Below, one piece after another: positions 1 through 64,000 of a DNA stretch of 64,000 bases. The position numbers and the translations under genes are program-made. The DNA lies in the NCBI RefSeq assembly GCF_003030345.1, contig NZ_CP028158.1:2418001-2482000 (forward strand), given 5' to 3'. Position 1 is the stretch's first letter. Every line of letters begins with the position of its first letter. This stretch comes from Plantactinospora sp. BC1 (GTDB lineage: Bacteria; Actinomycetota; Actinomycetes; Mycobacteriales; Micromonosporaceae). Below the pieces are notes generated by a model. The model ran no database searches. It was not told the DNA's origin and saw only the letters and a program-made list of their open reading frames with translations.

Positions 1-28
1 GGCGGTCACCGTGACCCGGCGGAGGTGA
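1..28 (+). CDS. folB: 3' end of folB (dihydroneopterin aldolase), partial
   Basis: The window opens inside a gene. The frame from base 2 gives AVTVTRRR and a TGA at 26-28, one base before the folK ATG. A short basic tail directly upstream of folK fits the end of FolB in the actinobacterial folate operon. The identification rests on position and this short tail only. Confidence 0.5.
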
Positions 29-29
29 G

Positions 30-554
30 ATGACCCGGGCCGTGCTCTCGCTCGGCAGCAACCTCGGTGACCGGCTCGGACACCTGCGCACGGCGGTCGA
101 CGAGCTGCGGGACGTACTCCTGGTGGCCTCCGGGGTCTACGAGACGCCGCCGTGGGGGGATCCGGACCAGCCGGCGTACCTGAACGCCGTCCTGCTGGTC
201 GCGGACGACGCGGCCGGGCCGGGCGACTGGCTCGACCGGGCCCGGGCCGCCGAGGCGGCGGCCGGCCGGGTCCGCGACCCGCGGCGCCGCTTCGGCCCGC
301 GCACCCTCGACGTGGACGTGGTCGCGGTCTGGTCGGCCGACGGCGAGCCGGTGCGCAGCGCCGACCCCGAGCTGACCCTGCCGCACCCCCGGGCCCACCT
401 GCGGGCGTTCGTGCTCCGGCCGTGGATCGACATCGACCCGTACGGGCGGCTGCCCGGCCACGGCTGGCTGACCGACCTGATGTCGACCGAGCCGGTCGCC
501 ACCGACGTGCTGGACGTGCGCCCCCGTCCAGATCTGCGGATAGAGTCGGATTGA
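30..554 (+). CDS. folK: 2-amino-4-hydroxy-6-hydroxymethyldihydropteridine pyrophosphokinase (HPPK)
   Basis: FolK transfers pyrophosphate from ATP to 6-hydroxymethyl-dihydropterin, the step before dihydropteroate synthase in folate synthesis (cytoplasm). The 174-aa length is normal for HPPK. The N-terminal LSLGSNLGDR is the family signature, and GPRTLDVDVV around residue 90 is the metal-binding RTLD-D motif. AGGTG overlaps the preceding stop and serves as ribosome-binding site, so folB and folK are translationally linked. DUF3180 follows after 95 bp, as in the M. tuberculosis Rv3605c-Rv3606c pair. Confidence 0.95.
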   Translation: MTRAVLSLGSNLGDRLGHLRTAVDELRDVLLVASGVYETPPWGDPDQPAYLNAVLLVADDAAGPGDWLDRARAAEAAAGRVRDPRRRFGPRTLDVDVVAVWSADGEPVRSADPELTLPHPRAHLRAFVLRPWIDIDPYGRLPGHGWLTDLMSTEPVATDVLDVRPRPDLRIESD

Positions 555-649
555 CGGCGACCGCGGCGCGGACCGGACGAGCCAGCAGCACGACCCGGTT
601 CCGGGCGGTCCGTGGGAAGCGGTGCCGACGAGCGGAGTGAGGAAGAGTT

Positions 650-1180
650 GTGACCGAGCGCAGACCCCCGACGCGCGGCCCGGCCCCCGAGCGCGGGCGG
701 ATGGGTCCGACCAGACCCGCCTCCCTGGTGGTGGCCGGACTCGCCTCGGCGGCCCTGGCCTGGTTGCTGGTCAGCAGCTTCTACAGCCACATCCCGCCGC
801 TGCCCTGGCTGCCCATCGTCACCCTGCTCGGGCTGGCCGCCCTGGAGGGGTACGCGGCGGCGAACACCCGGGCCCGGATCGAGCGCAGGCCCGGACGGGA
901 TCCGGTCGACCCGCTGGCGGTGGCCCGCTTCGTCGTACTGGCCAAGGCGTCCGCGCTGGCCGGGGCGATCTTCGCGGGTTTCTACGCCGGGCTGGACGTC
1001 TGGCTGCTCATCGAGCGGACCCGGGCGGCCGCGAACGACGTACCGGCGGCTAGTGCGGGACTCGGCGCGTCGCTCGCCCTGGTGGGTGCGGCGCTCTGGT
1101 TGGAACGCGCCTGTCGGGTGCCCGATCGTGATGATCGTAATTCGGAGAGTGACGATCTGGATCGGCGCGACGAGCGCTGA
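650..1180 (+). CDS. DUF3180 family membrane protein
   Basis: A 176-aa protein with four hydrophobic segments at about residues 25-45, 52-70, 90-115 and 130-152, and charged ends. It matches the DUF3180 family, which is nearly always next to folK in actinobacteria; its function is unknown. The start is GTG 650 with GGAAGAG a few bases upstream. The position after folK agrees with Rv3605c. A link to folate metabolism would be inference from position only. Confidence 0.85.
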   Translation: MTERRPPTRGPAPERGRMGPTRPASLVVAGLASAALAWLLVSSFYSHIPPLPWLPIVTLLGLAALEGYAAANTRARIERRPGRDPVDPLAVARFVVLAKASALAGAIFAGFYAGLDVWLLIERTRAAANDVPAASAGLGASLALVGAALWLERACRVPDRDDRNSESDDLDRRDER

Positions 1181-1363
1181 ACAGGCCGCGCGGCGAATCG
1201 ACGCGCACCGGGGGTGACGGCCGGGCGTGCGCGCGGGTACGGTGCCTCCGACCGGGCCGGATCCGCCCGCTTCGCTGGATCTTGCCCACGTCCGACCGCT
1301 CCGCCCCCGGATGGCGCCCCGGGTCGGGGCCTGTTCGGCGGGACGAAACAGGAGGCGCGCGCG

Positions 1364-2701
1364 ATGGCGTACGACGATTCCATCTATCGGCGACGGGACC
1401 CCGGAGCGGATCCGGTGGGCACCGGTGCCCGGGAGGATCCCCGGTACGGCGCGGACCCCGGTTACGACGCCGACCCCCGTACGTCGTCCAGCCACGTCAC
1501 CGGCCGGTTCATGGGTGGCGAACCCGCCGTGGCGACCGACCCCGACCCGGCCGAGCCGACCCGGCGGCGGAACGTCCCGCCGGCCGCGCTGGAGAACGTC
1601 TTCGACGATCCCGCACACGGCGAGCCCGGGCGGGACCGGATCGGCGTGCACCTGCTCTGGGAGCTGGTCCTGCTGGTCGTGGTGGCGGTGCTGCTCTTCC
1701 TCTGCAACCGGGACTATCCCGACCTGCTCCGTGGCGAGCAGCGGGAGAGCCTGCTGGTCTTCGGCACCGCGCTCGGGCTGCTCACCCTCGGCGCCGGGCT
1801 GACCCTGCGCACCGCCGCGCCGAACCTCGCGCTGGGTCCGGTCGCCGTCGCCGCCGCGCTGCACTTCGCGGAGAACTCCGACCGGGGCGTCGTCTCGGCG
1901 ATGCTGCCGGCGGTGGTCGCCGGGGTCGCCGTCGGCCTGGTGATCGCCGTACTGGTGGTGGGCTTCCACGTGCCGGGCTGGGCGGCCAGCCTCGCCGCCG
2001 GACTCGCGGTGGTGGTCTTCGTCGAGCAGCGCACCGCCCCGGTCGACGTGCAGGGCGAGTACGACCCGAACCAGCACGCGCTCTACCTCTTCGCCGGCTT
2101 CGCCGCCGTCGCCGTGCTGGCCGGCCTCTTCGGCACCGTCAAGACGGTACGCCGAGCGGTCGGCCGGTTCCGGCCGGTGGGCGACCCGGCGCTGCGCCGG
2201 GGCGGTGCCGCGGCCGTCATCGTCACGCTCGGCCTGGTGCTGTCGACGGTCTTCGCGGTCGCCGCCGGGATGCTGCTCGCGGCCGGTGCCACCGGGCCGG
2301 TGGCGCCGACCACCGGGATCGAGTGGACGGGTCTGGCCTTCGGCGCCGCGCTGCTCGGCGGCGCCAGCGCGTTCGGCCGACGGGGCGGGGTCGCCGGAGG
2401 GCTGCTCGCGACCGTCGCGCTCGCCCTGTTCATCCGGTACGCCGACGAGCGCAACCTGGACATCGCGCCGACCGCCCTCGCCGCCGTACTGCTGGCCGTC
2501 GGCCTGCTGGTGACCCGGCTGGTCGAGGCGAACGGCCGCCCCCGGTCGTACGCCGAGCGGGACTGGGTGGAGGAGCCGGCGACCCCGGCGAGCTGGGACA
2601 GCGCCCAGACGGCCCAGCCACCGGAGCCGTGGAACTCCTCGCTGCCCGGCCAGCCGACCGACCGCTGGGGCGGCGACCGCTGGGACGGCCCGGACCGTTG
2701 A
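1364..2701 (+). CDS. multi-pass membrane protein, sugar-type ABC permease-like
   Basis: A 445-aa protein. Residues 1-95 are soluble, acidic and proline-rich; about ten hydrophobic helices follow; the last 50 residues are a Pro/Trp/Gln-rich tail. The helical part resembles RbsC-type permeases (BPD_transp_2), but no ATPase or binding-protein gene is adjacent, so transport is not shown. ATG 1364 was chosen because GGAGG lies eight bases upstream; the open frame continues back to 1214 without a ribosome site. A TACGGT box at 1238-1243 could be the promoter. It occupies the slot of the uncharacterised membrane protein Rv3604c. Confidence 0.7.
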   Translation: MAYDDSIYRRRDPGADPVGTGAREDPRYGADPGYDADPRTSSSHVTGRFMGGEPAVATDPDPAEPTRRRNVPPAALENVFDDPAHGEPGRDRIGVHLLWELVLLVVVAVLLFLCNRDYPDLLRGEQRESLLVFGTALGLLTLGAGLTLRTAAPNLALGPVAVAAALHFAENSDRGVVSAMLPAVVAGVAVGLVIAVLVVGFHVPGWAASLAAGLAVVVFVEQRTAPVDVQGEYDPNQHALYLFAGFAAVAVLAGLFGTVKTVRRAVGRFRPVGDPALRRGGAAAVIVTLGLVLSTVFAVAAGMLLAAGATGPVAPTTGIEWTGLAFGAALLGGASAFGRRGGVAGGLLATVALALFIRYADERNLDIAPTALAAVLLAVGLLVTRLVEANGRPRSYAERDWVEEPATPASWDSAQTAQPPEPWNSSLPGQPTDRWGGDRWDGPDR

Positions 2702-2776
2702 CCCGGGCCGGGCGGGGCAGGACGGGCCGGCCGGGCGGGCGGGACGGTCGGTGCGGCTTGCGGCGGTTCGGGCCGA

Positions 2777-2782
2777 TAGGCT
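2777..2782 (+). promoter_or_regulatory. -10 box TAGGCT for leaderless gene at 2790
   Basis: TAGGCT ends seven bases before the ATG and there is no ribosome-binding site, which is the usual layout of leaderless actinobacterial genes. Confidence 0.55.
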
Positions 2783-2789
2783 CGGCGTC

Positions 2790-3098
2790 ATGACGGAATC
2801 CGGTCCCGAGTCCCGTACCACGCCGACCTTCGCCGAGCTGGACGCGCTGTCCACCGAGGAGTTGCGCGAGCGGGCCTTCGCGCTGGCCCGGGAACGGCGG
2901 GACATCGGCTTCTTCTGGTCGGTGATCCGGCACCTGCCGAACGCGGACGAGGCGGCGGCGCTGGACGGCTCGCCGAACGCGGCCGGTCCGACCGTGGACG
3001 AGGCGGTCGCGCTCTGGCGGGAGTTCACCGGCCACGGCTACGAGGAGACCGCGCCGCTGCTCCGGGCCGCGTTCATCGACTATCTACAGAAGCACTGA
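2790..3098 (+). CDS. small conserved hypothetical protein
   Basis: A 102-aa soluble, acidic, probably helical protein with a heptad-like stretch (ELDALSTEELRERAFALAR) and no cysteines or membrane segments. It resembles small actinobacterial proteins annotated only as hypothetical. ATG 2790 is preferred over the upstream GTG at 2751 because of the TAGGCT box. The stop codon lies inside the first copy of a 19-bp tandem repeat. Confidence 0.7.
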   Translation: MTESGPESRTTPTFAELDALSTEELRERAFALARERRDIGFFWSVIRHLPNADEAAALDGSPNAAGPTVDEAVALWREFTGHGYEETAPLLRAAFIDYLQKH

Positions 3099-3140
3099 CC
3101 GGCTGCCGAAGCACTGACCGGCTGCCGAAGCACCGGCCGG
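3089..3140 (+). repeat. 19-bp direct repeat, about 2.7 copies, spanning a stop codon
   Basis: The unit GAAGCACTGACCGGCTGCC occurs at 3089-3107 and 3108-3126, followed by a partial copy to 3140. The first copy contains the last codons and TGA of the preceding gene. It looks like a small replication-slippage duplication. Confidence 0.8.
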
Positions 3141-3249
3141 TCGAATCCCCTCATCGGCCCGTCAATGGCGCGGATCGGTTGAAGCCAAGCACATTCCGGG
3201 AATCCGGCACCGGGTTTCGCGATCAGATTCCGCTGGGAATTAGCTGTGC

Positions 3250-3741
3250 ATGGCTCTCACCAACAGATACAAGACGGCCACGGGTGCGGGCACGCTCGCC
3301 GCACTCGTACTGGTCCTGGTCTTCGGCAGCCCCTGGTATGCCGACTGGGCCGGGGACGAAACCGACGAGAACACGGCGGGTGGCTGGTTCCTCCGGCTGC
3401 TCGCCTGGCCGGCGTGGCGGTTCGACTCGGACGACACGATCCAGAACGTCATCGCCGCCGACCTCAAGGCGATCCTGGTGGTGGTGCTCACCTGGGTCTT
3501 CCTCTACATGCTGCCCGGCTCGCAACTGGCCCGGGCCCGGGGCACCCTCAGCCAGTTCCTCGCCGGCTGGTCGGCGTACGTCTTCGCCGGTGCCTTCGCC
3601 GCGCTCTTCGCCACGCTGATCGGCAGCAACCCGTCGCTGCTCGGCGCATTCCAGGCCGCCGGCAGGGGTGCCGCGTACGGCTTCTTCGTCGGCTGGATCA
3701 TCGGCCTGGCCACCCTGGGCGGCTGGCGGGGCCGACGCTGA
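3250..3741 (+). CDS. hypothetical membrane protein
   Basis: A 163-aa protein with about four transmembrane helices (residues 12-30, 75-95, 103-125, 137-158). A short outside loop after helix 1 carries SPWYADWAGDETDEN. No known family was recognised. ATG 3250 has no good ribosome-binding site. It converges on the transporter ATPase gene, with a long inverted repeat between them. Confidence 0.6.
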   Translation: MALTNRYKTATGAGTLAALVLVLVFGSPWYADWAGDETDENTAGGWFLRLLAWPAWRFDSDDTIQNVIAADLKAILVVVLTWVFLYMLPGSQLARARGTLSQFLAGWSAYVFAGAFAALFATLIGSNPSLLGAFQAAGRGAAYGFFVGWIIGLATLGGWRGRR

Positions 3742-3805
3742 GCCGCACCGGCCGCGCTGGTCCAGCAGGTCGTCGACCTCGACCCGCGGGCGTACCGCCC
3801 GCTCG

Positions 3806-3861
3806 ACGGCGCCCGGAGTGCCCGATCGCTTCCCTCCCGCGACCGGCACTCCGGGCGCCGT
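3806..3861. terminator. 17-bp stem inverted repeat between convergent genes
   Basis: Arms 3806-3822 and 3845-3861 are perfectly complementary with a 22-nt loop. It lies between two convergent stop codons, where a bidirectional terminator is expected. There is no T tract, as is common in actinomycetes. Confidence 0.6.
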
Positions 3862-3951
3862 GCCGTCCGGGGCCAATCGCGAGCCCGTGCACCGGGCCGG
3901 GACTGGCGGAGGGCCTTCCACGAGCGGGCGGGGAGAGGTGCCGCGGCGGCG

Positions 3952-4983
3952 TCAACCGCCGACCGGGTCGGCCGGATAGTCGATGCTGAGGATCTGGTGC
4001 CGGCTCACCGTCCCGACCAGCTCGCCACCCTCGTCGGTCACCCGGGCGTCGTCCGAGTTCGTCCGCAGCAGCACCGCCAGCGCGTCGTAGAGCGACGAGC
4101 CGAGCGGCACGGTCGGCAGCCCGGCGGTGGTGGCGGCGTCCGGCGGGATCGGACGCAGCAGCTCCCGGGTGACCGGGGTGACCGCCAGCCGCCGGATCGC
4201 CCGGTCGGTCCCGACGAACTCCCGGACGAAGGCCGAGGCCGGCTCGCCGAGCAGGGTCGCCGGGCCGGCGTACTGCTCCAGCCTGCCGCCCTGGGAGAGC
4301 ACCACGATCCGGTCACCCAGCCGGACCGCCTCGTCCAGATCGTGGGTGACCAGCACGATCGTCTTGCGTACCTCCGCCTGGAGCCGCAGGAACTCCTCCT
4401 GGAGCCGGGCCCGCGCGATCGGGTCGACGGCCGAGAACGGCTCGTCCATCAGCAGCACCACCGGATCGGCGGCCAGCGCCCGGGCCACCCCGACCCGCTG
4501 CCGCTGGCCGCCGGAGAGTTCGTGCGGATAGCGCGGCCCGAAGGTGGTCGGGTCGAGCCCGACCAGGTCCAGCAGTTCTGCCGTACGGGCCGCGATCCGG
4601 GCCCGGGACCAGCCCGACAGCCGGGGTACGGTGCCGACGTTCGTGGCGATGGTCTGGTGCGGGAAGAGCCCGACGTTCTGGATCACGTAGCCGATCCGCC
4701 GCCGGAGCTGGACCGGGTCGGCCCGGGTGACGTCCTCGTCGCCGAGCAGGATGCGCCCGGAGGTCGGCTCGATCAGCCGATTGATCATGCGGAGCACGGT
4801 GGACTTGCCGCAGCCGGACGGCCCGATCAGCACCACCAGTTCGCCGGCCTTGACCTCCAGGCTCAGCTCGCCGACCGCCACCGTGCCGTCGGGATACTGT
4901 TTGCGTACCTGGTCGAGGGTTATCGCGGCGGCACCCGTGGTGCCGGCGGGCCCGGCGGAACCGGCCTCCGGGGTAACGTCCAC
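3952..4983 (-). CDS. osmoprotectant ABC transporter ATP-binding protein (OpuCA/ProV type)
   Basis: ATPase that would drive uptake of glycine betaine, choline or proline-betaine type solutes. The 343-aa protein has Walker A GPSGCGKST, signature LSGGQRQRVG, Walker B VVLLMDEPFSAVD and the switch His in LVTHDLDEA. A C-terminal part of about 75 residues (DALAVLLRTNSDDARVTDEG) looks like a CBS-type sensor tail, as in OpuCA. The start GTG 4983 has GGAAGGA about five bases upstream. It is transcribed away from its permease genes; in most opuC/proU loci the ATPase gene leads a single operon. Confidence 0.9.
   Translation of the reverse strand: MDVTPEAGSAGPAGTTGAAAITLDQVRKQYPDGTVAVGELSLEVKAGELVVLIGPSGCGKSTVLRMINRLIEPTSGRILLGDEDVTRADPVQLRRRIGYVIQNVGLFPHQTIATNVGTVPRLSGWSRARIAARTAELLDLVGLDPTTFGPRYPHELSGGQRQRVGVARALAADPVVLLMDEPFSAVDPIARARLQEEFLRLQAEVRKTIVLVTHDLDEAVRLGDRIVVLSQGGRLEQYAGPATLLGEPASAFVREFVGTDRAIRRLAVTPVTRELLRPIPPDAATTAGLPTVPLGSSLYDALAVLLRTNSDDARVTDEGGELVGTVSRHQILSIDYPADPVGG
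4974..4979 (+). promoter_or_regulatory. -10 box TAACGT for leaderless permease gene
   Basis: TAACGT ends six bases before ATG 4986 and lies inside the 5' end of the divergent ATPase gene. Confidence 0.4.
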
Positions 4984-4985
4984 GT

Positions 4986-5678
4986 ATGTCCTTCCGGGTG
5001 ATCGACCGGGCGCACCCGGGTAATCCGTGGTTCTCCTGGGACTATGTGCAGGGCAATTCGGAGACCATTCTCGCCGCCCTGCGGGAGCATGCCGCCCTCA
5101 CCGCCCAGGCGGTGTTGATCGCGGCCCTGGTCGCGATCCCGCTCGCCGTGCTGGCGTACTGGTTCCGGCCGCTCACCGGGCCGATTCTCGCACTCTCCGG
5201 CGTGCTGTACACGATCCCCTCGCTGGCGCTCTTCGCCTTCGTCGCACCGTACCTCGGCACCGGGACCACCACGGTGCTGCTCGGACTGGTCCTCTACGCC
5301 CTGCTGCTGATCGTCCGGAACGCGCTGGCCGGGCTCAACCAGGTGCCGGAGGAGGTCCGGGACGCGGCCCAGGGGATGGGGTACGGCCGGTTCGCCCGGC
5401 TGCTCCGGATCGACCTGCCGCTGGCGTTGCCGGGCATCTTCACCGGGCTGCGCCTGGCGACCGTCTCCACGGTGGCCCTGGTCACCGTCGGGGTACTGGT
5501 CGGGCACGGCGGCCTCGGGCAGCTCATCCTCGGCGGATTCCGGAACAACTTCTTCAAAGCCGAGATCATGACCGGGACGCTGCTCTGCGTACTCCTGGCC
5601 CTGGTCCTGGACCTGGTCCTCGCCGGCCTCGGTCGGCTGCTCACGCCGTGGGCCCGCCGTCGCGGAGCCGCAGGATGA
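4986..5678 (+). CDS. osmoprotectant ABC transporter permease 1 (OpuCB/ProW type)
   Basis: Membrane subunit of the betaine/choline-type importer, 230 aa with about six helices. The cytoplasmic EAA-like loop reads NQVPEEVRDAAQGMGYGRFARLL, followed by the family stretch GVLVGHGGLGQLILGGF. Only two bases separate its ATG from the GTG of the divergent ATPase gene, so each promoter must lie in the other gene. An in-frame GTG at 4998 is an alternative start. The second permease follows after 19 bp. Confidence 0.9.
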   Translation: MSFRVIDRAHPGNPWFSWDYVQGNSETILAALREHAALTAQAVLIAALVAIPLAVLAYWFRPLTGPILALSGVLYTIPSLALFAFVAPYLGTGTTTVLLGLVLYALLLIVRNALAGLNQVPEEVRDAAQGMGYGRFARLLRIDLPLALPGIFTGLRLATVSTVALVTVGVLVGHGGLGQLILGGFRNNFFKAEIMTGTLLCVLLALVLDLVLAGLGRLLTPWARRRGAAG

Positions 5679-5697
5679 GCGCGAGAGGTGAGTACGA

Positions 5698-6432
5698 ATG
5701 AACCCGATCGAGCAGGCCGTGGTCTGGCTCAACGACCCGCTGAACTGGACCAATCCCGGCGGGGTCCTCGACCGGCTGGTCGAGCACCTCGGCATCTCCG
5801 CCGCCGCCGTGGCACTCGGTTGCCTGGTCGCCTGGCCGCTCGGGCTCTGGCTCGGGCACACCGGCCGGGGCGGCGGCGCCGTGGTGCTGGTCTCCAACGT
5901 CACGCTGGCGATCCCGACCATCGCGCTGCTCACCATCCTTCCGCTGACCGCGCTCGGCTTCGGCAAGCCGCCGGTGATCATCGCGTTGGCGGTCTTCGCG
6001 GTGCCGCCGCTGCTGGCGAACGCCTACACCGGGATCCGGCAGGTCGATCCGGAGGTGCGGGACGCGGCGCGCGGGATGGGGCTCTCCGGCGGGCAGTTGC
6101 TGCGCCGGGTGGAGTTGCCGCTCGCGGTGCCCTACCTCGCGGCCGGGTTCCGTACCGCCGCCGTGCAGGTGGTGGCGACCGCCGCGCTCGCCTCGTTCGT
6201 CAACGGCGGCGGGCTGGGGCAGATCATCAGCGCCGGGTTCGGGCTCGGCATAGCGGTCGGCGGCGGTCAGATCCTGGCCGGCGGGCTCCTCGTCGCCCTG
6301 CTCGCACTGCTGGTCGAACTGGTCTTCGCGCTGGTGGAACGGCTGGTCACCCCGAGGCCGCTGCGCCGGAACCGGCGCCGGACCATCCGGCGGGCCGACC
6401 AGCGGGCGGCGGCGGCGATCACCGGCTCCTGA
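5698..6432 (+). CDS. osmoprotectant ABC transporter permease 2 (OpuCD/ProW type)
   Basis: Second permease of the importer, 244 aa with about six helices. The ATPase-contact loop reads RQVDPEVRDAARGMGLSGG, and the C-terminus is strongly basic (RRNRRRTIRRADQR), placing it inside. A GAGAGGTGAG ribosome site precedes ATG 5698. Two different permeases plus a lipoprotein binding protein match the OpuC layout rather than the single-permease OpuA. Confidence 0.9.
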   Translation: MNPIEQAVVWLNDPLNWTNPGGVLDRLVEHLGISAAAVALGCLVAWPLGLWLGHTGRGGGAVVLVSNVTLAIPTIALLTILPLTALGFGKPPVIIALAVFAVPPLLANAYTGIRQVDPEVRDAARGMGLSGGQLLRRVELPLAVPYLAAGFRTAAVQVVATAALASFVNGGGLGQIISAGFGLGIAVGGGQILAGGLLVALLALLVELVFALVERLVTPRPLRRNRRRTIRRADQRAAAAITGS

Positions 6433-6580
6433 CCCGCCGGCAGCCGACCGGCCGGTCGGCCCGTCGGTGTGGGTCTGATCACGTTCGGCGACCCTCGGCG
6501 CACCCGACGGGGCCACCCGGCACGCGTGATTATCGCGAAGAGTAGTCGCCTCTGCGCGCCTCGTGTCCGTTTGCGTGACG

Positions 6581-6606
6581 ATCCGATGACGAAGCCGGCA
6601 TCGGAT
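6581..6606. promoter_or_regulatory. 8-bp inverted repeat upstream of the binding-protein gene
   Basis: ATCCGATG (6581-6588) and CATCGGAT (6599-6606) are perfect inverted arms around 10 bases. They lie in the 295-bp gap 6433-6727, about 120 bp before the binding-protein start, next to the AT-richest stretch there. This could be an operator for osmotic control or an mRNA hairpin. I see no gene in the gap. Confidence 0.45.
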
Positions 6607-6727
6607 TGTCGTACCAGACGGGAGGATGTTTCGTGAGTACTCGCGGGCGGCCGTCCTGTCCTGTCGCCCGTCGGACACGCGGCCGGCCCACCCGGGCCGC
6701 GCCGGGACACAGGAGGCGGGCGTTTTC

Positions 6728-7741
6728 ATGCGTACACGTACACGTCTGGCAGTCGGCGCCGCCGGTGCCGTCGTCGCGGCCGGTTTTCTCGCCGGCTGCG
6801 GTGGAGCCGGCTCGTCCGGCACCCAGGCCCCGGCAACCGGGGCGCAGGGCGCCGGTTGCGCACCGGTGGCCGGATCCAGCCTGGTCGTGCTCGACGACGA
6901 CAAGAAGCTCCAGAACACCGACAACATCATCCCGGCCATCAACAGCAAGGTGGCCCAGCCGCAGTTGGTCGCGGCCCTGGACAAGGTCTCGGACAGCCTC
7001 GACACCAGCAAGCTGATCGGGCTGAACAAGGCGGTCGACGTCGACCGCAAGACCCCGAAGGTGGCCGCCGAGGAGTTCGCCTCGGCCAACAACCTCACCG
7101 CCGGCATCCCGACCGGTGGCACCGGCTCGATCACCGTCGGCGCGGCCAACTTCAGCGAGAACCAGACCCTGGGCGAGCTGTACCGGATCGCCCTCACCGC
7201 CGCCGGCTACCAGGTCAAGGTCCAGCAGATCGGCAACCGCGAACTCTACGAGCCGGCGCTGGAGAAGGGCGACATCCAGGTCGTTCCGGAGTACGCGGCG
7301 ACGATGGCGGACTTCCTGAACAACAAGGTGAACGCGAAGGGCGGGGCCACCCCGCCGCCGATCTCCTCCCCGGATCTCAACCAGACCGTGAGCGGGCTGA
7401 AGGCGGCCGGTGAGAAGGTCGGCATCACCTTCGGCAAGCCGTCGGCGGCCCAGGACCAGAACGCGTTCGCGGTCACCAAGGAGTTCGCCGACAAGTACGG
7501 CGTCCGCACCCTCAGCGAGCTGGCAGCGAAGTGCTCCGGCTCGGCGACCGTACTGGGCGGCCCGCCGGAGTGCCCGCAGCGGCCGAAGTGCCAGGCCGGG
7601 CTGGTCCAGGTCTACAACTTCAACGCCGGCCGGTTCGACTCGCTCGACGCCGGTGGTCCGCAGACCAAGTCGGCGCTGACCAGCGGCACGATCAGCGTCG
7701 GGTTGGTCTTCTCCTCCGACGGCGCACTCGCCACGAGCTGA
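6728..7741 (+). CDS. osmoprotectant-binding lipoprotein (OpuCC/OsmF family), permuted domain order
   Basis: Substrate-binding protein of the importer. A lipoprotein signal ends in LAGC with Cys24 as lipid anchor. Residues about 52-125 (LVVLDDDKKLQNTDN to TPKVAAEEF) match what is normally the C-terminal end of the family, while residues from about 135 (ITVGAANFSENQTLGELY, then ELYEPALEKGDIQVVPEY) match the normal N-terminus. The protein ends at LVFSSDGALATS, just where the C-terminal piece would normally follow. It therefore reads as a circular permutation. AGGAGG before ATG 6728 sets the start; 337 aa. Confidence 0.88.
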   Translation: MRTRTRLAVGAAGAVVAAGFLAGCGGAGSSGTQAPATGAQGAGCAPVAGSSLVVLDDDKKLQNTDNIIPAINSKVAQPQLVAALDKVSDSLDTSKLIGLNKAVDVDRKTPKVAAEEFASANNLTAGIPTGGTGSITVGAANFSENQTLGELYRIALTAAGYQVKVQQIGNRELYEPALEKGDIQVVPEYAATMADFLNNKVNAKGGATPPPISSPDLNQTVSGLKAAGEKVGITFGKPSAAQDQNAFAVTKEFADKYGVRTLSELAAKCSGSATVLGGPPECPQRPKCQAGLVQVYNFNAGRFDSLDAGGPQTKSALTSGTISVGLVFSSDGALATS

Positions 7742-7791
7742 CGAGCGATGCCCGGGGGCCGCAGCTTCCGGGTGCGAGCGGTGGAACCGAC

Positions 7792-7834
7792 CGGGGCCGG
7801 TCGACGGCAGTGCACGTGCCGTCGACCGGCCCCG
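7792..7834 (+). terminator. 17-bp stem-loop after the binding-protein gene
   Basis: Arms 7792-7808 and 7818-7834 are perfectly complementary around a 9-nt loop, about 50 bp after the stop codon. It is a strong terminator of the transporter operon despite lacking a T tract. Confidence 0.7.
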
Positions 7835-7873
7835 TACGCTGGCGCCGCCATTTCCGTCCCCGGCAACTGTGGG

Positions 7874-7879
7874 TAGGCT
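7874..7879 (+). promoter_or_regulatory. -10 box TAGGCT for leaderless gene at 7888
   Basis: TAGGCT ends eight bases before the ATG, with no ribosome-binding site between. Confidence 0.55.
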
Positions 7880-7887
7880 CGACTGCC

Positions 7888-10137
7888 ATGTCAGCCCGCG
7901 AGGCCTCCGAGGAAACCCGCCGTCGGCCGCTGCTGACCGTACTCTTCTGGGTCGGGGTGGGGTTGGCTCCGCTGGCCGCCCTGTTACTGCTGGTCGGGCA
8001 GGGGAACGGGCCGCTGCGGATCGCGGCGGTGCTCGCCGTGTTGGCGGTCGTACTCATCGGACTGTCGATCACGTTGCGTGGCGACTCGGAGGGTGTCCGG
8101 CTGGACCTGGAGGAGACCCTCATCGAGGAACTCGACGACCTGCGGGGCGAGCTGCGCAACGACATCGCCACGGCCGCCCGCGCCACGCACAAGGCGTTCG
8201 GCGAGAAGCTGGAGGTCGTCCAGGGCAACGTCGAGGCGCTGCGTGGCCAGATCGAGGCCGTCCGGGCTGCCGCCGCCGTACCGGGTGCCTCCGCTCCGGC
8301 CGCCGCGACCGGTGCGGCCGCCACGGCGGCGGTGGTCGGTGGCGCGGCCGGTTCCGCCAGCGTGCCCGCCGGGCGGGCGGCGGCCGAGCCGGGCGGGAGC
8401 GGCTGGGCCGGCACCGATCCGGGCCGGACCGGTCGGGTGCCGGACGAGCCTGCCTCGGCAGGCTGGGCGCCGGGCGGACCGGGCCGGGAGGGTTCCGGCG
8501 CCCGCCCCGACGGGCCACGCCGAGCGGGAAGCGGTCCGGCTCCGTCGCACGCCGCAGGTTCGCCGCACGCCGTGGGTCCGTCGCATGCGGCGGGTCCCTC
8601 CCACGCCGCCGGTCCGTCGCATGCTGCGGGTCCGGCGCACTCGGTGGACCAGGGCGACACCGGCGAGTTCCACGGTGGGCCGGGCGGCGGCTACCAGGGT
8701 GCTGCCGGCTACCGAGGCGGCAGTTATCCGGGGAGCGGCCGTCCCGACGGTGACCGGACCGGGCCGGGCCGGGGGCGGTACGGCCGGGACGAGGGCGCGG
8801 CGGCTGAGCCCGGGCAGTACGGCCACTCGTGGGCGCAGGGCGCCCGGCCGCGCGGCCCGGGCGGGATGGCGGGCAACCCGGGTGGCGTCTCCGGGCCCCC
8901 GCTCGGCCGGGGCGTGGTACGGCACACCGAGACCGTGCAGGTGACCACCCGGCAGACCATCGTCGGCGGGCACGAGGACGACGACCATGCCGGCTACGGC
9001 GGCGGCACCTACGGTGGCGGTGTCTACGGCGGCGGCGCCCAGCCGGGCGGCTACGGCAACGGCGGCTACGGCGGCGCCGGCCAGCCCGGCGGCTACGACG
9101 GTTACGGCAGCCAGGCTGGCTACGACGGCCAGGCTGGCGGCTACGGCGACGGTGGCCAGCGAGGCGGCTACGGCGCCGCCCAGCCCGGTGGCACCTACGG
9201 CGGTGGCACCTACGGTGGCGGCACCTACGGCGGTGGCGCCTACGGCGGTGGCGCCTACGGTGGCGGCGAGGAGCCGGCCGGTGGCCCGGGTCGAGGCGGT
9301 GACGGGCGTCGGGGTGGTGCCGGCCACGCCGGCGGCAGCGCCTACAACGGCGGCGGCAGCGGCTACGGGGGCGGCCCCGAGCGGGACGGGCGCGACGGGG
9401 ACCCGGACGACTGGCGGCCGGCGCAGGGGCGGCAGGCCGCCGAGCCCGCCGACGAGGGGCGGGACGGACGCCGGACCGGCGGAGACGGCGGCTGGCGTGG
9501 CCGTTCCGCCGACCCGGATCCGGATCCGGGGATCGGCGACCCGGCCGACGACTCGTACTGGGCCGAACTGCGGGCCGGCGACCGCTGGACCTCGGTACGC
9601 AGCGACGACCGTGGCCGCGAGGTCCGGATGGGCGAGCGGCGGGCGTCGATGCGCTCCGACGAGTCGGGTACCGAGCTGCGGGTCGAGGACCGCTGGGCGG
9701 AGATGCGCCGGGAGGAGCCGGGGCCGGGCGAGGACCGGCGGGCGGGTCGCCAGTGGTCGGAGTCCCGGGACGACGACCGGCGCTCCGAGGGTCAGAGCGG
9801 TCAGCGCGGTCAGAGCGGTCGCAGCGGTCAGCGCGGTCAGCGCGGTTCCGGCGGGTGGGCTGCCGACGACGCCGTCCCGCGCGGCGATGCTGGCGACTCC
9901 GGCGACGGTCGGGGCTGGGAGCGGTCCGGGGGTGCGCCGGCGCTGCCCGCCGGAGGTGTGGACCCGGCGTCCGTCTGGGGTCCACCGCGACAGGAGCCCG
10001 AGCCGGAGCCGGCCCGGCGGGGGCGGCGGCACCGGGACGACGAGGAGTACGGCTACCCGCCGCTGGACGAGGCGCCCCGGGCCGGCGGTACCCGACGGTC
10101 GGAGTACGGCTACCCCGCCGAGGGCGACTGGCGCTGA
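7888..10137 (+). CDS. large membrane-anchored protein with Gly/Tyr-rich low-complexity tail
   Basis: A 749-aa protein of unknown function. Two hydrophobic helices (residues 15-36 and 42-60) are followed by a coiled-coil-like stretch (about 66-130: EETLIEELDDLRGELRND). Next come Pro/Gly/Ala-rich sequence, an SHAAGP repeat (about 225-250), a Gly-Tyr region with many YGGG units (about 370-460), and a highly charged Arg/Asp/Gln part with GQSG/GQRG repeats. The tail is probably disordered and cytoplasmic. Codon 33 (7984-7986) is the rare leucine codon TTA. The leaderless TAGGCT box supports this start over upstream ones. Confidence 0.75.
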   Translation: MSAREASEETRRRPLLTVLFWVGVGLAPLAALLLLVGQGNGPLRIAAVLAVLAVVLIGLSITLRGDSEGVRLDLEETLIEELDDLRGELRNDIATAARATHKAFGEKLEVVQGNVEALRGQIEAVRAAAAVPGASAPAAATGAAATAAVVGGAAGSASVPAGRAAAEPGGSGWAGTDPGRTGRVPDEPASAGWAPGGPGREGSGARPDGPRRAGSGPAPSHAAGSPHAVGPSHAAGPSHAAGPSHAAGPAHSVDQGDTGEFHGGPGGGYQGAAGYRGGSYPGSGRPDGDRTGPGRGRYGRDEGAAAEPGQYGHSWAQGARPRGPGGMAGNPGGVSGPPLGRGVVRHTETVQVTTRQTIVGGHEDDDHAGYGGGTYGGGVYGGGAQPGGYGNGGYGGAGQPGGYDGYGSQAGYDGQAGGYGDGGQRGGYGAAQPGGTYGGGTYGGGTYGGGAYGGGAYGGGEEPAGGPGRGGDGRRGGAGHAGGSAYNGGGSGYGGGPERDGRDGDPDDWRPAQGRQAAEPADEGRDGRRTGGDGGWRGRSADPDPDPGIGDPADDSYWAELRAGDRWTSVRSDDRGREVRMGERRASMRSDESGTELRVEDRWAEMRREEPGPGEDRRAGRQWSESRDDDRRSEGQSGQRGQSGRSGQRGQRGSGGWAADDAVPRGDAGDSGDGRGWERSGGAPALPAGGVDPASVWGPPRQEPEPEPARRGRRHRDDEEYGYPPLDEAPRAGGTRRSEYGYPAEGDWR

Positions 10138-10195
10138 CCGGTGCGCCACCGTTCCGGGCCACCGGAGTGTTCCGCCCGGCGGTGCGGCCGGTACG

Positions 10196-11359
10196 TCACT
10201 TGTCGATGTCGCCGACGACGAAGAACATCGAGCCGAGGATCGCGATCAGGTCCGGCACCAGGCAGCCGGGGAGGAGCGTGGCCAGGGCCTGCACGTTGGC
10301 GTACGAGGCGGTGCGCAGCTTCATCCGCCACGGCGTCTTGTCGCCCCGGGACACCAGGTAGTAGCCGTTGATCCCGAGCGGGTTCTCGGTCCAGGCGTAG
10401 GTGTGCCCCTCCGGCGCCTTCACCACCTTCGGCAGCCGCACGTTCACCGGACCGCTGATCCGGTCGACCTGGTCCAGGCAGCGTTCCGCGAGGTCGAGCG
10501 AGACGTACACCTGGTCGAGCAGGACCTCGAACCGGGAGTGGCAGTCACCGGCGCTCCGGGTGACCACCGGCACGTCCAGCGAGCCGTACGCCAGGTAGGG
10601 CTCGTCGCGGCGCAGGTCGAGGTCGAGCCCCGAGGCCCGGGCGACCGGGCCGGAGGCGCCGTACGCGGCCGCGTCGGCGGCGGAGAGCACCCCGACCCCG
10701 ACGGTACGGGCCAGGAAGATGTCGTTGCGCCGGATCAGGTTGTCCAGGTCCGGCAGGCGGCGGCGTACCTCGCCGATCGCCGCCCTGGCCCGCCGGGTCC
10801 AGCCGGCCGGCACCTCCTCCTTGAGCCCGCCGACCCGGTTGAACATGTAGTGGATCCGGCCGCCGGAGACCTCCTCCATGACCGCCTGGAGGGTCTCGCG
10901 TTCCCGGAAGGCGTAGAACATCGGGGTGATGGCGCCGATCTCCAGCGGGTAGGAGCCGAGGAACATCAGGTGGTTGAGCACCCGGTTCAGCTCGGCGAGC
11001 GCGGTACGCAGCCAGACGGCCCGCTCCGGCACCTCGATCCCCATCATCCGCTCGACCGCCAGCACCACGCCCAGCTCGTTGGAGAAGGTCGACAGCCAGT
11101 CGTGCCGGTTGGCGAGCACGATGATCTGCCGGTAGTCGCGTACCTCGAAGAGTTTCTCGGCGCCCCGGTGCATGTAGCCGACGATCGGCTCGGAGGAAAT
11201 CACCCGCTCGCCGTCGAGCACCAGCTTGAGCCGGAGTACGCCGTGGGTCGACGGATGCTGCGGCCCGATGTTCAGCACCATGTCGGCGGTTTCCAGGCCC
11301 GCCCCGGTGCCGACGGTCAGTTCCCGCAGCGCCCCGGTGTCGGCAGTCATGCCCGTCAT
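10196..11359 (-). CDS. nuoD: orphan NADH-quinone oxidoreductase subunit D-like protein
   Basis: NuoD is the 49-kDa subunit of complex I that forms the quinone site; here it stands alone without other nuo genes. The 387-aa protein keeps GPQHPSTHG (His35, His39), HRG (Arg65) and FYAFRERE. The segment that reads DRLDY in canonical complex I is NRHDW here, so the quinone-site Tyr is Trp88. The start at ATG 11359 is set by a 4-nt ATGA overlap with the upstream methyltransferase gene. From memory, similar orphan copies exist at this locus in Streptomyces. Its function as a respiratory subunit is uncertain. Confidence 0.85.
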
Positions 11360-12453
11360 CGTGCCACGATCCGCCCGGCCGCATCGCCGGCCGGCGCGAC
11401 GTCCGGTCCGGCGCCGAGCCATCCAGCCGTCCCGGCACCGAGCCATCCGTCAGGTCCGGGGTCGACGCCGACCGGTTGCAGCAGCCACCAGTGGCCGCCG
11501 AGGCCGGCCGGGTCGGTCAGTTCGGCCGCCGTGGAGGCCCGGGCGAGCGCCCGGACGTAGCCGGCCGGGTCGGTCGAGGCCAGCGTCAGCGCCGGTCGTC
11601 GCCCGTCGGCCCCGAGCGCCCGCAGCGCACGGTGCTGTTCGACCAGGGTGTACGGCAGGCCGGCCCGCGCCGTACCGGCCGCCGCCACCGAGTCGACCGC
11701 GACGTGCGCGGTCAGGTCGCAGCTTCCGTCCGGTACCGGGTCGACCTGCCGGCCGGCCCGGAACCCGGTCAGCGTGCCGCGCACCGGGCGCGCGTCCCGC
11801 AGGTGTCCGTAGTCGACGGCGAGGGCCAGCCCCCGGTGCAGGCTGCCGACCGCCTCGGCCCAGGCGGCGTCCCGGGGCAGTCCGATCTCGACCCGCTCCG
11901 GCGGGCGCGGGGCGGACCCGTCCCGGCCCGGGGTCGGCCACCAGCGGGCCAGCCACTGCGTCTCGGCCGGGTCGAGCGGGCCGCCGGGGGACTCGGCACC
12001 GGTGGCCGGGTCGACGAGTACCCGCCGCCAGCCGGCCGGGCCGGCCTCCGCCACGTCCAGCGGTACGTTGTCCAGCCACTCGGTGCCGAGCAGCAGCCCG
12101 ACGATCCGCTCCGGCGGCTCCGGCCGCCAGTCGATCGTCTCCGGCAGCGCATCCGGGCGCGGGGCGAGTTCGACCCCGGTCAGCCGGAGCCGGGCGGCGA
12201 GTTCCGGCGGGGCGAGCCGGGCCAGCGTGCCGAGGAGTTCACCCCGGCCGGCACCGACGTCGACCACCTGCAACGGGTCGGGCCGGCCCAGCGCGGCGTC
12301 GAGCCGGTCGAGCAACCGCAGCAGGGCAGCGCCGAGCACGGGTACGGCGTGCGCGCTGGTCCGGAAGTGCGCGGCCGGTCCGGCACCTCCGACGAAGAAT
12401 CCCCGGTCACCGTAGAGCGCGGTGGTCATCGCGGCTCGCCATCCGATCGGCAC
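11356..12453 (-). CDS. SAM-dependent methyltransferase, MidA/NDUFAF7 (DUF185) family
   Basis: A 365-aa class I methyltransferase. [12 protein letters not shown] is SAM motif [11 protein letters not shown] follows, and LAVDYGHL is the family DYG motif. The mitochondrial member NDUFAF7 dimethylates an arginine of NDUFS2, the NuoD homologue. Here the gene is translationally coupled to an orphan nuoD that keeps the matching arginine, so NuoD is the likely substrate (inference). GTG 12453 is preferred over ATG 12429 because TAACCT sits six bases upstream. Confidence 0.85.
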
Positions 12454-12459
12454 CGGCCC

Positions 12460-12465
12460 AGGTTA
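12460..12465 (-). promoter_or_regulatory. -10 box TAACCT for leaderless methyltransferase gene
   Basis: On the minus strand TAACCT ends six bases before GTG 12453. It would drive the methyltransferase-nuoD pair. Confidence 0.5.
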
Positions 12466-12523
12466 TGCGGCGCCGGTCACCCCGGGCCGCCACCCGCCCC
12501 GGACAGCAGGCGACCGGCGGTGA

Positions 12524-12538
12524 AGGTTTTCACAACCT
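12524..12538. promoter_or_regulatory. short inverted repeat in divergent promoter region
   Basis: AGGTT and AACCT flank five bases between the methyltransferase pair and the DUF2520 gene. Downstream, TTGGTC near 12540 and CATACT near 12567 could form a promoter for the DUF2520 gene. The assignment is weak. Confidence 0.3.
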
Positions 12539-12611
12539 CTTGGTCCCGAGCTGGCCGGACGGCGCATACTTGCGATCGACCGGTACCACTTATCGAGGAC
12601 TGGATCACGCT

Positions 12612-13613
12612 ATGAGCGCTTCCGCGCGCCCGCAGGCCGGCACCTCCGGCGGGTCGGCCCGGCCATCGGCCGCCGCCCCGAGCCGTGATCCGGCCGGTCA
12701 GGGCCAGTCGCACCCCATGATCCCCCGCCAGCTCACCGTCGGCGTGATCGGCGCCGGCCGGGTCGGAGCGGTGCTCGGCGCCGCGCTGGGCCGGGCCGGA
12801 CACCGGGTGGTCGCCGCCGCCGGGGTCTCGACCGCCGCCCGGGACCGGATCGCCCGGCTGCTGCCCGGGACCTCGGTACGCCCCGCCGACGAGGTGGCCC
12901 GCGCCGCCACCGACCTGCTGCTGCTCGCCGTACCCGACGACTCGCTGGCCCCGGTCGTGGCCGGGCTGGCCGGGACCGGCGCGCTCCGCCCCGGGCAGGT
13001 GCTGGCGCACACCTCCGGCGCGCACGGGCTCGACGTGCTCGCCCCGGCCGTGGCGGTCGGGGCGCACCCGCTGGCGCTGCACCCGGCGATGACCTTCACC
13101 GGTACCGCCGAGGACCTGCGTCGGCTGCCCGGCATCTCGTACGGGGTGACGGTCCCGGAGCCGCTGCGGCCGTTCGCCGTCCGGCTCGTCGCCGACCTCG
13201 GCGGGGTACCCGAGTGGGTCGCCGAACCGGATCGCCCGCTCTACCATGCCGCGCTCGCGCACGGCGCGAACCACCTTGTCACGCTGGTCAACGAGGCGGT
13301 GGAGTTGCTCCGCGCCGCCGGGGTGGCCCAGCCGGCGAAGGTGCTCGGGCCGCTGCTGCGGGCCGCCCTGGACAACTCGCTGCGGCTCGGCGACGCGGCG
13401 CTGACCGGGCCGGTGTCCCGGGGCGACGCCGGTACGATCGCCCGGCACCTGGACCGGCTGGCCGCCACCGCCCCGGAGTCGGTACCCGGCTACCTGGCGC
13501 TGGCCCGCCGTACCGCCGACCGGGCGATCGCCGCCGGCCGGCTCCGCCCGGCCGACGCCGAGGCCCTGCTCGGGGTCTTGGCGGACCGGGACCGGAAGGT
13601 CACCGCCGCGTGA
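12612..13613 (+). CDS. Rossmann-fold/DUF2520 oxidoreductase-like protein
   Basis: A 333-aa predicted NAD(P)-binding protein. About 35 disordered N-terminal residues precede the dinucleotide site [16 protein letters not shown] (about residues 43-58). A C-terminal helical DUF2520 domain contains [11 protein letters not shown] and HGANHL. The same family precedes panC in many actinobacteria (Rv3603c). A role in pantoate or CoA metabolism is suggested by position only. ATG 12717 inside the frame would give a shorter protein starting right at the Rossmann fold. Confidence 0.8.
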
Positions 13614-13665
13614 CGACCGAGCGGCGGGAAGAGCGGCAGGTGACCGGGGAGGAGTGGGGAGCGAG

Positions 13666-14526
13666 ATGACCACGGTGTTGCGCACCCGGGCGGAGTTGGC
13701 GGCCACCCTGGCCCCGCTGCCCGGGAGGCTGGCGGTGGTGATGACCATGGGCGCGCTGCACTCCGGGCACGAGGCGCTGCTGCGGGCGGCCCGGGAGCGG
13801 GCCGACACCGTACTGGCGACGATCTTCGTGAACCCGCTCCAGTTCGGCCCGAACGAGGACTTCGACCGGTACCCCCGGACCTTCGAGGCCGACCTGGCGG
13901 TCTGCCGGGCGGCCGGGGTGCGGTACGTCTTCGCCCCGTCCCGGGAGGAGCTGTATCCGGGCGGCGAGCCGATGGTCCGGGTCGACCCGGGCAGCCTCGG
14001 CGAGGAGTTGGAGGGCGCCAGCCGCCCCGGCTTCTTCACCGGGGTGCTGACCGTGGTGGCGAAGCTGCTCAACCTGCTCCGGCCGGACGTCGCGCTCTTC
14101 GGCGAGAAGGACTACCAGCAGCTCACCCTGGTCCGCCGGATGGTCCGCGACCTGGAGCTGGACGTCGAGATCGTCGGCGTGCCGACCGTACGCGAGTCGG
14201 ACGGGCTGGCGCTCTCCAGCCGCAACCGCTACCTGTCGGCCGAGGAACGGGTCTCGGCGCTGCGGCTGTCGGCGGCGCTGCGGGCCGGCAGCGACGCCGC
14301 CGGGGCCGGGCGGGGTGCCGACGGTACGCTCGCCGCCGCCTACCGGGCCTTTGGCGAGGGTACGACCGGCGCGAAGCTGGACTACCTGGTGCTGACCGCC
14401 CCGGACCTGGGCCCGGCACCGGTCACCGGACCGGCCCGGATGCTGGTGGCCGCCTGGGTCGGCTCCACCCGACTGATCGACAACATGCCGGTCGACCTGG
14501 CTCCGGCTCCCGCTCCGGCCGGCTGA
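13666..14526 (+). CDS. panC: pantothenate synthetase
   Basis: PanC joins pantoate and beta-alanine using ATP, the last step of pantothenate synthesis. The 286-aa protein shows [14 protein letters not shown] (HxGH nucleotide site), [28 protein letters not shown] and [13 protein letters not shown], all family signatures. ATG 13666 has GGGGAG just upstream; GTG 13654 in the same frame also has a ribosome site and would add four residues. panD follows after 56 bp and supplies its beta-alanine. Confidence 0.95.
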
Positions 14527-14582
14527 GGCCCCGACCGTCCGACGACCGCCAGCGACATCCCTGCACCACGGAGGACGTACCG

Positions 14583-15008
14583 ATGTTCCGCACGATGCTC
14601 AAGTCGAAGATCCACCGGGCCACGGTGACCCAGGCGGACCTGCACTACGTCGGTTCGGTGACCATCGACGCCGACCTGCTGGACGCCGCCGACCTGCTCC
14701 CCGGCGAGCAGGTCGCGATCGTGGACGTCACGAACGGGGCCCGGCTGGAGACGTACGTGATCCCCGGGGAGCGCGGCAGTGGCGTGATCGGCATCAACGG
14801 CGCCGCCGCGCACCTGGTGCACCCGGGTGACCTGGTCATCCTGATCTCGTACGGCCAGATGGACGACGCCGAGGCGCGGACGTACCAGCCCCGGATCGTG
14901 CACGTCGACGCGGCGAACCGGATCATCGAACTGGGCGCCGACCCGGCGGATGCCGTACCGGGAATGGTCGGCGACCCGGTCCGGGGCGACCTCGTCGCCA
15001 CCGCCTGA
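14583..15008 (+). CDS. panD: aspartate 1-decarboxylase
   Basis: PanD makes beta-alanine from aspartate for pantothenate. The 141-aa proenzyme carries HYVGSVTID with Gly24-Ser25, the self-cleavage site that creates the pyruvoyl group. The substrate-binding motif INGAAAHLV is present. GGAGG lies upstream of ATG 14583. It forms an operon with panC. Confidence 0.96.
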
Positions 15009-15023
15009 TCCGCCGACCTCTCT

Positions 15024-15064
15024 TGGAGCGACCCGCCGGGGATCCTGGAGCGACCCGCCGGGGA
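15024..15064 (+). repeat. 22-bp direct repeat after panD
   Basis: TGGAGCGACCCGCCGGGGA occurs at 15024 and again at 15046, separated by three bases. It lies between panD and the lipoprotein gene and looks like a recent tandem duplication. Confidence 0.7.
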
Positions 15065-15146
15065 GATGATCTTCCCTTCCGGGTGACCCCGCCGGTTAAC
15101 GTAGGGTGCAGCCATCCGGACCGTTGGTCGCCCTGGGGAGGACGCG

Positions 15147-16052
15147 ATGCGCCGTTGGACGAGCGCCCTGGCGCTGGCCGGGGCGGTGCTGCTCGGCGTC
15201 GCCGGCTGTGCGCCTCCGGGTGGCACCGACGGCGACCTCACCAACGACTGGGCGCCGGTCGGCGAGCCGGCGGTCTTCACCCCGGCGGCCGAGACCTGCC
15301 ACTCGGCGGACTTCTCCGAGACGGTCTACCTCTCCTCGTACCTGCCGGTGGAGTGCACCAGCAACCACCGGCTGGAGACCGTGCACGTGGGCACCTTCGC
15401 CGGGGCGGCGGGCGAGGCGGAGAAGCCGCCGGCACCGGGCTCGGCCGGCTTCACCACCGCGTACGCCGAGTGCGACAGCCGGGCGCGCGGATTCCTCGGC
15501 GCGGACTGGCGTACCGGGCGGCTCTGGCTCGGTGTGGCGGTGCCCTCCCCGAAGGGCTGGTCGGCCGGGGCCCGGTGGTTCCGCTGTGACCTGACCGAAC
15601 TGTCCAACGTCGAGGAGGACGGCGACGCGGTGAGCCGGACGGCGAGCCTGAAGGGCGCGCTGCGCGAGGCCGGACCGCTCCGGTTGGGCTGCTACGCCAC
15701 CACCCTGACCCGGACCGAGACGATCGACCGGATGCCCCCGGTGGAGTGCTCGGCCCGGCACAACACCGAGTTCGCCGGGGTGTGGCGGGCACCGGCGACG
15801 TTGAAATACCCGACGGCGGAGCGGGACTGGCAGCCCTTCTACGACGGCTGCTACACCATCGCGGCCCGGTTCGTCGGGGTGTCGCAGAGCACGGTCCGGT
15901 TCCGTACCGGGGTGGTGACGCTGCCCGGCGGGCGGGACGACTGGACGTCGGGCAACCGTGGGGTCCGGTGCTACCTGTGGGTCTCCGACGGCAAGTTCAC
16001 CCGCTCGCTGAAGGGTGCCGGCGCGAACGGGCTGCCGATCCGGACCGGTTGA
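15147..16052 (+). CDS. septum-formation-domain lipoprotein
   Basis: A 301-aa exported protein. The lipoprotein signal ends at GVAGC. The mature part has two similar halves, each with conserved Cys and a short motif with VECSxxHxxE-like spacing (PVECTSNHRLETV and PVECSARHNTEF). This matches the 'septum formation' family of actinobacterial surface proteins, whose real role is not established. The paired cysteines suggest disulfides outside the cell. GGGGAGG precedes ATG 15147. Confidence 0.75.
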   Translation: MRRWTSALALAGAVLLGVAGCAPPGGTDGDLTNDWAPVGEPAVFTPAAETCHSADFSETVYLSSYLPVECTSNHRLETVHVGTFAGAAGEAEKPPAPGSAGFTTAYAECDSRARGFLGADWRTGRLWLGVAVPSPKGWSAGARWFRCDLTELSNVEEDGDAVSRTASLKGALREAGPLRLGCYATTLTRTETIDRMPPVECSARHNTEFAGVWRAPATLKYPTAERDWQPFYDGCYTIAARFVGVSQSTVRFRTGVVTLPGGRDDWTSGNRGVRCYLWVSDGKFTRSLKGAGANGLPIRTG

Positions 16053-16177
16053 TCTCGATCGATCCGGTGCCGGGCGCCTCGTCGTCCGGTCGGCGGAGCG
16101 TCTTCGCCAGAGCGTCGTAGGCCACTTCTCCCGCCCCCGGGGCGCCCCGGCCCACCCGTACGCGGTTGACTGGAGCG

Positions 16178-17881
16178 ATGCAGTTTCCGACCGTCGACCT
16201 GCCGGTGGTACCCCGGCTGCTGGCCGCGCCGGCACCCGGCTGGGTGGAGACCACCGACGTGGTCGTGATCGGGTCGGGCATCGCCGGGCTCACCGCCGCA
16301 CTACACCTGCGCGAGGCGGGACTGCACGTGACCGTGGTGACGAAGGTCAACATCGACGACGGCTCGACCCGGTGGGCGCAGGGCGGCATCGCAGCCGTAC
16401 TCGATCCGCTGGACACCCCGGCCGCGCACGCCTCGGACACCGAGCTGGCCGGGGTCGGGCTCTGCGACCCGGCGGCGGTCCGGGTGCTGGTGGAGGAGGG
16501 GCCGACCCGGCTGCGGGAGCTGATCCGGGCCGGGGCCGAGTTCGACCGCAACCCGGACGGTTCGCTGATGCTGACCCGGGAGGGCGGGCACCGGGCCGAC
16601 CGGATCGTGCACGCCGGCGGGGACGCGACCGGGGCCGAGGTGCAGCGGGCGCTGCACGCCGCGGTCGGCCGCGACCCCTGGATCCGGCTGGTCGAGCACG
16701 CCCTCGTCCTCGACCTGCTCCGGGCCCCGGACGGCGGCTGGGCCGGGCCGGGGCGGGCCTGCGGGATCACCCTGCACGTGCTCGGCGAGGGCAGCGAGGA
16801 CGGCGTCGGCGCGATCCTGGCCCGGGCGGTGGTGCTGGCCACCGGCGGGATGGGGCAGGTCTTCGCCGCCACCACGAACCCGGTGGTCTCCACCGGCGAC
16901 GGCGTCGCCCTGGCGATGCGGGCCGGTGCCGCCGTGACCGACCTGGAGTTCGTCCAGTTCCATCCGACCGCGCTGATGGCGCCGGCCGCGGCCGGGGTCG
17001 ACGGCGTCACCCCGGCCCGCTCCGCCCAGCAGCCGCTGGTCTCCGAGGCGCTGCGCGGCGAGGGCGCGCACCTGGTCGACGCGGACGGCAAGCGGTTCAT
17101 GGTCGGCCAGCACGAGTTGGCCGAGCTGGCCCCCCGGGACGTTGTGGCCAAGGGCATCCACCGGGTACTCCTGGCCACCGGCGCCGACCACGTCTTCCTG
17201 GACGCCCGACACCTCGGCGCGGAGTTCCTGGCCCGGCGCTTCCCCACCATCGTCGCCTCCTGCCGTTCGGCCGGGATCGACCCGGCGGAGCAGCCGATCC
17301 CCGTCGCCCCGGCCGCGCACTACGCCTCCGGCGGGGTACGCACCGACCTGCACGGCCGCACCTCCATCCCGGGCCTGTACGCCTGTGGCGAGGTCGCCTG
17401 CACCGGCGTGCACGGCGCGAACCGGCTGGCCAGCAACTCGCTGCTGGAGGGGCTGGTCTTCGCCCGGCGGATCACCCAGGACATCGCCCGGGACCTGCCG
17501 GCACAGGCCGAGCCGGCGTCGACCGGGGCGTGGCGGGGCGGCGAGGGCGCGACGGTCGACCCGGCGGTGCGGGCGAGCCTGGCCCGGGCGATGACCCGGG
17601 GTGCCGGGGTGCTCCGCTCCGCCGACTCGCTCCGGGCGACCGCCGCCGAGCTGGTCACCCTCGGGGCGACCCGGGGTGCGCCGCGTACCGCGAGCTGGGA
17701 GGCGACCAACCTGCTCACGGTGGCCGCCGCGCTGGTCGGTGCGGCGTACGCCCGGCAGGAGACCCGGGGCTGCCATTGGCGTGAGGACTTCTCACAGGCA
17801 CGCGATGATTGGCTCGGACACCTGGTCGGGTCGATCGGTCCGGCGGGCGAACTGCGACAGGACTGGGAGGCACTGTGCTGA
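16178..17881 (+). CDS. nadB: L-aspartate oxidase
   Basis: NadB oxidises aspartate to iminoaspartate, the first step of NAD synthesis. The protein (567 aa from ATG 16178) has the FAD site VVVIGSGIAGLTAALHL, the STRWAQGGIAAV stretch, the TGGMGQVF flavin motif, EFVQFHPTAL, and the C-terminal family signature GEVACTGVHGANRLASNSLLE. An in-frame TTG at 16166 is a less likely start. It overlaps nadC by seven bases. nadA is not in the window. Confidence 0.95.
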   Translation: MQFPTVDLPVVPRLLAAPAPGWVETTDVVVIGSGIAGLTAALHLREAGLHVTVVTKVNIDDGSTRWAQGGIAAVLDPLDTPAAHASDTELAGVGLCDPAAVRVLVEEGPTRLRELIRAGAEFDRNPDGSLMLTREGGHRADRIVHAGGDATGAEVQRALHAAVGRDPWIRLVEHALVLDLLRAPDGGWAGPGRACGITLHVLGEGSEDGVGAILARAVVLATGGMGQVFAATTNPVVSTGDGVALAMRAGAAVTDLEFVQFHPTALMAPAAAGVDGVTPARSAQQPLVSEALRGEGAHLVDADGKRFMVGQHELAELAPRDVVAKGIHRVLLATGADHVFLDARHLGAEFLARRFPTIVASCRSAGIDPAEQPIPVAPAAHYASGGVRTDLHGRTSIPGLYACGEVACTGVHGANRLASNSLLEGLVFARRITQDIARDLPAQAEPASTGAWRGGEGATVDPAVRASLARAMTRGAGVLRSADSLRATAAELVTLGATRGAPRTASWEATNLLTVAAALVGAAYARQETRGCHWREDFSQARDDWLGHLVGSIGPAGELRQDWEALC

Positions 17882-18765
17882 CGGACCCGACCACGCGGGC
17901 GCTGCGGGACGCCGGGCTCGACCCGGCGGAGGTGGAACGCGTCGTCCAGGCGGCGCTCGACGAGGACCTGGGGCCGGAGCGGCTGGACGTGACCAGTGTG
18001 GCGACCATCCCGGCCGAGCAGGTCGACACCGCCGAGGTGGTGGCCCGGGCCGGTGGCGTGGTGGCCGGGCTGGCCGTGGCGGCGGCCGTCTTCGAGCTGG
18101 CCGGCGGCCCGGACGTACGGGTGCTGCCGGTGGTCGCCGACGGTGCCGAGGTCGCCGTGGGGGACGTACTGGCCAGGGTGACCGGGCCGACCCGGGGGCT
18201 GCTCACCGCCGAGCGGACCGCGCTGAACCTGCTCTGCCGGATGTCCGGGGTGGCGACGCACACCAGGGCCTGGGTCGAGGCGCTGGGCGGCAGCAAGGCG
18301 ACCGTGCTGGACACCCGGAAGACCACGCCGGGGCTGCGCGCGCTGGAGAAGTACGCGGTACGGGCCGGTGGCGGCGCCAACAAGCGCCTCGGGCTCTACG
18401 ACGTGGCGATGATCAAGGACAACCACAAGCTGGCGGCCGGCGGCATCGCACCGGCGTACCGGCGGGTCCGGGAGGCGTTCCCGGCGGTGCCGATCCAGGT
18501 CGAGGTGACGACGGTGGCCGAGGCGCTGGAGGCGGTGGAGGCGGGTGCCGACTTCCTGCTCTGCGACAACATGTCCCCGGCGCTGCTGGCCGAGGTGGTG
18601 ACGGCGGTCGGCGACCGGGCCGAGCTGGAGGCGACCGGCGGGCTGACCCTGGCCACCGCCGCCGAATACTCGGCGACCGGTGTCGACTACCTCTCGGTTG
18701 GGGCGCTGACCCACTCCTCCCCTATCTTGGACATCGCACTGGACCTCCGCTCGCGCGCCGCGTAG
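17875..18765 (+). CDS. nadC: nicotinate-nucleotide pyrophosphorylase (carboxylating)
   Basis: NadC converts quinolinate and PRPP to nicotinate mononucleotide in NAD synthesis. The 296-aa protein shows TAERTALNLLCRMSGVAT, LDTRKTTPGLR and MIKDNHK, the quinolinate/PRPP-binding signatures. GTG 17875 lies seven bases inside nadB, so the two are translationally coupled; the longer open frame from 17809 lacks a ribosome site. Confidence 0.95.
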   Translation: MLTDPTTRALRDAGLDPAEVERVVQAALDEDLGPERLDVTSVATIPAEQVDTAEVVARAGGVVAGLAVAAAVFELAGGPDVRVLPVVADGAEVAVGDVLARVTGPTRGLLTAERTALNLLCRMSGVATHTRAWVEALGGSKATVLDTRKTTPGLRALEKYAVRAGGGANKRLGLYDVAMIKDNHKLAAGGIAPAYRRVREAFPAVPIQVEVTTVAEALEAVEAGADFLLCDNMSPALLAEVVTAVGDRAELEATGGLTLATAAEYSATGVDYLSVGALTHSSPILDIALDLRSRAA

Positions 18766-18804
18766 CGGCGGGACGCGCCACGACTCGGGGTTCGGACGGA
18801 CGAC

Positions 18805-19563
18805 ATGCTGCTCTGCATCGACATCGGCAACACCAACACCGTGCTGGCGACCTTCGAGGGCGAGAAGCTGGTGCACTCCTGGCGGATCAAGACCGATGCC
18901 CGGTCCACCGCCGACGAGCTGGGTCTGAAGCTGCGCGGCCTGCTGGCCGGTGACGCGGTGGAGATCACCGGGGTGGCCGCCTGCTCGACGGTGCCGGCGG
19001 CGCTGCGCTCGCTGCGTACGATGCTGGCCCGCTACTACGGCGACATCCCGAACGTGATCGTGGAGCCGGGGGTGAAGACCGGGGTGCAGTTGGCGATCGA
19101 CAACCCGAAGGAGGTCGGCGCCGACCGGGTGGTGAACACGCTGGCGGCGCACACCCTCTACGGCGGACCGTCGATCGTGGTCGACTTCGGCACCACCACG
19201 AACTTCGACGTGATCAGCGGGCGGGGGGAGTTCCTCGGCGGGGCGTTCGCGCCCGGGATCGAGATCTCCTTCGACGCGCTGGCCGCCCGGGCGGCCCAGT
19301 TGCGCAAGGTCGAGCCGGCGGTGCCCCGTTCGGTGATCGGCAAGAACACCGTGGAGTGCCTCCAGGCCGGAATGTACTTCGGCTTCGCCGGCCAGGTGGA
19401 CCGGATCGTCGAGCGGATGATCGGTGAGCTGGGCGAGGTGCGGGCGGTGATCGCCACCGGCGGGCTGGCGTCGCTGGTGATCGGCGAGTGCCGGACGATC
19501 ACCCACCACGAGCCGATGATCACGCTGATCGGGCTGCGGATGGTCTACGACCGCAACCGCTGA
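18805..19563 (+). CDS. coaX: type III pantothenate kinase
   Basis: CoaX phosphorylates pantothenate, the first step of CoA synthesis. The 252-aa protein has the ASKHA-fold ATP motif DIGNTNTVL at the N-terminus, VVDFGTTTNFDVI and GGAFAPGI. The nearby panC/panD make its substrate, so the neighbourhood groups pantothenate/CoA and NAD genes. The last in-frame stop precedes a convergent methyltransferase gene by 33 bp. Confidence 0.95.
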   Translation: MLLCIDIGNTNTVLATFEGEKLVHSWRIKTDARSTADELGLKLRGLLAGDAVEITGVAACSTVPAALRSLRTMLARYYGDIPNVIVEPGVKTGVQLAIDNPKEVGADRVVNTLAAHTLYGGPSIVVDFGTTTNFDVISGRGEFLGGAFAPGIEISFDALAARAAQLRKVEPAVPRSVIGKNTVECLQAGMYFGFAGQVDRIVERMIGELGEVRAVIATGGLASLVIGECRTITHHEPMITLIGLRMVYDRNR

Positions 19564-19596
19564 CCGCCCCGTCCCGGTCGGCCGCCGCCGGCCGGT

Positions 19597-20343
19597 TCAG
19601 CGTCGGCGGGCCCGGAAGACCAGGGTCCGGTACGGCAGCGCGAAGCTCTCCCGTCCGGCCAGGTCCGGGTGGCTGGCGGTCAGCTCCCGGATCTTGGCCG
19701 CCACCTCCCGCTGCTGCTGGGGGCTGGCGGTGATGTAGTGCGACCGGGTGCTGATCATCCCGACCAGGGCCTCCGGGGTGAGGGTCAGGCCGTGCCGGAA
19801 CTCGTTCCGTTCGACCGGCTCGAAGTCGGGGCCGAAGCCGTCGATGCCGGGTCCGTCGTCCCGGGCGCCGCGCCCGCCGAGCACCTCTACGGTGATCGCG
19901 GTCAGCGCGGCCACCCAGGGCACCGACTCGTCCCGGTGGTTGAAGATCGCGGCGTACGTCCCGCCGGGGCGGAGCAGCCGGGCCCCCTCGGCGTGCGCCA
20001 CCGGATGGTCGAACCAGTGGTACGCCTGCCCGGCGACGATCGCGTCGACCGACCCGTCCGGCAGCGGCACCCGCTCGGCCGACCCGGGCCGGGCGACCGT
20101 CCCCGGGGTGGCGGTGTCGAGCCGGGCCCGCATCCCCGGGTCCGGCTCGACCGGCGTCACCCGGTAGCCGAGCCGCAGTAGTACCCGGGTGAGGATGCCG
20201 GTGCCGGCGCCGAGGTCCAGCACCTCGGCCGGGGCGGGACGGCCGACCGCCCAGCCGACCGCCGGCTCGGGATAGCTGGGCCGGTACCGGTCGTAGCTCT
20301 CGGCCGCGGCACCGAAGGAGAGGGCGTGGGACTGGTCGACCAT
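19597..20343 (-). CDS. class I SAM-dependent methyltransferase (type 11)
   Basis: A 248-aa cytosolic methyltransferase of unknown substrate. [12 protein letters not shown] is SAM motif I, VEPDPGM motif II, and GQAYHWFD and LLRPGGTY are motifs III-IV of the Methyltransf_11 group. It is convergent with coaX and divergent from lysS. The start at 20343 is backed by TAACCT six bases upstream. Confidence 0.8.
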
Positions 20344-20349
20344 GCCTGG

Positions 20350-20355
20350 AGGTTA
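20350..20355 (-). promoter_or_regulatory. -10 box TAACCT for leaderless methyltransferase gene
   Basis: Minus-strand TAACCT ends six bases before ATG 20343. Confidence 0.5.
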
Positions 20356-20433
20356 TCCAGTGCTCCGGGGCCGACGCACTTGAGTACGCTCGGGGCCGAA
20401 CTCCGCCGACACGATTTCCCGAGGAAGCATGCC

Positions 20434-21942
20434 GTGAGCCAGCAGATCCCGAACCCCGCCGATCCCGTGGACGACCTTCCCGAGCAGATGCGGGTCCGCC
20501 GGGAGAAGCGGGACCGCATGCTCGCCGAGGGCGTCCAGCCGTACCCGGTGGGATATCCGCGTACCGCGACGCTCGCCGAGATCCGGGCCCGTTACGCCGA
20601 TCTTCCGACCGATACGGCGAGTGGGGACGTCGCCGCCGTCACCGGCCGGGTGATCTTCGTCCGCAACACCGGGAAGCTCTGTTTCGCCACGCTGCGCGAT
20701 GGCGACGGGACGGAACTCCAGGCGATGTTCTCGCTCGACCGGGTCGGGCAGGACCGGCTCGACGCCTGGAAGCGGCTGGTCGATCTCGGCGACCATGTCG
20801 GGGTGACCGGTGAGGTGATTACCAGCCGGCGCGGTGAGCTTTCCGTCCTCGCCGATTCGTGGGAGCTGACCGCGAAGGCGCTGCGGCCGCTGCCGGTGGC
20901 ACACAAGCCGCTTAGCGAGGAGGCCCGGGTCCGGCAGCGTTATGTCGATCTGATCGTTCGTCCCCGGGCCCGCGAGATGGTACGCACGAGGGCGGCGACG
21001 CTGCGTAGTCTGCGCGATTCGCTGCACGCCCGGAGTTTCATCGAAGTTGAAACCCCCATGCTGCAACCGCTGCCCGGCGGGGCCACGGCCAGGCCATTCG
21101 TGACGCACAGCAATGCGTTAGACACGGATCTGTATCTGCGAATCGCCCCCGAGCTTTTTCTCAAGCGGGCGGCGGTCGGCGGCATCGACCGGGTCTTCGA
21201 GATCAACCGTAACTTCCGTAATGAGGGGGTCGACTCTTCGCACTCGCCCGAGTTCGCCATGCTGGAGGCGTACGAAGCGTACGGTGACTATGACACTATG
21301 GCGACCCTCACCCGTGACCTGGTGCAGGCGGCGGCGCTCGCTGCGACCGGGTCGCATGTGGTGACCCATGCCGACGGCACCGAGTTCGACCTCGGCGGGC
21401 AGTGGCGTTCGGTGACCCTCTACGGCACCCTTTCCGAGGCGCTCGGCGAGGAGGTGACCGTCCGCACCGGCATGGCCGACCTGCTGGGGTACGCCGAAAA
21501 GGTCGGTCTCGCGGTCGACCCCAAGTGGGGGCCGGGCAAGCTCGCCGAGGAGCTTTTCGAGGAACTGGTCGTACCCACCCTGCGGCAACCCACCTTCGTC
21601 CGGGACTACCCGGAAGAGACCAGCCCGCTGGTGCGGGCGCATCCCGACCAGCCGGGACTCACCGCCAAATGGGACCTCTACGTCCTCGGTTTCGAGCTGG
21701 CCACCGGCTACACGGAGCTGGTCGACCCGGTGGTGCAGCGGGAGCGGCTGGTGGCCCAGGCACAGCGTTCCGCCTCCGGCGACGACGAGGCGATGCGCCT
21801 CGACGAGGACTTCCTGCGGGCCATGGAGTACGGAATGCCGCCGCTCGGGGGCATGGGAATGGGAATCGACCGGCTGCTGATGGCCCTCACCGGCCTCGGA
21901 ATTCGGGAAACCATCCTCTTCCCGATGGTCCGCCCGGAGTAG
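20434..21942 (+). CDS. lysS: lysyl-tRNA synthetase, class II
   Basis: Charges tRNA-Lys. The 502-aa protein has an OB-fold tRNA-binding part (residues about 50-160) and the class II core with motif 2 [20 protein letters not shown] and motif 3 [16 protein letters not shown] 20434 has GAGGA eight bases upstream. Codon 229 (21118-21120) is TTA, very rare in such genomes, and the middle of the gene (about 20.9-21.3 kb) uses visibly more A/T-ending codons than its neighbours. The position between coaX and lsr2 is conserved. Confidence 0.96.
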
Positions 21943-21981
21943 TTGCCGCCGCGCGGCCTGTCGCGTAGTTTCGCCATCCTA

Positions 21982-22012
21982 TTGACGGAGCAAGCATCTA
22001 ACGGGCTATTGT
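21982..22012 (+). promoter_or_regulatory. lsr2 promoter
   Basis: TTGACG at 21982-21987 and TATTGT at 22007-22012 (or GCTATT at 22005-22010, 17-bp spacer) lie in an unusually AT-rich gap. They leave a leader of about 40 nt with GAAAGGA before the GTG. Confidence 0.5.
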
Positions 22013-22053
22013 GCTCTTGTTTGCGGCGAACCTGCTCGAAAGGATAGCGACAC

Positions 22054-22404
22054 GTGGCCAAGCAGATCATTCACAAGCTGGTCGATGACCTGGACGGCGG
22101 AGACGCGGACGAGACGGTCAAGTTCTCGCTCGACGGCGTGCAGTACGAGATCGACCTGTCGAACAAGAACGCCGGCAAATTGCGGGACCTATTCGCCCCG
22201 TACGTCGCGGCCGGCTCGAAGGTGGGCCGGGGCGGCGTGGTGGTCGGCGGTCGTGCCGCACGGGGGCGGGGTGGCGCCACCGCCGACCGCGAGCAGAACA
22301 AGGCGATCCGGGCCTGGGCCAAGAAGGAAGGCAAGGACATCTCCGACCGCGGGCGCATCCCGCAGGAGATCGTGGACGAGTACCACGCCAAGGCGGGCCG
22401 CTAG
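22054..22404 (+). CDS. lsr2: Lsr2 nucleoid-associated protein
   Basis: Lsr2 is the actinobacterial H-NS analogue that bridges and silences AT-rich DNA. The 116-aa protein has an N-terminal dimerisation domain (MAKQIIHKLVDDLDG, VQYEIDLS) and a C-terminal DNA-binding domain around AWAKKEGKDISDRGRIP with the minor-groove RGR motif. GAAAGGA precedes GTG 22054. A strong terminator follows. The lysS-lsr2-clpC order is conserved in actinobacteria. Confidence 0.96.
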   Translation: MAKQIIHKLVDDLDGGDADETVKFSLDGVQYEIDLSNKNAGKLRDLFAPYVAAGSKVGRGGVVVGGRAARGRGGATADREQNKAIRAWAKKEGKDISDRGRIPQEIVDEYHAKAGR

Positions 22405-22431
22405 GCGTCGGTGCTTTCCCGACCCGCGCGC

Positions 22432-22473
22432 GGGGTGGGTGGACGGCTTCGTCCACCCACCCCGTTCATTTTT
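22432..22473 (+). terminator. lsr2 intrinsic terminator
   Basis: Perfect 13-bp arms at 22432-22444 and 22451-22463 enclose a 6-nt loop, followed by GTTCATTTTT. It is the only classical stem plus T-tract terminator I saw in the window. Confidence 0.9.
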
Positions 22474-22558
22474 CCCGTGCTGGGCGGTATGAGACGATTG
22501 GTGCGGGTGTCCGCTTCGTCGACATCGGTGGCCCGGGAACATCCTGGCGGCCCAGGCG

Positions 22559-22602
22559 TTGTCCACATCCAGTGGACGAAGTTGTCCACAGCCTGTGGAT
22601 GA
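22559..22602. promoter_or_regulatory. DnaA-box-like cluster upstream of clpC
   Basis: TTGTCCACA occurs at 22559-22567 and 22582-22590, and TCATCCACA on the minus strand at 22594-22602. The last two form a perfect inverted repeat, TCCACAG-C-CTGTGGA. The first fits the actinobacterial DnaA-box consensus exactly. They lie in the 462-bp gap 22405-22866, which holds no gene. Confidence 0.5.
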
Positions 22603-22636
22603 CGCGGGGCCGCGTCGCCCGGGCGGGGACTCGAAA

Positions 22637-22650
22637 TTTCGCTCTGCGCG
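22637..22650 (+). promoter_or_regulatory. ClgR-box-like site upstream of clpC
   Basis: TTTCGC, five bases, GCG resembles the GTTCGC-N5-GCG site reported for ClgR, the activator of clp genes in actinobacteria. It is about 110 bp upstream of the likely clpC -10 box. Confidence 0.45.
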
Positions 22651-22759
22651 TACAGCGGACGGTCCGGGAAGCATCGCTGAGCGTGGACGGTTGGGAAAAA
22701 CGTCGCGTACGTGGCTCATTCCGGGAACACACGACCTCAGGAGAGTCGGCTCGCGGCGA

Positions 22760-22765
22760 TAGAGT
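22760..22765 (+). promoter_or_regulatory. candidate clpC -10 box TAGAGT
   Basis: TAGAGT in GCGATAGAGTAAGG lies about 100 bases before the clpC ATG; no clear -35 element was seen. Confidence 0.4.
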
Positions 22766-22866
22766 AAGGGAGCACGGATGTCCGCCTCGGGCGTCCGGGT
22801 GGTGGCCCCGCCACGATGCTTGGCCATCAAGATCGAGTGCGCACGGCACGTGAGGAGCACGAGGGC

Positions 22867-25398
<2,532 letters not shown>

Positions 25399-25430
25399 CC
25401 GAGCGGCAGCTCGGAGAGCGGATGAACGGT

Positions 25431-25460
25431 TCGGCCCGGTGGCAGTCGCCACCGGGCCGA
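25431..25460. terminator. clpC/mutY bidirectional terminator
   Basis: Perfect 13-bp arms at 25431-25443 and 25448-25460 enclose a 4-nt loop between the convergent clpC and mutY stops. A few T residues follow (ATTCGTCTT). Confidence 0.8.
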
Positions 25461-25495
25461 ATTCGTCTTCCCGGCCGGGCTGTTCAGCGGCCCGG

Positions 25496-26392
25496 CTATC
25501 CGTCGGTGCCGCCCTCGCCGGCCAGCACACACGTGTCGTCGCGCATCTCGACCAGGCCGTCCTCGATCAGCCCGGCGAGTGCCCGGGACCGTTGCAGGTC
25601 GTCGGACCAGACCAGGTCCAGCCGGGCCCGGGGCACCGGGCCGGTCGCCTCCCGGAGTACGGCCAGCAGCCTGCCCCGGACCTGCCGGTCGGTGCCGGCG
25701 TACCGCTGGGGCCGGCGGGTCGGGCCGGCCGGCGCGGTACGCCCGGACGCCAGCCAGGCGCACCGGTACGCCAGCGGACAGTCGACACAGCGGGGCGCCC
25801 GGGCGGTGCAGACCAACGCGCCCAGCTCCATGAACGCGGCGCTGGCCCGGGCGGCCCGGTCCGGCGCCACCGGCAGCAGCGCCTCGGTGGCGACCAGGTC
25901 GGCGGGACGGGTCGCCGGACCCGCGTCAGGTTCTCCGGCGACGGCCCGGGCCACCAGCCGGCGTACGTTGGTGTCCACCACCGGGTGCCGCTGCCCGTAC
26001 GCGAACGCCGCCACCGCCCGGGCCGTGTAGGCACCGACGCCGGGCAGCGCCAGCAACTCGTCCAGTCCGGTCGGCACCTCGCCGCCGTGCCGCGCCAGCA
26101 CGGCGACCGCGCACTCGTGCAGCCGCAGCGCCCGGCGGGGATAGCCGAGCCGCCCCCACATCCGGATCGCCTCGGCCGGGGTGTCCGCGGCCAGGTCCGC
26201 CGGCCGGGGCCACCGGGCGAGCCAGGCCCGCCAGGCGGGGAGTACCCGGACCACCGGGGTCTGTTGCAGCATGACCTCGCTGACCAGGATCGGCCACGCC
26301 CCGATGCCGGGCTCCCGCCACGGCAGGTCGCGGGCGTTCTCGTCGTACCACCGGATGGCGTCGGCGGCGAGTTCCGAAGTTGTCGTCGACAT
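25496..26392 (-). CDS. mutY: A/G-specific adenine glycosylase
   Basis: Removes adenine mispaired with 8-oxoguanine. The 298-aa protein has the family helix PILVSEVMLQQTPV, the helix-hairpin-helix LLALPGVGAYTARAVAAFAYG, the catalytic Asp in VVDTNVRR, and a C-x6-C-x2-C-x5-C iron-sulphur site (CTARAPRCVDCPLAYRC). It ends shortly after the cluster with about 90 residues, so it has no full NUDIX-type 8-oxoG reader domain. ATG 26392 is the natural start; upstream reading is not conserved in character. Confidence 0.94.
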   Translation of the reverse strand: MSTTTSELAADAIRWYDENARDLPWREPGIGAWPILVSEVMLQQTPVVRVLPAWRAWLARWPRPADLAADTPAEAIRMWGRLGYPRRALRLHECAVAVLARHGGEVPTGLDELLALPGVGAYTARAVAAFAYGQRHPVVDTNVRRLVARAVAGEPDAGPATRPADLVATEALLPVAPDRAARASAAFMELGALVCTARAPRCVDCPLAYRCAWLASGRTAPAGPTRRPQRYAGTDRQVRGRLLAVLREATGPVPRARLDLVWSDDLQRSRALAGLIEDGLVEMRDDTCVLAGEGGTDG

Positions 26393-26516
26393 GGCGCCGT
26401 CGATCCTGTCATGCCGGACCGGCGGGCGGCCGGCGGCCGGGGCGGGCACGGGGTCTGCGTCGTCCCGGAGCGTGGGCCGGAGGTCGGGTCGGGCCCCGGG
26501 CGGCCGGTTGGTCGGG

Positions 26517-26522
26517 CAGACT
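26517..26522 (+). promoter_or_regulatory. -10-like box CAGACT before the ACT-domain gene
   Basis: CAGACT ends six bases before ATG 26529. The same hexamer stands at the same distance before the UbiA gene at 33174. Confidence 0.35.
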
Positions 26523-26528
26523 GCCCGG

Positions 26529-27041
26529 ATGAACGAGCTCGCGATCACCGTCATCGGTCCGGACCGGCCCGGCATCGTGGCCGACGTGACGGAGGCGCTC
26601 GCCCAGGTCGGGGCCAACCTGACCGACTCGACCATGACCCGGCTGCGTGGGCACTTCGCGATGACGCTGATCTGCGTCGGCCCGTCCGGTGCCGAGGCGG
26701 AGGCGGCGCTGACCCCGGTCGTCGCGGACGGCCCGCTGGTGGCGACGGTCCGCCAGGTCGGTGCCGAGGCGTCGAGTACCCCGTTCGGCGAGCCGTACCT
26801 GATGGCGGTGCACGGGGCCGACCGGCTCGGCATCGTCGCCGCGCTGACCCGGGTACTCGCCGAGGCCGGCGGCAACGTCACCGACCTGACCACCCGGCTG
26901 ACCGGCCCGCTCTACGTCCTCCTCGCCGAGGTGGAGCTGCGGCCGGACACGGCCGACGCGGTCGCCGCCCGGCTGGCCGAGGTGGCCGCCGGACTGGACG
27001 TGGAGGTAACCCTGCGGCGTGCCGACTCGGATCTGCTGTGA
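26529..27041 (+). CDS. tandem ACT-domain protein, GcvR-like
   Basis: A 170-aa protein made of two ACT domains: ITVIGPDRPGIVADVTEAL at residues 5-23 and MAVHGADRLGIVAALTRVL near 88-107. The D-R-P/L-GIVA loops are the amino-acid-binding turns. GcvR is a regulator of glycine cleavage in E. coli; whether this protein has that role is unknown. Its stop overlaps the def start by four bases (GTGA), so the two are translationally coupled. Confidence 0.8.
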   Translation: MNELAITVIGPDRPGIVADVTEALAQVGANLTDSTMTRLRGHFAMTLICVGPSGAEAEAALTPVVADGPLVATVRQVGAEASSTPFGEPYLMAVHGADRLGIVAALTRVLAEAGGNVTDLTTRLTGPLYVLLAEVELRPDTADAVAARLAEVAAGLDVEVTLRRADSDLL

Positions 27042-27619
27042 CGGCGAAGGACGGTTCCGGGATGGCCGAGGCGTGCGGCCTGGGTGACTGGACACCCGAG
27101 TTGCTCGGCGACCGGGGCGCGGTACGCGCGGTGGTGACCGCCCCGGCCGGGGTGTTGAGCCGGGAGGGTGCCACCGTCGACCCCTGCGACGACGACGTGG
27201 TGCGGCTCGCCGCCGACCTGGTGGCGACCATGCGGGTCTCGCCCGGCTGCGTCGGCCTGGCCGCACCACAGATCGGGGTCGGGGCCCGGGTCTTCGCGGT
27301 GGACGTGACCGGGCATCCGAAGACGGTCACCTCGCACGGCACCTTCGTGCTCTGCAACGCCGAGGTCGTCGAGGCGAGCCGCTGGCGGCCGGGGCGGGAG
27401 GGCTGCATGTCGGTCCCCGACCTCACCGGCGACGTGAAGCGGGCCAGCCGGGTGGTGGTCCGGGCAGAGCTGCCCGGCACCGGAGCGGCGGTCCGGCTGG
27501 TCACCGACGGTTTCGAGGCCCGGGCGCTACAGCACGAGATCGACCACTGTGCGGGCCGGCTCTTCCTGGACCGGGTGGCCGGCGCGCACGCCGTCTACCA
27601 GCGGAAGGTCTATCTGTGA
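27038..27619 (+). CDS. def: peptide deformylase
   Basis: Removes the N-formyl group from new proteins. The 193-aa enzyme has all three metal-site motifs: GCVGLAAPQIG, EGCMSVPD and QHEIDHCAGRLF. GTG 27038 overlaps the upstream stop; ATG 27062 is a possible shorter start. The N-terminal 25 residues are not part of the catalytic fold. EGCMS instead of EGCLS is a mild variant. Confidence 0.94.
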   Translation: MTAKDGSGMAEACGLGDWTPELLGDRGAVRAVVTAPAGVLSREGATVDPCDDDVVRLAADLVATMRVSPGCVGLAAPQIGVGARVFAVDVTGHPKTVTSHGTFVLCNAEVVEASRWRPGREGCMSVPDLTGDVKRASRVVVRAELPGTGAAVRLVTDGFEARALQHEIDHCAGRLFLDRVAGAHAVYQRKVYL

Positions 27620-27685
27620 TCGGCGGCGCCGAGACGGCGTGCCGGGCCTCCGGCGCGTCGCGGGGATCCGGGCGACCCGTGCCGA

Positions 27686-27691
27686 TACGGT
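27686..27691 (+). promoter_or_regulatory. -10 box TACGGT for gene at 27701
   Basis: TACGGT ends nine bases before the ATG, with no ribosome-binding site. Confidence 0.4.
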
Positions 27692-27700
27692 GAAACCATT

Positions 27701-28441
27701 ATGCGTCTGACGGTTGGCCCCCTTCCGCCCGCCGTGTATTGGCGGCGTCGAGCCGTCGTGCTCGGCGCCCTGCTGCTCTTCCTGGTCGTGATCCTCTACT
27801 CCTGCGTCAACACAGCGGGCGATCCCGGAAAGGACAAGACCGCCAACCCTGGGCCGTCTGCGACGCTCACCCCGCACGTCGACCCGTCGGCGTCCGGCCC
27901 GCCTCAGTCGGGTGCCCCCGAGTCCGGTGCTCCGGAGCCGGGCGGCCCGGGTGGCGAGCCGACCGACGCACCTCCGGCGGGTGAGGAGGAGACCGCCGTC
28001 GAGCCGGCGGGCGGCCAGGTGCCGCCGGCACCGCCGCCGGTGCCCAACGAGTGCACCGACCAGGAGATCTCGGTGATACCGGTGCCGTCGCAGACCTCCG
28101 TGCAGCGGGGCCAGACGATCGAGCTACGGCTCAAAATCAAGAACGTCTCCAACCGGACCTGCAACCGGGACGTCGGCGCCGACCTCCAGGAGCTGTACAT
28201 CAAGTCCGGGGCCCGCAAGGTCTGGTCGTCGGACGGGTGCAGCGAGGTCCGGGCCAACGACATCCGGCCGTTCCCGCCCAACCACGAGAACGCGTACACG
28301 ATCTCCTGGAACGGGCGCGAGAGTTCCAAGTGCGCCAACCAGCTCGCCGCCGGGCCCTATCCGGTCGCCGGCAGCTACGAGCTCTTCGGCCGGCTCGGCA
28401 ACAAGCTCAGCAAGCCGGTCCGGATAACCATCACCGGCTGA
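27701..28441 (+). CDS. membrane-anchored exported protein with Pro-rich linker
   Basis: A 246-aa protein of unknown function. One hydrophobic helix (residues 18-36) follows a basic YWRRR, so the rest should be outside the cell. Residues 40-115 are Pro/Ser/Glu-rich; the last 130 residues look like an Ig/beta-sandwich domain with four cysteines (ECTD, RTCNRD, DGCSE, SSKCANQ). It could be a cell-surface adaptor. It converges on disA. Confidence 0.7.
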   Translation: MRLTVGPLPPAVYWRRRAVVLGALLLFLVVILYSCVNTAGDPGKDKTANPGPSATLTPHVDPSASGPPQSGAPESGAPEPGGPGGEPTDAPPAGEEETAVEPAGGQVPPAPPPVPNECTDQEISVIPVPSQTSVQRGQTIELRLKIKNVSNRTCNRDVGADLQELYIKSGARKVWSSDGCSEVRANDIRPFPPNHENAYTISWNGRESSKCANQLAAGPYPVAGSYELFGRLGNKLSKPVRITITG

Positions 28442-28489
28442 CGGGCGACGACTCGGACGGGTCCCGGCAGGCCGCCGGCCGTCCAGCCG

Positions 28490-29674
28490 TCAGACGTACC
28501 GCTCCAGAATGGACGCCTCGGCGAGCCGGGAGAGCCCCTCCCGTACGCCCCGGGCACGGGCGTCACCGACCCCGTCGACCGCCTGTAGGTCCTCGACGGT
28601 GGCGCCGAGCAGCCGTTGCAGGCTGCCGAAGTGCCCGACGAGCCGGTCGACCACCAGCCCGGGCAGCCGGGGCACCTTGGCGAGCAGCCGGAACCCGCGC
28701 GGGCTGACCGCCGCGTCCAGCGCGTCGGAGGCACCCGGGTAGCCGATCGCCTTGGCGACCGCGACCAGGTCGATCAGCTCGGTGGCGGTGAGCAGGTCCA
28801 GCTCGACCAGGGCCTCGTCGAGGGTCCGCGCCTTGCGCCCGGTCGGCAGGTAGTCGCGGATCACCAGGGTCCGGTCGGCGTCCACCCCGGCCATCAGCTC
28901 GTCGAGCTGGAGGGCGAGCAACCGGCCGTCGGTGCCCAGCTCGACCACGTAACCGGCGATCTCGTCGGCGATCCGGCGGACCATCTCCAGCCGCTGCACC
29001 ACGGCGACCGCGTCCCGTACGGTGACCAGGTCCTCGATCTCCAGCGCGGAGAGGGTGCCGGAGACCTCGTCGAGGCGGAGCTTGTAGCGCTCGAGAGTGG
29101 CCAGTGCCTGGTTGGCCCGGGAGAGGATCGCGGCCGAGTCGTCCAGCACGTGCCGCTGGCCGTTGACGTAGAGGCTGATGATCCGCATCGACTGGCTGAC
29201 CGATATCACCGGGAAGCCGGTCTGCCGGGCGACCCGCTCGGCGGTGCGGTGCCGGGTGCCGGACTCCTCGGTCGGGATCGACGGGTCGGGCATCAGGTGC
29301 ACGGCGGCCCGGACGATCCGGGTGCCGTCGCTGGAGAGCACGACGGCGCCGTCCATCTTGCACAGTTCGCGGACCCGGGTCGCGGAGAACTCGACGTCGA
29401 GCGGGAAGCCGCCGGTGCAGAGGGTTTCGACGACCCGGTCGTAGCCGAGCACGATCAGGGCGCCGGTCCGGCCGCGCAGGATGCGCTCCAGCCCGTCCCG
29501 CAGTGCCGTGCCCGGCGCCATCAGCGCCAGGTTGGCCCGCAACGGGTCGCCGGTCGGGCCCGTCCCGTTCATGGTCATGTTGCCGACCCCGACGGGGCGG
29601 GTCGAGGTGCCGGCGCTGGTGCGGACAGGAGGAGCCGCGCTGGCGGTACGGTTCGCGTCGCGGTCGATCGGCAC
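28490..29674 (-). CDS. disA: diadenylate cyclase / DNA integrity scanning protein DisA
   Basis: Makes cyclic di-AMP from two ATP and monitors branched DNA. The 394-aa protein has the DAC domain with DGA (residues 108-110) and RHRTAER (141-147), a helical linker, and a C-terminal helix-hairpin-helix domain ([19 protein letters not shown]). GTG 29674 is supported by TAGAAT six bases upstream; the N-terminus is about 30 residues longer than usual. It lies downstream of radA as in most actinobacteria, but with its own promoter. Confidence 0.95.
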
Positions 29675-29680
29675 TCGGAC

Positions 29681-29686
29681 ATTCTA
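29681..29686 (-). promoter_or_regulatory. -10 box TAGAAT for leaderless disA
   Basis: Minus-strand TAGAAT ends six bases before GTG 29674. Confidence 0.55.
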
Positions 29687-29810
29687 CGGACCGCCCTGCG
29701 TTCGGTGCTGTCGCGGTTACTGTGACGTGCCACTGTGCCTGCTTCCTCCCATCGGCGCGCCGTCGGTACCGTCTGGGACCCGCCGCGTAGTGTCCAGTTT
29801 GTAGCTGATT

Positions 29811-29823
29811 GGCAAGCCTTGCC
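29811..29823. repeat. short inverted repeat between radA and disA
   Basis: GGCAAG-C-CTTGCC is a perfect palindrome in the 235-bp gap between radA and disA. It could be an operator; nothing else is clear in the gap. Confidence 0.3.
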
Positions 29824-29909
29824 GGGCGTGCCGTCCCGTCTGGCCGCAGGTGGCAACGGCCGTAAGCATGCCACGCCCCGGCCAGCCGCAGCGCGGCGTG
29901 ACCGTATGG

Positions 29910-31355
29910 TTACTCAGCCGACACCCGCGCCACGCACTGCAGCGCCGATCGTACGTCGGTGACTTCCGTCACCCGCATGTTCTCCGGGGCCACCCCGCTG
30001 GCGCTCGGCCCGCAGCCCGTCGGCACCAGGGCGTACTTGAAGCCGAGCCGGGCCGCCTCGGCCAGCCGCCGGGGCACGGCGGCGACCCGACGCACCTCGC
30101 CGGTCAGCCCCACCTCCCCGATCGCCACCAGATTCGGCGCGATCGCCAGGTTGAGCCCGCCGGAGGCGACCGCCAGCGCGACGGCCAGGTCGGCGGCCGG
30201 CTCGACCACCCGGATCCCACCGACGGTGGCGGCGAAGACCTCCCGGTCGTGCAGGGTCAGCCGCTCGGTCCGGCGTTGCAGCACCGCGAGCACCATCGCC
30301 AGCCGGGCGCTGTCCAGCCCGGAGACGGTCCGCCGGGGTGACCCGGCCACCGTGGCGCCGATCAGCGCCTGCACCTCGGTGACCAGCGCCCGCCGCCCCT
30401 CCATCGCCACCGTCACGCAGGTGCCGGGGACCGGGTCGGCGGAGCGGGTCAGGAAGAGCCCGGACGGGTCGGCGAGGCTGCTGATCCCGCCCTCGTGCAT
30501 CTCGAAGCAGCCGACCTCGTCGGCGGTGCCGAACCGGTTCTTCACGCCGCGCACCATCCGCAGCGACGAGTGCTTGTCGCCCTCGAAGTGCAGCACCACG
30601 TCGACCAGGTGCTCCAGCACGCGGGGGCCGGCGACCTGGCCGTCCTTGGTGACGTGCCCGACGAGTACGGTGGCGATCCCCCGCTCCTTGGCGACCGCGA
30701 CCAGGGCGGCGGTGACCGCCCGGACCTGGGTGACCCCGCCCGGCACCCCCTCGGTGCCGGGGGTGGAGACGGTCTGCACCGAGTCCAGCACCAGCAGGCC
30801 CGGCTTGACCGCGTCGAGGTGGCCGAGGACGGCGGAGAGGTCGTTCTCGGCGGCCAGGTAGAGCCGGTCGTGCAGGGTGCCCATCCGCTCGGCCCGCAGC
30901 CGGACCTGGCTCACCGACTCCTCGCCGCTGACCACCAGCGACGGGCTGCCGGCGCCGGCCGCCCACTGCTGGGCCACGTCGAGCAGCAGCGTCGACTTGC
31001 CGACCCCCGGCTCACCGGCGAGCAGCACCACCGCGCCGGGCACCAGACCGCCGCCGAGCACCCGGTCCAGCTCGGGAACGCCGGTCGGACGCGCCCGGGC
31101 CGGTGCGGCGCTGATGGTGGCGATCGGCCGGGCCGGCTCGGCCGGCGCCCGGGAACTGACCACCCGGCCGGAGACGGTGGGGCCGGTGAGGGTCGACTCG
31201 ACGACGGAGCCCCACTCGCCGCACTCCGGGCACCGGCCGACCCACTTCGGCGGCTGGTGGCCGCAGGCGTCGCACTCGTAGGCGGGGCGGGGGTCGCGGC
31301 TCGCGGCACGGCCGCGCCCGGTCGCTGGGCGGGGCGTGGCTCGGCTGGTCGTCAC
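29910..31355 (-). CDS. radA: DNA repair protein RadA
   Basis: RecA-like helicase acting on recombination branches. The 481-aa protein has the N-terminal zinc finger (Cys28, Cys31, Cys42, Cys45), Walker A GEPGVGKST (114-122), the RadA-specific KNRFG motif and a C-terminal Lon-like domain (SGGLNLAIAPNLVAIGEVGLTGEVR). GTG 31355 has TAGCGT six bases upstream. Confidence 0.96.
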   Translation of the reverse strand: MTTSRATPRPATGRGRAASRDPRPAYECDACGHQPPKWVGRCPECGEWGSVVESTLTGPTVSGRVVSSRAPAEPARPIATISAAPARARPTGVPELDRVLGGGLVPGAVVLLAGEPGVGKSTLLLDVAQQWAAGAGSPSLVVSGEESVSQVRLRAERMGTLHDRLYLAAENDLSAVLGHLDAVKPGLLVLDSVQTVSTPGTEGVPGGVTQVRAVTAALVAVAKERGIATVLVGHVTKDGQVAGPRVLEHLVDVVLHFEGDKHSSLRMVRGVKNRFGTADEVGCFEMHEGGISSLADPSGLFLTRSADPVPGTCVTVAMEGRRALVTEVQALIGATVAGSPRRTVSGLDSARLAMVLAVLQRRTERLTLHDREVFAATVGGIRVVEPAADLAVALAVASGGLNLAIAPNLVAIGEVGLTGEVRRVAAVPRRLAEAARLGFKYALVPTGCGPSASGVAPENMRVTEVTDVRSALQCVARVSAE

Positions 31356-31361
31356 CCGAGC

Positions 31362-31367
31362 ACGCTA
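31362..31367 (-). promoter_or_regulatory. -10 box TAGCGT for leaderless radA
   Basis: Minus-strand TAGCGT ends six bases before GTG 31355. Confidence 0.55.
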
Positions 31368-31430
31368 ACCAATCCGTACGACGGAACCGGCGCGACCCGG
31401 CCGATCACCGAGCCGCGCCCAGACTGCCGA

Positions 31431-32153
31431 CTACTCGTGTTCCTCGTTCTCGCCGACGACCGGGGTACCGACCGGGGCCGGCGTCACCGGCACCGCGACC
31501 GGCGCCCACACCGACACCTGGGTGCCGCCGAAGTCGAAGATCAGCTCGATGCTGCCGCCCGGCAGCAGCGGCTCGGCCAGCCCGGAGAGCTGGAGCCAGC
31601 TGCCGACGGTCTTGTTCAGGATCACGAACCCGGCGGCCGGGAGCCGGATCTCGGCCGGCGACGTCGGGGACGCCGTCGGCGACGGGGCGGCGGCACCCTC
31701 GGTCGGGGTCGCCGACGGCGAACCGCCCGGCGACGGGCTGCCCGAGGTCGCCTCCGGCGACGGGCTGCCCTGGGTCGCCTCGGGCGACGGGCTCGACGAG
31801 ACGGTGCCGGCCGGGGTCGGCGCGGTCGGGGTGCCGGCCAGTACCACCGCACGGGCACCGGCGGTGCTGACCCGCACCGTGACGGCCTCACCGGAGTCGT
31901 TGTAGAGGGCGACGTTCATCGGCGCGTCGGCGCCGGCCGGATAGCCCTGGGTGTTCAGGTAGTCGATCGACAGGTTGCGGACCTTGAAGTTGTTGTCCGC
32001 CGACTGGGCGTTGGTGCCGACGCTGGTGGGGATCTTGGCGGCGGTCTCGGCGATCTGGCCCGCGCCGCAGCCGGACAGCAGCAGGGTCGCGGCGGTCGCC
32101 GTACCGGCCAGCACCGCAGCGGCTCGCCGAGCCCCCCTGATCGAGCGCGTCAC
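31431..32153 (-). CDS. LpqE-like lipoprotein
   Basis: A 240-aa exported lipoprotein: basic start, hydrophobic stretch, lipobox LLSGC. The folded part (NNFKVRNLSIDYLNTQGYPAGADAP split by a strand pattern) resembles the PCuAC/LpqE group. It is interrupted by a Ser/Pro/Thr linker with SPSPEAT repeats at about residues 120-175. GTG 32153 has AAGGAGGA upstream. M. tuberculosis also has a lipoprotein (LpqE) between carD and radA, which supports the name; no copper ligands were evident. Confidence 0.75.
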   Translation of the reverse strand: MTRSIRGARRAAAVLAGTATAATLLLSGCGAGQIAETAAKIPTSVGTNAQSADNNFKVRNLSIDYLNTQGYPAGADAPMNVALYNDSGEAVTVRVSTAGARAVVLAGTPTAPTPAGTVSSSPSPEATQGSPSPEATSGSPSPGGSPSATPTEGAAAPSPTASPTSPAEIRLPAAGFVILNKTVGSWLQLSGLAEPLLPGGSIELIFDFGGTQVSVWAPVAVPVTPAPVGTPVVGENEEHE

Positions 32154-32334
32154 CTGGTCCTCCTTCGTGCGATCCCGGTCGCCGTCGCGATCGGCGGGTC
32201 GGGGCGAACGGGCAACGGTGGCCGTACCCGGGCCCAACGGGCTCCAGGGTAGTGGGCGGTGATCGGCTCTCGTACGCCGACCCGGTATCCCGGCCCGGCC
32301 CGATCGGGCGGTACCGGCCGGTGCCGGGGCTGGC

Positions 32335-33174
32335 TCAGCCGACCCGGCCGCTGGTCACCAGCAGCAACACATCGATCAGCGCGACGAGCATGACGGCCCG
32401 GAAGACGGCCACCGGGCGGTCGCCCCGGGCGGCGGCGGCCCGGCCGGCGTACCAGCCGACCGCCGGGACCACGGCGGCGACCGCGACCGCCGCCAGCCCG
32501 GCCCAGGACGGCGGCCCGGGCGGGCCGGCCACCAGGGTCGCGGTGGCCGCGAGCAGCAGCCCGGCGGCGGCCAGCCGGGAGCCGGTCGGGCCGAGCCGGT
32601 GCGGCAGGCCCCGCACCCCGGTCCGCTCGTCGTCGGTGAGGTCCGGCAGGACGTTCGCGAAGTGCGCCCCGGCGCCGAGCAGCGCACCGGCCGCGACGAG
32701 CCAGGCCGGCGGGGTCGGCGCGCCGGGCAGCCCGAGTACGACGACCGCCGGCAACGTCCCGAACGAGACCGCGTACGGCAGCACCGAGAGCGGGGTGGAC
32801 TTCAGCGGCCAGTTGTAGAGCAGCGCGGAGACCAGGGCGAGGGTGACCGCCCCGGCGGCGGCCAGGTTGAGGGTGAGCGCCGGCAGCGGGGTCAGTACGG
32901 CGGCGAGCACCCCCGCGGCGCCGACCAGCCGTCGACTGATCATGCCGCTGGCCACCGGCTTGTCCCGGCGCCCGACCGCGGCGTCCCGGTCGGCGTCGAG
33001 CCGGTCGTTGAGCCAGCCGATGGCGAGCTGGCTGAACAGCACGGTGAGGGCCACCGTGGCGACGCCGCCGGGTGGGTGGCCGACGCCCCAGGCGAGCAGG
33101 GCCGAGACGGTGGTCACCGCGGCCGCCGGCTCGGGGTGGCTCGCCCGGACCAGCCCTAACACCACATGCGACAT
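32335..33174 (-). CDS. UbiA-family prenyltransferase
   Basis: Membrane prenyltransferase that joins an isoprenoid diphosphate to an aromatic or similar acceptor. The 279-aa protein has about eight helices. The first Asp-rich motif is NDRLDADRD (typical NDxxDxxxD) and the second is NVLPDLTDDERTG. ATG 33174 is supported by CAGACT six bases upstream. Codon 6 is TTA. The gene is divergent from the methyltransferase-ACAD-type III PKS run, so it probably prenylates their product (inference). Confidence 0.85.
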   Translation of the reverse strand: MSHVVLGLVRASHPEPAAAVTTVSALLAWGVGHPPGGVATVALTVLFSQLAIGWLNDRLDADRDAAVGRRDKPVASGMISRRLVGAAGVLAAVLTPLPALTLNLAAAGAVTLALVSALLYNWPLKSTPLSVLPYAVSFGTLPAVVVLGLPGAPTPPAWLVAAGALLGAGAHFANVLPDLTDDERTGVRGLPHRLGPTGSRLAAAGLLLAATATLVAGPPGPPSWAGLAAVAVAAVVPAVGWYAGRAAAARGDRPVAVFRAVMLVALIDVLLLVTSGRVG

Positions 33175-33180
33175 ATGGGA

Positions 33181-33213
33181 AGTCTGGTTGTTACCGCTCG
33201 GTCGTGCCAGGCT
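33181..33213. promoter_or_regulatory. divergent promoter pair of the UbiA/type III PKS cluster
   Basis: Minus-strand CAGACT (33181-33186) stands six bases before the UbiA ATG. Plus-strand CAGGCT (33208-33213) stands seven bases before the methyltransferase ATG. The whole divergent region is 46 bp. Confidence 0.4.
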
Positions 33214-33220
33214 CGATCGC

Positions 33221-34021
33221 ATGCGGACAGCGCGGACCGGGCCGGACGCCGGGGCCACCGCGCCCGGCAGCCGGGCCGGGCGGCTGCCCCGCAACGACCC
33301 CCGGCAGTACGACGACCTCGCCGACGAGTGGTGGCAGCCGGACGGCGCCTTCGCGATGCTGCACTGGCTGGCCGAGGCGCGGGCCGCCCTGGTGCCGCCG
33401 GCCACCCGTCCCGGGGCGCTCCTGGTCGACCTCGGCTGCGGCGCCGGGCTGCTCGCCCCCCGGGTGGCCGGCAGGGGCTACCGGCACGTCGGGGTGGACC
33501 TGGTCCGCTCCGCGCTCGCCCAGGCCGCCGCGCACGGGGTGACCCCGGTGAACGGGGACGTCGGGGCGGTGCCGCTGGCCGACGGCTGCGCCGACGTGGT
33601 GGCCGCCGGTGAGGTGCTGGAACACGTACCGGACTGGCGGCGGGTGGTGGCCGAGGCGGCCCGGCTGCTCCGGCCCGGCGGCACGCTGGTGCTGGACACC
33701 CTCAACGCCACCGCGCTGAGCCGCCTGCTGGCGGTACGGGTGGCCGAACTCTTCCCCGGGGTGCCCCGGGGGATCCACGACCCCCGGCTCTTCGTCGACG
33801 CGCGGGAACTGGTCGACGAGTGTGCCCGGCACGGGATCGCGCTGCGGGTCCGGGGCATCCGGCCGGCGGTCTGGGGTACGGCACGCTGGCTGCTGCGCCG
33901 GGCGGTCCGGCGCGCGGCTCCGCCCGGGAGCGGCCGGACCGGGGCCCCGGACGCGCCACGGATCGTTCCGACCTGGTCGGCGGCGGTCCTCTACCAGGGG
34001 TGGGGGACCAGGCAGGGTTAG
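33221..34021 (+). CDS. UbiG-like SAM-dependent methyltransferase
   Basis: A 266-aa class I methyltransferase resembling UbiG-type quinone O-methyltransferases. LLVDLGCGAGLLAPR is SAM motif I, GEVLEHVPDWR and LLRPGGTLVLDT are later motifs. With a UbiA enzyme and a type III PKS adjacent, an O-methylation of a phenolic or hydroquinone lipid is likely (inference). ATG 33221 has no ribosome site and appears leaderless. The ACAD-like gene follows after 45 bp. Confidence 0.8.
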   Translation: MRTARTGPDAGATAPGSRAGRLPRNDPRQYDDLADEWWQPDGAFAMLHWLAEARAALVPPATRPGALLVDLGCGAGLLAPRVAGRGYRHVGVDLVRSALAQAAAHGVTPVNGDVGAVPLADGCADVVAAGEVLEHVPDWRRVVAEAARLLRPGGTLVLDTLNATALSRLLAVRVAELFPGVPRGIHDPRLFVDARELVDECARHGIALRVRGIRPAVWGTARWLLRRAVRRAAPPGSGRTGAPDAPRIVPTWSAAVLYQGWGTRQG

Positions 34022-34066
34022 CCGGGCGGCAGCTCCGGCCGACCGGCCGGTGCGGAAAGGACACGG

Positions 34067-35236
34067 ATGACGGTGGACGCGCTCGCAGCGGCACGCCGGG
34101 TGGCGCCGAGATTCGCCGCCCGGGCGGCCGAACACGACCGGGACGGCACGTTCCCGGTCGAGGACTTCGCCGATCTGCGGTCGGCCGGGCTCCTCGGCCT
34201 GATGGTCCCGCCGGAGCTGGGCGGTCTGGGGGCCAGCTTCGCCGGGTACGCGGCGGTCGCCACCGAGCTGGCCCGGGGCAACGGCGCCACCGCGCTGGTC
34301 TTCAACATGCACGCCTCGGTCACCGGTGCGCTCGGCGCGCTGACCGAGGAGCTGGCCGAGGCGCTCGGCGTACCGGCCGAGGCGCTGGCGGCCCGGGACC
34401 GGCTGCTCGCCGAGGCGGCGGCCGGTGCCTGGTACGCGGTGGCGATGAGCGAGCGGGGTGCCGGTTCCCGGCTGTCGAAGTTGACCACCACGTACGAGCC
34501 GGTGGACGGCGGCTACCACATCAAGGGTGCCAAGACGTTCTGCTCCGGGGCCGGGCACGCCGACGCCTATCTGGTGGCCGCCCGGAGCGTCGCCGACCAG
34601 TCGGTGGTCTCGCAGTTCCTGGTGCCGGCCGGGCCGGAGGGGCTGCACGTCGAGCCGACCTGGGACTCGCTCGGGATGCGGGCCACCGCCTCGCACGACC
34701 TGCACCTGGACGTGACGGTGCCGACCGACCGGCTGCTCGGCGGGGTGGAGGGGCTGGCCCTGGTGGTCGCCCAGCTCATGCCGCACTGGCTGGTGGCCAG
34801 CTACGCGGCCGTCTACGTCGGGGTGGCCCGGGCGGCGATCGACGCCGCCGTCGAGCACCTGACCGCACGCGGGCTGGACGGCCTGCCGGCGGTACGCGCC
34901 CGGGTGGGTCGGGCCGACGCCGCCACCGCCGCCGCCGGGCTGGCGGTGACCGAGGCGGCCCGCCGGGTCGACGAGGCGCCCGGCGACGCCGAGACGAACC
35001 GCTGGGTGTGGCGGGCGAAGCTGCTGGCCGGGACGACCGCGGCCGAGGTGGCGGCCTCGATGGTGGAGGCGGCGGGCACCTCGGCGACCCGGCGCGGGCA
35101 TCCGCTGGAACGCCTCTACCGGGACGCCCGGTGCGGGTCGTTGCATCCGGCGACCTCGGACGTCTGCGCGGACTGGCTCGGCGTCGCGGCGCTCGGCGGC
35201 GATCCGGACCGGGACGCCTCGACGCCGCGGTGGTGA
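34067..35236 (+). CDS. acyl-CoA dehydrogenase-like flavoprotein
   Basis: A 389-aa protein of the acyl-CoA dehydrogenase superfamily: N-terminal helices (DLRSAGLLGLMVPPELGGLG), a middle beta domain with AMSERGAGSRLS, and a C-terminal four-helix domain. The end reads LERLYRDARCGSLHPATSDV, lacking the usual EGT segment with the catalytic base. It is therefore closer to the DszC/HpaB-like monooxygenase branch or to a specialised oxidase. In this cluster it could hydroxylate the polyketide ring. AAAGGA precedes ATG 34067. Confidence 0.75.
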   Translation: MTVDALAAARRVAPRFAARAAEHDRDGTFPVEDFADLRSAGLLGLMVPPELGGLGASFAGYAAVATELARGNGATALVFNMHASVTGALGALTEELAEALGVPAEALAARDRLLAEAAAGAWYAVAMSERGAGSRLSKLTTTYEPVDGGYHIKGAKTFCSGAGHADAYLVAARSVADQSVVSQFLVPAGPEGLHVEPTWDSLGMRATASHDLHLDVTVPTDRLLGGVEGLALVVAQLMPHWLVASYAAVYVGVARAAIDAAVEHLTARGLDGLPAVRARVGRADAATAAAGLAVTEAARRVDEAPGDAETNRWVWRAKLLAGTTAAEVAASMVEAAGTSATRRGHPLERLYRDARCGSLHPATSDVCADWLGVAALGGDPDRDASTPRW

Positions 35237-35414
35237 GGAGCCGGCTGACTGGGTACCTGATGGTGCGCGAGCCGGCGGCCCGACCGCCACCGGTCGGGCC
35301 GGGTCGCGATCAGGCGCGTCGGCGCGGCGCGAGTCCCGAGGTCACGCTCGGCGGTTGGGCTCGGTGGGCGCGTGGAGCGCGCAGGGGTGCGCGGTGTCGC
35401 GATCGGAGGACGGC

Positions 35415-36548
35415 ATGGGAAGCGGAAGCGGGCAGGACGGTTCCGGGGTGATCGCCGGCGTGGGTGTGGCGCTGCCGCCCACGGCCAGCCAGCAGGAGTT
35501 GTGGACGGGCTTCTTCGCGCGGCACTTCTCCGGGGCCACCCGGGCGCTCGCCGAGCGGATCTTCGCCAACTCCGGGGTACGGCACCGGCAGGCGGCGGTG
35601 AACCCGCTGCTGGAGGACGTCTCGGACTGGCCTACCGAGCGCCGGATGCGCCGGTACCAGATCGAGGCGCTGCCGCTGGGCAAGGAGGCGGTCGGGCGGG
35701 CACTGACCGACGCCGGCCTCTCGGCCGACCAGATCGGCCTCTTCGTCGTCTGCTCCTGCACCGGGTACGCGACGCCGGGGCTTGACATCCTGCTGGCCCG
35801 GGACATGGGGATGGCCCCGGACACCCAGCGGATGTTCGTCGGCCACATGGGTTGTTACGCGGCGCTGCCCGGGCTGGCCGCCGCCAACGACTTCGTCACC
35901 GCCCGGGGCCGCCCGGCGCTGCTGCTCTGCGCCGAGCTGACCAGCCTGCACATCCAGCCGTCGACGGCCCGGATGGACACCCAGCAGATCATCTCGCACG
36001 CGCTCTTCTCCGACGCCGCCGTCGCGGTCGTGGTCGCCCCGGGCAGCCGTCCCGGGTACGTCGTCCGCGAGGTCACCGCCGTCACCGACACCTCGACGGC
36101 CGACCACATGACGTGGGAGCTGACCGACACCGGTTTCCGGATGGGACTGTCGCCGAAGGTGCCGCAGGTGCTGGCGGCACACGTCCGTGACCTGGTCACC
36201 GACCTGCTGGGCCGGCACGGCCGGCGGATCGGTGAGGTGGACGGCTGGGCGGTGCACCCGGGCGGCCCACGGATCCTCAACGTGGTGGAGACGGAACTCG
36301 GCCTGCCGCCGGAGGCGATGGCGGCGTCCCGGGCGGTACTCGACGAGTACGGCAACTGTTCGTCGCCGACGTCTCTGCTCATCCTGGAACGACTTCGGCG
36401 AGCTGCCGCCGCACCCCGTACCGTGGTGATGCTCGCGTTCGGACCCGGGCTGACCCTCTACGCGGCACTGCTCGACCGGCAGCCCGGAGCGGCACGGGCG
36501 GACGGCACGCGGCCGGTCCACGAAACCGGCCCGGGTGGCGACTCCTAG
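35415..36548 (+). CDS. type III polyketide synthase
   Basis: Chalcone-synthase-like homodimeric enzyme that builds resorcinol- or pyrone-type rings from an acyl starter and malonyl-CoA. The 377-aa protein keeps the catalytic triad Cys147 (GHMGCYAALPG), His281 (WAVHPGGP) and Asn314 (YGNCSSPTS). GGAGGA lies just before ATG 35415; the longer frame from 35355 lacks support. It is the likely core enzyme of the 32.3-36.5 kb cluster. Confidence 0.93.
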   Translation: MGSGSGQDGSGVIAGVGVALPPTASQQELWTGFFARHFSGATRALAERIFANSGVRHRQAAVNPLLEDVSDWPTERRMRRYQIEALPLGKEAVGRALTDAGLSADQIGLFVVCSCTGYATPGLDILLARDMGMAPDTQRMFVGHMGCYAALPGLAAANDFVTARGRPALLLCAELTSLHIQPSTARMDTQQIISHALFSDAAVAVVVAPGSRPGYVVREVTAVTDTSTADHMTWELTDTGFRMGLSPKVPQVLAAHVRDLVTDLLGRHGRRIGEVDGWAVHPGGPRILNVVETELGLPPEAMAASRAVLDEYGNCSSPTSLLILERLRRAAAAPRTVVMLAFGPGLTLYAALLDRQPGAARADGTRPVHETGPGGDS

Positions 36549-36583
36549 GACATCTCCGCCGGACCGGCGGGAGGAGGCGACCG

Positions 36584-37075
36584 GTGCGCAGGGTGGCGTT
36601 GACGATGGCAGCGGTGCTGCTGGTCGGGATCGGTGGCTGGTGGTCGGTCCGGTCGGCTCCGGAGCCGCCCCGGCCGGGCCAGACGGGGGTCGGCGGGGCG
36701 CAGGTGGCGCCCGGGGTCGGCGGGGCGGACCTGGCCGGCGAGCGGAGCGGGAGCGTGGCCGGGCAGAGCCTGCCGCGCTTCCGGGACACGGTCTGGCGGG
36801 AGACGGCGACGCTGAACCAGCGCCGGTTCGTCACCTGGTCGATCGACACCCGGCCGGGCGGCCGCTATCTGCTCCAGTACGTCTGCCTCAGTCCGGGGGA
36901 GCTGCACGTCCGGGTGTTCCGGGGGGTGACGCAGAGCTGGTCGAGGTCGGTGAGTTGCCCGGGACCGTTCGGCAGTGTGCAGCTCGTCGCGGCGGGGGAC
37001 GAGATGTCGATCGGGGCGCGACGGCTGAACCACCGGCACGTGGAGGTCGCCCTCCAGGTGGTGGCGCTGCCCTGA
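36584..37075 (+). CDS. exported hypothetical protein
   Basis: A 163-aa protein with one N-terminal hydrophobic helix (residues 4-20), a Gly/Pro linker and a beta-rich C-terminal part with two cysteines (YVCLSPG and VSCPGPF). No family recognised. GAGGAGG before GTG 36584; it follows the type III PKS by 35 bp and may be co-transcribed, though no role in the pathway is evident. Confidence 0.6.
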   Translation: MRRVALTMAAVLLVGIGGWWSVRSAPEPPRPGQTGVGGAQVAPGVGGADLAGERSGSVAGQSLPRFRDTVWRETATLNQRRFVTWSIDTRPGGRYLLQYVCLSPGELHVRVFRGVTQSWSRSVSCPGPFGSVQLVAAGDEMSIGARRLNHRHVEVALQVVALP

Positions 37076-37112
37076 CCGGGAGGTTGCTTCCCGGCTGAAC
37101 CGGGTGGCCGGC

Positions 37113-37877
37113 TCAGGCGGGGGTCAGCAGGCGCGGCAGGTCGGCCTGGTAGTCGCCCGGCGAGCCAAGTTCCGGCACGGTGCGGAGGATCTGCCCGGAC
37201 CGGCTGGCGAGTACGGCGGAGGGTCTGCCGTTCGCCAGGGGCAGGTGCAGCGCGGCCCGCAGCTCGGAGGTGGGGTCCGTCAGGTAGCGGGGCGGTCTGC
37301 CGCCGGGCGGTGGCATGCTCCGGGCGCCGGGTACGGTCCGGCGGGTGCTGACCGCCACCACGGCGACTCCGGGTGGGGCGGCCCGGACGGCGGCGTCGAG
37401 GTGCTCCTCACAGCTACAGCCGTCGATCAGGATGACCACGGCGGGGAGCAGCCCGCGCAACGGGACGACCCGGCCGTCCTCGCCCAGCAGGTCCAGCGCG
37501 GGCAGGGCGCGGGCGGCCGGGTTCGTCGGGCCGCTCGGGCTGCCGGGGGTGCTTCGGCCGGTGGCGACCGGCCGCTGCGGGTTTGGCCAGGTGATGGCGA
37601 AGAGGCTGGTCAGGGTCGCCAGCAGGGCGACGGAGAGGATCAGCAGGCAGAGTCGCAGCGGGGCGGGGCCGGCGGTGCTGGTGGAGAGCCCGAGGCGCCG
37701 GCGCCAGCCGTCGCGGCGGGCGCGTAGCCGCAGTTCGCGGCGGATCTGGGCGGCTTCGGCGGCGAGTTCGCCGGGGTCGTCGGGGATGACGATCCGGCCC
37801 CAGTCGGCGGGCAGGTCGGGCACGCCGTCGAACGGGCCGTTGTCCGGCCGGCCGTCGCCGTCCGCCGACGTGCTCAT
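37113..37877 (-). CDS. membrane-anchored thioredoxin-like protein with a C-S-C motif
   Basis: A 254-aa protein with a soluble basic N-terminus (about 65 residues), one transmembrane helix (about 75-95) and an outside domain of thioredoxin-like order: VVILIDGCSCEEHLDAAV, then YLTDPTSELRAAL, RPSAVLASRSGQIL. The redox site would be CSC rather than CxxC, so it may be a variant or non-redox. It converges on the preceding gene. Confidence 0.6.
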   Translation of the reverse strand: MSTSADGDGRPDNGPFDGVPDLPADWGRIVIPDDPGELAAEAAQIRRELRLRARRDGWRRRLGLSTSTAGPAPLRLCLLILSVALLATLTSLFAITWPNPQRPVATGRSTPGSPSGPTNPAARALPALDLLGEDGRVVPLRGLLPAVVILIDGCSCEEHLDAAVRAAPPGVAVVAVSTRRTVPGARSMPPPGGRPPRYLTDPTSELRAALHLPLANGRPSAVLASRSGQILRTVPELGSPGDYQADLPRLLTPA

Positions 37878-37983
37878 CGCGCACCCCCTGGCTGCTCACC
37901 TGAGGTGTGAATCGGGCTCCGCTCCAGCCTCCCCCACCGGGGGGCGTATCGCCAGTGGGCGGCGGTGCCGTGTGCCGGAGAGA

Positions 37984-38180
37984 TATGCTGGAGGGACCGC
38001 AACGCCCTACATCCGATTTTTCCGATCCGCCTTGTCGGCCGGTGATCCGTGTGTCACGCAGCGTGCCTAAATCTACGGATCGCTGTCTTGTCAAGCCGAA
38101 GAAAGACCTCTCACAGGGCCTCTGAGCTGCGCTAACGGTCAGGACTGCGGTGGGACATCGGTGCCTGAGCGTGTTACCCT
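37984..38180 (+). promoter_or_regulatory. carD upstream region with two candidate -10 boxes
   Basis: The 330-bp gap 37878-38207 has no gene. TATGCT (37984-37989) and TACCCT (38175-38180) are candidate -10 boxes. The second is 27 bases before the carD ATG, with AAAGGGG as ribosome site. The stretch 38030-38110 is unusually AT-rich. Confidence 0.4.
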
Positions 38181-38207
38181 AGACACAGCGAAAGGGGTTT
38201 CGAACCT

Positions 38208-38693
38208 ATGGTTTTCAGTGTCGGCGAGACCGTTGTTTACCCCCACCACGGGGCCGCACTCATCGAGGCGATCGAGACTCGGGTCATCAAGGGCGAGCCC
38301 AAGCAGTACCTCGTCCTCAGGGTCGCTCAGGGTGATCTGACGGTCCGGGTGCCCGCCGAGAATGCCGAGATCGTGGGCGTGCGCGAAGTGGTTGGCGAAG
38401 AGGGCCTGGGCAAGGTCTTCGACGTCCTCCGTGCCCCGCACACCGAGGAGCCGACCAACTGGTCGCGGCGTTACAAGGCAAATCTGGAGAAGCTGGCCTC
38501 CGGTAATCCCCTCAAGGTGGCCGAGGTTGTCCGCGACCTCTGGCGCCGGGAGCGGGAGCGGGGCCTGTCGGCGGGTGAGAAGCGAATGCTCGCCAAGGCC
38601 CGCGACATCCTCGTCGGTGAGGTGGCGCTCGCCGAAAAGAGCACCAAGGACGAAGCGGAAACTCTTCTCGACAAGGTGCTCACCGAGGCATAG
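38208..38693 (+). CDS. carD: CarD, RNA polymerase-binding transcription regulator
   Basis: Essential actinobacterial factor that binds the RNA polymerase beta subunit and stabilises open complexes, especially at rRNA promoters. The 161-aa protein has the N-terminal Tudor-like RID domain ([17 protein letters not shown]) and a C-terminal basic helical domain with the DNA-wedging Trp in [15 protein letters not shown]. The order carD-ispD-ispF matches M. tuberculosis. Confidence 0.97.
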
Positions 38694-38743
38694 CACTCAG
38701 GCTGGCACTTCCGCCGGTGCCGGCGACGTACCGGAAGAAAGTC

Positions 38744-38799
38744 CGAGGACCGCGACGTGACCGCGCAGCTCAATCCGCGCGGTGACGTCGCGGTCCTCG
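38744..38799 (+). promoter_or_regulatory. long hairpin enclosing the ispD ribosome site and start codon
   Basis: Arms 38744-38758 and 38785-38799 pair over 15 bp without mismatch. After one G-G mismatch (38759/38784), 38760-38766 pairs with 38777-38783, leaving a 10-nt loop. The probable ribosome site GAGGA (38745-38749) and the start codon GTG (38757-38759) both lie in the 5' arm. Confidence 0.7.
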
Positions 38800-39467
38800 T
38801 TCCGGCTGCGGGTGCCGGCGTCCGGCTCGGGCCGGGCGGCCCCAAGGCGCTCCGTCGGATCGGTGGCGAACCCCTGCTGGTGCACGCCGTGCGACGGATC
38901 GCCGCCGCACCCTCGGTGCACACCGTCGTGGTGGCGGCGCCACCCGGCGACGAGGACGCGGTCCGGGACCTGCTCGCCCCGGTGGCCGAGCTGACCGTGG
39001 TGACCGGCGGCGCCACCCGGCAGGAGTCGGTCGCCGCCGCGCTGGCAGCGGTGCCTGCCGGCCCGGAGATCGTCCTGGTGCACGACGCCGCCCGGGCGCT
39101 CACCCCGACCGCCCTGGTCGAGTCGGTCGTCCAGGCGGTCCGTGCCGGTGCGGAGGCCGTGATCCCGGTGCTCCCGGTGGTCGACACGGTCAAGGAGGTC
39201 TCGCCGGCCGGTCTGGTGCTCGGCACCGTGGACCGGTCCGCGCTGCGGGCCGTGCAGACGCCGCAGGGTTTCCGGCGGGCGGTGCTCGCCGCCGCGCACG
39301 CCGCCGCCGTCGATCCGCTCACCGACGACGCGGGCCTGGTCGAGAAGCAGGGCGTACCCGTCACCTGCGTCCCCGGCTCCGAATACGCGCTGAAGATCAC
39401 CCGCCCGTTCGACCTGGCCCTGGCCGAGCACCTGCTCGGCGCCGTACCGCTCGCCGGGCACCACTGA
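38757..39467 (+). CDS. ispD: 2-C-methyl-D-erythritol 4-phosphate cytidylyltransferase
   Basis: Third enzyme of the MEP isoprenoid pathway (MEP + CTP). The 236-aa protein has the nucleotide-binding VLVPAAGAGVRLGPGGPKAL, VHDAARAL and the ending signature VPGSEYALKITRPFDLALAEHLL. No other start codon stands between GTG 38757 and the conserved core, so translation must begin inside the hairpin described above. It lies 63 bp after carD, with ispF 18 bp downstream. Confidence 0.95.
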   Translation: MTAQLNPRGDVAVLVPAAGAGVRLGPGGPKALRRIGGEPLLVHAVRRIAAAPSVHTVVVAAPPGDEDAVRDLLAPVAELTVVTGGATRQESVAAALAAVPAGPEIVLVHDAARALTPTALVESVVQAVRAGAEAVIPVLPVVDTVKEVSPAGLVLGTVDRSALRAVQTPQGFRRAVLAAAHAAAVDPLTDDAGLVEKQGVPVTCVPGSEYALKITRPFDLALAEHLLGAVPLAGHH

Positions 39468-39472
39468 TCGCC

Positions 39473-39478
39473 TACGCT
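39473..39478 (+). promoter_or_regulatory. -10 box TACGCT for leaderless ispF
   Basis: TACGCT ends seven bases before GTG 39486, just after the ispD stop. Confidence 0.45.
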
Positions 39479-39485
39479 TTCGCAC

Positions 39486-39968
39486 GTGATCCTTCCGCTG
39501 GTCGGTGTCGGCACCGACGTGCACGGGTTCGAGGCGGGCCGGGCCTGCTGGGTGGCCGGCCTGCACTGGCCCGGCGTGGACGGGCTGGCCGGGCACTCCG
39601 ACGGTGACGTCGCCGCGCACGCCGCCTGCGACGCGCTGCTCTCCGCCGCCGGCCTCGGCGACCTGGGCAGCAACTTCGGGGTGGCCGAGCCGGAATGGGC
39701 CGGTGCCGCCGGGGTGACGCTGCTGGCCGAGACCGCCCGCCGGGTCCGGGCCGCCGGCTTCGAGATCGGCAACGTCTCGATCCAGGTCATCGGGGTACGC
39801 CCGAAGATCGGTCCCCGCCGTGCCGAGGCGCAGCGGACGTTGACGGCGGCGGTCGGTGCCCCGGTCACCGTCTCCGGTACCACCACCGACGGGCTCGGGC
39901 TCACCGGCCGGGGCGAGGGGCTGGCGGGTATCGCCGTCGCCCTGGTCCACCGGTCATCCCAGGGTTAG
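39486..39968 (+). CDS. ispF: 2-C-methyl-D-erythritol 2,4-cyclodiphosphate synthase
   Basis: MEP pathway enzyme following IspD and IspE. The 160-aa protein has metal ligands in GTDVHGFE and [16 protein letters not shown], and the C-terminal family stretch [18 protein letters not shown] 39486. In related genomes cysS follows ispF; here the core order ends and an accessory region begins. Confidence 0.95.
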
Positions 39969-40047
39969 CCTCGGCAGGCCAACCGGAATGAACGGCGGAG
40001 GCGATTCTCCGAATCTTGGTGAATTGAGGTTCGTGGCCGATTCTGAT

Positions 40048-40326
40048 TCAACAAGAATCTTGGTGCGGCGGGCTCGTGTGCCGTTGGCGGGGAAGCCAGT
40101 AGACGATTCGGGCGGCCAGTTCGCGGGGATCAACGGTGGGTAGGTCCTGTAAGGCATGTTGGAGTTGGCCCGCGAGGTAGATCAGTAAGCCGATCCGGTT
40201 GTCCCGATAGGCGTGTAGCAGGTTGAGGCGGGCCGGCTGGCAGGGCCACGGTGCGCCACAGGTCCGGCATCGGAACGAGGGGCGGGCCGGCGTGTGCGGT
40301 CGGAACCGGGCGTGCGGGCCGTACAT
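40048..40326 (-). CDS. small CxxC...WPC protein of the XRE/DUF397 neighbourhood
   Basis: A 92-aa protein with a metal-binding-like CRTCGAPWPC and then helical NLLHAYRDNRIGLLIYLAG. I recognise this pattern from small actinomycete proteins sometimes labelled 'flavin reductase', a name without real support. ATG 40326 (or GTG 40329) lies 14 bp after the next small gene, so the two form an operon running away from the XRE regulator. Confidence 0.6.
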   Translation of the reverse strand: MYGPHARFRPHTPARPSFRCRTCGAPWPCQPARLNLLHAYRDNRIGLLIYLAGQLQHALQDLPTVDPRELAARIVYWLPRQRHTSPPHQDSC

Positions 40327-40339
40327 CACGGACGCGCGG

Positions 40340-40651
40340 TCACTGGAGCTCGGCCTGTCGGGCCCGACCGGCCCGGGCCGGCGTCTGCCCGCCGGCCCGG
40401 CTGTTGGCCAGGTGCGGGCGGGTGGGCGCGACCCACGCCGGGCGGGCGTTGGGGTGCCGGTTCCGGGCCGGTGGCGGCGGCGGATCCGGGGGTACCCGGA
40501 CCAGCGCCGGTCTGCCCGTCGGTGGCGGCCCGGGGCGGTGGGGCGCCGCGATGGTGCGCGGGCAGCGCCAGCGGCGGCCGCAGGAGCAGAAGATCCAGAG
40601 GAAATACCAGGCGCGGTAATGCCGGATGGGTTTGCGGTGTCGCCTGGACAT
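40340..40651 (-). CDS. small Trp/Cys-rich N-terminus, Pro-rich hypothetical protein
   Basis: A 103-aa protein whose first 30 residues (RAWYFLWIFCSCGRRWRCP) are aromatic and carry three cysteines, followed by a Pro/Arg-rich tail. It resembles a Micromonosporaceae-type family of short proteins beside XRE regulators. AAGGGTG precedes ATG 40651. Other frames over this GC-rich stretch are open too, so the call is moderate. Confidence 0.45.
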   Translation of the reverse strand: MSRRHRKPIRHYRAWYFLWIFCSCGRRWRCPRTIAAPHRPGPPPTGRPALVRVPPDPPPPPARNRHPNARPAWVAPTRPHLANSRAGGQTPARAGRARQAELQ

Positions 40652-40786
40652 TGATCACCCTTTCTCGTTGTTTCCCGGGCTGACGCGAGGTGGTTCCACC
40701 CTGGACTGTTTCCCGCGATCCACAGAAGATGGAGCCAGGGCACTGGAGGCGGATAACGGATACCCATCCACATACGGGAGCATTGG

Positions 40787-41563
40787 GTGAGCGATCTTCG
40801 AGAGATCCTGAGAAAGCAGCGCGCGGCGAAAAGGTTGACCCAGGATCAGGCTGGTGCCGCGATCAACGTCAGTGGATCATTGATTGCCGCGTTCGAATGC
40901 GGTCGACTGGTGCCGCAGCCCGACACGGCCGAACGGCTCGACGCGTTCTTCGGAACCGGCGACGAGATCCGGCGCACCGCCGAGACGGCCCGGGAAGACG
41001 CCCAGGCTCCCTGGCTGCGCCCGTGGACCGACAACGAGAAGCGCGCGGTCCTGCTGCGTACGTTCGAGCCGAACCTGATTCCCGGGCTCCTCCAGACCGA
41101 GGCGTATTCGCGCGCCGTGCTGCGCGGCACCCGGTTGCCGGACGAGGCGGTCGAACGGACCACCCAGGTTCGCAAGGATCGGCAGGCGGCAACGGTCGAT
41201 CGGGCCGACCCGCCGATGCTGACCGCTGTGCTGGGCGAGGCCGCCCTGCACTGTGGTCCGCCCGACGTGCTGAAGGAGCAACTCGACCACCTGGTCGACG
41301 TCGGGCACCGCCCCCGGGTGCAGATCCGGGTAGTGCCCCGTAGTGCCGGACTGCACGGCGGGCTGTCCGGCGCCTTCGTGCTGGCGACGCTCCCCGGTGG
41401 GGTGCGGGCGGGCTATCTCGACGACCAACTGCGCGGCCGGGTGGTGACCGACGTCGATGACCTGCACGGTCTAGAGTTGGCCTGGGACATCGTCAGTGGT
41501 CTCGCCCTCCCGGTCGACCAGTCGCGGGACCTGATCGTGAAGGCGGTTGAGGAGCATGACTGA
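40787..41563 (+). CDS. XRE-family regulator with DUF5753 domain (WhiJ-like)
   Basis: A 258-aa DNA-binding regulator. Residues 4-60 form a helix-turn-helix (LREILRKQRAAKRLTQDQAG). The rest is DUF5753, with the hallmark LLRTFEPNLIPGLLQTEAYSRA. Such proteins pair with a small DUF397 protein that modulates them in streptomycete development (whiJ/abaA type loci). GGGAG before GTG 40787. It overlaps the DUF397 gene by eight bases. Confidence 0.9.
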   Translation: MSDLREILRKQRAAKRLTQDQAGAAINVSGSLIAAFECGRLVPQPDTAERLDAFFGTGDEIRRTAETAREDAQAPWLRPWTDNEKRAVLLRTFEPNLIPGLLQTEAYSRAVLRGTRLPDEAVERTTQVRKDRQAATVDRADPPMLTAVLGEAALHCGPPDVLKEQLDHLVDVGHRPRVQIRVVPRSAGLHGGLSGAFVLATLPGGVRAGYLDDQLRGRVVTDVDDLHGLELAWDIVSGLALPVDQSRDLIVKAVEEHD

Positions 41564-41744
41564 GCAACCGAACTGGCGCAAGAGCAGTCGTAGCAGCGGC
41601 AACCAGGGCAACTGCGTGGAGGTCGCGGACAACCTCCCGCACCGCGTGCTGGTCCGGGACAGTAAGGATCGGTCGGGGCCGGTGTTGACGTTCGGGCCGG
41701 CGGCCTGGCGCGGCTTCGTCCGGGACCTCGCCGCAGACCGCTAG
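41556..41744 (+). CDS. DUF397 protein
   Basis: A 62-aa small acidic protein with the family pattern NWRKSSRSSGNQGNCVEVAD, VLVRDSKD and FGPAAWRGFV. DUF397 proteins act with the upstream XRE-DUF5753 regulator. ATG 41556 overlaps that gene's stop, indicating coupled translation. Confidence 0.9.
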   Translation: MTEQPNWRKSSRSSGNQGNCVEVADNLPHRVLVRDSKDRSGPVLTFGPAAWRGFVRDLAADR

Positions 41745-41758
41745 TCCAGCAGCCGAGC

Positions 41759-41794
41759 GCCCCCGCGACCGTGTGGCAGCACGGGCGCGGGGGC
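41759..41794 (+). terminator. stem-loop after the DUF397 gene
   Basis: Nine-bp arms (41759-41767/41786-41794), a 1x1 mismatch, then five-bp arms around a 6-nt loop, 15 bp after the stop codon; no T tract. Confidence 0.65.
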
Positions 41795-41917
41795 ATCGCC
41801 GTGTCCGGGCCGGGACGACAGTCCCCTTGACGGGATTGTGTCGGGGCCGCGATCACGGGGGGAGGCGGGTTGGGCTCAGCAGCGGGAAGTCGTCCACCAG
41901 GTGACCGGGGGCAGTAA

Positions 41918-41961
41918 GGGACCAAGCCTGACGCCACGGGGGGAGCGCCAGGCTTGGTCCC
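41918..41961. repeat. 13-bp inverted repeat in the gap before the TPR gene
   Basis: GGGACCAAGCCTG (41918-41930) and its complement (41949-41961) can extend by three more pairs inside. The 371-bp gap 41745-42115 holds this, the terminator, and a near-20-bp direct repeat (around 41993 and 42053, core TTCGGCGGGTCG). I see no gene in it. Confidence 0.6.
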
Positions 41962-42103
41962 GTCTACGGTACCGCGCATCGGGCGGCATGGGGAGTGGGC
42001 ATTCGGCGGGTCGTCGGGCAACTGGCCGGTGCGGTCCGGCAACCCGCCCGGAGAGTGGGTGTTCGGCGGGTCGGGCGTGCTGAGCCGGCGGGACAGCGCC
42101 GGT

Positions 42104-42109
42104 TAGGCT
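42104..42109 (+). promoter_or_regulatory. -10 box TAGGCT for leaderless TPR gene
   Basis: TAGGCT ends six bases before GTG 42116. Confidence 0.55.
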
Positions 42110-42115
42110 CGGCCC

Positions 42116-43153
42116 GTGTCCAGCGACGCCGATTCCGACCAGTCCTCCTCCGCCGAAGGGTACGTCCAGCGCGCCGAACTGCTCGCCGAACTCGGCCGGT
42201 ACGACGAAGCTGCCGCCGAAGTCGGGTTCGCGATCGCGCTCGACCCGTCCAATGTGCGTGCGCTGGTCATGCTCGCGATGGTCCGGCTCGCCGGGGAGAA
42301 GCCGGAAGAGGCGCTGAGCGCGGCGGACTCGGCGGTGGCCGTCGCGCCGGAGCTGATCCATCCGCTGGTGATCCGGGGACACGCCCTGGCCGACCTGCGC
42401 CGGTTCAAGGAGGCGGCGGCGACGGCCGACGAGATCCTCGCGCTCGGGCCGGACGACGCGTACGCCCAGCGCAGCGCGGCGGCGATCCTGGGTGAGTCGC
42501 GTAACGGACAGCAGGCGCTCAACGCCGCGTGGCGGGGTGTCGAGCTGGCGCCGGAGGAGCCGCAGGCGCACCTGGTGCTGGGCCTGGTGGCGGCCAGGAT
42601 GGAGATGTTCGAGCTGGCCGAGCGGGCCTACCGGGAGGCGCTGCGGCTGGACCCGGAGCTGGCGGCGGCCCAGCACAACATCGGGGTGATCCGGCTGGAG
42701 CAGCGGCGCTACTCGGAGGCGCTGGAACATCTCGCCGACGCGGCGGCACTCGACCCGACCAGCCGGGACGGCGCCCGGGCGATCGGCGGTGGGCTGCGCC
42801 AGCTCCTGATGTACGGCGCCGGCTACACCATCGTGGTGTCGGTACTGGTGGCCTGCCTGGCGGCGGCGAACCCGGTCTCGTCCCGGCTCTGGGCCGGGCT
42901 GGCGGCGGTGACCGGCGGCATCCTGGTCTGGCGGTTCGCCCGGCGGGTGCCGAACCTGGGCCGGGGGCGGCTGCCCGACCTGATCCGCGCCGACCGGATG
43001 CTGGCGCTCGCCGTCTACGCCGTGGTCGCCGGCCCCTGCCTGATCCTGCTCTACGCCATCCTCGGCACGCCGTGGCCGCTGGTGCTGGCGATCCTCGCCA
43101 CCGCCGCGACCGAGCTGGCAGTCCTCTTCGGCTGGTCACCCGACCGCGACTGA
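42116..43153 (+). CDS. TPR-repeat membrane protein
   Basis: A 345-aa protein. Residues 15-230 form about six tetratricopeptide repeats (YVQRAELLAELGRYDEAAAE, AYREALRLDPELAAAQHNIG). Three or four transmembrane helices follow (about 240-260, 265-280, 300-320, 322-340). The repeats are probably cytoplasmic and bind partner proteins. No partner is evident next door. Confidence 0.8.
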   Translation: MSSDADSDQSSSAEGYVQRAELLAELGRYDEAAAEVGFAIALDPSNVRALVMLAMVRLAGEKPEEALSAADSAVAVAPELIHPLVIRGHALADLRRFKEAAATADEILALGPDDAYAQRSAAAILGESRNGQQALNAAWRGVELAPEEPQAHLVLGLVAARMEMFELAERAYREALRLDPELAAAQHNIGVIRLEQRRYSEALEHLADAAALDPTSRDGARAIGGGLRQLLMYGAGYTIVVSVLVACLAAANPVSSRLWAGLAAVTGGILVWRFARRVPNLGRGRLPDLIRADRMLALAVYAVVAGPCLILLYAILGTPWPLVLAILATAATELAVLFGWSPDRD

Positions 43154-43255
43154 CGGCAGCGGGCGCATCGAACGGCCGGGACGAACAGGTAGAGTCGGGA
43201 CAGAACATCCCGCTTCTGCACGGCCTGCCGTGCCGACGGCACGTTCGGGGGTGCG

Positions 43256-44347
43256 ATGTCTCGACAGTGGACTCGGCGACTCGGTGTGACCCTCTGCGGG
43301 GTGTTGGCGCTCACGGGCTGCACCGACGAGAGCGCCCCGGAGCCGCCGGCACCCAAGGTGACCACCCAGGAGTTCGCGCAGCGGCTCACCGAGCACCTGT
43401 CCCGGGCGGTGACCGGGGCGTTGGAGGCCGAGGCGCGGGCCACCGCGCCGAACCACTCGCAGAGCGTGGGCTGTGCCGACCTGCCCGGAGGCGGCCCGAG
43501 CTGGGGCGTCCGGCCGCGAGCCGAGCTGACGGTCACCGCGGGCGAGAAGGCGGGGAAGTACCTCGACGACGTGGACACGTGGATGATCCGCGAGGGTTTC
43601 GGTGAACGTACCAAGGGGTGGCGGGTCGACACGCCCGCCGACGTCCAGGAGATCACCGGCGAGCACGACGACGGCACCGAGTTGCTCATGGAGATGGCTC
43701 GGGACAGCGGGACGTTCACCGTCGAGCTGACCGGGCCGTGCACCTGGCCACCGAACCGGTCCGGCGGTCCGCCGCCCTCCGGGCAGCTCCCGCCCCTGCC
43801 GGCGCCGTCCGGTCAGACACAGACCCGCAGCGAGGATTCCGACCAGCCGTGCACGTCACCGAAGCTCTACGTCTACAACCTCACCTCCCGGCCGTTCGCC
43901 GGCCGGGGTCCGCACCTGATGGCGCTGGTCAGATACGCCGACGAGCGGGAGATGGAGTACGCCGAGATCCTGCTGCCCAACGCCTGGGAGCCCCGGTACG
44001 CGCCGGGCACCTCACAGCGGAACCTCGACGAGGTACAACTCCTCGTCTGCGTACGGGTGACGGCGACCCGGGACTCGGGTAAGGACGTCACCTGCAGCTA
44101 CACGAGTGAACCGGCGGCACCGACCGGCGGTCTGCCGTTCACCTTCGACCTGTTCGAGAGCGTCTACCAGGTCACGGTGCGGGAGGCCCGCAGCGGCAGG
44201 GTGGTCAGCGAGTTCACCATCCCGGGTCGGCAGAACGGCGAGGACAACTGTCCGTTCCGGATGGACTACAACCGGAAGCTGGCCCGGGGCATCGACGAGC
44301 GGGCCTTCGAGCGAAGGTTGAAGTCCCTCGTCGAGGCACGCAGGTGA
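43256..44347 (+). CDS. lipoprotein of unknown function
   Basis: A 363-aa exported protein with lipobox ALTGC. Two regions, residues 35-170 and 200-360, are separated by a Pro-rich linker. Four or more cysteines suggest disulfides (VGCADLPG, GPCTWPP, QPCTSPK, VTCSYTS). No family recognised. The leader upstream has TAGAGT near 43192 and a small perfect hairpin at 43218-43233 (GCACGGC, 2-nt loop). Convergent with hmgA. Confidence 0.65.
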   Translation: MSRQWTRRLGVTLCGVLALTGCTDESAPEPPAPKVTTQEFAQRLTEHLSRAVTGALEAEARATAPNHSQSVGCADLPGGGPSWGVRPRAELTVTAGEKAGKYLDDVDTWMIREGFGERTKGWRVDTPADVQEITGEHDDGTELLMEMARDSGTFTVELTGPCTWPPNRSGGPPPSGQLPPLPAPSGQTQTRSEDSDQPCTSPKLYVYNLTSRPFAGRGPHLMALVRYADEREMEYAEILLPNAWEPRYAPGTSQRNLDEVQLLVCVRVTATRDSGKDVTCSYTSEPAAPTGGLPFTFDLFESVYQVTVREARSGRVVSEFTIPGRQNGEDNCPFRMDYNRKLARGIDERAFERRLKSLVEARR

Positions 44348-44370
44348 CGAGGCTGCCGGCGCGGTAGGGC

Positions 44371-45546
44371 TCAGCCGGTGGTCCGGCCGGACCAGGTCCA
44401 GGCGTACCCGGTGTCCTCACAGGAGAGTGCCGGGCCGCAGAGGTCGAGCGGGCGGAAGGTGTCGACCATGACGGCCAGCTCGTCGAAGCTCTCCGCCCCG
44501 ATCGCCCGCTCGGGGGCGCCGGGCTGCGGGCCGTGGGTGAAACCGCCCGGGTGCAGCGAGATCGAGCCCTGCTCGATCCCGGAGCCGCGCCGCGCCTCGT
44601 AGTTGCCGCCGGTGTAGAAGAGCATCTCGTCGGAGTCGACGTTGTGGTGGTTGTACGGCACCGGGACGGCCAGCGGGTGGTAGTCGACCTTGCGGGGTAC
44701 GAAGGAGCAGATCACGAAGTTCGGCCCCTGGAAGGTCTGGTGCACCGGCGGTGGCTGGTGGATCCGGCCGGTGATCGGCTCGAAGTCGTGGATGGAGAAC
44801 GCCCACGGGTAGAGGTGACCGTCCCAGCCGACCACGTCGAAGGGGTGGTTGGCGTAGACGTGCCGGGTCCAGCCCCGGCGGTGCTGGACGTAGACCTCGA
44901 CGTCGGTCTCCTCGACCAGCAGCGGCGCCTCCGGGCCGCGTACGTCCCGCTCGCAGTAGGGGGAGTGTTCGAGGAACTGGCCGCGTACCGAGAGGTAGCG
45001 CTTGGGCGGGCCGATGTGCCCGGACGCCTCGATGGCGAGCATCCGCAGCGGCTGCGGGGCGACCGGGACGATCCGGTACACCACCGAGGTCGGGATGATC
45101 ACGTAGTCCCCGGCGGTCACCCCGAGCACCCCGAAGCTGGACTCGATCCGGGCGGCGCCGGACTCGACGTAGAGGCACTCGTCGCCGATGGCGTTGCGGT
45201 AGAGCGGGGAGGGCTGGTCGGCGACGACGTACGAGATCCGGACGTCGTCGTTGGCCAGCAGGTGCTGCCGGCCGAGGATCGCGTCGGCGCCGGCACCGCC
45301 GTCGAGCTTGTGGGTGCGCAGGTGGCGGGGCTTGAGCGGCAGGTTCGGCACCCGCTGCCAGGCCGGTGGGGTGAACTCCTCGGCGGCGACGATCGCGGTC
45401 GGCAGATAGCGGTGGTAGAGCAGCGACGAGTCGGAGGAGAAGCCCTCCTGCCCCATCAGCTCCTCGGCGTAGAGGCTGCCGTCGGGCTGCCGGAACTGGG
45501 TGTGGCGCTTCCGGGGAACCTCGCCGACGCTGCGGTAGTACGGCAT
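44371..45546 (-). CDS. hmgA: homogentisate 1,2-dioxygenase
   Basis: Opens the ring of homogentisate to maleylacetoacetate in tyrosine degradation. The 391-aa protein has the conserved PYNHHNVDSDEMLFYTGGNY (iron-ligand His and Glu region) and HPGGFTHGPQPG (second His). AAGGGAGG precedes ATG 45546. It is divergent from the fahA operon across a 94-bp region with a strong palindrome, implying shared control. Confidence 0.94.
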   Translation of the reverse strand: MPYYRSVGEVPRKRHTQFRQPDGSLYAEELMGQEGFSSDSSLLYHRYLPTAIVAAEEFTPPAWQRVPNLPLKPRHLRTHKLDGGAGADAILGRQHLLANDDVRISYVVADQPSPLYRNAIGDECLYVESGAARIESSFGVLGVTAGDYVIIPTSVVYRIVPVAPQPLRMLAIEASGHIGPPKRYLSVRGQFLEHSPYCERDVRGPEAPLLVEETDVEVYVQHRRGWTRHVYANHPFDVVGWDGHLYPWAFSIHDFEPITGRIHQPPPVHQTFQGPNFVICSFVPRKVDYHPLAVPVPYNHHNVDSDEMLFYTGGNYEARRGSGIEQGSISLHPGGFTHGPQPGAPERAIGAESFDELAVMVDTFRPLDLCGPALSCEDTGYAWTWSGRTTG

Positions 45547-45582
45547 GATCGCCTCCCTTTTGTCCCAGTCACCGGCCGAGAA

Positions 45583-45599
45583 CGTCCGATAATCGGACG
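45583..45599. promoter_or_regulatory. 17-bp palindromic operator between hmgA and the fahA operon
   Basis: CGTCCGAT-A-ATCGGACG is a perfect palindrome in the middle of the divergent promoter region, next to another GTCCG half site (45604-45608). It is a probable repressor or activator site for both homogentisate operons. Confidence 0.65.
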
Positions 45600-45626
45600 G
45601 TGTTGTCCGCTAGTCGTAGCGTCCCG

Positions 45627-45632
45627 TAAGTT
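45627..45632 (+). promoter_or_regulatory. -10 box TAAGTT for leaderless gene at 45641
   Basis: TAAGTT ends eight bases before GTG 45641. Confidence 0.45.
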
Positions 45633-45640
45633 CTCTGTTC

Positions 45641-46498
45641 GTGTCAACGCAGGTGCCCCGGCTCTTCGCCGGGCTGGTCGACGACGCCGCCGTCTTCCCG
45701 CCCGGCAGCGCGAGCCTGCCCGACGCGGTCGCCGCGCACCGCCGGCACCGCAATGCCTGGTACGCCCCGCTGGTCGGCCCCCTGCTGCTGCCCGCCTCCG
45801 CCCTGCCCACCCTGCCGGCCCTGCTCGCCGACGACGAGCGGATCGACGTCGGGGTGATCGGCGACGTACCCGTCGAAGAGCTGTACCCGCTGCGCGACCG
45901 CACCGACCCGCGGATCCGGATCCGGCAGGTCGAGATGGCGGTGGCCAAGCGGGGCGAGGACCCGCTGCCCGGCCTCGCCGCGCTCGCCGGCCTCCCCGCC
46001 CAGCTGGACGACGCGGACGTCTACGCCGAGGTCCCGCTCACCTGGGGGCTGCTCGGCGCGCTCGACCGGCTGGCCGACGAGCGGGCCGCCGGCAGGCGGA
46101 TCGCGGCCAAGTTCCGCACCGGCGGGCTGGCCGCCGAACTCTTCCCCACCCCGGTCGAACTGGCCGCCGTGATCGGCGCCTGCCGGGACCGGGAACTGCC
46201 GTTCAAGCTCACCGCCGGACTGCACCACGCGATCCGGCACATCGACCCGGAGACCGGCTTCACCCACCACGGCTTCGTCAACATCCTCGCCGCCACCGCC
46301 GTCGCCTGTTCCGGCGCCGAGGTGGCCGCGGTGGCCGAGACGCTGGCCGCGACCGACCCGCTGCCGCTGGTCGAGGCGGCCCGGTCCCGACGCGAGGAAC
46401 ACCGTCCACTCTGGATCGGCTTCGGCTCGTGCAGCGTGATGGAACCGCTGATCGACCTGGTCCGGCTGGGACTGGTGAACGGAGGCTTCGAGTCGTGA
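45641..46498 (+). CDS. conserved hypothetical protein of the homogentisate operon
   Basis: A 285-aa soluble protein, unknown function, 16 bp upstream of fahA. The pattern of beta strands and helices (GVIGDVPVE, VEMAVAKR, DVYAEVPL, IAAKFRTGG, LPFKLTAGLHHAIRH, LWIGFGSCS) suggests a TIM-barrel-like fold. KFRTGG and KLTAGLHH could be active-site loops. The step between HmgA and FahA, maleylacetoacetate isomerisation, has no other gene here, making this a candidate by context only. Confidence 0.7.
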   Translation: MSTQVPRLFAGLVDDAAVFPPGSASLPDAVAAHRRHRNAWYAPLVGPLLLPASALPTLPALLADDERIDVGVIGDVPVEELYPLRDRTDPRIRIRQVEMAVAKRGEDPLPGLAALAGLPAQLDDADVYAEVPLTWGLLGALDRLADERAAGRRIAAKFRTGGLAAELFPTPVELAAVIGACRDRELPFKLTAGLHHAIRHIDPETGFTHHGFVNILAATAVACSGAEVAAVAETLAATDPLPLVEAARSRREEHRPLWIGFGSCSVMEPLIDLVRLGLVNGGFES

Positions 46499-46514
46499 CA
46501 GTTGGAGGAGACGC

Positions 46515-47720
46515 GTGACCTGGGTGGCGGAGGCGGCCGGATCGGCGTACGGGGTGCACAACCTGCCGTACGGGGTCTTCCGGTCGGCGGGGCGGGCGCC
46601 CCGGATCGGCGTACGGATCGGGAACCTGGTCCTGGACCTCGACGGCGCGGAGGCGGCCGGGCTGGTCCTGGCCGGCGGCGCGCTGCGGCAGCCGACCCTG
46701 AACCCGTTCCTGACGCTCGGCCGGGCGCAGTGGAGCACCGTCCGGACCCGGATCGTGGAACTGCTGACCGAGGAGGAGCACCGGGCGGCGGTGACCCCGC
46801 TGCTGGTCCCGCTGGACCGGGTCGAGCTGGTGATGCCCTTCGAGGTCGCCGACTACGTCGACTTCTACTCCTCCGAGCACCATGCCAGCAACGTCGGGAG
46901 GATCTTCCGGCCGGACGGGCAGCCGCTGCTGCCGAACTGGCGGCACCTGCCGGTCGGCTACCACGGTCGGGCCGGCACGGTGGTGGTCTCCGGTACCCCG
47001 GTGGTCCGCCCGATGGGGCAGCGCAACACCCCCGACGGTCCGGTGTACGGGCCGTCGACCCGGCTGGACATCGAGGCCGAGGTCGGTTTCGTGGTCGGCG
47101 TACCGTCCCCGCTCGGCGAGCGGGTCGGGGTGGACGACTTCGCCGCGCACGTCTTCGGGGTGGTACTGCTCAACGACTGGTCGGCCCGGGACATCCAGGC
47201 GTGGGAATACCAGCCGCTCGGGCCCTTCCTCGGCAAGTCGTTCTGCACCTCGATCTCGCCCTGGGTGGTGCCGCTGGAGGCGCTGGCCGACGCCTGGGTG
47301 CCGGCCCCGGAGCAGGAGCCGGCGGTGCTCGACTACCTGCGGGACGTACCGCACCTGGGGCTGGACCTGCGGCTGACGGTGGACTGGAACGGCACCCGGG
47401 TCAGCGAGCCGCCCTTCGCCGGGATGTACTGGACGCCGGCCCAGCAGCTCGCGCACCTGACGGTGAACGGGGCGGCGCTGCGTACCGGCGACCTCTACGC
47501 CTCGGGCACGGTCTCCGGGCCGCTCCGCGAGCAGGTCGGCTCGTTCCTCGAACTGACCTGGGGCGGCCGGGAGCCGGTGAAGCTCTCCGACGGCTCGACC
47601 CGGACCTTCCTGTCCGACGGCGACACGGTCGGCATCGGCGCCACCGCGCCCGGGCCGGACGGCACCACGGTCGGCCTCGGCGAGGTCGTCGGGACGATCG
47701 TCCCGGCCCGCTCGGCCTGA
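46515..47720 (+). CDS. fahA: fumarylacetoacetase
   Basis: Hydrolyses fumarylacetoacetate to fumarate and acetoacetate, the last step of tyrosine breakdown. The 401-aa protein has the family N-terminus (NLPYGVFR) and catalytic part YVDFYSSEHHASNVGRIF, LPVGYHGRAGTVV, VFGVVLLNDWSARDIQ and LGKSFCTSISPWVV. GTG 46515 has GGAG upstream. It forms an operon with the unknown gene before it. Confidence 0.94.
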   Translation: MTWVAEAAGSAYGVHNLPYGVFRSAGRAPRIGVRIGNLVLDLDGAEAAGLVLAGGALRQPTLNPFLTLGRAQWSTVRTRIVELLTEEEHRAAVTPLLVPLDRVELVMPFEVADYVDFYSSEHHASNVGRIFRPDGQPLLPNWRHLPVGYHGRAGTVVVSGTPVVRPMGQRNTPDGPVYGPSTRLDIEAEVGFVVGVPSPLGERVGVDDFAAHVFGVVLLNDWSARDIQAWEYQPLGPFLGKSFCTSISPWVVPLEALADAWVPAPEQEPAVLDYLRDVPHLGLDLRLTVDWNGTRVSEPPFAGMYWTPAQQLAHLTVNGAALRTGDLYASGTVSGPLREQVGSFLELTWGGREPVKLSDGSTRTFLSDGDTVGIGATAPGPDGTTVGLGEVVGTIVPARSA

Positions 47721-47911
47721 CACCTTCCGATCCGTCCAGCGTACGCACAGCCGGTCTCCAGTCGGCGTTCAGCCGGCTCTCTCCCAGCCGGTCGGACGAA
47801 CTGTGCGATTGACCGGCCGGGACGAGTAACAGGATTGCTCATCGCGCGTTGAGTTACCCGGATGGGGACAAACCCGTCATCAATGGTGATTCACCTTGAA
47901 AGGGTACAAAA

Positions 47912-48109
47912 ATGTTCAACGCGGAAGTTGCTCGCTGGCGCAAGAGCAGCCGTTCCAACGACCAGGGACTCTGCATCGAAGTGGCCGACAACCTGCCCGG
48001 GGTGGTCGGCGTGCGCGACTCGAAGGACCCGGACCCGGTGCTGTCGTTCGAGCCGGCCAGTTGGGCGGCGTTCGTGACCGCGACCAGGACGGGCGCGTTC
48101 GGGAGCTGA
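47912..48109 (+). CDS. orphan DUF397 protein
   Basis: A 65-aa protein with ARWRKSSRSNDQGLCIEVAD, VRDSKDPDPVLSFEPASW, the DUF397 pattern. AAAGGG lies seven bases before ATG 47912. Unlike the copy at 41.6 kb it has no XRE partner next to it. The 190-bp region upstream is AT-rich for this genome. Confidence 0.85.
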   Translation: MFNAEVARWRKSSRSNDQGLCIEVADNLPGVVGVRDSKDPDPVLSFEPASWAAFVTATRTGAFGS

Positions 48110-48114
48110 TCCAC

Positions 48115-48150
48115 ACCGCGCGGTTCCGAGCACTGTCGGGACCGCGCGGT
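48115..48150. repeat. duplicated palindrome after DUF397
   Basis: ACCGCGCGGT, itself a perfect palindrome, occurs at 48115-48124 and 48141-48150. The two can pair as a terminator stem or serve as a paired binding site. Confidence 0.45.
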
Positions 48151-48299
48151 CACGGGGGACCCCGCCCCGGCACCGGGCGTGGCGAGGCCCGCCGACCCGG
48201 GTTGAGTCGCGCCGCGCTGTCACGTTCTGATCACTCTGCGGCGGTCCGCACTGTGGTCTGCCCCTTCCGCCCCGTACCGTGGTGGTCGGGGAGGTGCCC

Positions 48300-48884
48300 A
48301 TGTCGACGGTGGCGTTCAGCCGACTGATCGAGGCGCCCGCCGACGAGCTGTGGCGGGTCTTCACCGACCTGCCCGCCCGCCCCCGATGGCTCTGCCAGGT
48401 CGACCAGGTCGAGGTGCTGCACCCGGCCGGGCCGCCGACCGAGACCGGACTGCCGACCGAGACCGGGCTGTCGACCGAGAGCGGGCTGTCGACCGAGAGC
48501 GGGCGGTCGACCTACAGCGGGTTCGGGGTCGGGACTGTCTGGCGGGAGAGCCGGACCGGCCCGGACGGCACCGTGATGGCCGAGGAGTTCGCCGTCCAGG
48601 AGGCGACACCGCCCCGGCGACTCGTGGTCAGCTCGACCGGCAACGGGGTGGACTACCTGACGACGTACACCTTCGCTCCGGTGCCGGGCCGGCGGCCGGG
48701 CCGGCACCGGACGGTGGTGACGGTCAGCCACCAGGGTGTGCCGACCGCCCGGTACGGCCGGCTGTTGGCGGTGATCTTCGGCGGGCTCGCCGCCCGGGCG
48801 GGCGAGGGCGCGCTGCGCCGGGACCTGGCCGACCTCGCCACCGCCACCGGGCCGGACCGTCGCGGCCCCGCCGTCGCCGCCTGA
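48300..48884 (+). CDS. SRPBCC (START-like) family protein
   Basis: A 194-aa helix-grip protein of the kind that binds hydrophobic ligands. It starts STVAFSRLIEAPADELWRVFTDL, the classic first strand and helix, and ends with an amphipathic helix. A hexapeptide repeat of T-E-T/S-G-L type is inserted after the second helix (about residues 45-75). GGGGAGG precedes ATG 48300. No pathway partner is evident. Confidence 0.75.
   Translation: MSTVAFSRLIEAPADELWRVFTDLPARPRWLCQVDQVEVLHPAGPPTETGLPTETGLSTESGLSTESGRSTYSGFGVGTVWRESRTGPDGTVMAEEFAVQEATPPRRLVVSSTGNGVDYLTTYTFAPVPGRRPGRHRTVVTVSHQGVPTARYGRLLAVIFGGLAARAGEGALRRDLADLATATGPDRRGPAVAA
48435..48524 (+). repeat. 18-bp in-frame tandem repeat, five units
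   Basis: Five 18-bp units beginning CCGACCGAG or TCGACCGAG encode a run of hexapeptides in the SRPBCC gene. Because the unit is a multiple of three, copy changes keep the frame. Confidence 0.8.
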
Positions 48885-49004
48885 TCCCCGCGCCGCCCCC
48901 GCGCCCGTCACCTCTCTGATCGTCCCCGGCCGGTCACCGGATCGTGCACCTGCCAGGCGGCGGACGCCCGGCGGTCGATAGGGTTCGGGCGGAGGTGTCC
49001 GGGC

Positions 49005-50300
49005 ATGGCAACGCCGAACGGCGCGCGGAACTGGTGGCGGCCGGCGGTCGCCATCGCGGTGGCGGTGCTGGTCGTGGTCGGATCCGCCGTGATCGTGCAC
49101 CGGGTGCTGGCGCCGGCCGAGGTGGTCACCCCGGCCCGGGCCGACTATCCGGCCCCGGTGACCGTCCGGCCCGGCGTGGTCGGCACCCTGAACGCGGCAC
49201 CGCTGATCGTCGACGACCGGATCCGGGTCTACGCCACCACCCGGCAGATCCGGGCCGACCGGCCGGTCGACGCACCCACCCGGCGTACGCCCTACTGGTC
49301 GTACCGGCGCTGGCCGGCGCAGGTGGCGGGGCTGGTGGCCGACGGCGGCACGGTGGTGACCCGCTGGTCGGACGGCGAGCTGGTGGCACTGGACGCGCGT
49401 ACCGGCACCGTGCGCTGGCGGGCCACCGGACCCAGCCCCGGGCACGGCTACCTCGGCCGACGCACCGGAGCCGCCACCGTCTACGCCCCGACCGGCCTGC
49501 ACACCGCCCGCACCTCGACCGGCCGGCCCGTACTGGTGGTCGGTGGGACCGCCGACCGGCGCGGGATCGACCTCGACTCCGGCCGGGAACTGTGGCGCCT
49601 CGCCGCCGATCCCACCTGCTCCGACGGGGGCCCGGACGACGAGGCCGCCGCCGGCGCGGGGCAGGGGCTGACCACCACCGACGGGTTCTTCGCCGTCCTC
49701 GACACCTGTGCCGGTTCCCGGGAGGTCGAGTTCCACGACGTGGCCACGGGCAGCCTCGCCGGTCGTTGGCGTCCCGACGACTCCGGGGGGCCGGTGCAGG
49801 TCAGCCCGGTCGGCTGTGCGGCCGGGCGGTCCGGCTGCCGGGCGCTGCGGACGGTCAGCGCCGGGGTGACCCGGGGCTGGCTGGTCGAGGGGGCCCGCCC
49901 GGTACCCGCCCCGGCCCTGGACTCGCCCGATGCCGTACTGGTCGACGAGGTCGCGGTGGCGCCGGCCGGAACCGGGCTGGTGGCCCGCTCGGCGCGCAAC
50001 AATGCCGAACTCTGGCGCTGGTCCGAGGCGGGTCAGGCGCGGCTGGTCGCCGCCCAACCGGGTCGGGTGCACCTGCGTACCGCCGAAGGGGACCTGGTCA
50101 CCCTCGACGCCGCGACCGGGGCGGAAAGGTCCCGCTTCCCGTTCACGTACGGGCGGGACTCGACCACCTGGTCGCCCGGGTTCGCCTACGCCGCCAGCGG
50201 CTTCGTCGCGGTGGAGCGGCTGGCCGAGCCGGTCGACCCGACCGCCGGGGACGACCGCTACTACCTGGCCGCCCAGCCGGTCATCCTGGCCGGCACCTGA
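49005..50300 (+). CDS. membrane-anchored PQQ-like beta-propeller protein
   Basis: A 431-aa protein with one N-terminal helix (residues 14-34) and an outside domain of WD/PQQ-type repeats (GELVALDARTGTVRWRATG, RGIDLDSGRELWRLAAD, GDLVTLDAATGAERSRF). Such propellers are usually scaffolds in the cell envelope. Similar in plan to the protein at 59.6 kb. GGAGG lies upstream of ATG 49005. Confidence 0.8.
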   Translation: MATPNGARNWWRPAVAIAVAVLVVVGSAVIVHRVLAPAEVVTPARADYPAPVTVRPGVVGTLNAAPLIVDDRIRVYATTRQIRADRPVDAPTRRTPYWSYRRWPAQVAGLVADGGTVVTRWSDGELVALDARTGTVRWRATGPSPGHGYLGRRTGAATVYAPTGLHTARTSTGRPVLVVGGTADRRGIDLDSGRELWRLAADPTCSDGGPDDEAAAGAGQGLTTTDGFFAVLDTCAGSREVEFHDVATGSLAGRWRPDDSGGPVQVSPVGCAAGRSGCRALRTVSAGVTRGWLVEGARPVPAPALDSPDAVLVDEVAVAPAGTGLVARSARNNAELWRWSEAGQARLVAAQPGRVHLRTAEGDLVTLDAATGAERSRFPFTYGRDSTTWSPGFAYAASGFVAVERLAEPVDPTAGDDRYYLAAQPVILAGT

Positions 50301-50343
50301 CCCGGCCCACTCCGGCGGACGTGTCTCCTCCGGCGACGCCCCG

Positions 50344-50450
50344 GCCCCCGCTGCTCCGGCTACGGCTCGGTCTGCGCTGCTCCGCTACGACCCGGTCCGC
50401 GCTGCTCCGACGACGACGCGTGCTCTGCGCTGCTCCGGCTACGACGCGGT
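50344..50450 (+). repeat. degenerate direct repeats
   Basis: Four imperfect copies of a 25-30-bp unit containing GCTGCTCCG and ACGAC lie between the beta-propeller gene and the convergent DUF916 gene. Confidence 0.45.
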
Positions 50451-51467
50451 ATCTGCGTCGACCCTGCGACGGCGGTGTGCCCGGCGGGTGACGACCAGGA
50501 GTCCGCCGGCCACGAGCAGGCCGGCCAGCAGCGAACTTCCGAGGATGCCCCACGGGGTGCGCAGCGGCCCGAAGAGGGTGCTCGGCTCGCCCACCCCACC
50601 CGGATCGGGGAAGGTGATCCTCCCGGTACCGGTCTGTCGCACGGTGCCGCTCTGTAGCGCTATGTCGACCTTCCAGGGGCCGTTCGGCAGTTCCCGGGGA
50701 AACCGTACGCCGACCGTGCCCGACGCCCCGGGTCCGAGCGTCGTACCCTCGATCACGTCGAACGGGCCGGCCCGCGTCCCGGCGGGACCCTCGGAGAGGG
50801 AGACCGTTCCGCCGAGGTCCAGCGCCCGCCCGCCGGTGTTGCGCACCTCGATGCCGACCGACGGTACGCCCTGGGCGTCCCGGGCCGGCACCACCTCGCC
50901 GATGGTGAAGCTGGAGGGTGGCTCGCCGCCGATCCCGATGTCGAGATAGACCCGTACGCCGACCCGGTGCACCTGGGTGACGTTGGCCGACTTCTTCGGC
51001 GGGGACTTCGTCGAGGCCCAGATGACGGCGTACCGCTCGCCCTTCGAGGCCGGCGGTGGCACGTCGAGGGTGGCCCGGACCCGGGCCTGCCCGCCGGGTG
51101 GGAGGTCCAGCCGGTCCCGGTCCAGGGAGATCCAGGAGCTCAGCTCGTTCTGGGTCCGGCCCTCGCCGAACCGGAACCGGCCCTCGTCCAGGGTGGCCGC
51201 CGCGGCGTAGAGGTCGATCCGCTGGGTCCGGGCGGTCTTGTTCACCACCAGCAGGTGCCGCCGGATCAGGGTGCCCGGCGGCAGGTGGTCCACGATGTAG
51301 CGCAGCGCCCGTGGGTCGCCGCGCCGGTCCACCGGCGCCTCCAGCAGTTGGATGCCGATGCGCTCCACGTCGGGGTCCCGTGCCGCCGCGCCGGCCTGGG
51401 CGGGTGACAGGCCCAGTCCGGCGAGGCAGGCGAGGAGCAGCGGTACCCAGCCCGCCGGGCGCGGCAC
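50439..51467 (-). CDS. DUF916-like (WxL-interacting) surface protein with C-terminal anchor
   Basis: A 342-aa protein: signal peptide (residues 1-28), two beta-sandwich-like domains (LVVNKTARTQRIDLYAAAA; VGIEVRNTGGRALDLGG), then a C-terminal transmembrane helix (about 308-328) and a basic RRAHRRRR tail. The plan matches the DUF916 proteins that accompany WxL-domain surface proteins in Gram-positives. GTG 51467 lies 31 bp after the WxL-like gene. Confidence 0.7.
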   Translation of the reverse strand: MPRPAGWVPLLLACLAGLGLSPAQAGAAARDPDVERIGIQLLEAPVDRRGDPRALRYIVDHLPPGTLIRRHLLVVNKTARTQRIDLYAAAATLDEGRFRFGEGRTQNELSSWISLDRDRLDLPPGGQARVRATLDVPPPASKGERYAVIWASTKSPPKKSANVTQVHRVGVRVYLDIGIGGEPPSSFTIGEVVPARDAQGVPSVGIEVRNTGGRALDLGGTVSLSEGPAGTRAGPFDVIEGTTLGPGASGTVGVRFPRELPNGPWKVDIALQSGTVRQTGTGRITFPDPGGVGEPSTLFGPLRTPWGILGSSLLAGLLVAGGLLVVTRRAHRRRRVDADTAS

Positions 51468-51498
51468 CGGTCCGGCCGGTACCGCCGTGCTGCGGGGG

Positions 51499-52053
51499 CT
51501 ACGCCACCGAATGCGTCACCGTCCCGGTGTAGGTGCCGGCCTCGGCGCCCAGCGGCACGTTGACGATGATGCCCGGGTTCCAGGTGGCGGAGTTGTTGCC
51601 GGTGCCGCCGACGTGGCTGAACGCGACCACCGGGGTGACGTTGTCCAGCGGTTCGGCGTCGTCGCTGGTGGCCTGGCCGGGGGTGAAGGTGCCGTTGCCG
51701 GTGGTGGCGGTCGCCGGCCCGGACCAGTACTCGACCTCGGTGGCGAGGATGGTCTGGCTCGGCGTACCCGTGCCGGTGGTGAAGACGGTCGACGTCACGC
51801 TCGCCTCCCAGGAGGCGTCGCCCGAGGCGCGGGCGTCGGTGACGGTGACCGCGCCGAGGGAACCGGCGATGGTGGTGCCCGGTGCGCCGGCGCCGAGGTC
51901 GGCCGAGGCGGGCGCGTCGATGTCGAGGGTGCCGGCGGTGACGTCGAAGGTGACGGTGGTGGTGTCGGTCGGTGCCGCCACGGCGGGTGCGGCGGCGAGT
52001 CCCACCGCCGCCGTGGCGGCCACCCCGATCACGAGCATTCTGGCAAGTCGCAC
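51499..52053 (-). CDS. secreted WxL-domain-like surface protein
   Basis: A 184-aa exported protein: basic start, hydrophobic helix, cleavage near AVAA-PTDTTT. The mature part is Thr/Ala/Gly-rich beta structure (VTFDVTAGTLDIDAPASADLG; ending GTYTGTVTHSVA), the typical shape of WxL domain proteins, though a clear WxL tripeptide is not seen. GTG 52053 has GAGGT seven bases upstream. It is first in a two-gene operon. Confidence 0.65.
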   Translation of the reverse strand: MRLARMLVIGVAATAAVGLAAAPAVAAPTDTTTVTFDVTAGTLDIDAPASADLGAGAPGTTIAGSLGAVTVTDARASGDASWEASVTSTVFTTGTGTPSQTILATEVEYWSGPATATTGNGTFTPGQATSDDAEPLDNVTPVVAFSHVGGTGNNSATWNPGIIVNVPLGAEAGTYTGTVTHSVA

Positions 52054-52069
52054 GGGCGGTACCTCACGT

Positions 52070-52126
52070 TTCTCGAATGGTCCGGTGATCTCGGGAGCCG
52101 GAGCAGCTCCGCTACCCATTCGAGAA
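52070..52126 (-). promoter_or_regulatory. long hairpin in the leader of the WxL-like gene
   Basis: TTCTCGAATGG (52070-52080) and its complement (52116-52126) enclose 35 bases that contain a second small hairpin (GGAGC/GCTCC). The structure ends 17 bases before the GTG. Farther upstream the AT-rich stretch to 52184 has TACGCT and TTTAAC as promoter candidates. Confidence 0.5.
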
Positions 52127-52184
52127 GATAGAGCGTATCGTCCTATTTGTGCGTTAAACGCCCTTAATTACCATCGGTTTCGCG

Positions 52185-53336
52185 TTATCGCTGGTTAGCG
52201 AGCTGGTCGGCAACCGCCAGGAAGGCGTCGTTCTCCGCCGGGGTGCCGATGGTGACCCGTACGCCCTCGCCGGCGAAGGGGCGGACGATGATCCCGCGCG
52301 CCTCACACGCCTGCGCGAACGGCACCGACCGGTCCCCGAGCGGCAACCAGACGAAGTTCGACTGGCTCTCCGGCACCGTCGCGCCGACCGGCCCGCCCGA
52401 CAGCCGCTTGCGCAGCGCCTCGGTGACCCGGTCCCGCTCGGCCACCACCAGCGCGCAGCGCCGCCGCACCTCGTCGGCCTGGGCGAGCGCGGCGAGCGCC
52501 CCCGCCTGGGCGGCCAGGCTGGTGGAGAACGGGGTGACCACCTTGCGAACCGCCGCCGCCACCTCCGGATGCCCGACCAGGAAACCGATCCGCAGCCCGG
52601 CCAGCCCCCACGCCTTGGAGAAGGTGCGCAGCACCACCACGTTCGGCCGGTCGCCGTACACCGCCAGGCCGTCCGGCACCTCGGCGTCGGTGACGAACTC
52701 CCGGTACGCCTCGTCGAGCACCACCAGCACGTCGTCCGGCACGGCGGCGAGAAACCGGTCCAGCTCCGCGCGACGCAGACTCGTCCCGGTCGGGTTGTTC
52801 GGGTTGCAGACCAGGATCAGCCGGGTCCGGTCGGTCACCGCCGCCGCCATCGCCGCCAGGTCGTGCCCGTGGCCGGCGTCGTTGGGCACCCGCACGCTGG
52901 TCGCGCCGCTGGTCGCCACGATGATCGGGTACGCCTCGAAGGAGCGCCACGAGTAGACCACCTCGTCCCCGGGCAGGCAGGTCGCCCGGACCAGGTGCTC
53001 GGCCAGCGCCACCGACCCGCAGCCGGTGGCGATCCGGTCCGGGTCCACGCCGTGCCGTTCGGCGAGCGCGGCGCGCAGCGCCAGTACGCCCATGTCCGGG
53101 TACCGGTGCGCGCCGGCCACCGCCTCGGCGACCGCCTCGACCACCCCGGGCAGCGGCCCGTACGGCACCTCGTTGCTGGCCAGCTTGATCGCTTCCGGCA
53201 GCCCCAGCTCCCGGGCCAGGTCGGCCGGGCTGCGCCCGGGCACGTAGTTCGGCAGCGCGTCGAGATCGGCGCGGGTCAGCCGGGGAGCCCCGGGCCGCCG
53301 GTCGGGGCCGGGGGTGGAACTGGTCGGACCGGTCAT
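52185..53336 (-). CDS. pat: aromatic amino acid / histidinol-phosphate aminotransferase (Pat type)
   Basis: PLP-dependent class I aminotransferase, 383 aa. [48 protein letters not shown] and the PLP-lysine motif [17 protein letters not shown] are present. The sequence follows M. tuberculosis Rv3772 (aromatic aminotransferase Pat) more than HisC from a his operon. Lying in one strand run with hpd, it probably converts tyrosine to 4-hydroxyphenylpyruvate. It overlaps the upstream RDD gene by four bases. Confidence 0.88.
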
Positions 53337-54415
53337 GACTCGGGACCTCCGATGCGATCAGGCGGGCTGCCGGTGGGCTCGGCCGGGGGAGGGGCCGAGG
53401 AGGTCGACCGGACCACCACGGTCTGCCCCCGCTTGTCGTGCAGGGCCTGCCGCAGCGGCCGGTCGAAGAACGCGAGCGCGCAGTCGACGAGCTGGATCAG
53501 GAAACCGATGCCGCAGCAGCTCCAGAGGAAGACCGGCAGGCCGAGCATGTTCCACCGCCGGAAGGAGCGGCCGAAGCCCAACTGCTCGGTCTCGGCCAGC
53601 GGTACGACCTTGATCCCCATCACCCGCTTGCCGAAGGTCTGCCCGGTGTTGGCCACCGACGGCACCTCGTAGGCGAACCAGAGCGCGACCGCGATCAGCA
53701 GGATGACCACCTGGAGGCCGTCGGCCTGCGGGCTCACCTGGGGCAGCCCCTCGGTGGTCGACTCGCCGGCCAGGGCACGCCGCCAGATCTCCCGGGTGAC
53801 CGGCTCGACCTCCTGGACGAAACGCCAGACGAACCAGCCGTTGACCACCACGTTGAGCAGCAGCACCAGGCTGATGTCGATCAGCCGGGCGAGCACCCGG
53901 GCACCGAGCGGGGCCAGCTCCAGCCCGTGCGGCCGGGGCGGTGGCGCGGCCCAGTACGGATGCGGCCAGCCTGGCGGCGGCTGCCCGTACGGCGGCATCC
54001 CGGCCGGCGGCCCGTACGGCTGGCCCGCCGGACCCGCACCGGGCCAGCCCGGCGCGGCCGGTGGCCCGGAGGCCGGCGGTCCGCTCGGCGGTGCGCCGCT
54101 GACCGGCGGCGTCCCACCCTGCGGCGGAGCGCTGACCGGTGGCCCGGCCCAGGGCGGTCCGCCCCACGGCGCGGCCGGTCCGCCGGGCGCCCCGGCCGGG
54201 GGCGGCGCCGCCGGTGAGCCGGGCGCGGCGGGCGAACCCGGTGCGCCGGCTCCGCTGGACGGTGCGGGGGCCGGCTCGGGCTCCTCGGCCGGCGGCGGGC
54301 CGGGCGGCGGAGTGGCGTCGACGGGCAGCGGTGCGCCCACCCAGCCCTCGCCGTCCCAGTACCGCTGGGTGGTCGGCTCGGCGGGATCGGCGTACCAGCC
54401 CGGCTGCACCGTCAC
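53333..54415 (-). CDS. DUF2510/RDD-family membrane protein
   Basis: A 360-aa protein. The N-terminal DUF2510 motif ([18 protein letters not shown]) is followed by about 120 residues of Pro/Gly/Ala and a C-terminal RDD domain of three helices ([26 protein letters not shown]). RDD proteins are membrane proteins of mostly unknown function. Its stop overlaps the aminotransferase start (ATGA), tying it to the tyrosine genes. Confidence 0.85.
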
Positions 54416-54443
54416 CGGGACGACCTTGGTTGAGTCCTGACGT

Positions 54444-55187
54444 TCACGCTGGAACCTTAACCACCACGGTCCGGGCGAACTTGTCGTGGAGGCACTGCTG
54501 GTACGGCTTGTCCCAGAGCTGCCAGAGCCCGTCGACGTAGGTCAGCCCGGGAACCAGCCCGCCGCCCGCCTGCACCAGGAAGCGCCGGGCCAGCGGCGTC
54601 CGGCCGATCGAGCCGGCCGGATCCAACGGGATGATCTTCAGTTTCATCACCCGCTTGCCGATGGTCTGCCCGGTCCGTTTCGGCATCTCCACGTGGTAGA
54701 CGTACTGGAGGGCGAGCGCGACCACGAGCAGGCCGGCCTCCACCGCCAGCAGCGGCAGCAGGAAGTCGAACGGGTTCATCTCGATCGTGCCGGTCTCCGG
54801 GTCGGGGACGGTGAAGAGATCCGCGCCCACCGTGGCGAAGAAGACGAAGAAGACCGGGATCGCGATCACCATCACCGTCCCGCCGAGGATCGCCCCGTCG
54901 ATCAGGTACGCCAGCAGCCGGTCGCCGAACGAGGCGAGCGGCTGGCCGGAGGGGCTGACCGGCGGCGGTGCCACCGGGTAACCGGGCACCGGGGCGTAAC
55001 CGGGCCGGCCCGGCGGGTACCCGGGCGGGCCGGCCGGCGGGTACCCGGGCGGGCCGTAGCCGGGCGGCGGAGCGTACCCCTGCGGGGGCGGCCCCGGACT
55101 GCCCGGCTGCGGCCCGGGGCCGGGCTGCCGGGGGTGCGGTGCGAAACCGCCGGGCGGCGGTGGCATGGACGGAGGCTGCGAAGTCAC
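54444..55187 (-). CDS. RDD-family membrane protein
   Basis: A 247-aa protein with a Pro/Gly/Tyr-rich N-terminus (about 75 residues with PPGYP units) and an RDD domain (FGDRLLAYLIDGAILGG; GQTIGKRVMKLKII). GTG 55187 lies 11 bp after the hpd stop, so it is co-transcribed. It is a paralogue of the next gene but lacks DUF2510. Confidence 0.85.
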   Translation of the reverse strand: MTSQPPSMPPPPGGFAPHPRQPGPGPQPGSPGPPPQGYAPPPGYGPPGYPPAGPPGYPPGRPGYAPVPGYPVAPPPVSPSGQPLASFGDRLLAYLIDGAILGGTVMVIAIPVFFVFFATVGADLFTVPDPETGTIEMNPFDFLLPLLAVEAGLLVVALALQYVYHVEMPKRTGQTIGKRVMKLKIIPLDPAGSIGRTPLARRFLVQAGGGLVPGLTYVDGLWQLWDKPYQQCLHDKFARTVVVKVPA

Positions 55188-55198
55188 GCCGGACAGTG

Positions 55199-57101
<1,903 letters not shown>

Positions 57102-58102
57102 CGGACCGACCGGCCGAGCCGGGTCCGGGTGACCAGCCCGGCGTCCCGGAGCACCGCCAGGTGCCCGCCGACGCTGCCCAGCCCGCTGCCGAGCTGGGCG
57201 ACGAGCTGACTGGTCGTGGCGGGGACGGCCAGGGCCCGCAGCACCGCCGCCCGGGAGGCGCCGACCAGCCGGTCCACCGCGTCCGGGGTACGGCCGGGTG
57301 GGGGCGGACCGAGCAGGTCGGCGACGCCCCGGGCGGGATAGACGATCGCGTACGGCCAGGGCGGCTCGGTGTAGCTGATCAGCGGACCGAAGGCGGTGGG
57401 TACGAAGAGCAGCCCCCGGCCGGCCAACTCCCGGCTGCCCTGGCCGGAGCAGCCGACCTCGATCACCCCGTTCGCCCCGTCCGAGATCCAGCGCAGCCGG
57501 GGGTCGAGGTCGGCGAGCGCGGCGGCCCAGCCGTACGTGCCGAGCTGACCGGCCCGGTGCAACAGGTCCCGTTCCAGCACCGCTCGCAGCCGGGTCCAGT
57601 CCGGCGCCACCAGTGCGGTCCAGGCCGCCTCGATCGCGTCGGCGATCCGGTCCACCACGTCCGGCGCCTCGAAGATCCACCGTGCGTACTCCGGCGGGGT
57701 CCGGTGCCCGGCCAGGTTGCGGGCCAACTCCTCGCGGGCCTGCTCCAGCGGGGTGGCCCGGATGACGGCCAGCTCGTCGGCGAAGCTCAGCCCGACTCCC
57801 GACGGCGGCGGCTGCACGAAGTCCGCGTTGTAGCCGCCCCGGCGCAGCAGCGCCAGCAGCGCACCGACCGCCGGCGAGTCCCGCCGCAACCGCAGGTAGC
57901 GGTCCCGGACCCGGGCCAGCCAGGGGTCCAGCGCGGCCGACCGGTGCTGGCCGGCGCAGAGCCGCAACGCCGACATCGCCTCGCCGAGCGGCGAGATGGC
58001 GAACCGGCTGGCCGCCACGTCCGCCGAGGTCACCTCGATCCGGATGGTCAGGGAGGACTCCTTCCGCCGCTGCCCGCTGTCCGCCCGCCGGTCCGCCCGC
58101 CG

Positions 58103-58235
58103 CAGCCGCCACGCCCCGCCGCAGCGGCCACGCCCCGCCGCTGCGGCCACGCCCCGCCGCTGCGGCCACGCCCCGCCGCTGCGGCCACGCCCCGCCGCTG
58201 CGGCCACGCCCCGCCGCAGCGGCCACGGCCGCCGC
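58103..58235. repeat. 19-bp tandem array, six copies plus a degenerate seventh
   Basis: Unit CTGCGGCCACGCCCCGCCG repeats head to tail from 58103 to 58216. The first two copies read CAGC at the start and a decayed copy reaches about 58235. It fills the divergent region between the ArsR-like and MFS genes. Each unit junction can form GCGGC/GCCGC stems. No spacers, so not CRISPR. Confidence 0.9.
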
Positions 58236-58324
58236 AGTCGCTACGGTCGACCTGCCGGCGCCGGCACCTTTCGCTCCTGCCCGAAACCATAGTGCCGGGC
58301 GGCGGTGCCGCGCACGCTGGCCCG

Positions 58325-59590
58325 ATGAGCACCGCGACGGGGCCGGCCGAGGGCCGGGCGAGCCGACCGGCGACGTTCGGCAGTGTGCTGGCGGTGCCCG
58401 AGTTCCGGGCGCTCTACGCGAGCTTCGGCGTCTTCATGGTCGGCGAGACGGTGAAGATGCTCGCCCTCGCCGTACTCGTCTACGACCGGACCGGGTCGGC
58501 GCTGCTCGCCGCGCTGGCGTACGTGGTCGGCTTCCTGCCGCACGCGATCGGCGGCGTACTGCTGCTCGCCCTCGCCGACCGGTGGCGACCCAGGGCCCTG
58601 ATGGTCGGCTACGACCTGCTGCGGCTCGGCGCCGTCGCGGTACTCGCGCTCGGCCTGCTCCCGCCGGCCGGCATGCTCGGGCTGGTCTTCGCGGTCGGGC
58701 TGCTCGCCCCGGTGAGCACCGCCGCCCGCAACGCGCTGCTGCCGGAGTTGCTGGCCGGGGACGGCTACGTGCTCGGGCGCTCGCTCTTCACCGTCGCGGC
58801 GGGCGCCACCCAGGTGCTCGGGTTCGCCCTCGGCGGCCTGCTGCTCGGCCTGGTCGGCCCGTACGGCGCACTCTGGCTGACCGTACTCAGCTGCGCGGTC
58901 TCCGCCCTGCTGGTCCGGTACGGCGTGGCGGAGCGGCCACACCGGGCGGTGGCGCACGGGGTGGTCCGGCAGACCTGGCAGGTCAACCGGCTGCTGCTGC
59001 ACGACCGGCGGGTCCGGGGGCTGCTGCTGGCGCACTGGTTGCCCGGCTCGCTGCTGGTCGGCGCCGAGGGCGTGATCGTGCCGTACGCCGACGGCCTCGG
59101 TCCGGGGGCGAGCGCCGGGGTGCTGTTCGCGGCGTCCGCGTTCGGCATGCTGGTCGGCGACCTGGTGGTCGGGCGGTGGGTCGCGCCGGCCCGGCGGGAG
59201 CGGCTGGCCCCGTGGCTGGCGCTGCTGCTCGGCGCGCCGATGCTCGGCTTCGCCGCCGGGCCGGGGCTGATTGCCGCCGTCACGCTGTTCGGGCTGGCCA
59301 CCTTCGGCTTCGCCTTCCAGCTCGGGCTGGCCCGGCGGTTCCTGGCGGCGGTGCCGGAACAGCGCCGGGGGCAGGCGTTCGGGCTGTTGAGTACCGGGCT
59401 GATGACCGCGCAGGGGTTGAGCGCCGGGCTGGCCGGGCTGCTCGCCGAGTGGCTCGCGCCGGGCCGGGTGATGGCGCTCGCCGGGGTCGCCTCGATGGCC
59501 GCGACCCTGCTGCTGTGGCGCTGGCTCCGCCCCGAGCCCGCCGAAGTGGACCGGGCGGCCGGAATTTGCGACACGGACATAACGTCCTAG
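58325..59590 (+). CDS. major facilitator superfamily transporter
   Basis: A 421-aa protein with about twelve helices, resembling macrolide/enterobactin-type exporters of the MFS_3 group: FRALYASFGVFMVGETVKMLALAVLVYDRTGSA at the start and the loop LALADRWRPRALMVG. ATG 58325 has CACGCT six bases upstream. Pairing with a divergent ArsR-like regulator suggests drug-inducible efflux (inference). Confidence 0.85.
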   Translation: MSTATGPAEGRASRPATFGSVLAVPEFRALYASFGVFMVGETVKMLALAVLVYDRTGSALLAALAYVVGFLPHAIGGVLLLALADRWRPRALMVGYDLLRLGAVAVLALGLLPPAGMLGLVFAVGLLAPVSTAARNALLPELLAGDGYVLGRSLFTVAAGATQVLGFALGGLLLGLVGPYGALWLTVLSCAVSALLVRYGVAERPHRAVAHGVVRQTWQVNRLLLHDRRVRGLLLAHWLPGSLLVGAEGVIVPYADGLGPGASAGVLFAASAFGMLVGDLVVGRWVAPARRERLAPWLALLLGAPMLGFAAGPGLIAAVTLFGLATFGFAFQLGLARRFLAAVPEQRRGQAFGLLSTGLMTAQGLSAGLAGLLAEWLAPGRVMALAGVASMAATLLLWRWLRPEPAEVDRAAGICDTDITS

Positions 59591-59614
59591 CCGTACTTGC
59601 CGGACGATCTCGTT

Positions 59615-59620
59615 TACGGT
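59615..59620 (+). promoter_or_regulatory. -10 box TACGGT for leaderless gene at 59627
   Basis: TACGGT ends six bases before ATG 59627. Confidence 0.55.
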
Positions 59621-59626
59621 AACCGG

Positions 59627-61057
59627 ATGGCGAAGGGGAGCGCCCGGAGCGCGGGCGTGATGTCCGCCCTGGCCGTCGCGCTGATCGCGGTGATCGTGCT
59701 CGCCGCGACCAACGTCTGGAACCCCTTCCCCGGAGTCTGGGACTGGGTCAACCGCGACGAGCCGATCTCCGAGCCGGACGTCGTCTGGCAACAGCGGATC
59801 GGCGGTACGCCGCAGAGCGTCACCATCGCCGGCAACACCGTGGTGATCCGCTACCGCACCCGGGTCGAGTCCCGCAGCCTCACCACCGGGCTGCGCCTCT
59901 GGGAACGCAAGGCCGACTGGGCCGCCGTCGCGGGCGGCGACCGCGACCCCGTCGTCGCCGTCGGCAAGCTGCTGAGCAAGGGCTACGAACTGCTCGACCC
60001 CGAGACCGGAGCGGTACGCCGCAAGGACAGCGCCGCGGTCGGTGTCTGGACGTACCGCAACGCCCTGGTCGACGTCCGCTGCCGGGAACCCCGGGACTGC
60101 ACCCTGACCGCCTGGGATCCCCGGGGCAGCAATCCGATCTGGACGACCTTCCTGCCCGGGGTGGAGACCGGGCCGCTGGCCGGCAACCCGGACACCCTCG
60201 GCACCCGGCGGCTGACCACCCGGCAGGTGCACGAGGGGGCCGGTGGCCCGGCCGAGATGCCGCCGCTGCTCGGGCTCTCCGTCGACGGCCGGGTACACAT
60301 CGTGGACACCGCCACCGGCCGGGTGATGCAGGACGTGGAGCCGGGCCAGCAGGACCGGATCGTGGTGGTCGGCGGCCGGATGCTGCGGATCGAGGCCCGC
60401 GCCGCCGACGGCACCTGCTACTTCACGGTGGTGGCCCGGGATCCGGCGACCGGGCAGGAGGTGTGGCGCCGCGACGGGCTCAACCTGCGTACCGCCGACG
60501 GCGCCGGCTGCGCGCAGCGGGAGGACCCGCAGGGCGGGGAGAACGTCTTCGTCGGCGTCGGGCCGGACGCCCGGGAGACGGTCGTCGACGCGTACGACGG
60601 CCGGGTGCTCTGGACCGGCCCCAAAGGCGAGAAGCTGCTCGCGGTCGACGACCGGTACGCGCTCTCCCGCTCCGCCGACCAGCGCTCGGTGATCGGCAGC
60701 GAACTCGCCATCGACCGGGCCCGGTGGACCCGGCCGGTCAACTCGGAGGGTGGCGCCGCGCTCGCCCGGAACGTCGCCCTGCTGGTCGACCGCCGACCGA
60801 ACCGGATCATCGCGCTCGACCCGCGCAGCGGCCGGGAACTGGTCAACGTCCGCTCGTCGGCCGAGGTGCTCGCGGTGGGTCCGGCCGGGATGGTGATCGG
60901 CGACGGCCGGGACATCGGGTACCTCCAGTTCTCCGGGGTCTCCACCGGCGGCCCGGCACCGACCGCCGGCCCCGGCGGCCAGGAACCCGAACCCGGCATC
61001 GAGTGCGGCGGCCCCAAGCAGCCGGAGTGTCCACCGGAGAACGGCAAGGACGGCTGA
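59627..61057 (+). CDS. membrane-anchored PQQ-like beta-propeller protein
   Basis: A 476-aa protein with one N-terminal helix (residues 10-30) and an outside propeller of PQQ-type blades (TTGLRLWERKADW, DPATGQEVWRRDGL, DAYDGRVLWTGPKG, DPRSGRELVNV). Six cysteines include a C-terminal pair (GIECGGPKQPECPP). Same plan as the 49.0-kb protein but little detailed similarity. It lies 36 bp after the MFS gene but has its own promoter box. Confidence 0.8.
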   Translation: MAKGSARSAGVMSALAVALIAVIVLAATNVWNPFPGVWDWVNRDEPISEPDVVWQQRIGGTPQSVTIAGNTVVIRYRTRVESRSLTTGLRLWERKADWAAVAGGDRDPVVAVGKLLSKGYELLDPETGAVRRKDSAAVGVWTYRNALVDVRCREPRDCTLTAWDPRGSNPIWTTFLPGVETGPLAGNPDTLGTRRLTTRQVHEGAGGPAEMPPLLGLSVDGRVHIVDTATGRVMQDVEPGQQDRIVVVGGRMLRIEARAADGTCYFTVVARDPATGQEVWRRDGLNLRTADGAGCAQREDPQGGENVFVGVGPDARETVVDAYDGRVLWTGPKGEKLLAVDDRYALSRSADQRSVIGSELAIDRARWTRPVNSEGGAALARNVALLVDRRPNRIIALDPRSGRELVNVRSSAEVLAVGPAGMVIGDGRDIGYLQFSGVSTGGPAPTAGPGGQEPEPGIECGGPKQPECPPENGKDG

Positions 61058-61138
61058 CCGCCGCTGTCGCACCGGCACCCGGATGAGAGCGGCGTCGCAG
61101 GTCGACCCGGCGGGTGGGCCGGCCCCGGTCGGCTGGCC

Positions 61139-61144
61139 TAGGCT
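61139..61144 (+). promoter_or_regulatory. -10 box TAGGCT for leaderless fumarase gene
   Basis: TAGGCT ends eight bases before ATG 61153. Confidence 0.55.
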
Positions 61145-61152
61145 TGCCGGCT

Positions 61153-62823
<1,671 letters not shown>

Positions 62824-62905
62824 CCGGGCCTGGTCGCTCAGCGGCTGCTGCCGGGTGGGCATCCGGGTCGTCCCGGCGGGCGCCTGGTCGGGTAACCGCC
62901 TGCAT

Positions 62906-62962
62906 TCACCTGGACGCCAGAGGCGTAACCGGAGCCCGATAACGCCTCTGGTGTCCAGGTGA
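62906..62962 (+). terminator. 21-bp stem-loop downstream of fumarase
   Basis: Arms 62906-62926 and 62942-62962 pair over 21 bp with a single G-T wobble and a 15-nt loop, 83 bp after the stop. No T tract. It dominates the 347-bp gap 62824-63170, in which I see no gene. Confidence 0.65.
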
Positions 62963-63170
62963 TCGCCAGGACGATCGTGGACCCGACCGGGTGCCGACGC
63001 GGGCACGGGGGCGGGCCAGGTGGTGGCCTTCACCGGCCGGGGCACTTTCGGCACACCGGAGTCCTGACGCCAGCCGTCCGGGTCGCCCGTAGCGCCATGA
63101 GCCACCTCGCCGAGGTGACCAGGTCGATGTTGCCCGTCGGGCGGCGCTGGCCGACGGGCAACTACTCGAC

Positions 63171-63425
63171 TCAGCCGGTGCGTGACAGTGCACTGGTGCG
63201 GACCAGCACCTGCCGTTCGGGACCGGCGCTGCCGTCCCCGCGCAGCTCCACGCCGCGCAGGGACAGCCACTCGAGCCGTGGATACCGGCCGAGATCCGCG
63301 CCGACCCGGGTGACCCGGAGGACGAGCGGGCCGGTTCCGTAGCAGTAGTCGGATTCGGCGAATTGCAACACGTCCCCGGCGGCCGGCACCGGCCGGGACC
63401 GCTCGGCTCTTGCAGAGGCGTCCAT
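63171..63425 (-). CDS. small conserved hypothetical protein
   Basis: An 84-aa beta-rich protein (GDVLQFAESDYCYGTGPLVLRVTRVG; LEWLSLRGVEL; RQVLVRTSAL). I recognise the pattern D-Y-x-Y-G-x-G-x-L from small actinomycete proteins found next to regulators; no function is known. ATG 63425 is chosen because the longer open frame lacks this character. Confidence 0.6.
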   Translation of the reverse strand: MDASARAERSRPVPAAGDVLQFAESDYCYGTGPLVLRVTRVGADLGRYPRLEWLSLRGVELRGDGSAGPERQVLVRTSALSRTG

Positions 63426-63671
63426 TTCCTGGCGTCTCCTCAGGTGTGGATGGCGGCGAAACCGCTGCTCCGACACGGTGCGTCCGTCGCCCCCACGGGC
63501 CGGCGGGCGCACCGCCCCCGTCGATGTGTCTCACCTGTGTCGTGCGTCCCAGCGCACAGTGTGGGCGGTGGCACTCTCGTTCCACTGCCAGGCCGCTATC
63601 AAGTCGATTCTGCTCCGCGTGATTGTCGGGTTACTCTGCTGCCGGACGCGACCTCGGTCAGGAGCTGGCGC

Positions 63672-64000
63672 ATGCGGTTCGGGATCCTTGGGCCGCTTCA
63701 GGTGAGCGGCGGTGAGTCGACGGTGACCGCCGGCCGGGACAGGGTTGTCCTGGCGGTACTACTTCTGCATGCCCCGCAGGTGGTACCGGTCGACGAACTG
63801 GTCGACGCGGTCTGGGACGCGGACCCGCCGGTCACCGCGCGCGGACAGTTGCAGACCTGCGTCTCCCGGCTGCGCCGGCTCTTCGTGGCGGCCGGAGTGC
63901 CCGGTGAGACGATCGTCACCGGACCGGCCGGCTACCGCATCGTGCTCGGGCCGGACGACCTGGACGCGCACCTCTTCGAGCGGCTGGTCGCCGCGGCCCG
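63672..64000 (+). CDS. SARP/AfsR-type regulator with BTAD domain, 5' part only
   Basis: The gene runs off the window with no stop. The 109 residues seen start MRFGILGPLQVSGG and contain VLLLHAPQVVPVDELVDAVWDADPP, QTCVSRLRRLFVAAG and TGPAGYRIVL. This is the OmpR-like winged helix of Streptomyces antibiotic regulatory proteins; DDLDAHLFERLV begins the BTAD. AGGAG lies eight bases before ATG 63672, and TACTCT at 63632-63637 is a candidate -10 box. It may head a biosynthetic cluster beyond the window. Confidence 0.85.
   Translation, partial: MRFGILGPLQVSGGESTVTAGRDRVVLAVLLLHAPQVVPVDELVDAVWDADPPVTARGQLQTCVSRLRRLFVAAGVPGETIVTGPAGYRIVLGPDDLDAHLFERLVAAA

Follow-up and report, generated by a model that had tools for sequence, protein, structure and literature searches.

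Introduction

The closest described relatives of the protein studied here are the binding proteins OsmF, OpuCC and AfProX (1SW1, 4WEP, 3R6U), with which it shares the same four sequence segments, adjoining importer genes, part of the ligand pocket and the lipoprotein anchor, as in other Gram-positives. Their segments are arranged in the order A-B-D-C, whereas those of the present protein are arranged C-A-B-D, and it differs further by two extra cysteines, Cys44 and Cys269, and by an aromatic cage that is half conserved.

Natural circular permutation is usually known as a single old oddity per family. The lipoprotein TpMglB-2 (Tp0684) of Treponema pallidum is a natural circularly permuted two-lobed sugar-binding protein, named “Type Ic”, with relatives of this topology in other bacteria, and its authors link the topology to membrane tethering (PMC4990184). 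Circular permutation is common to TpMglB-2 and the present protein, but TpMglB-2 has the type I sugar-binding fold, with a permutation in the N-lobe, a fourth hinge crossing and, in the parts of that article used here, one reported topology, whereas the PF04069 proteins described below are cut in lobe 2, at three sites. The type I sugar-binding fold was not found in the present protein, for which PF04069 was the only family above cut-off and the best Foldseek fold matches were AfProX and its relatives. The CPSARST structure scan found permutation relations among 2B4L, 1R9L and 1SW1, and also to molybdate-binding proteins and CysB (PMC2395249, excerpts); these relations are structural and concern distant proteins (<24% identity). 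Another solved relative is the ergothioneine-binding domain EgtUC, which has the canonical order in a permease-fused chain and a full aromatic cage (PMC9732360, excerpts).

A search of the open-access literature, with subscription papers mostly outside its scope, returned no report of permuted OsmF-type proteins or of their recurrence. The string “permut” is absent from the text of the L. lactis OpuAC paper (PMC2861598), as are “betaine” and “periplasmic” from a permutation-finding preprint (PMC12667903). Permuted receptors are already known as a kind; what seems new is that permutation recurs here, that the anchor is shifted to lobe 2 each time, and that a pair of cysteines has been added.

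Results

The Importer Locus and the Binding-Protein Gene

The window, a stretch of 64,000 nucleotides from Plantactinospora sp. BC1, contains an ABC-importer locus with the following features:

3952..4983, minus strand: ABC transporter ATPase, divergent (PF00005, E 6e-36), with a weak C-terminal CBS match below cut-off
4986..5678, plus strand: ABC permease, BPD_transp_1 (PF00528, E 4e-18)
5698..6432, plus strand: ABC permease, BPD_transp_1 (PF00528, E 2e-24)
6711..6716, plus strand: AGGAGG, Shine-Dalgarno-like by sequence reading, 11 bases to the ATG
6728..7741, plus strand: gene of the circularly permuted OsmF-type substrate-binding lipoprotein, 337 aa (PF04069 in two pieces, order swapped)
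6728..6799, plus strand: signal peptide with lipobox LAGC, residues 1–24, lipid-anchor Cys24 (sequence; Cys24 in 81/81 aligned permutants)
6800..6877, plus strand: linker, residues 25–50, with the permutant-specific Cys44 (codon 6857–6859; in 81/81 and 97/97; mean pLDDT of residues 41–50, 92)
6878..7093, plus strand: displaced C-terminal segment, residues 51–122 (Pfam OpuAC 188–255; Pfam and PDB-chain matches)
7094..7126, plus strand: Gly-rich joining linker from the old C terminus to the old N terminus, residues 123–133
7127..7738, plus strand: original N-terminal part, from the start of lobe 1 through lobe 2, residues 134–337 (Pfam OpuAC 2–184; Pfam and PDB-chain matches)
7532..7534, plus strand: Cys269 codon, proposed disulfide partner of Cys44 (both cysteines in 97/97 type-1 permutants, 0/63 others)
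7571..7591, plus strand: Cys282 ... Cys288 pair (ECPxRxxC), also present in many canonical relatives

The open reading frame extends from the ATG at 6728 to the stop codon at 7739–7741, where a sequence-only reading of this DNA had placed it, and the motifs quoted in that reading were found at residues 52–60 (LVVLDDDKK), at residues 135–142 (ITVGAANF) and at the protein end (SDGALATS). The displaced piece had been described as coming right after the lipid anchor; the order was correct, but the contact is not direct, as 27 linker residues separate Cys24 from LVVL. The lipobox, with its cysteine kept in all the aligned permutants, marks the product as a lipoprotein. Close relatives are found in Plantactinospora (P. 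endophytica, L012, and P. mayteni, L085; 96% identity).

The ATPase gene and the two permease genes are linked to the substrate-binding protein (SBP) gene, as in OsmF-type importers. The segment order C-A-B-D is called type 1 (CP1) hereafter, and the order A-B-D-C canonical. The arrangement ATPase(divergent)-permease-permease-SBP was present in exact form in 93 of the 97 CP1 loci; among 26 canonical loci it was present in 8, including that of the canonical sister L112. Since CP1 and some canonical loci, L112 among them, have this arrangement in common, the permutation probably occurred in place. In the window the ATPase and the first permease are divergent, with two bases between their listed start codons (3952–4986). 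The next long open reading frame (7531–10137, plus strand) encodes a membrane-like stretch, then a very long Gly/Tyr-rich, charged and repetitive tail.

Swapped Order of the Sequence Segments

The 337-aa protein belongs to PF04069, with 138.6 bits against a gathering score of 21.2. The usual linear order of the family is absent: profile positions 188–255 of Pfam OpuAC aligned with residues 52–118, ahead of positions 2–184 at residues 134–335, and the two pieces scored apart reached E-values of 3e-10 and 9e-29. The solved chains gave the same picture. AfProX (1SW1) 7–164 aligned with residues 134–300 and AfProX 200–270 with residues 51–120, while positions 229–299 of an OpuCC/OpuBC chain aligned with residues 51–119. 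The swap was also observed against 5TEU and an EgtUC chain in full alignments, and against OpuCC/OpuBC and 3PPN over the best stretch. The sister L112, in contrast, has a single 2–256 match to PF04069 and was matched end to end, in one stretch, by the AfProX, Lmo1422 and OsmF (4WEP) chains. At the cut almost nothing was lost, as seen by comparing GLVFSSDGGVAAFNLVVLTDDKKLQNADN in L112 with the end of the window protein, GLVFSSDGALATS, and the start of its folded part, SSLVVLDDDKKLQNTDN.

The sequence-only reading had proposed a circular permutation of the OpuAC/OsmF fold, to be abandoned if residues 52–125 did not correspond to the C-terminal segment of OpuCC/OsmF proteins. The swapped matches to Pfam and to the solved chains show that they do correspond. 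Judged by these alignments, the lipoprotein is an OsmF-type binding protein with a clean circular permutation. The Foldseek comparison with AfProX covered 215 aligned columns with a TMq of 0.42, values that a sequential aligner should give for a permutant but that do not constitute proof. None of the 27 PDB sequences matched by a profile of 42 permutants had the permuted order.

Within its own genome, the permuted gene has its C-segment match upstream of its N-segment match. The only two further PF04069 matches were weak and located elsewhere (profile 31–227 and 23–131), so no displaced copy follows the stop codon; a second C-segment downstream was searched for with the profile in this genome, and there was none.

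Lobes, Hinge Strands and the Cysteine Pair

The published lobe limits of EgtUC are 233–331 and 445–506 for D1 and 341–432 for D2 (PMC9732360). In our alignment residue numbers are obtained by adding 229 to the chain position, as verified on N339, Y341, F293 and R379. Transferred to the window protein, linker 1 corresponds to about residues 236–244, D2 to residues 245–337 plus 51–54, and linker 2 to residues 55–66. The CP1 cut maps within lobe 2, 4–9 residues before linker 2, so that the chain would now begin in lobe 2 with neither linker lost. The idea of a single remaining hinge strand was dropped on this mapping. Of the two structural consequences expected earlier, the move of the lipid anchor follows from the protein anatomy, and the change of hinge order would not occur.

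Cys44 lies in the new N-terminal tail and Cys269 in the loop between segments B and D, both on lobe 2 or on the tail leading into it according to the EgtUC mapping. They were found together in all 97 CP1 loci and in none of 63 other proteins (45 canonical, 16 CP2, 2 CP3; the f54 proteins L173–L208 are not in this count), although in three of these an unrelated cysteine lies close to the first position. In the AlphaFold2 model of the window protein (mean pLDDT 81, pTM 0.69) residues 1–36 were below 50 and residues 41–50 had a mean pLDDT of 92, and this high confidence fits a docked tail in the model. We infer that a Cys44–Cys269 disulfide would staple the loose new N-terminal end, and the fixed pair looks like a compensation for the permutation.

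Distribution and Conservation

CP1 was found in 79 of 101 Micromonosporaceae genomes (hand count; 78 of full length and one truncated at the end of a contig). A match of any kind was present in 88 genomes, nine of which had only canonical or weak relatives, and 13 were without a match. In the class survey of 296 genomes, in which up to seven candidates per genome were scored and counts are lower bounds, CP1 was present in at least 15 genomes, at least 12 of them outside the Micromonosporaceae; among the matches listed, these belonged to families f10 (six), f30 (four) and f41 (two). Permuted and canonical orders are thus both present in the actinobacterial homologues, whose survey had been suggested by the sequence-only reading, and two genomes (G037 and G097) have a permuted gene together with a canonical paralogue. 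One Micromonosporaceae genome (G015) has two CP1 copies (C3:2034151-2035134 and 528904-529887). A 184-aa open frame in G534 (C22:6459-7004, minus strand) aligns to a canonical OsmF-type protein over its later half only and is perhaps a remnant or a split gene. On plasmids, 300 records matched, and the only one covering at least 80% of the query, H1 (L152), has the canonical order.

The dN/dS ratios against two Plantactinospora relatives were 0.11 and 0.14 (Nei-Gojobori, own script). Cys24, Cys44, Cys269, Cys282 and Cys288 were present in 81/81 aligned permutants, and the pocket motifs of L112 (QNAFAV, ADN/TDN, PEY and PPECPxR) are retained in the permutant. A pseudogene is ruled out by the dN/dS ratios and the invariant residues.

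Two Other Cut Sites

Loci with unusual match ranges were picked deliberately and read by segment order, so that the following counts are not frequencies; a match had to run from the C- into the A-segment and past residue 250, a selection that favours cuts in lobe 2. Among 140 open reading frames with all segments, 97 had the order C-A-B-D, 15 D-C-A-B (CP2), 2 D''-C-A-B-D' (CP3) and 26 A-B-D-C. The 81 frames from loci L092 on comprised 17 CP1, 16 CP2, 2 CP3 and 45 canonical, plus L153, a CP3-like frame whose first piece was missed by the segment models and whose order was read by eye, in agreement with its other matches. The Pfam ranges accord with these orders: in the best stretches, OpuAC 114–256 was located at residues 58–191 of L106 (CP2), 2–113 at 196–323 of L134 (CP2), 2–145 at 159–312 of L133 (CP3) and 4–145 at 166–322 of L153.

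In the numbering of the window protein the cuts are at about 337/51 (CP1), 268/271 (CP2) and 301/303 (CP3). All three fall in lobe 2 of the EgtUC alignment, and each would consequently shift the lipid anchor from lobe 1 to lobe 2. No cut in lobe 1 stood out among the matches listed in the Micromonosporaceae, class and further surveys (the last with up to five candidates scored per genome, giving lower bounds). All three types have short joins, with 12–17 residues between segment models in the rows listed, and most of these joins are Gly-rich. Seven rows were missed by a lipobox regular expression: L141 and L144 are truncated at contig ends, and in the other five a cysteine resembling that of a lipobox can be made out by eye. 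The shortest gap that the expression gave for CP1, 6 residues, is probably due to Cys44 and was not used.

The genomes G692 and G573, two of 36 of one order, have the CP3 form. Cousins of the same family have the canonical order and match its two pieces with identities of up to 73% and 71%; in the nearest of these cousins the two pieces abut, and the signal peptides are alike by eye. This is a case of recent permutation. The CP3-type L153/L173 and L174, with their close canonical cousins, are good material on how permutation arises.

Duplication is a standard route to circular permutation (PMC3320104, excerpts). Tandem canonical OsmF-type SBP genes, head to tail in one operon, were observed at L210:3467-5366 and L209:3889-6032 (both minus strand), and in L210 the stop-to-stop frames overlap by 20 bases; a permutation by duplication could start from such genes. 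No frame scored for segment order had the duplicated arrangement of an intermediate, such as ABDCABDC. Two f54 genomes encode proteins in which PG_binding_1 and polysaccharide deacetylase domains are joined to an OsmF-type domain of CP2 order (L203:2848-4848, plus strand; L204:2259-4259, minus strand); the domains of L203 were assigned by Pfam, its segment order and L204 by eye.

Number of Permutation Events

In a tree of 70 re-cut rows CP1 formed one clade (98/95), as did CP3 (100/97), and CP2 did not. A single clade of all permutants, as expected from one event, was rejected on this tree (p 1e-67), and so was a single CP2 event (p 6e-8). The larger tree had 115 rows (70 canonical, 24 CP1, 17 CP2, 4 CP3). 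CP1 was again one clade (99/99), nested among canonical relatives, and the well-supported branches forced five changes to CP2 and two to CP3, nine changes being needed overall. The test groups were named after the tree had been seen and the program flags long branches, which bears on the count of events. The four CP3 rows as one clade were rejected (p 1e-108), as were a clade of the Actinomycetes CP2 with f47 (p 8e-67) and one of L143 with f47 (p 0.0014). Grouping the f47 and f88 CP2 rows was borderline (p 0.036, and 0.076 on the smaller tree), and one event for L173 and L174 was not rejected (p 0.32). L203 and L204, on a long branch, were outside the clade tests. With an ancestral canonical order and rare reversions, we count at least six permutation events: CP1, CP2 in Actinomycetes, CP2 in f47/f88, L143, CP3 in f112 and CP3 in f54.

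The Ligand Pocket

The cage residues F293, Y341, Y419 and Y443 of EgtUC correspond to Y189, N245, F328 and D65 of the window protein. Two of the four are aromatic, short of the aromatic cage of the cluster F-III quaternary-amine binding proteins. EgtUC T296 and R379 correspond to T192 and R285, and K242 lies opposite about A140. D65, N245, Y189 and R285 were invariant in a 42-row alignment. The OsmF equivalog model (NF049931, NCBIfam) gave 63.3 bits against its cut-off of 400. The name “osmoprotectant” of the sequence-only reading thus finds no support in the pocket residues, in which the betaine cage is half conserved. A true receptor for betaine or choline is rather unlikely: the family, the operon, T192, R285 and the aromatic Y189 and F328 speak for it, against which stand the replacement of Y341 and Y443 by N245 and D65, the position of K242 and the equivalog score. 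Our guess would be a cationic ligand other than the classical betaines.

Discussion

Taken as a whole, the observations are very probably explained by a permuted lipid-anchored SBP of a PF04069-family importer, one of several independent permutations in Actinomycetota, at three cut sites that map to lobe 2. The gene product would be the lipid-anchored SBP of an OsmF-type ABC importer in which a short Gly-rich linker joins the old C and N termini, the new ends lying in lobe 2, shortly ahead of the second hinge strand. It would fold into the two lobes normal for a type II binding protein, retain both hinge strands and close on its ligand in the manner of its relatives. The lipid anchor would now lead into lobe 2 instead of lobe 1, and a Cys44–Cys269 disulfide may pin the new N-terminal tail to lobe 2. 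Such a gene could have originated by duplication, in place, of the gene or of a segment, with subsequent loss of the redundant parts.

What drove these permutations is a separate matter. It has nearly an even chance of being neutral, with duplication and trimming tolerated because the termini of this fold are close together, the cuts falling in exposed loops and the shift of the anchor being coincidental. The cuts do lie between conserved segments, the joins are uniformly short, and with few events, in loci whose selection itself favoured lobe 2, the common location could be due to chance. Neutrality fits less well with CP2 groups that are not one clade (five on the 115-row tree, three apart by test) and yet share one junction, and with a new cysteine pair fixed throughout CP1. 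We propose only tentatively, as the somewhat less probable view, that the PF04069 family in Actinomycetota is an adaptive hot spot of permutation, with at least six events at three sites, the anchor moved from lobe 1 to lobe 2 in every case and disulfide repair in CP1. In this hypothesis selection would have converged on where the tether sits with respect to the permease, and not on the ligand.

The number of events would be smaller if the permuted form were ancestral in part of the family and the nearby canonical relatives were reversions, as the changes on the tree need a root for their orientation and some inner branches are weak. This is improbable in view of the absence of the permuted order from the matched PDB sequences, the end-to-end matches of canonical L112 to solved chains, and the canonical rows found beside most of the permuted groups in the tree. 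A swap of pieces is classically taken to indicate misassembly, but an assembly or frame artefact, or a decayed gene, has practically no chance of being the explanation given the dN/dS ratios and the same order in many independent assemblies, including the single-contig G000, G004 and G009, which refute an artefact for type 1; its presence in 79/101 Micromonosporaceae genomes likewise means that the order is due neither to chance nor to assembly error.

The reading as a permuted receptor, made from the sequence alone, was right and the finding is larger than stated at the time, with a conserved permuted receptor whose family seems to have undergone permutation several times, at three sites. In the case with canonical cousins at up to 73% identity, a comparison is possible between two versions of almost the same protein, one permuted and one not, and the questions of how permutation arises, what it costs and whether cysteines or linkers compensate for it become testable. 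The permutants are ready-made for biosensor design, in which the family is already used (iNicSnFR and iAChSnFR chains). Family tools that assume a linear order split or underscore the permuted proteins. Rewiring that appears to recur in this way points to a kind of protein in which permutation is tolerated and may even be favoured.
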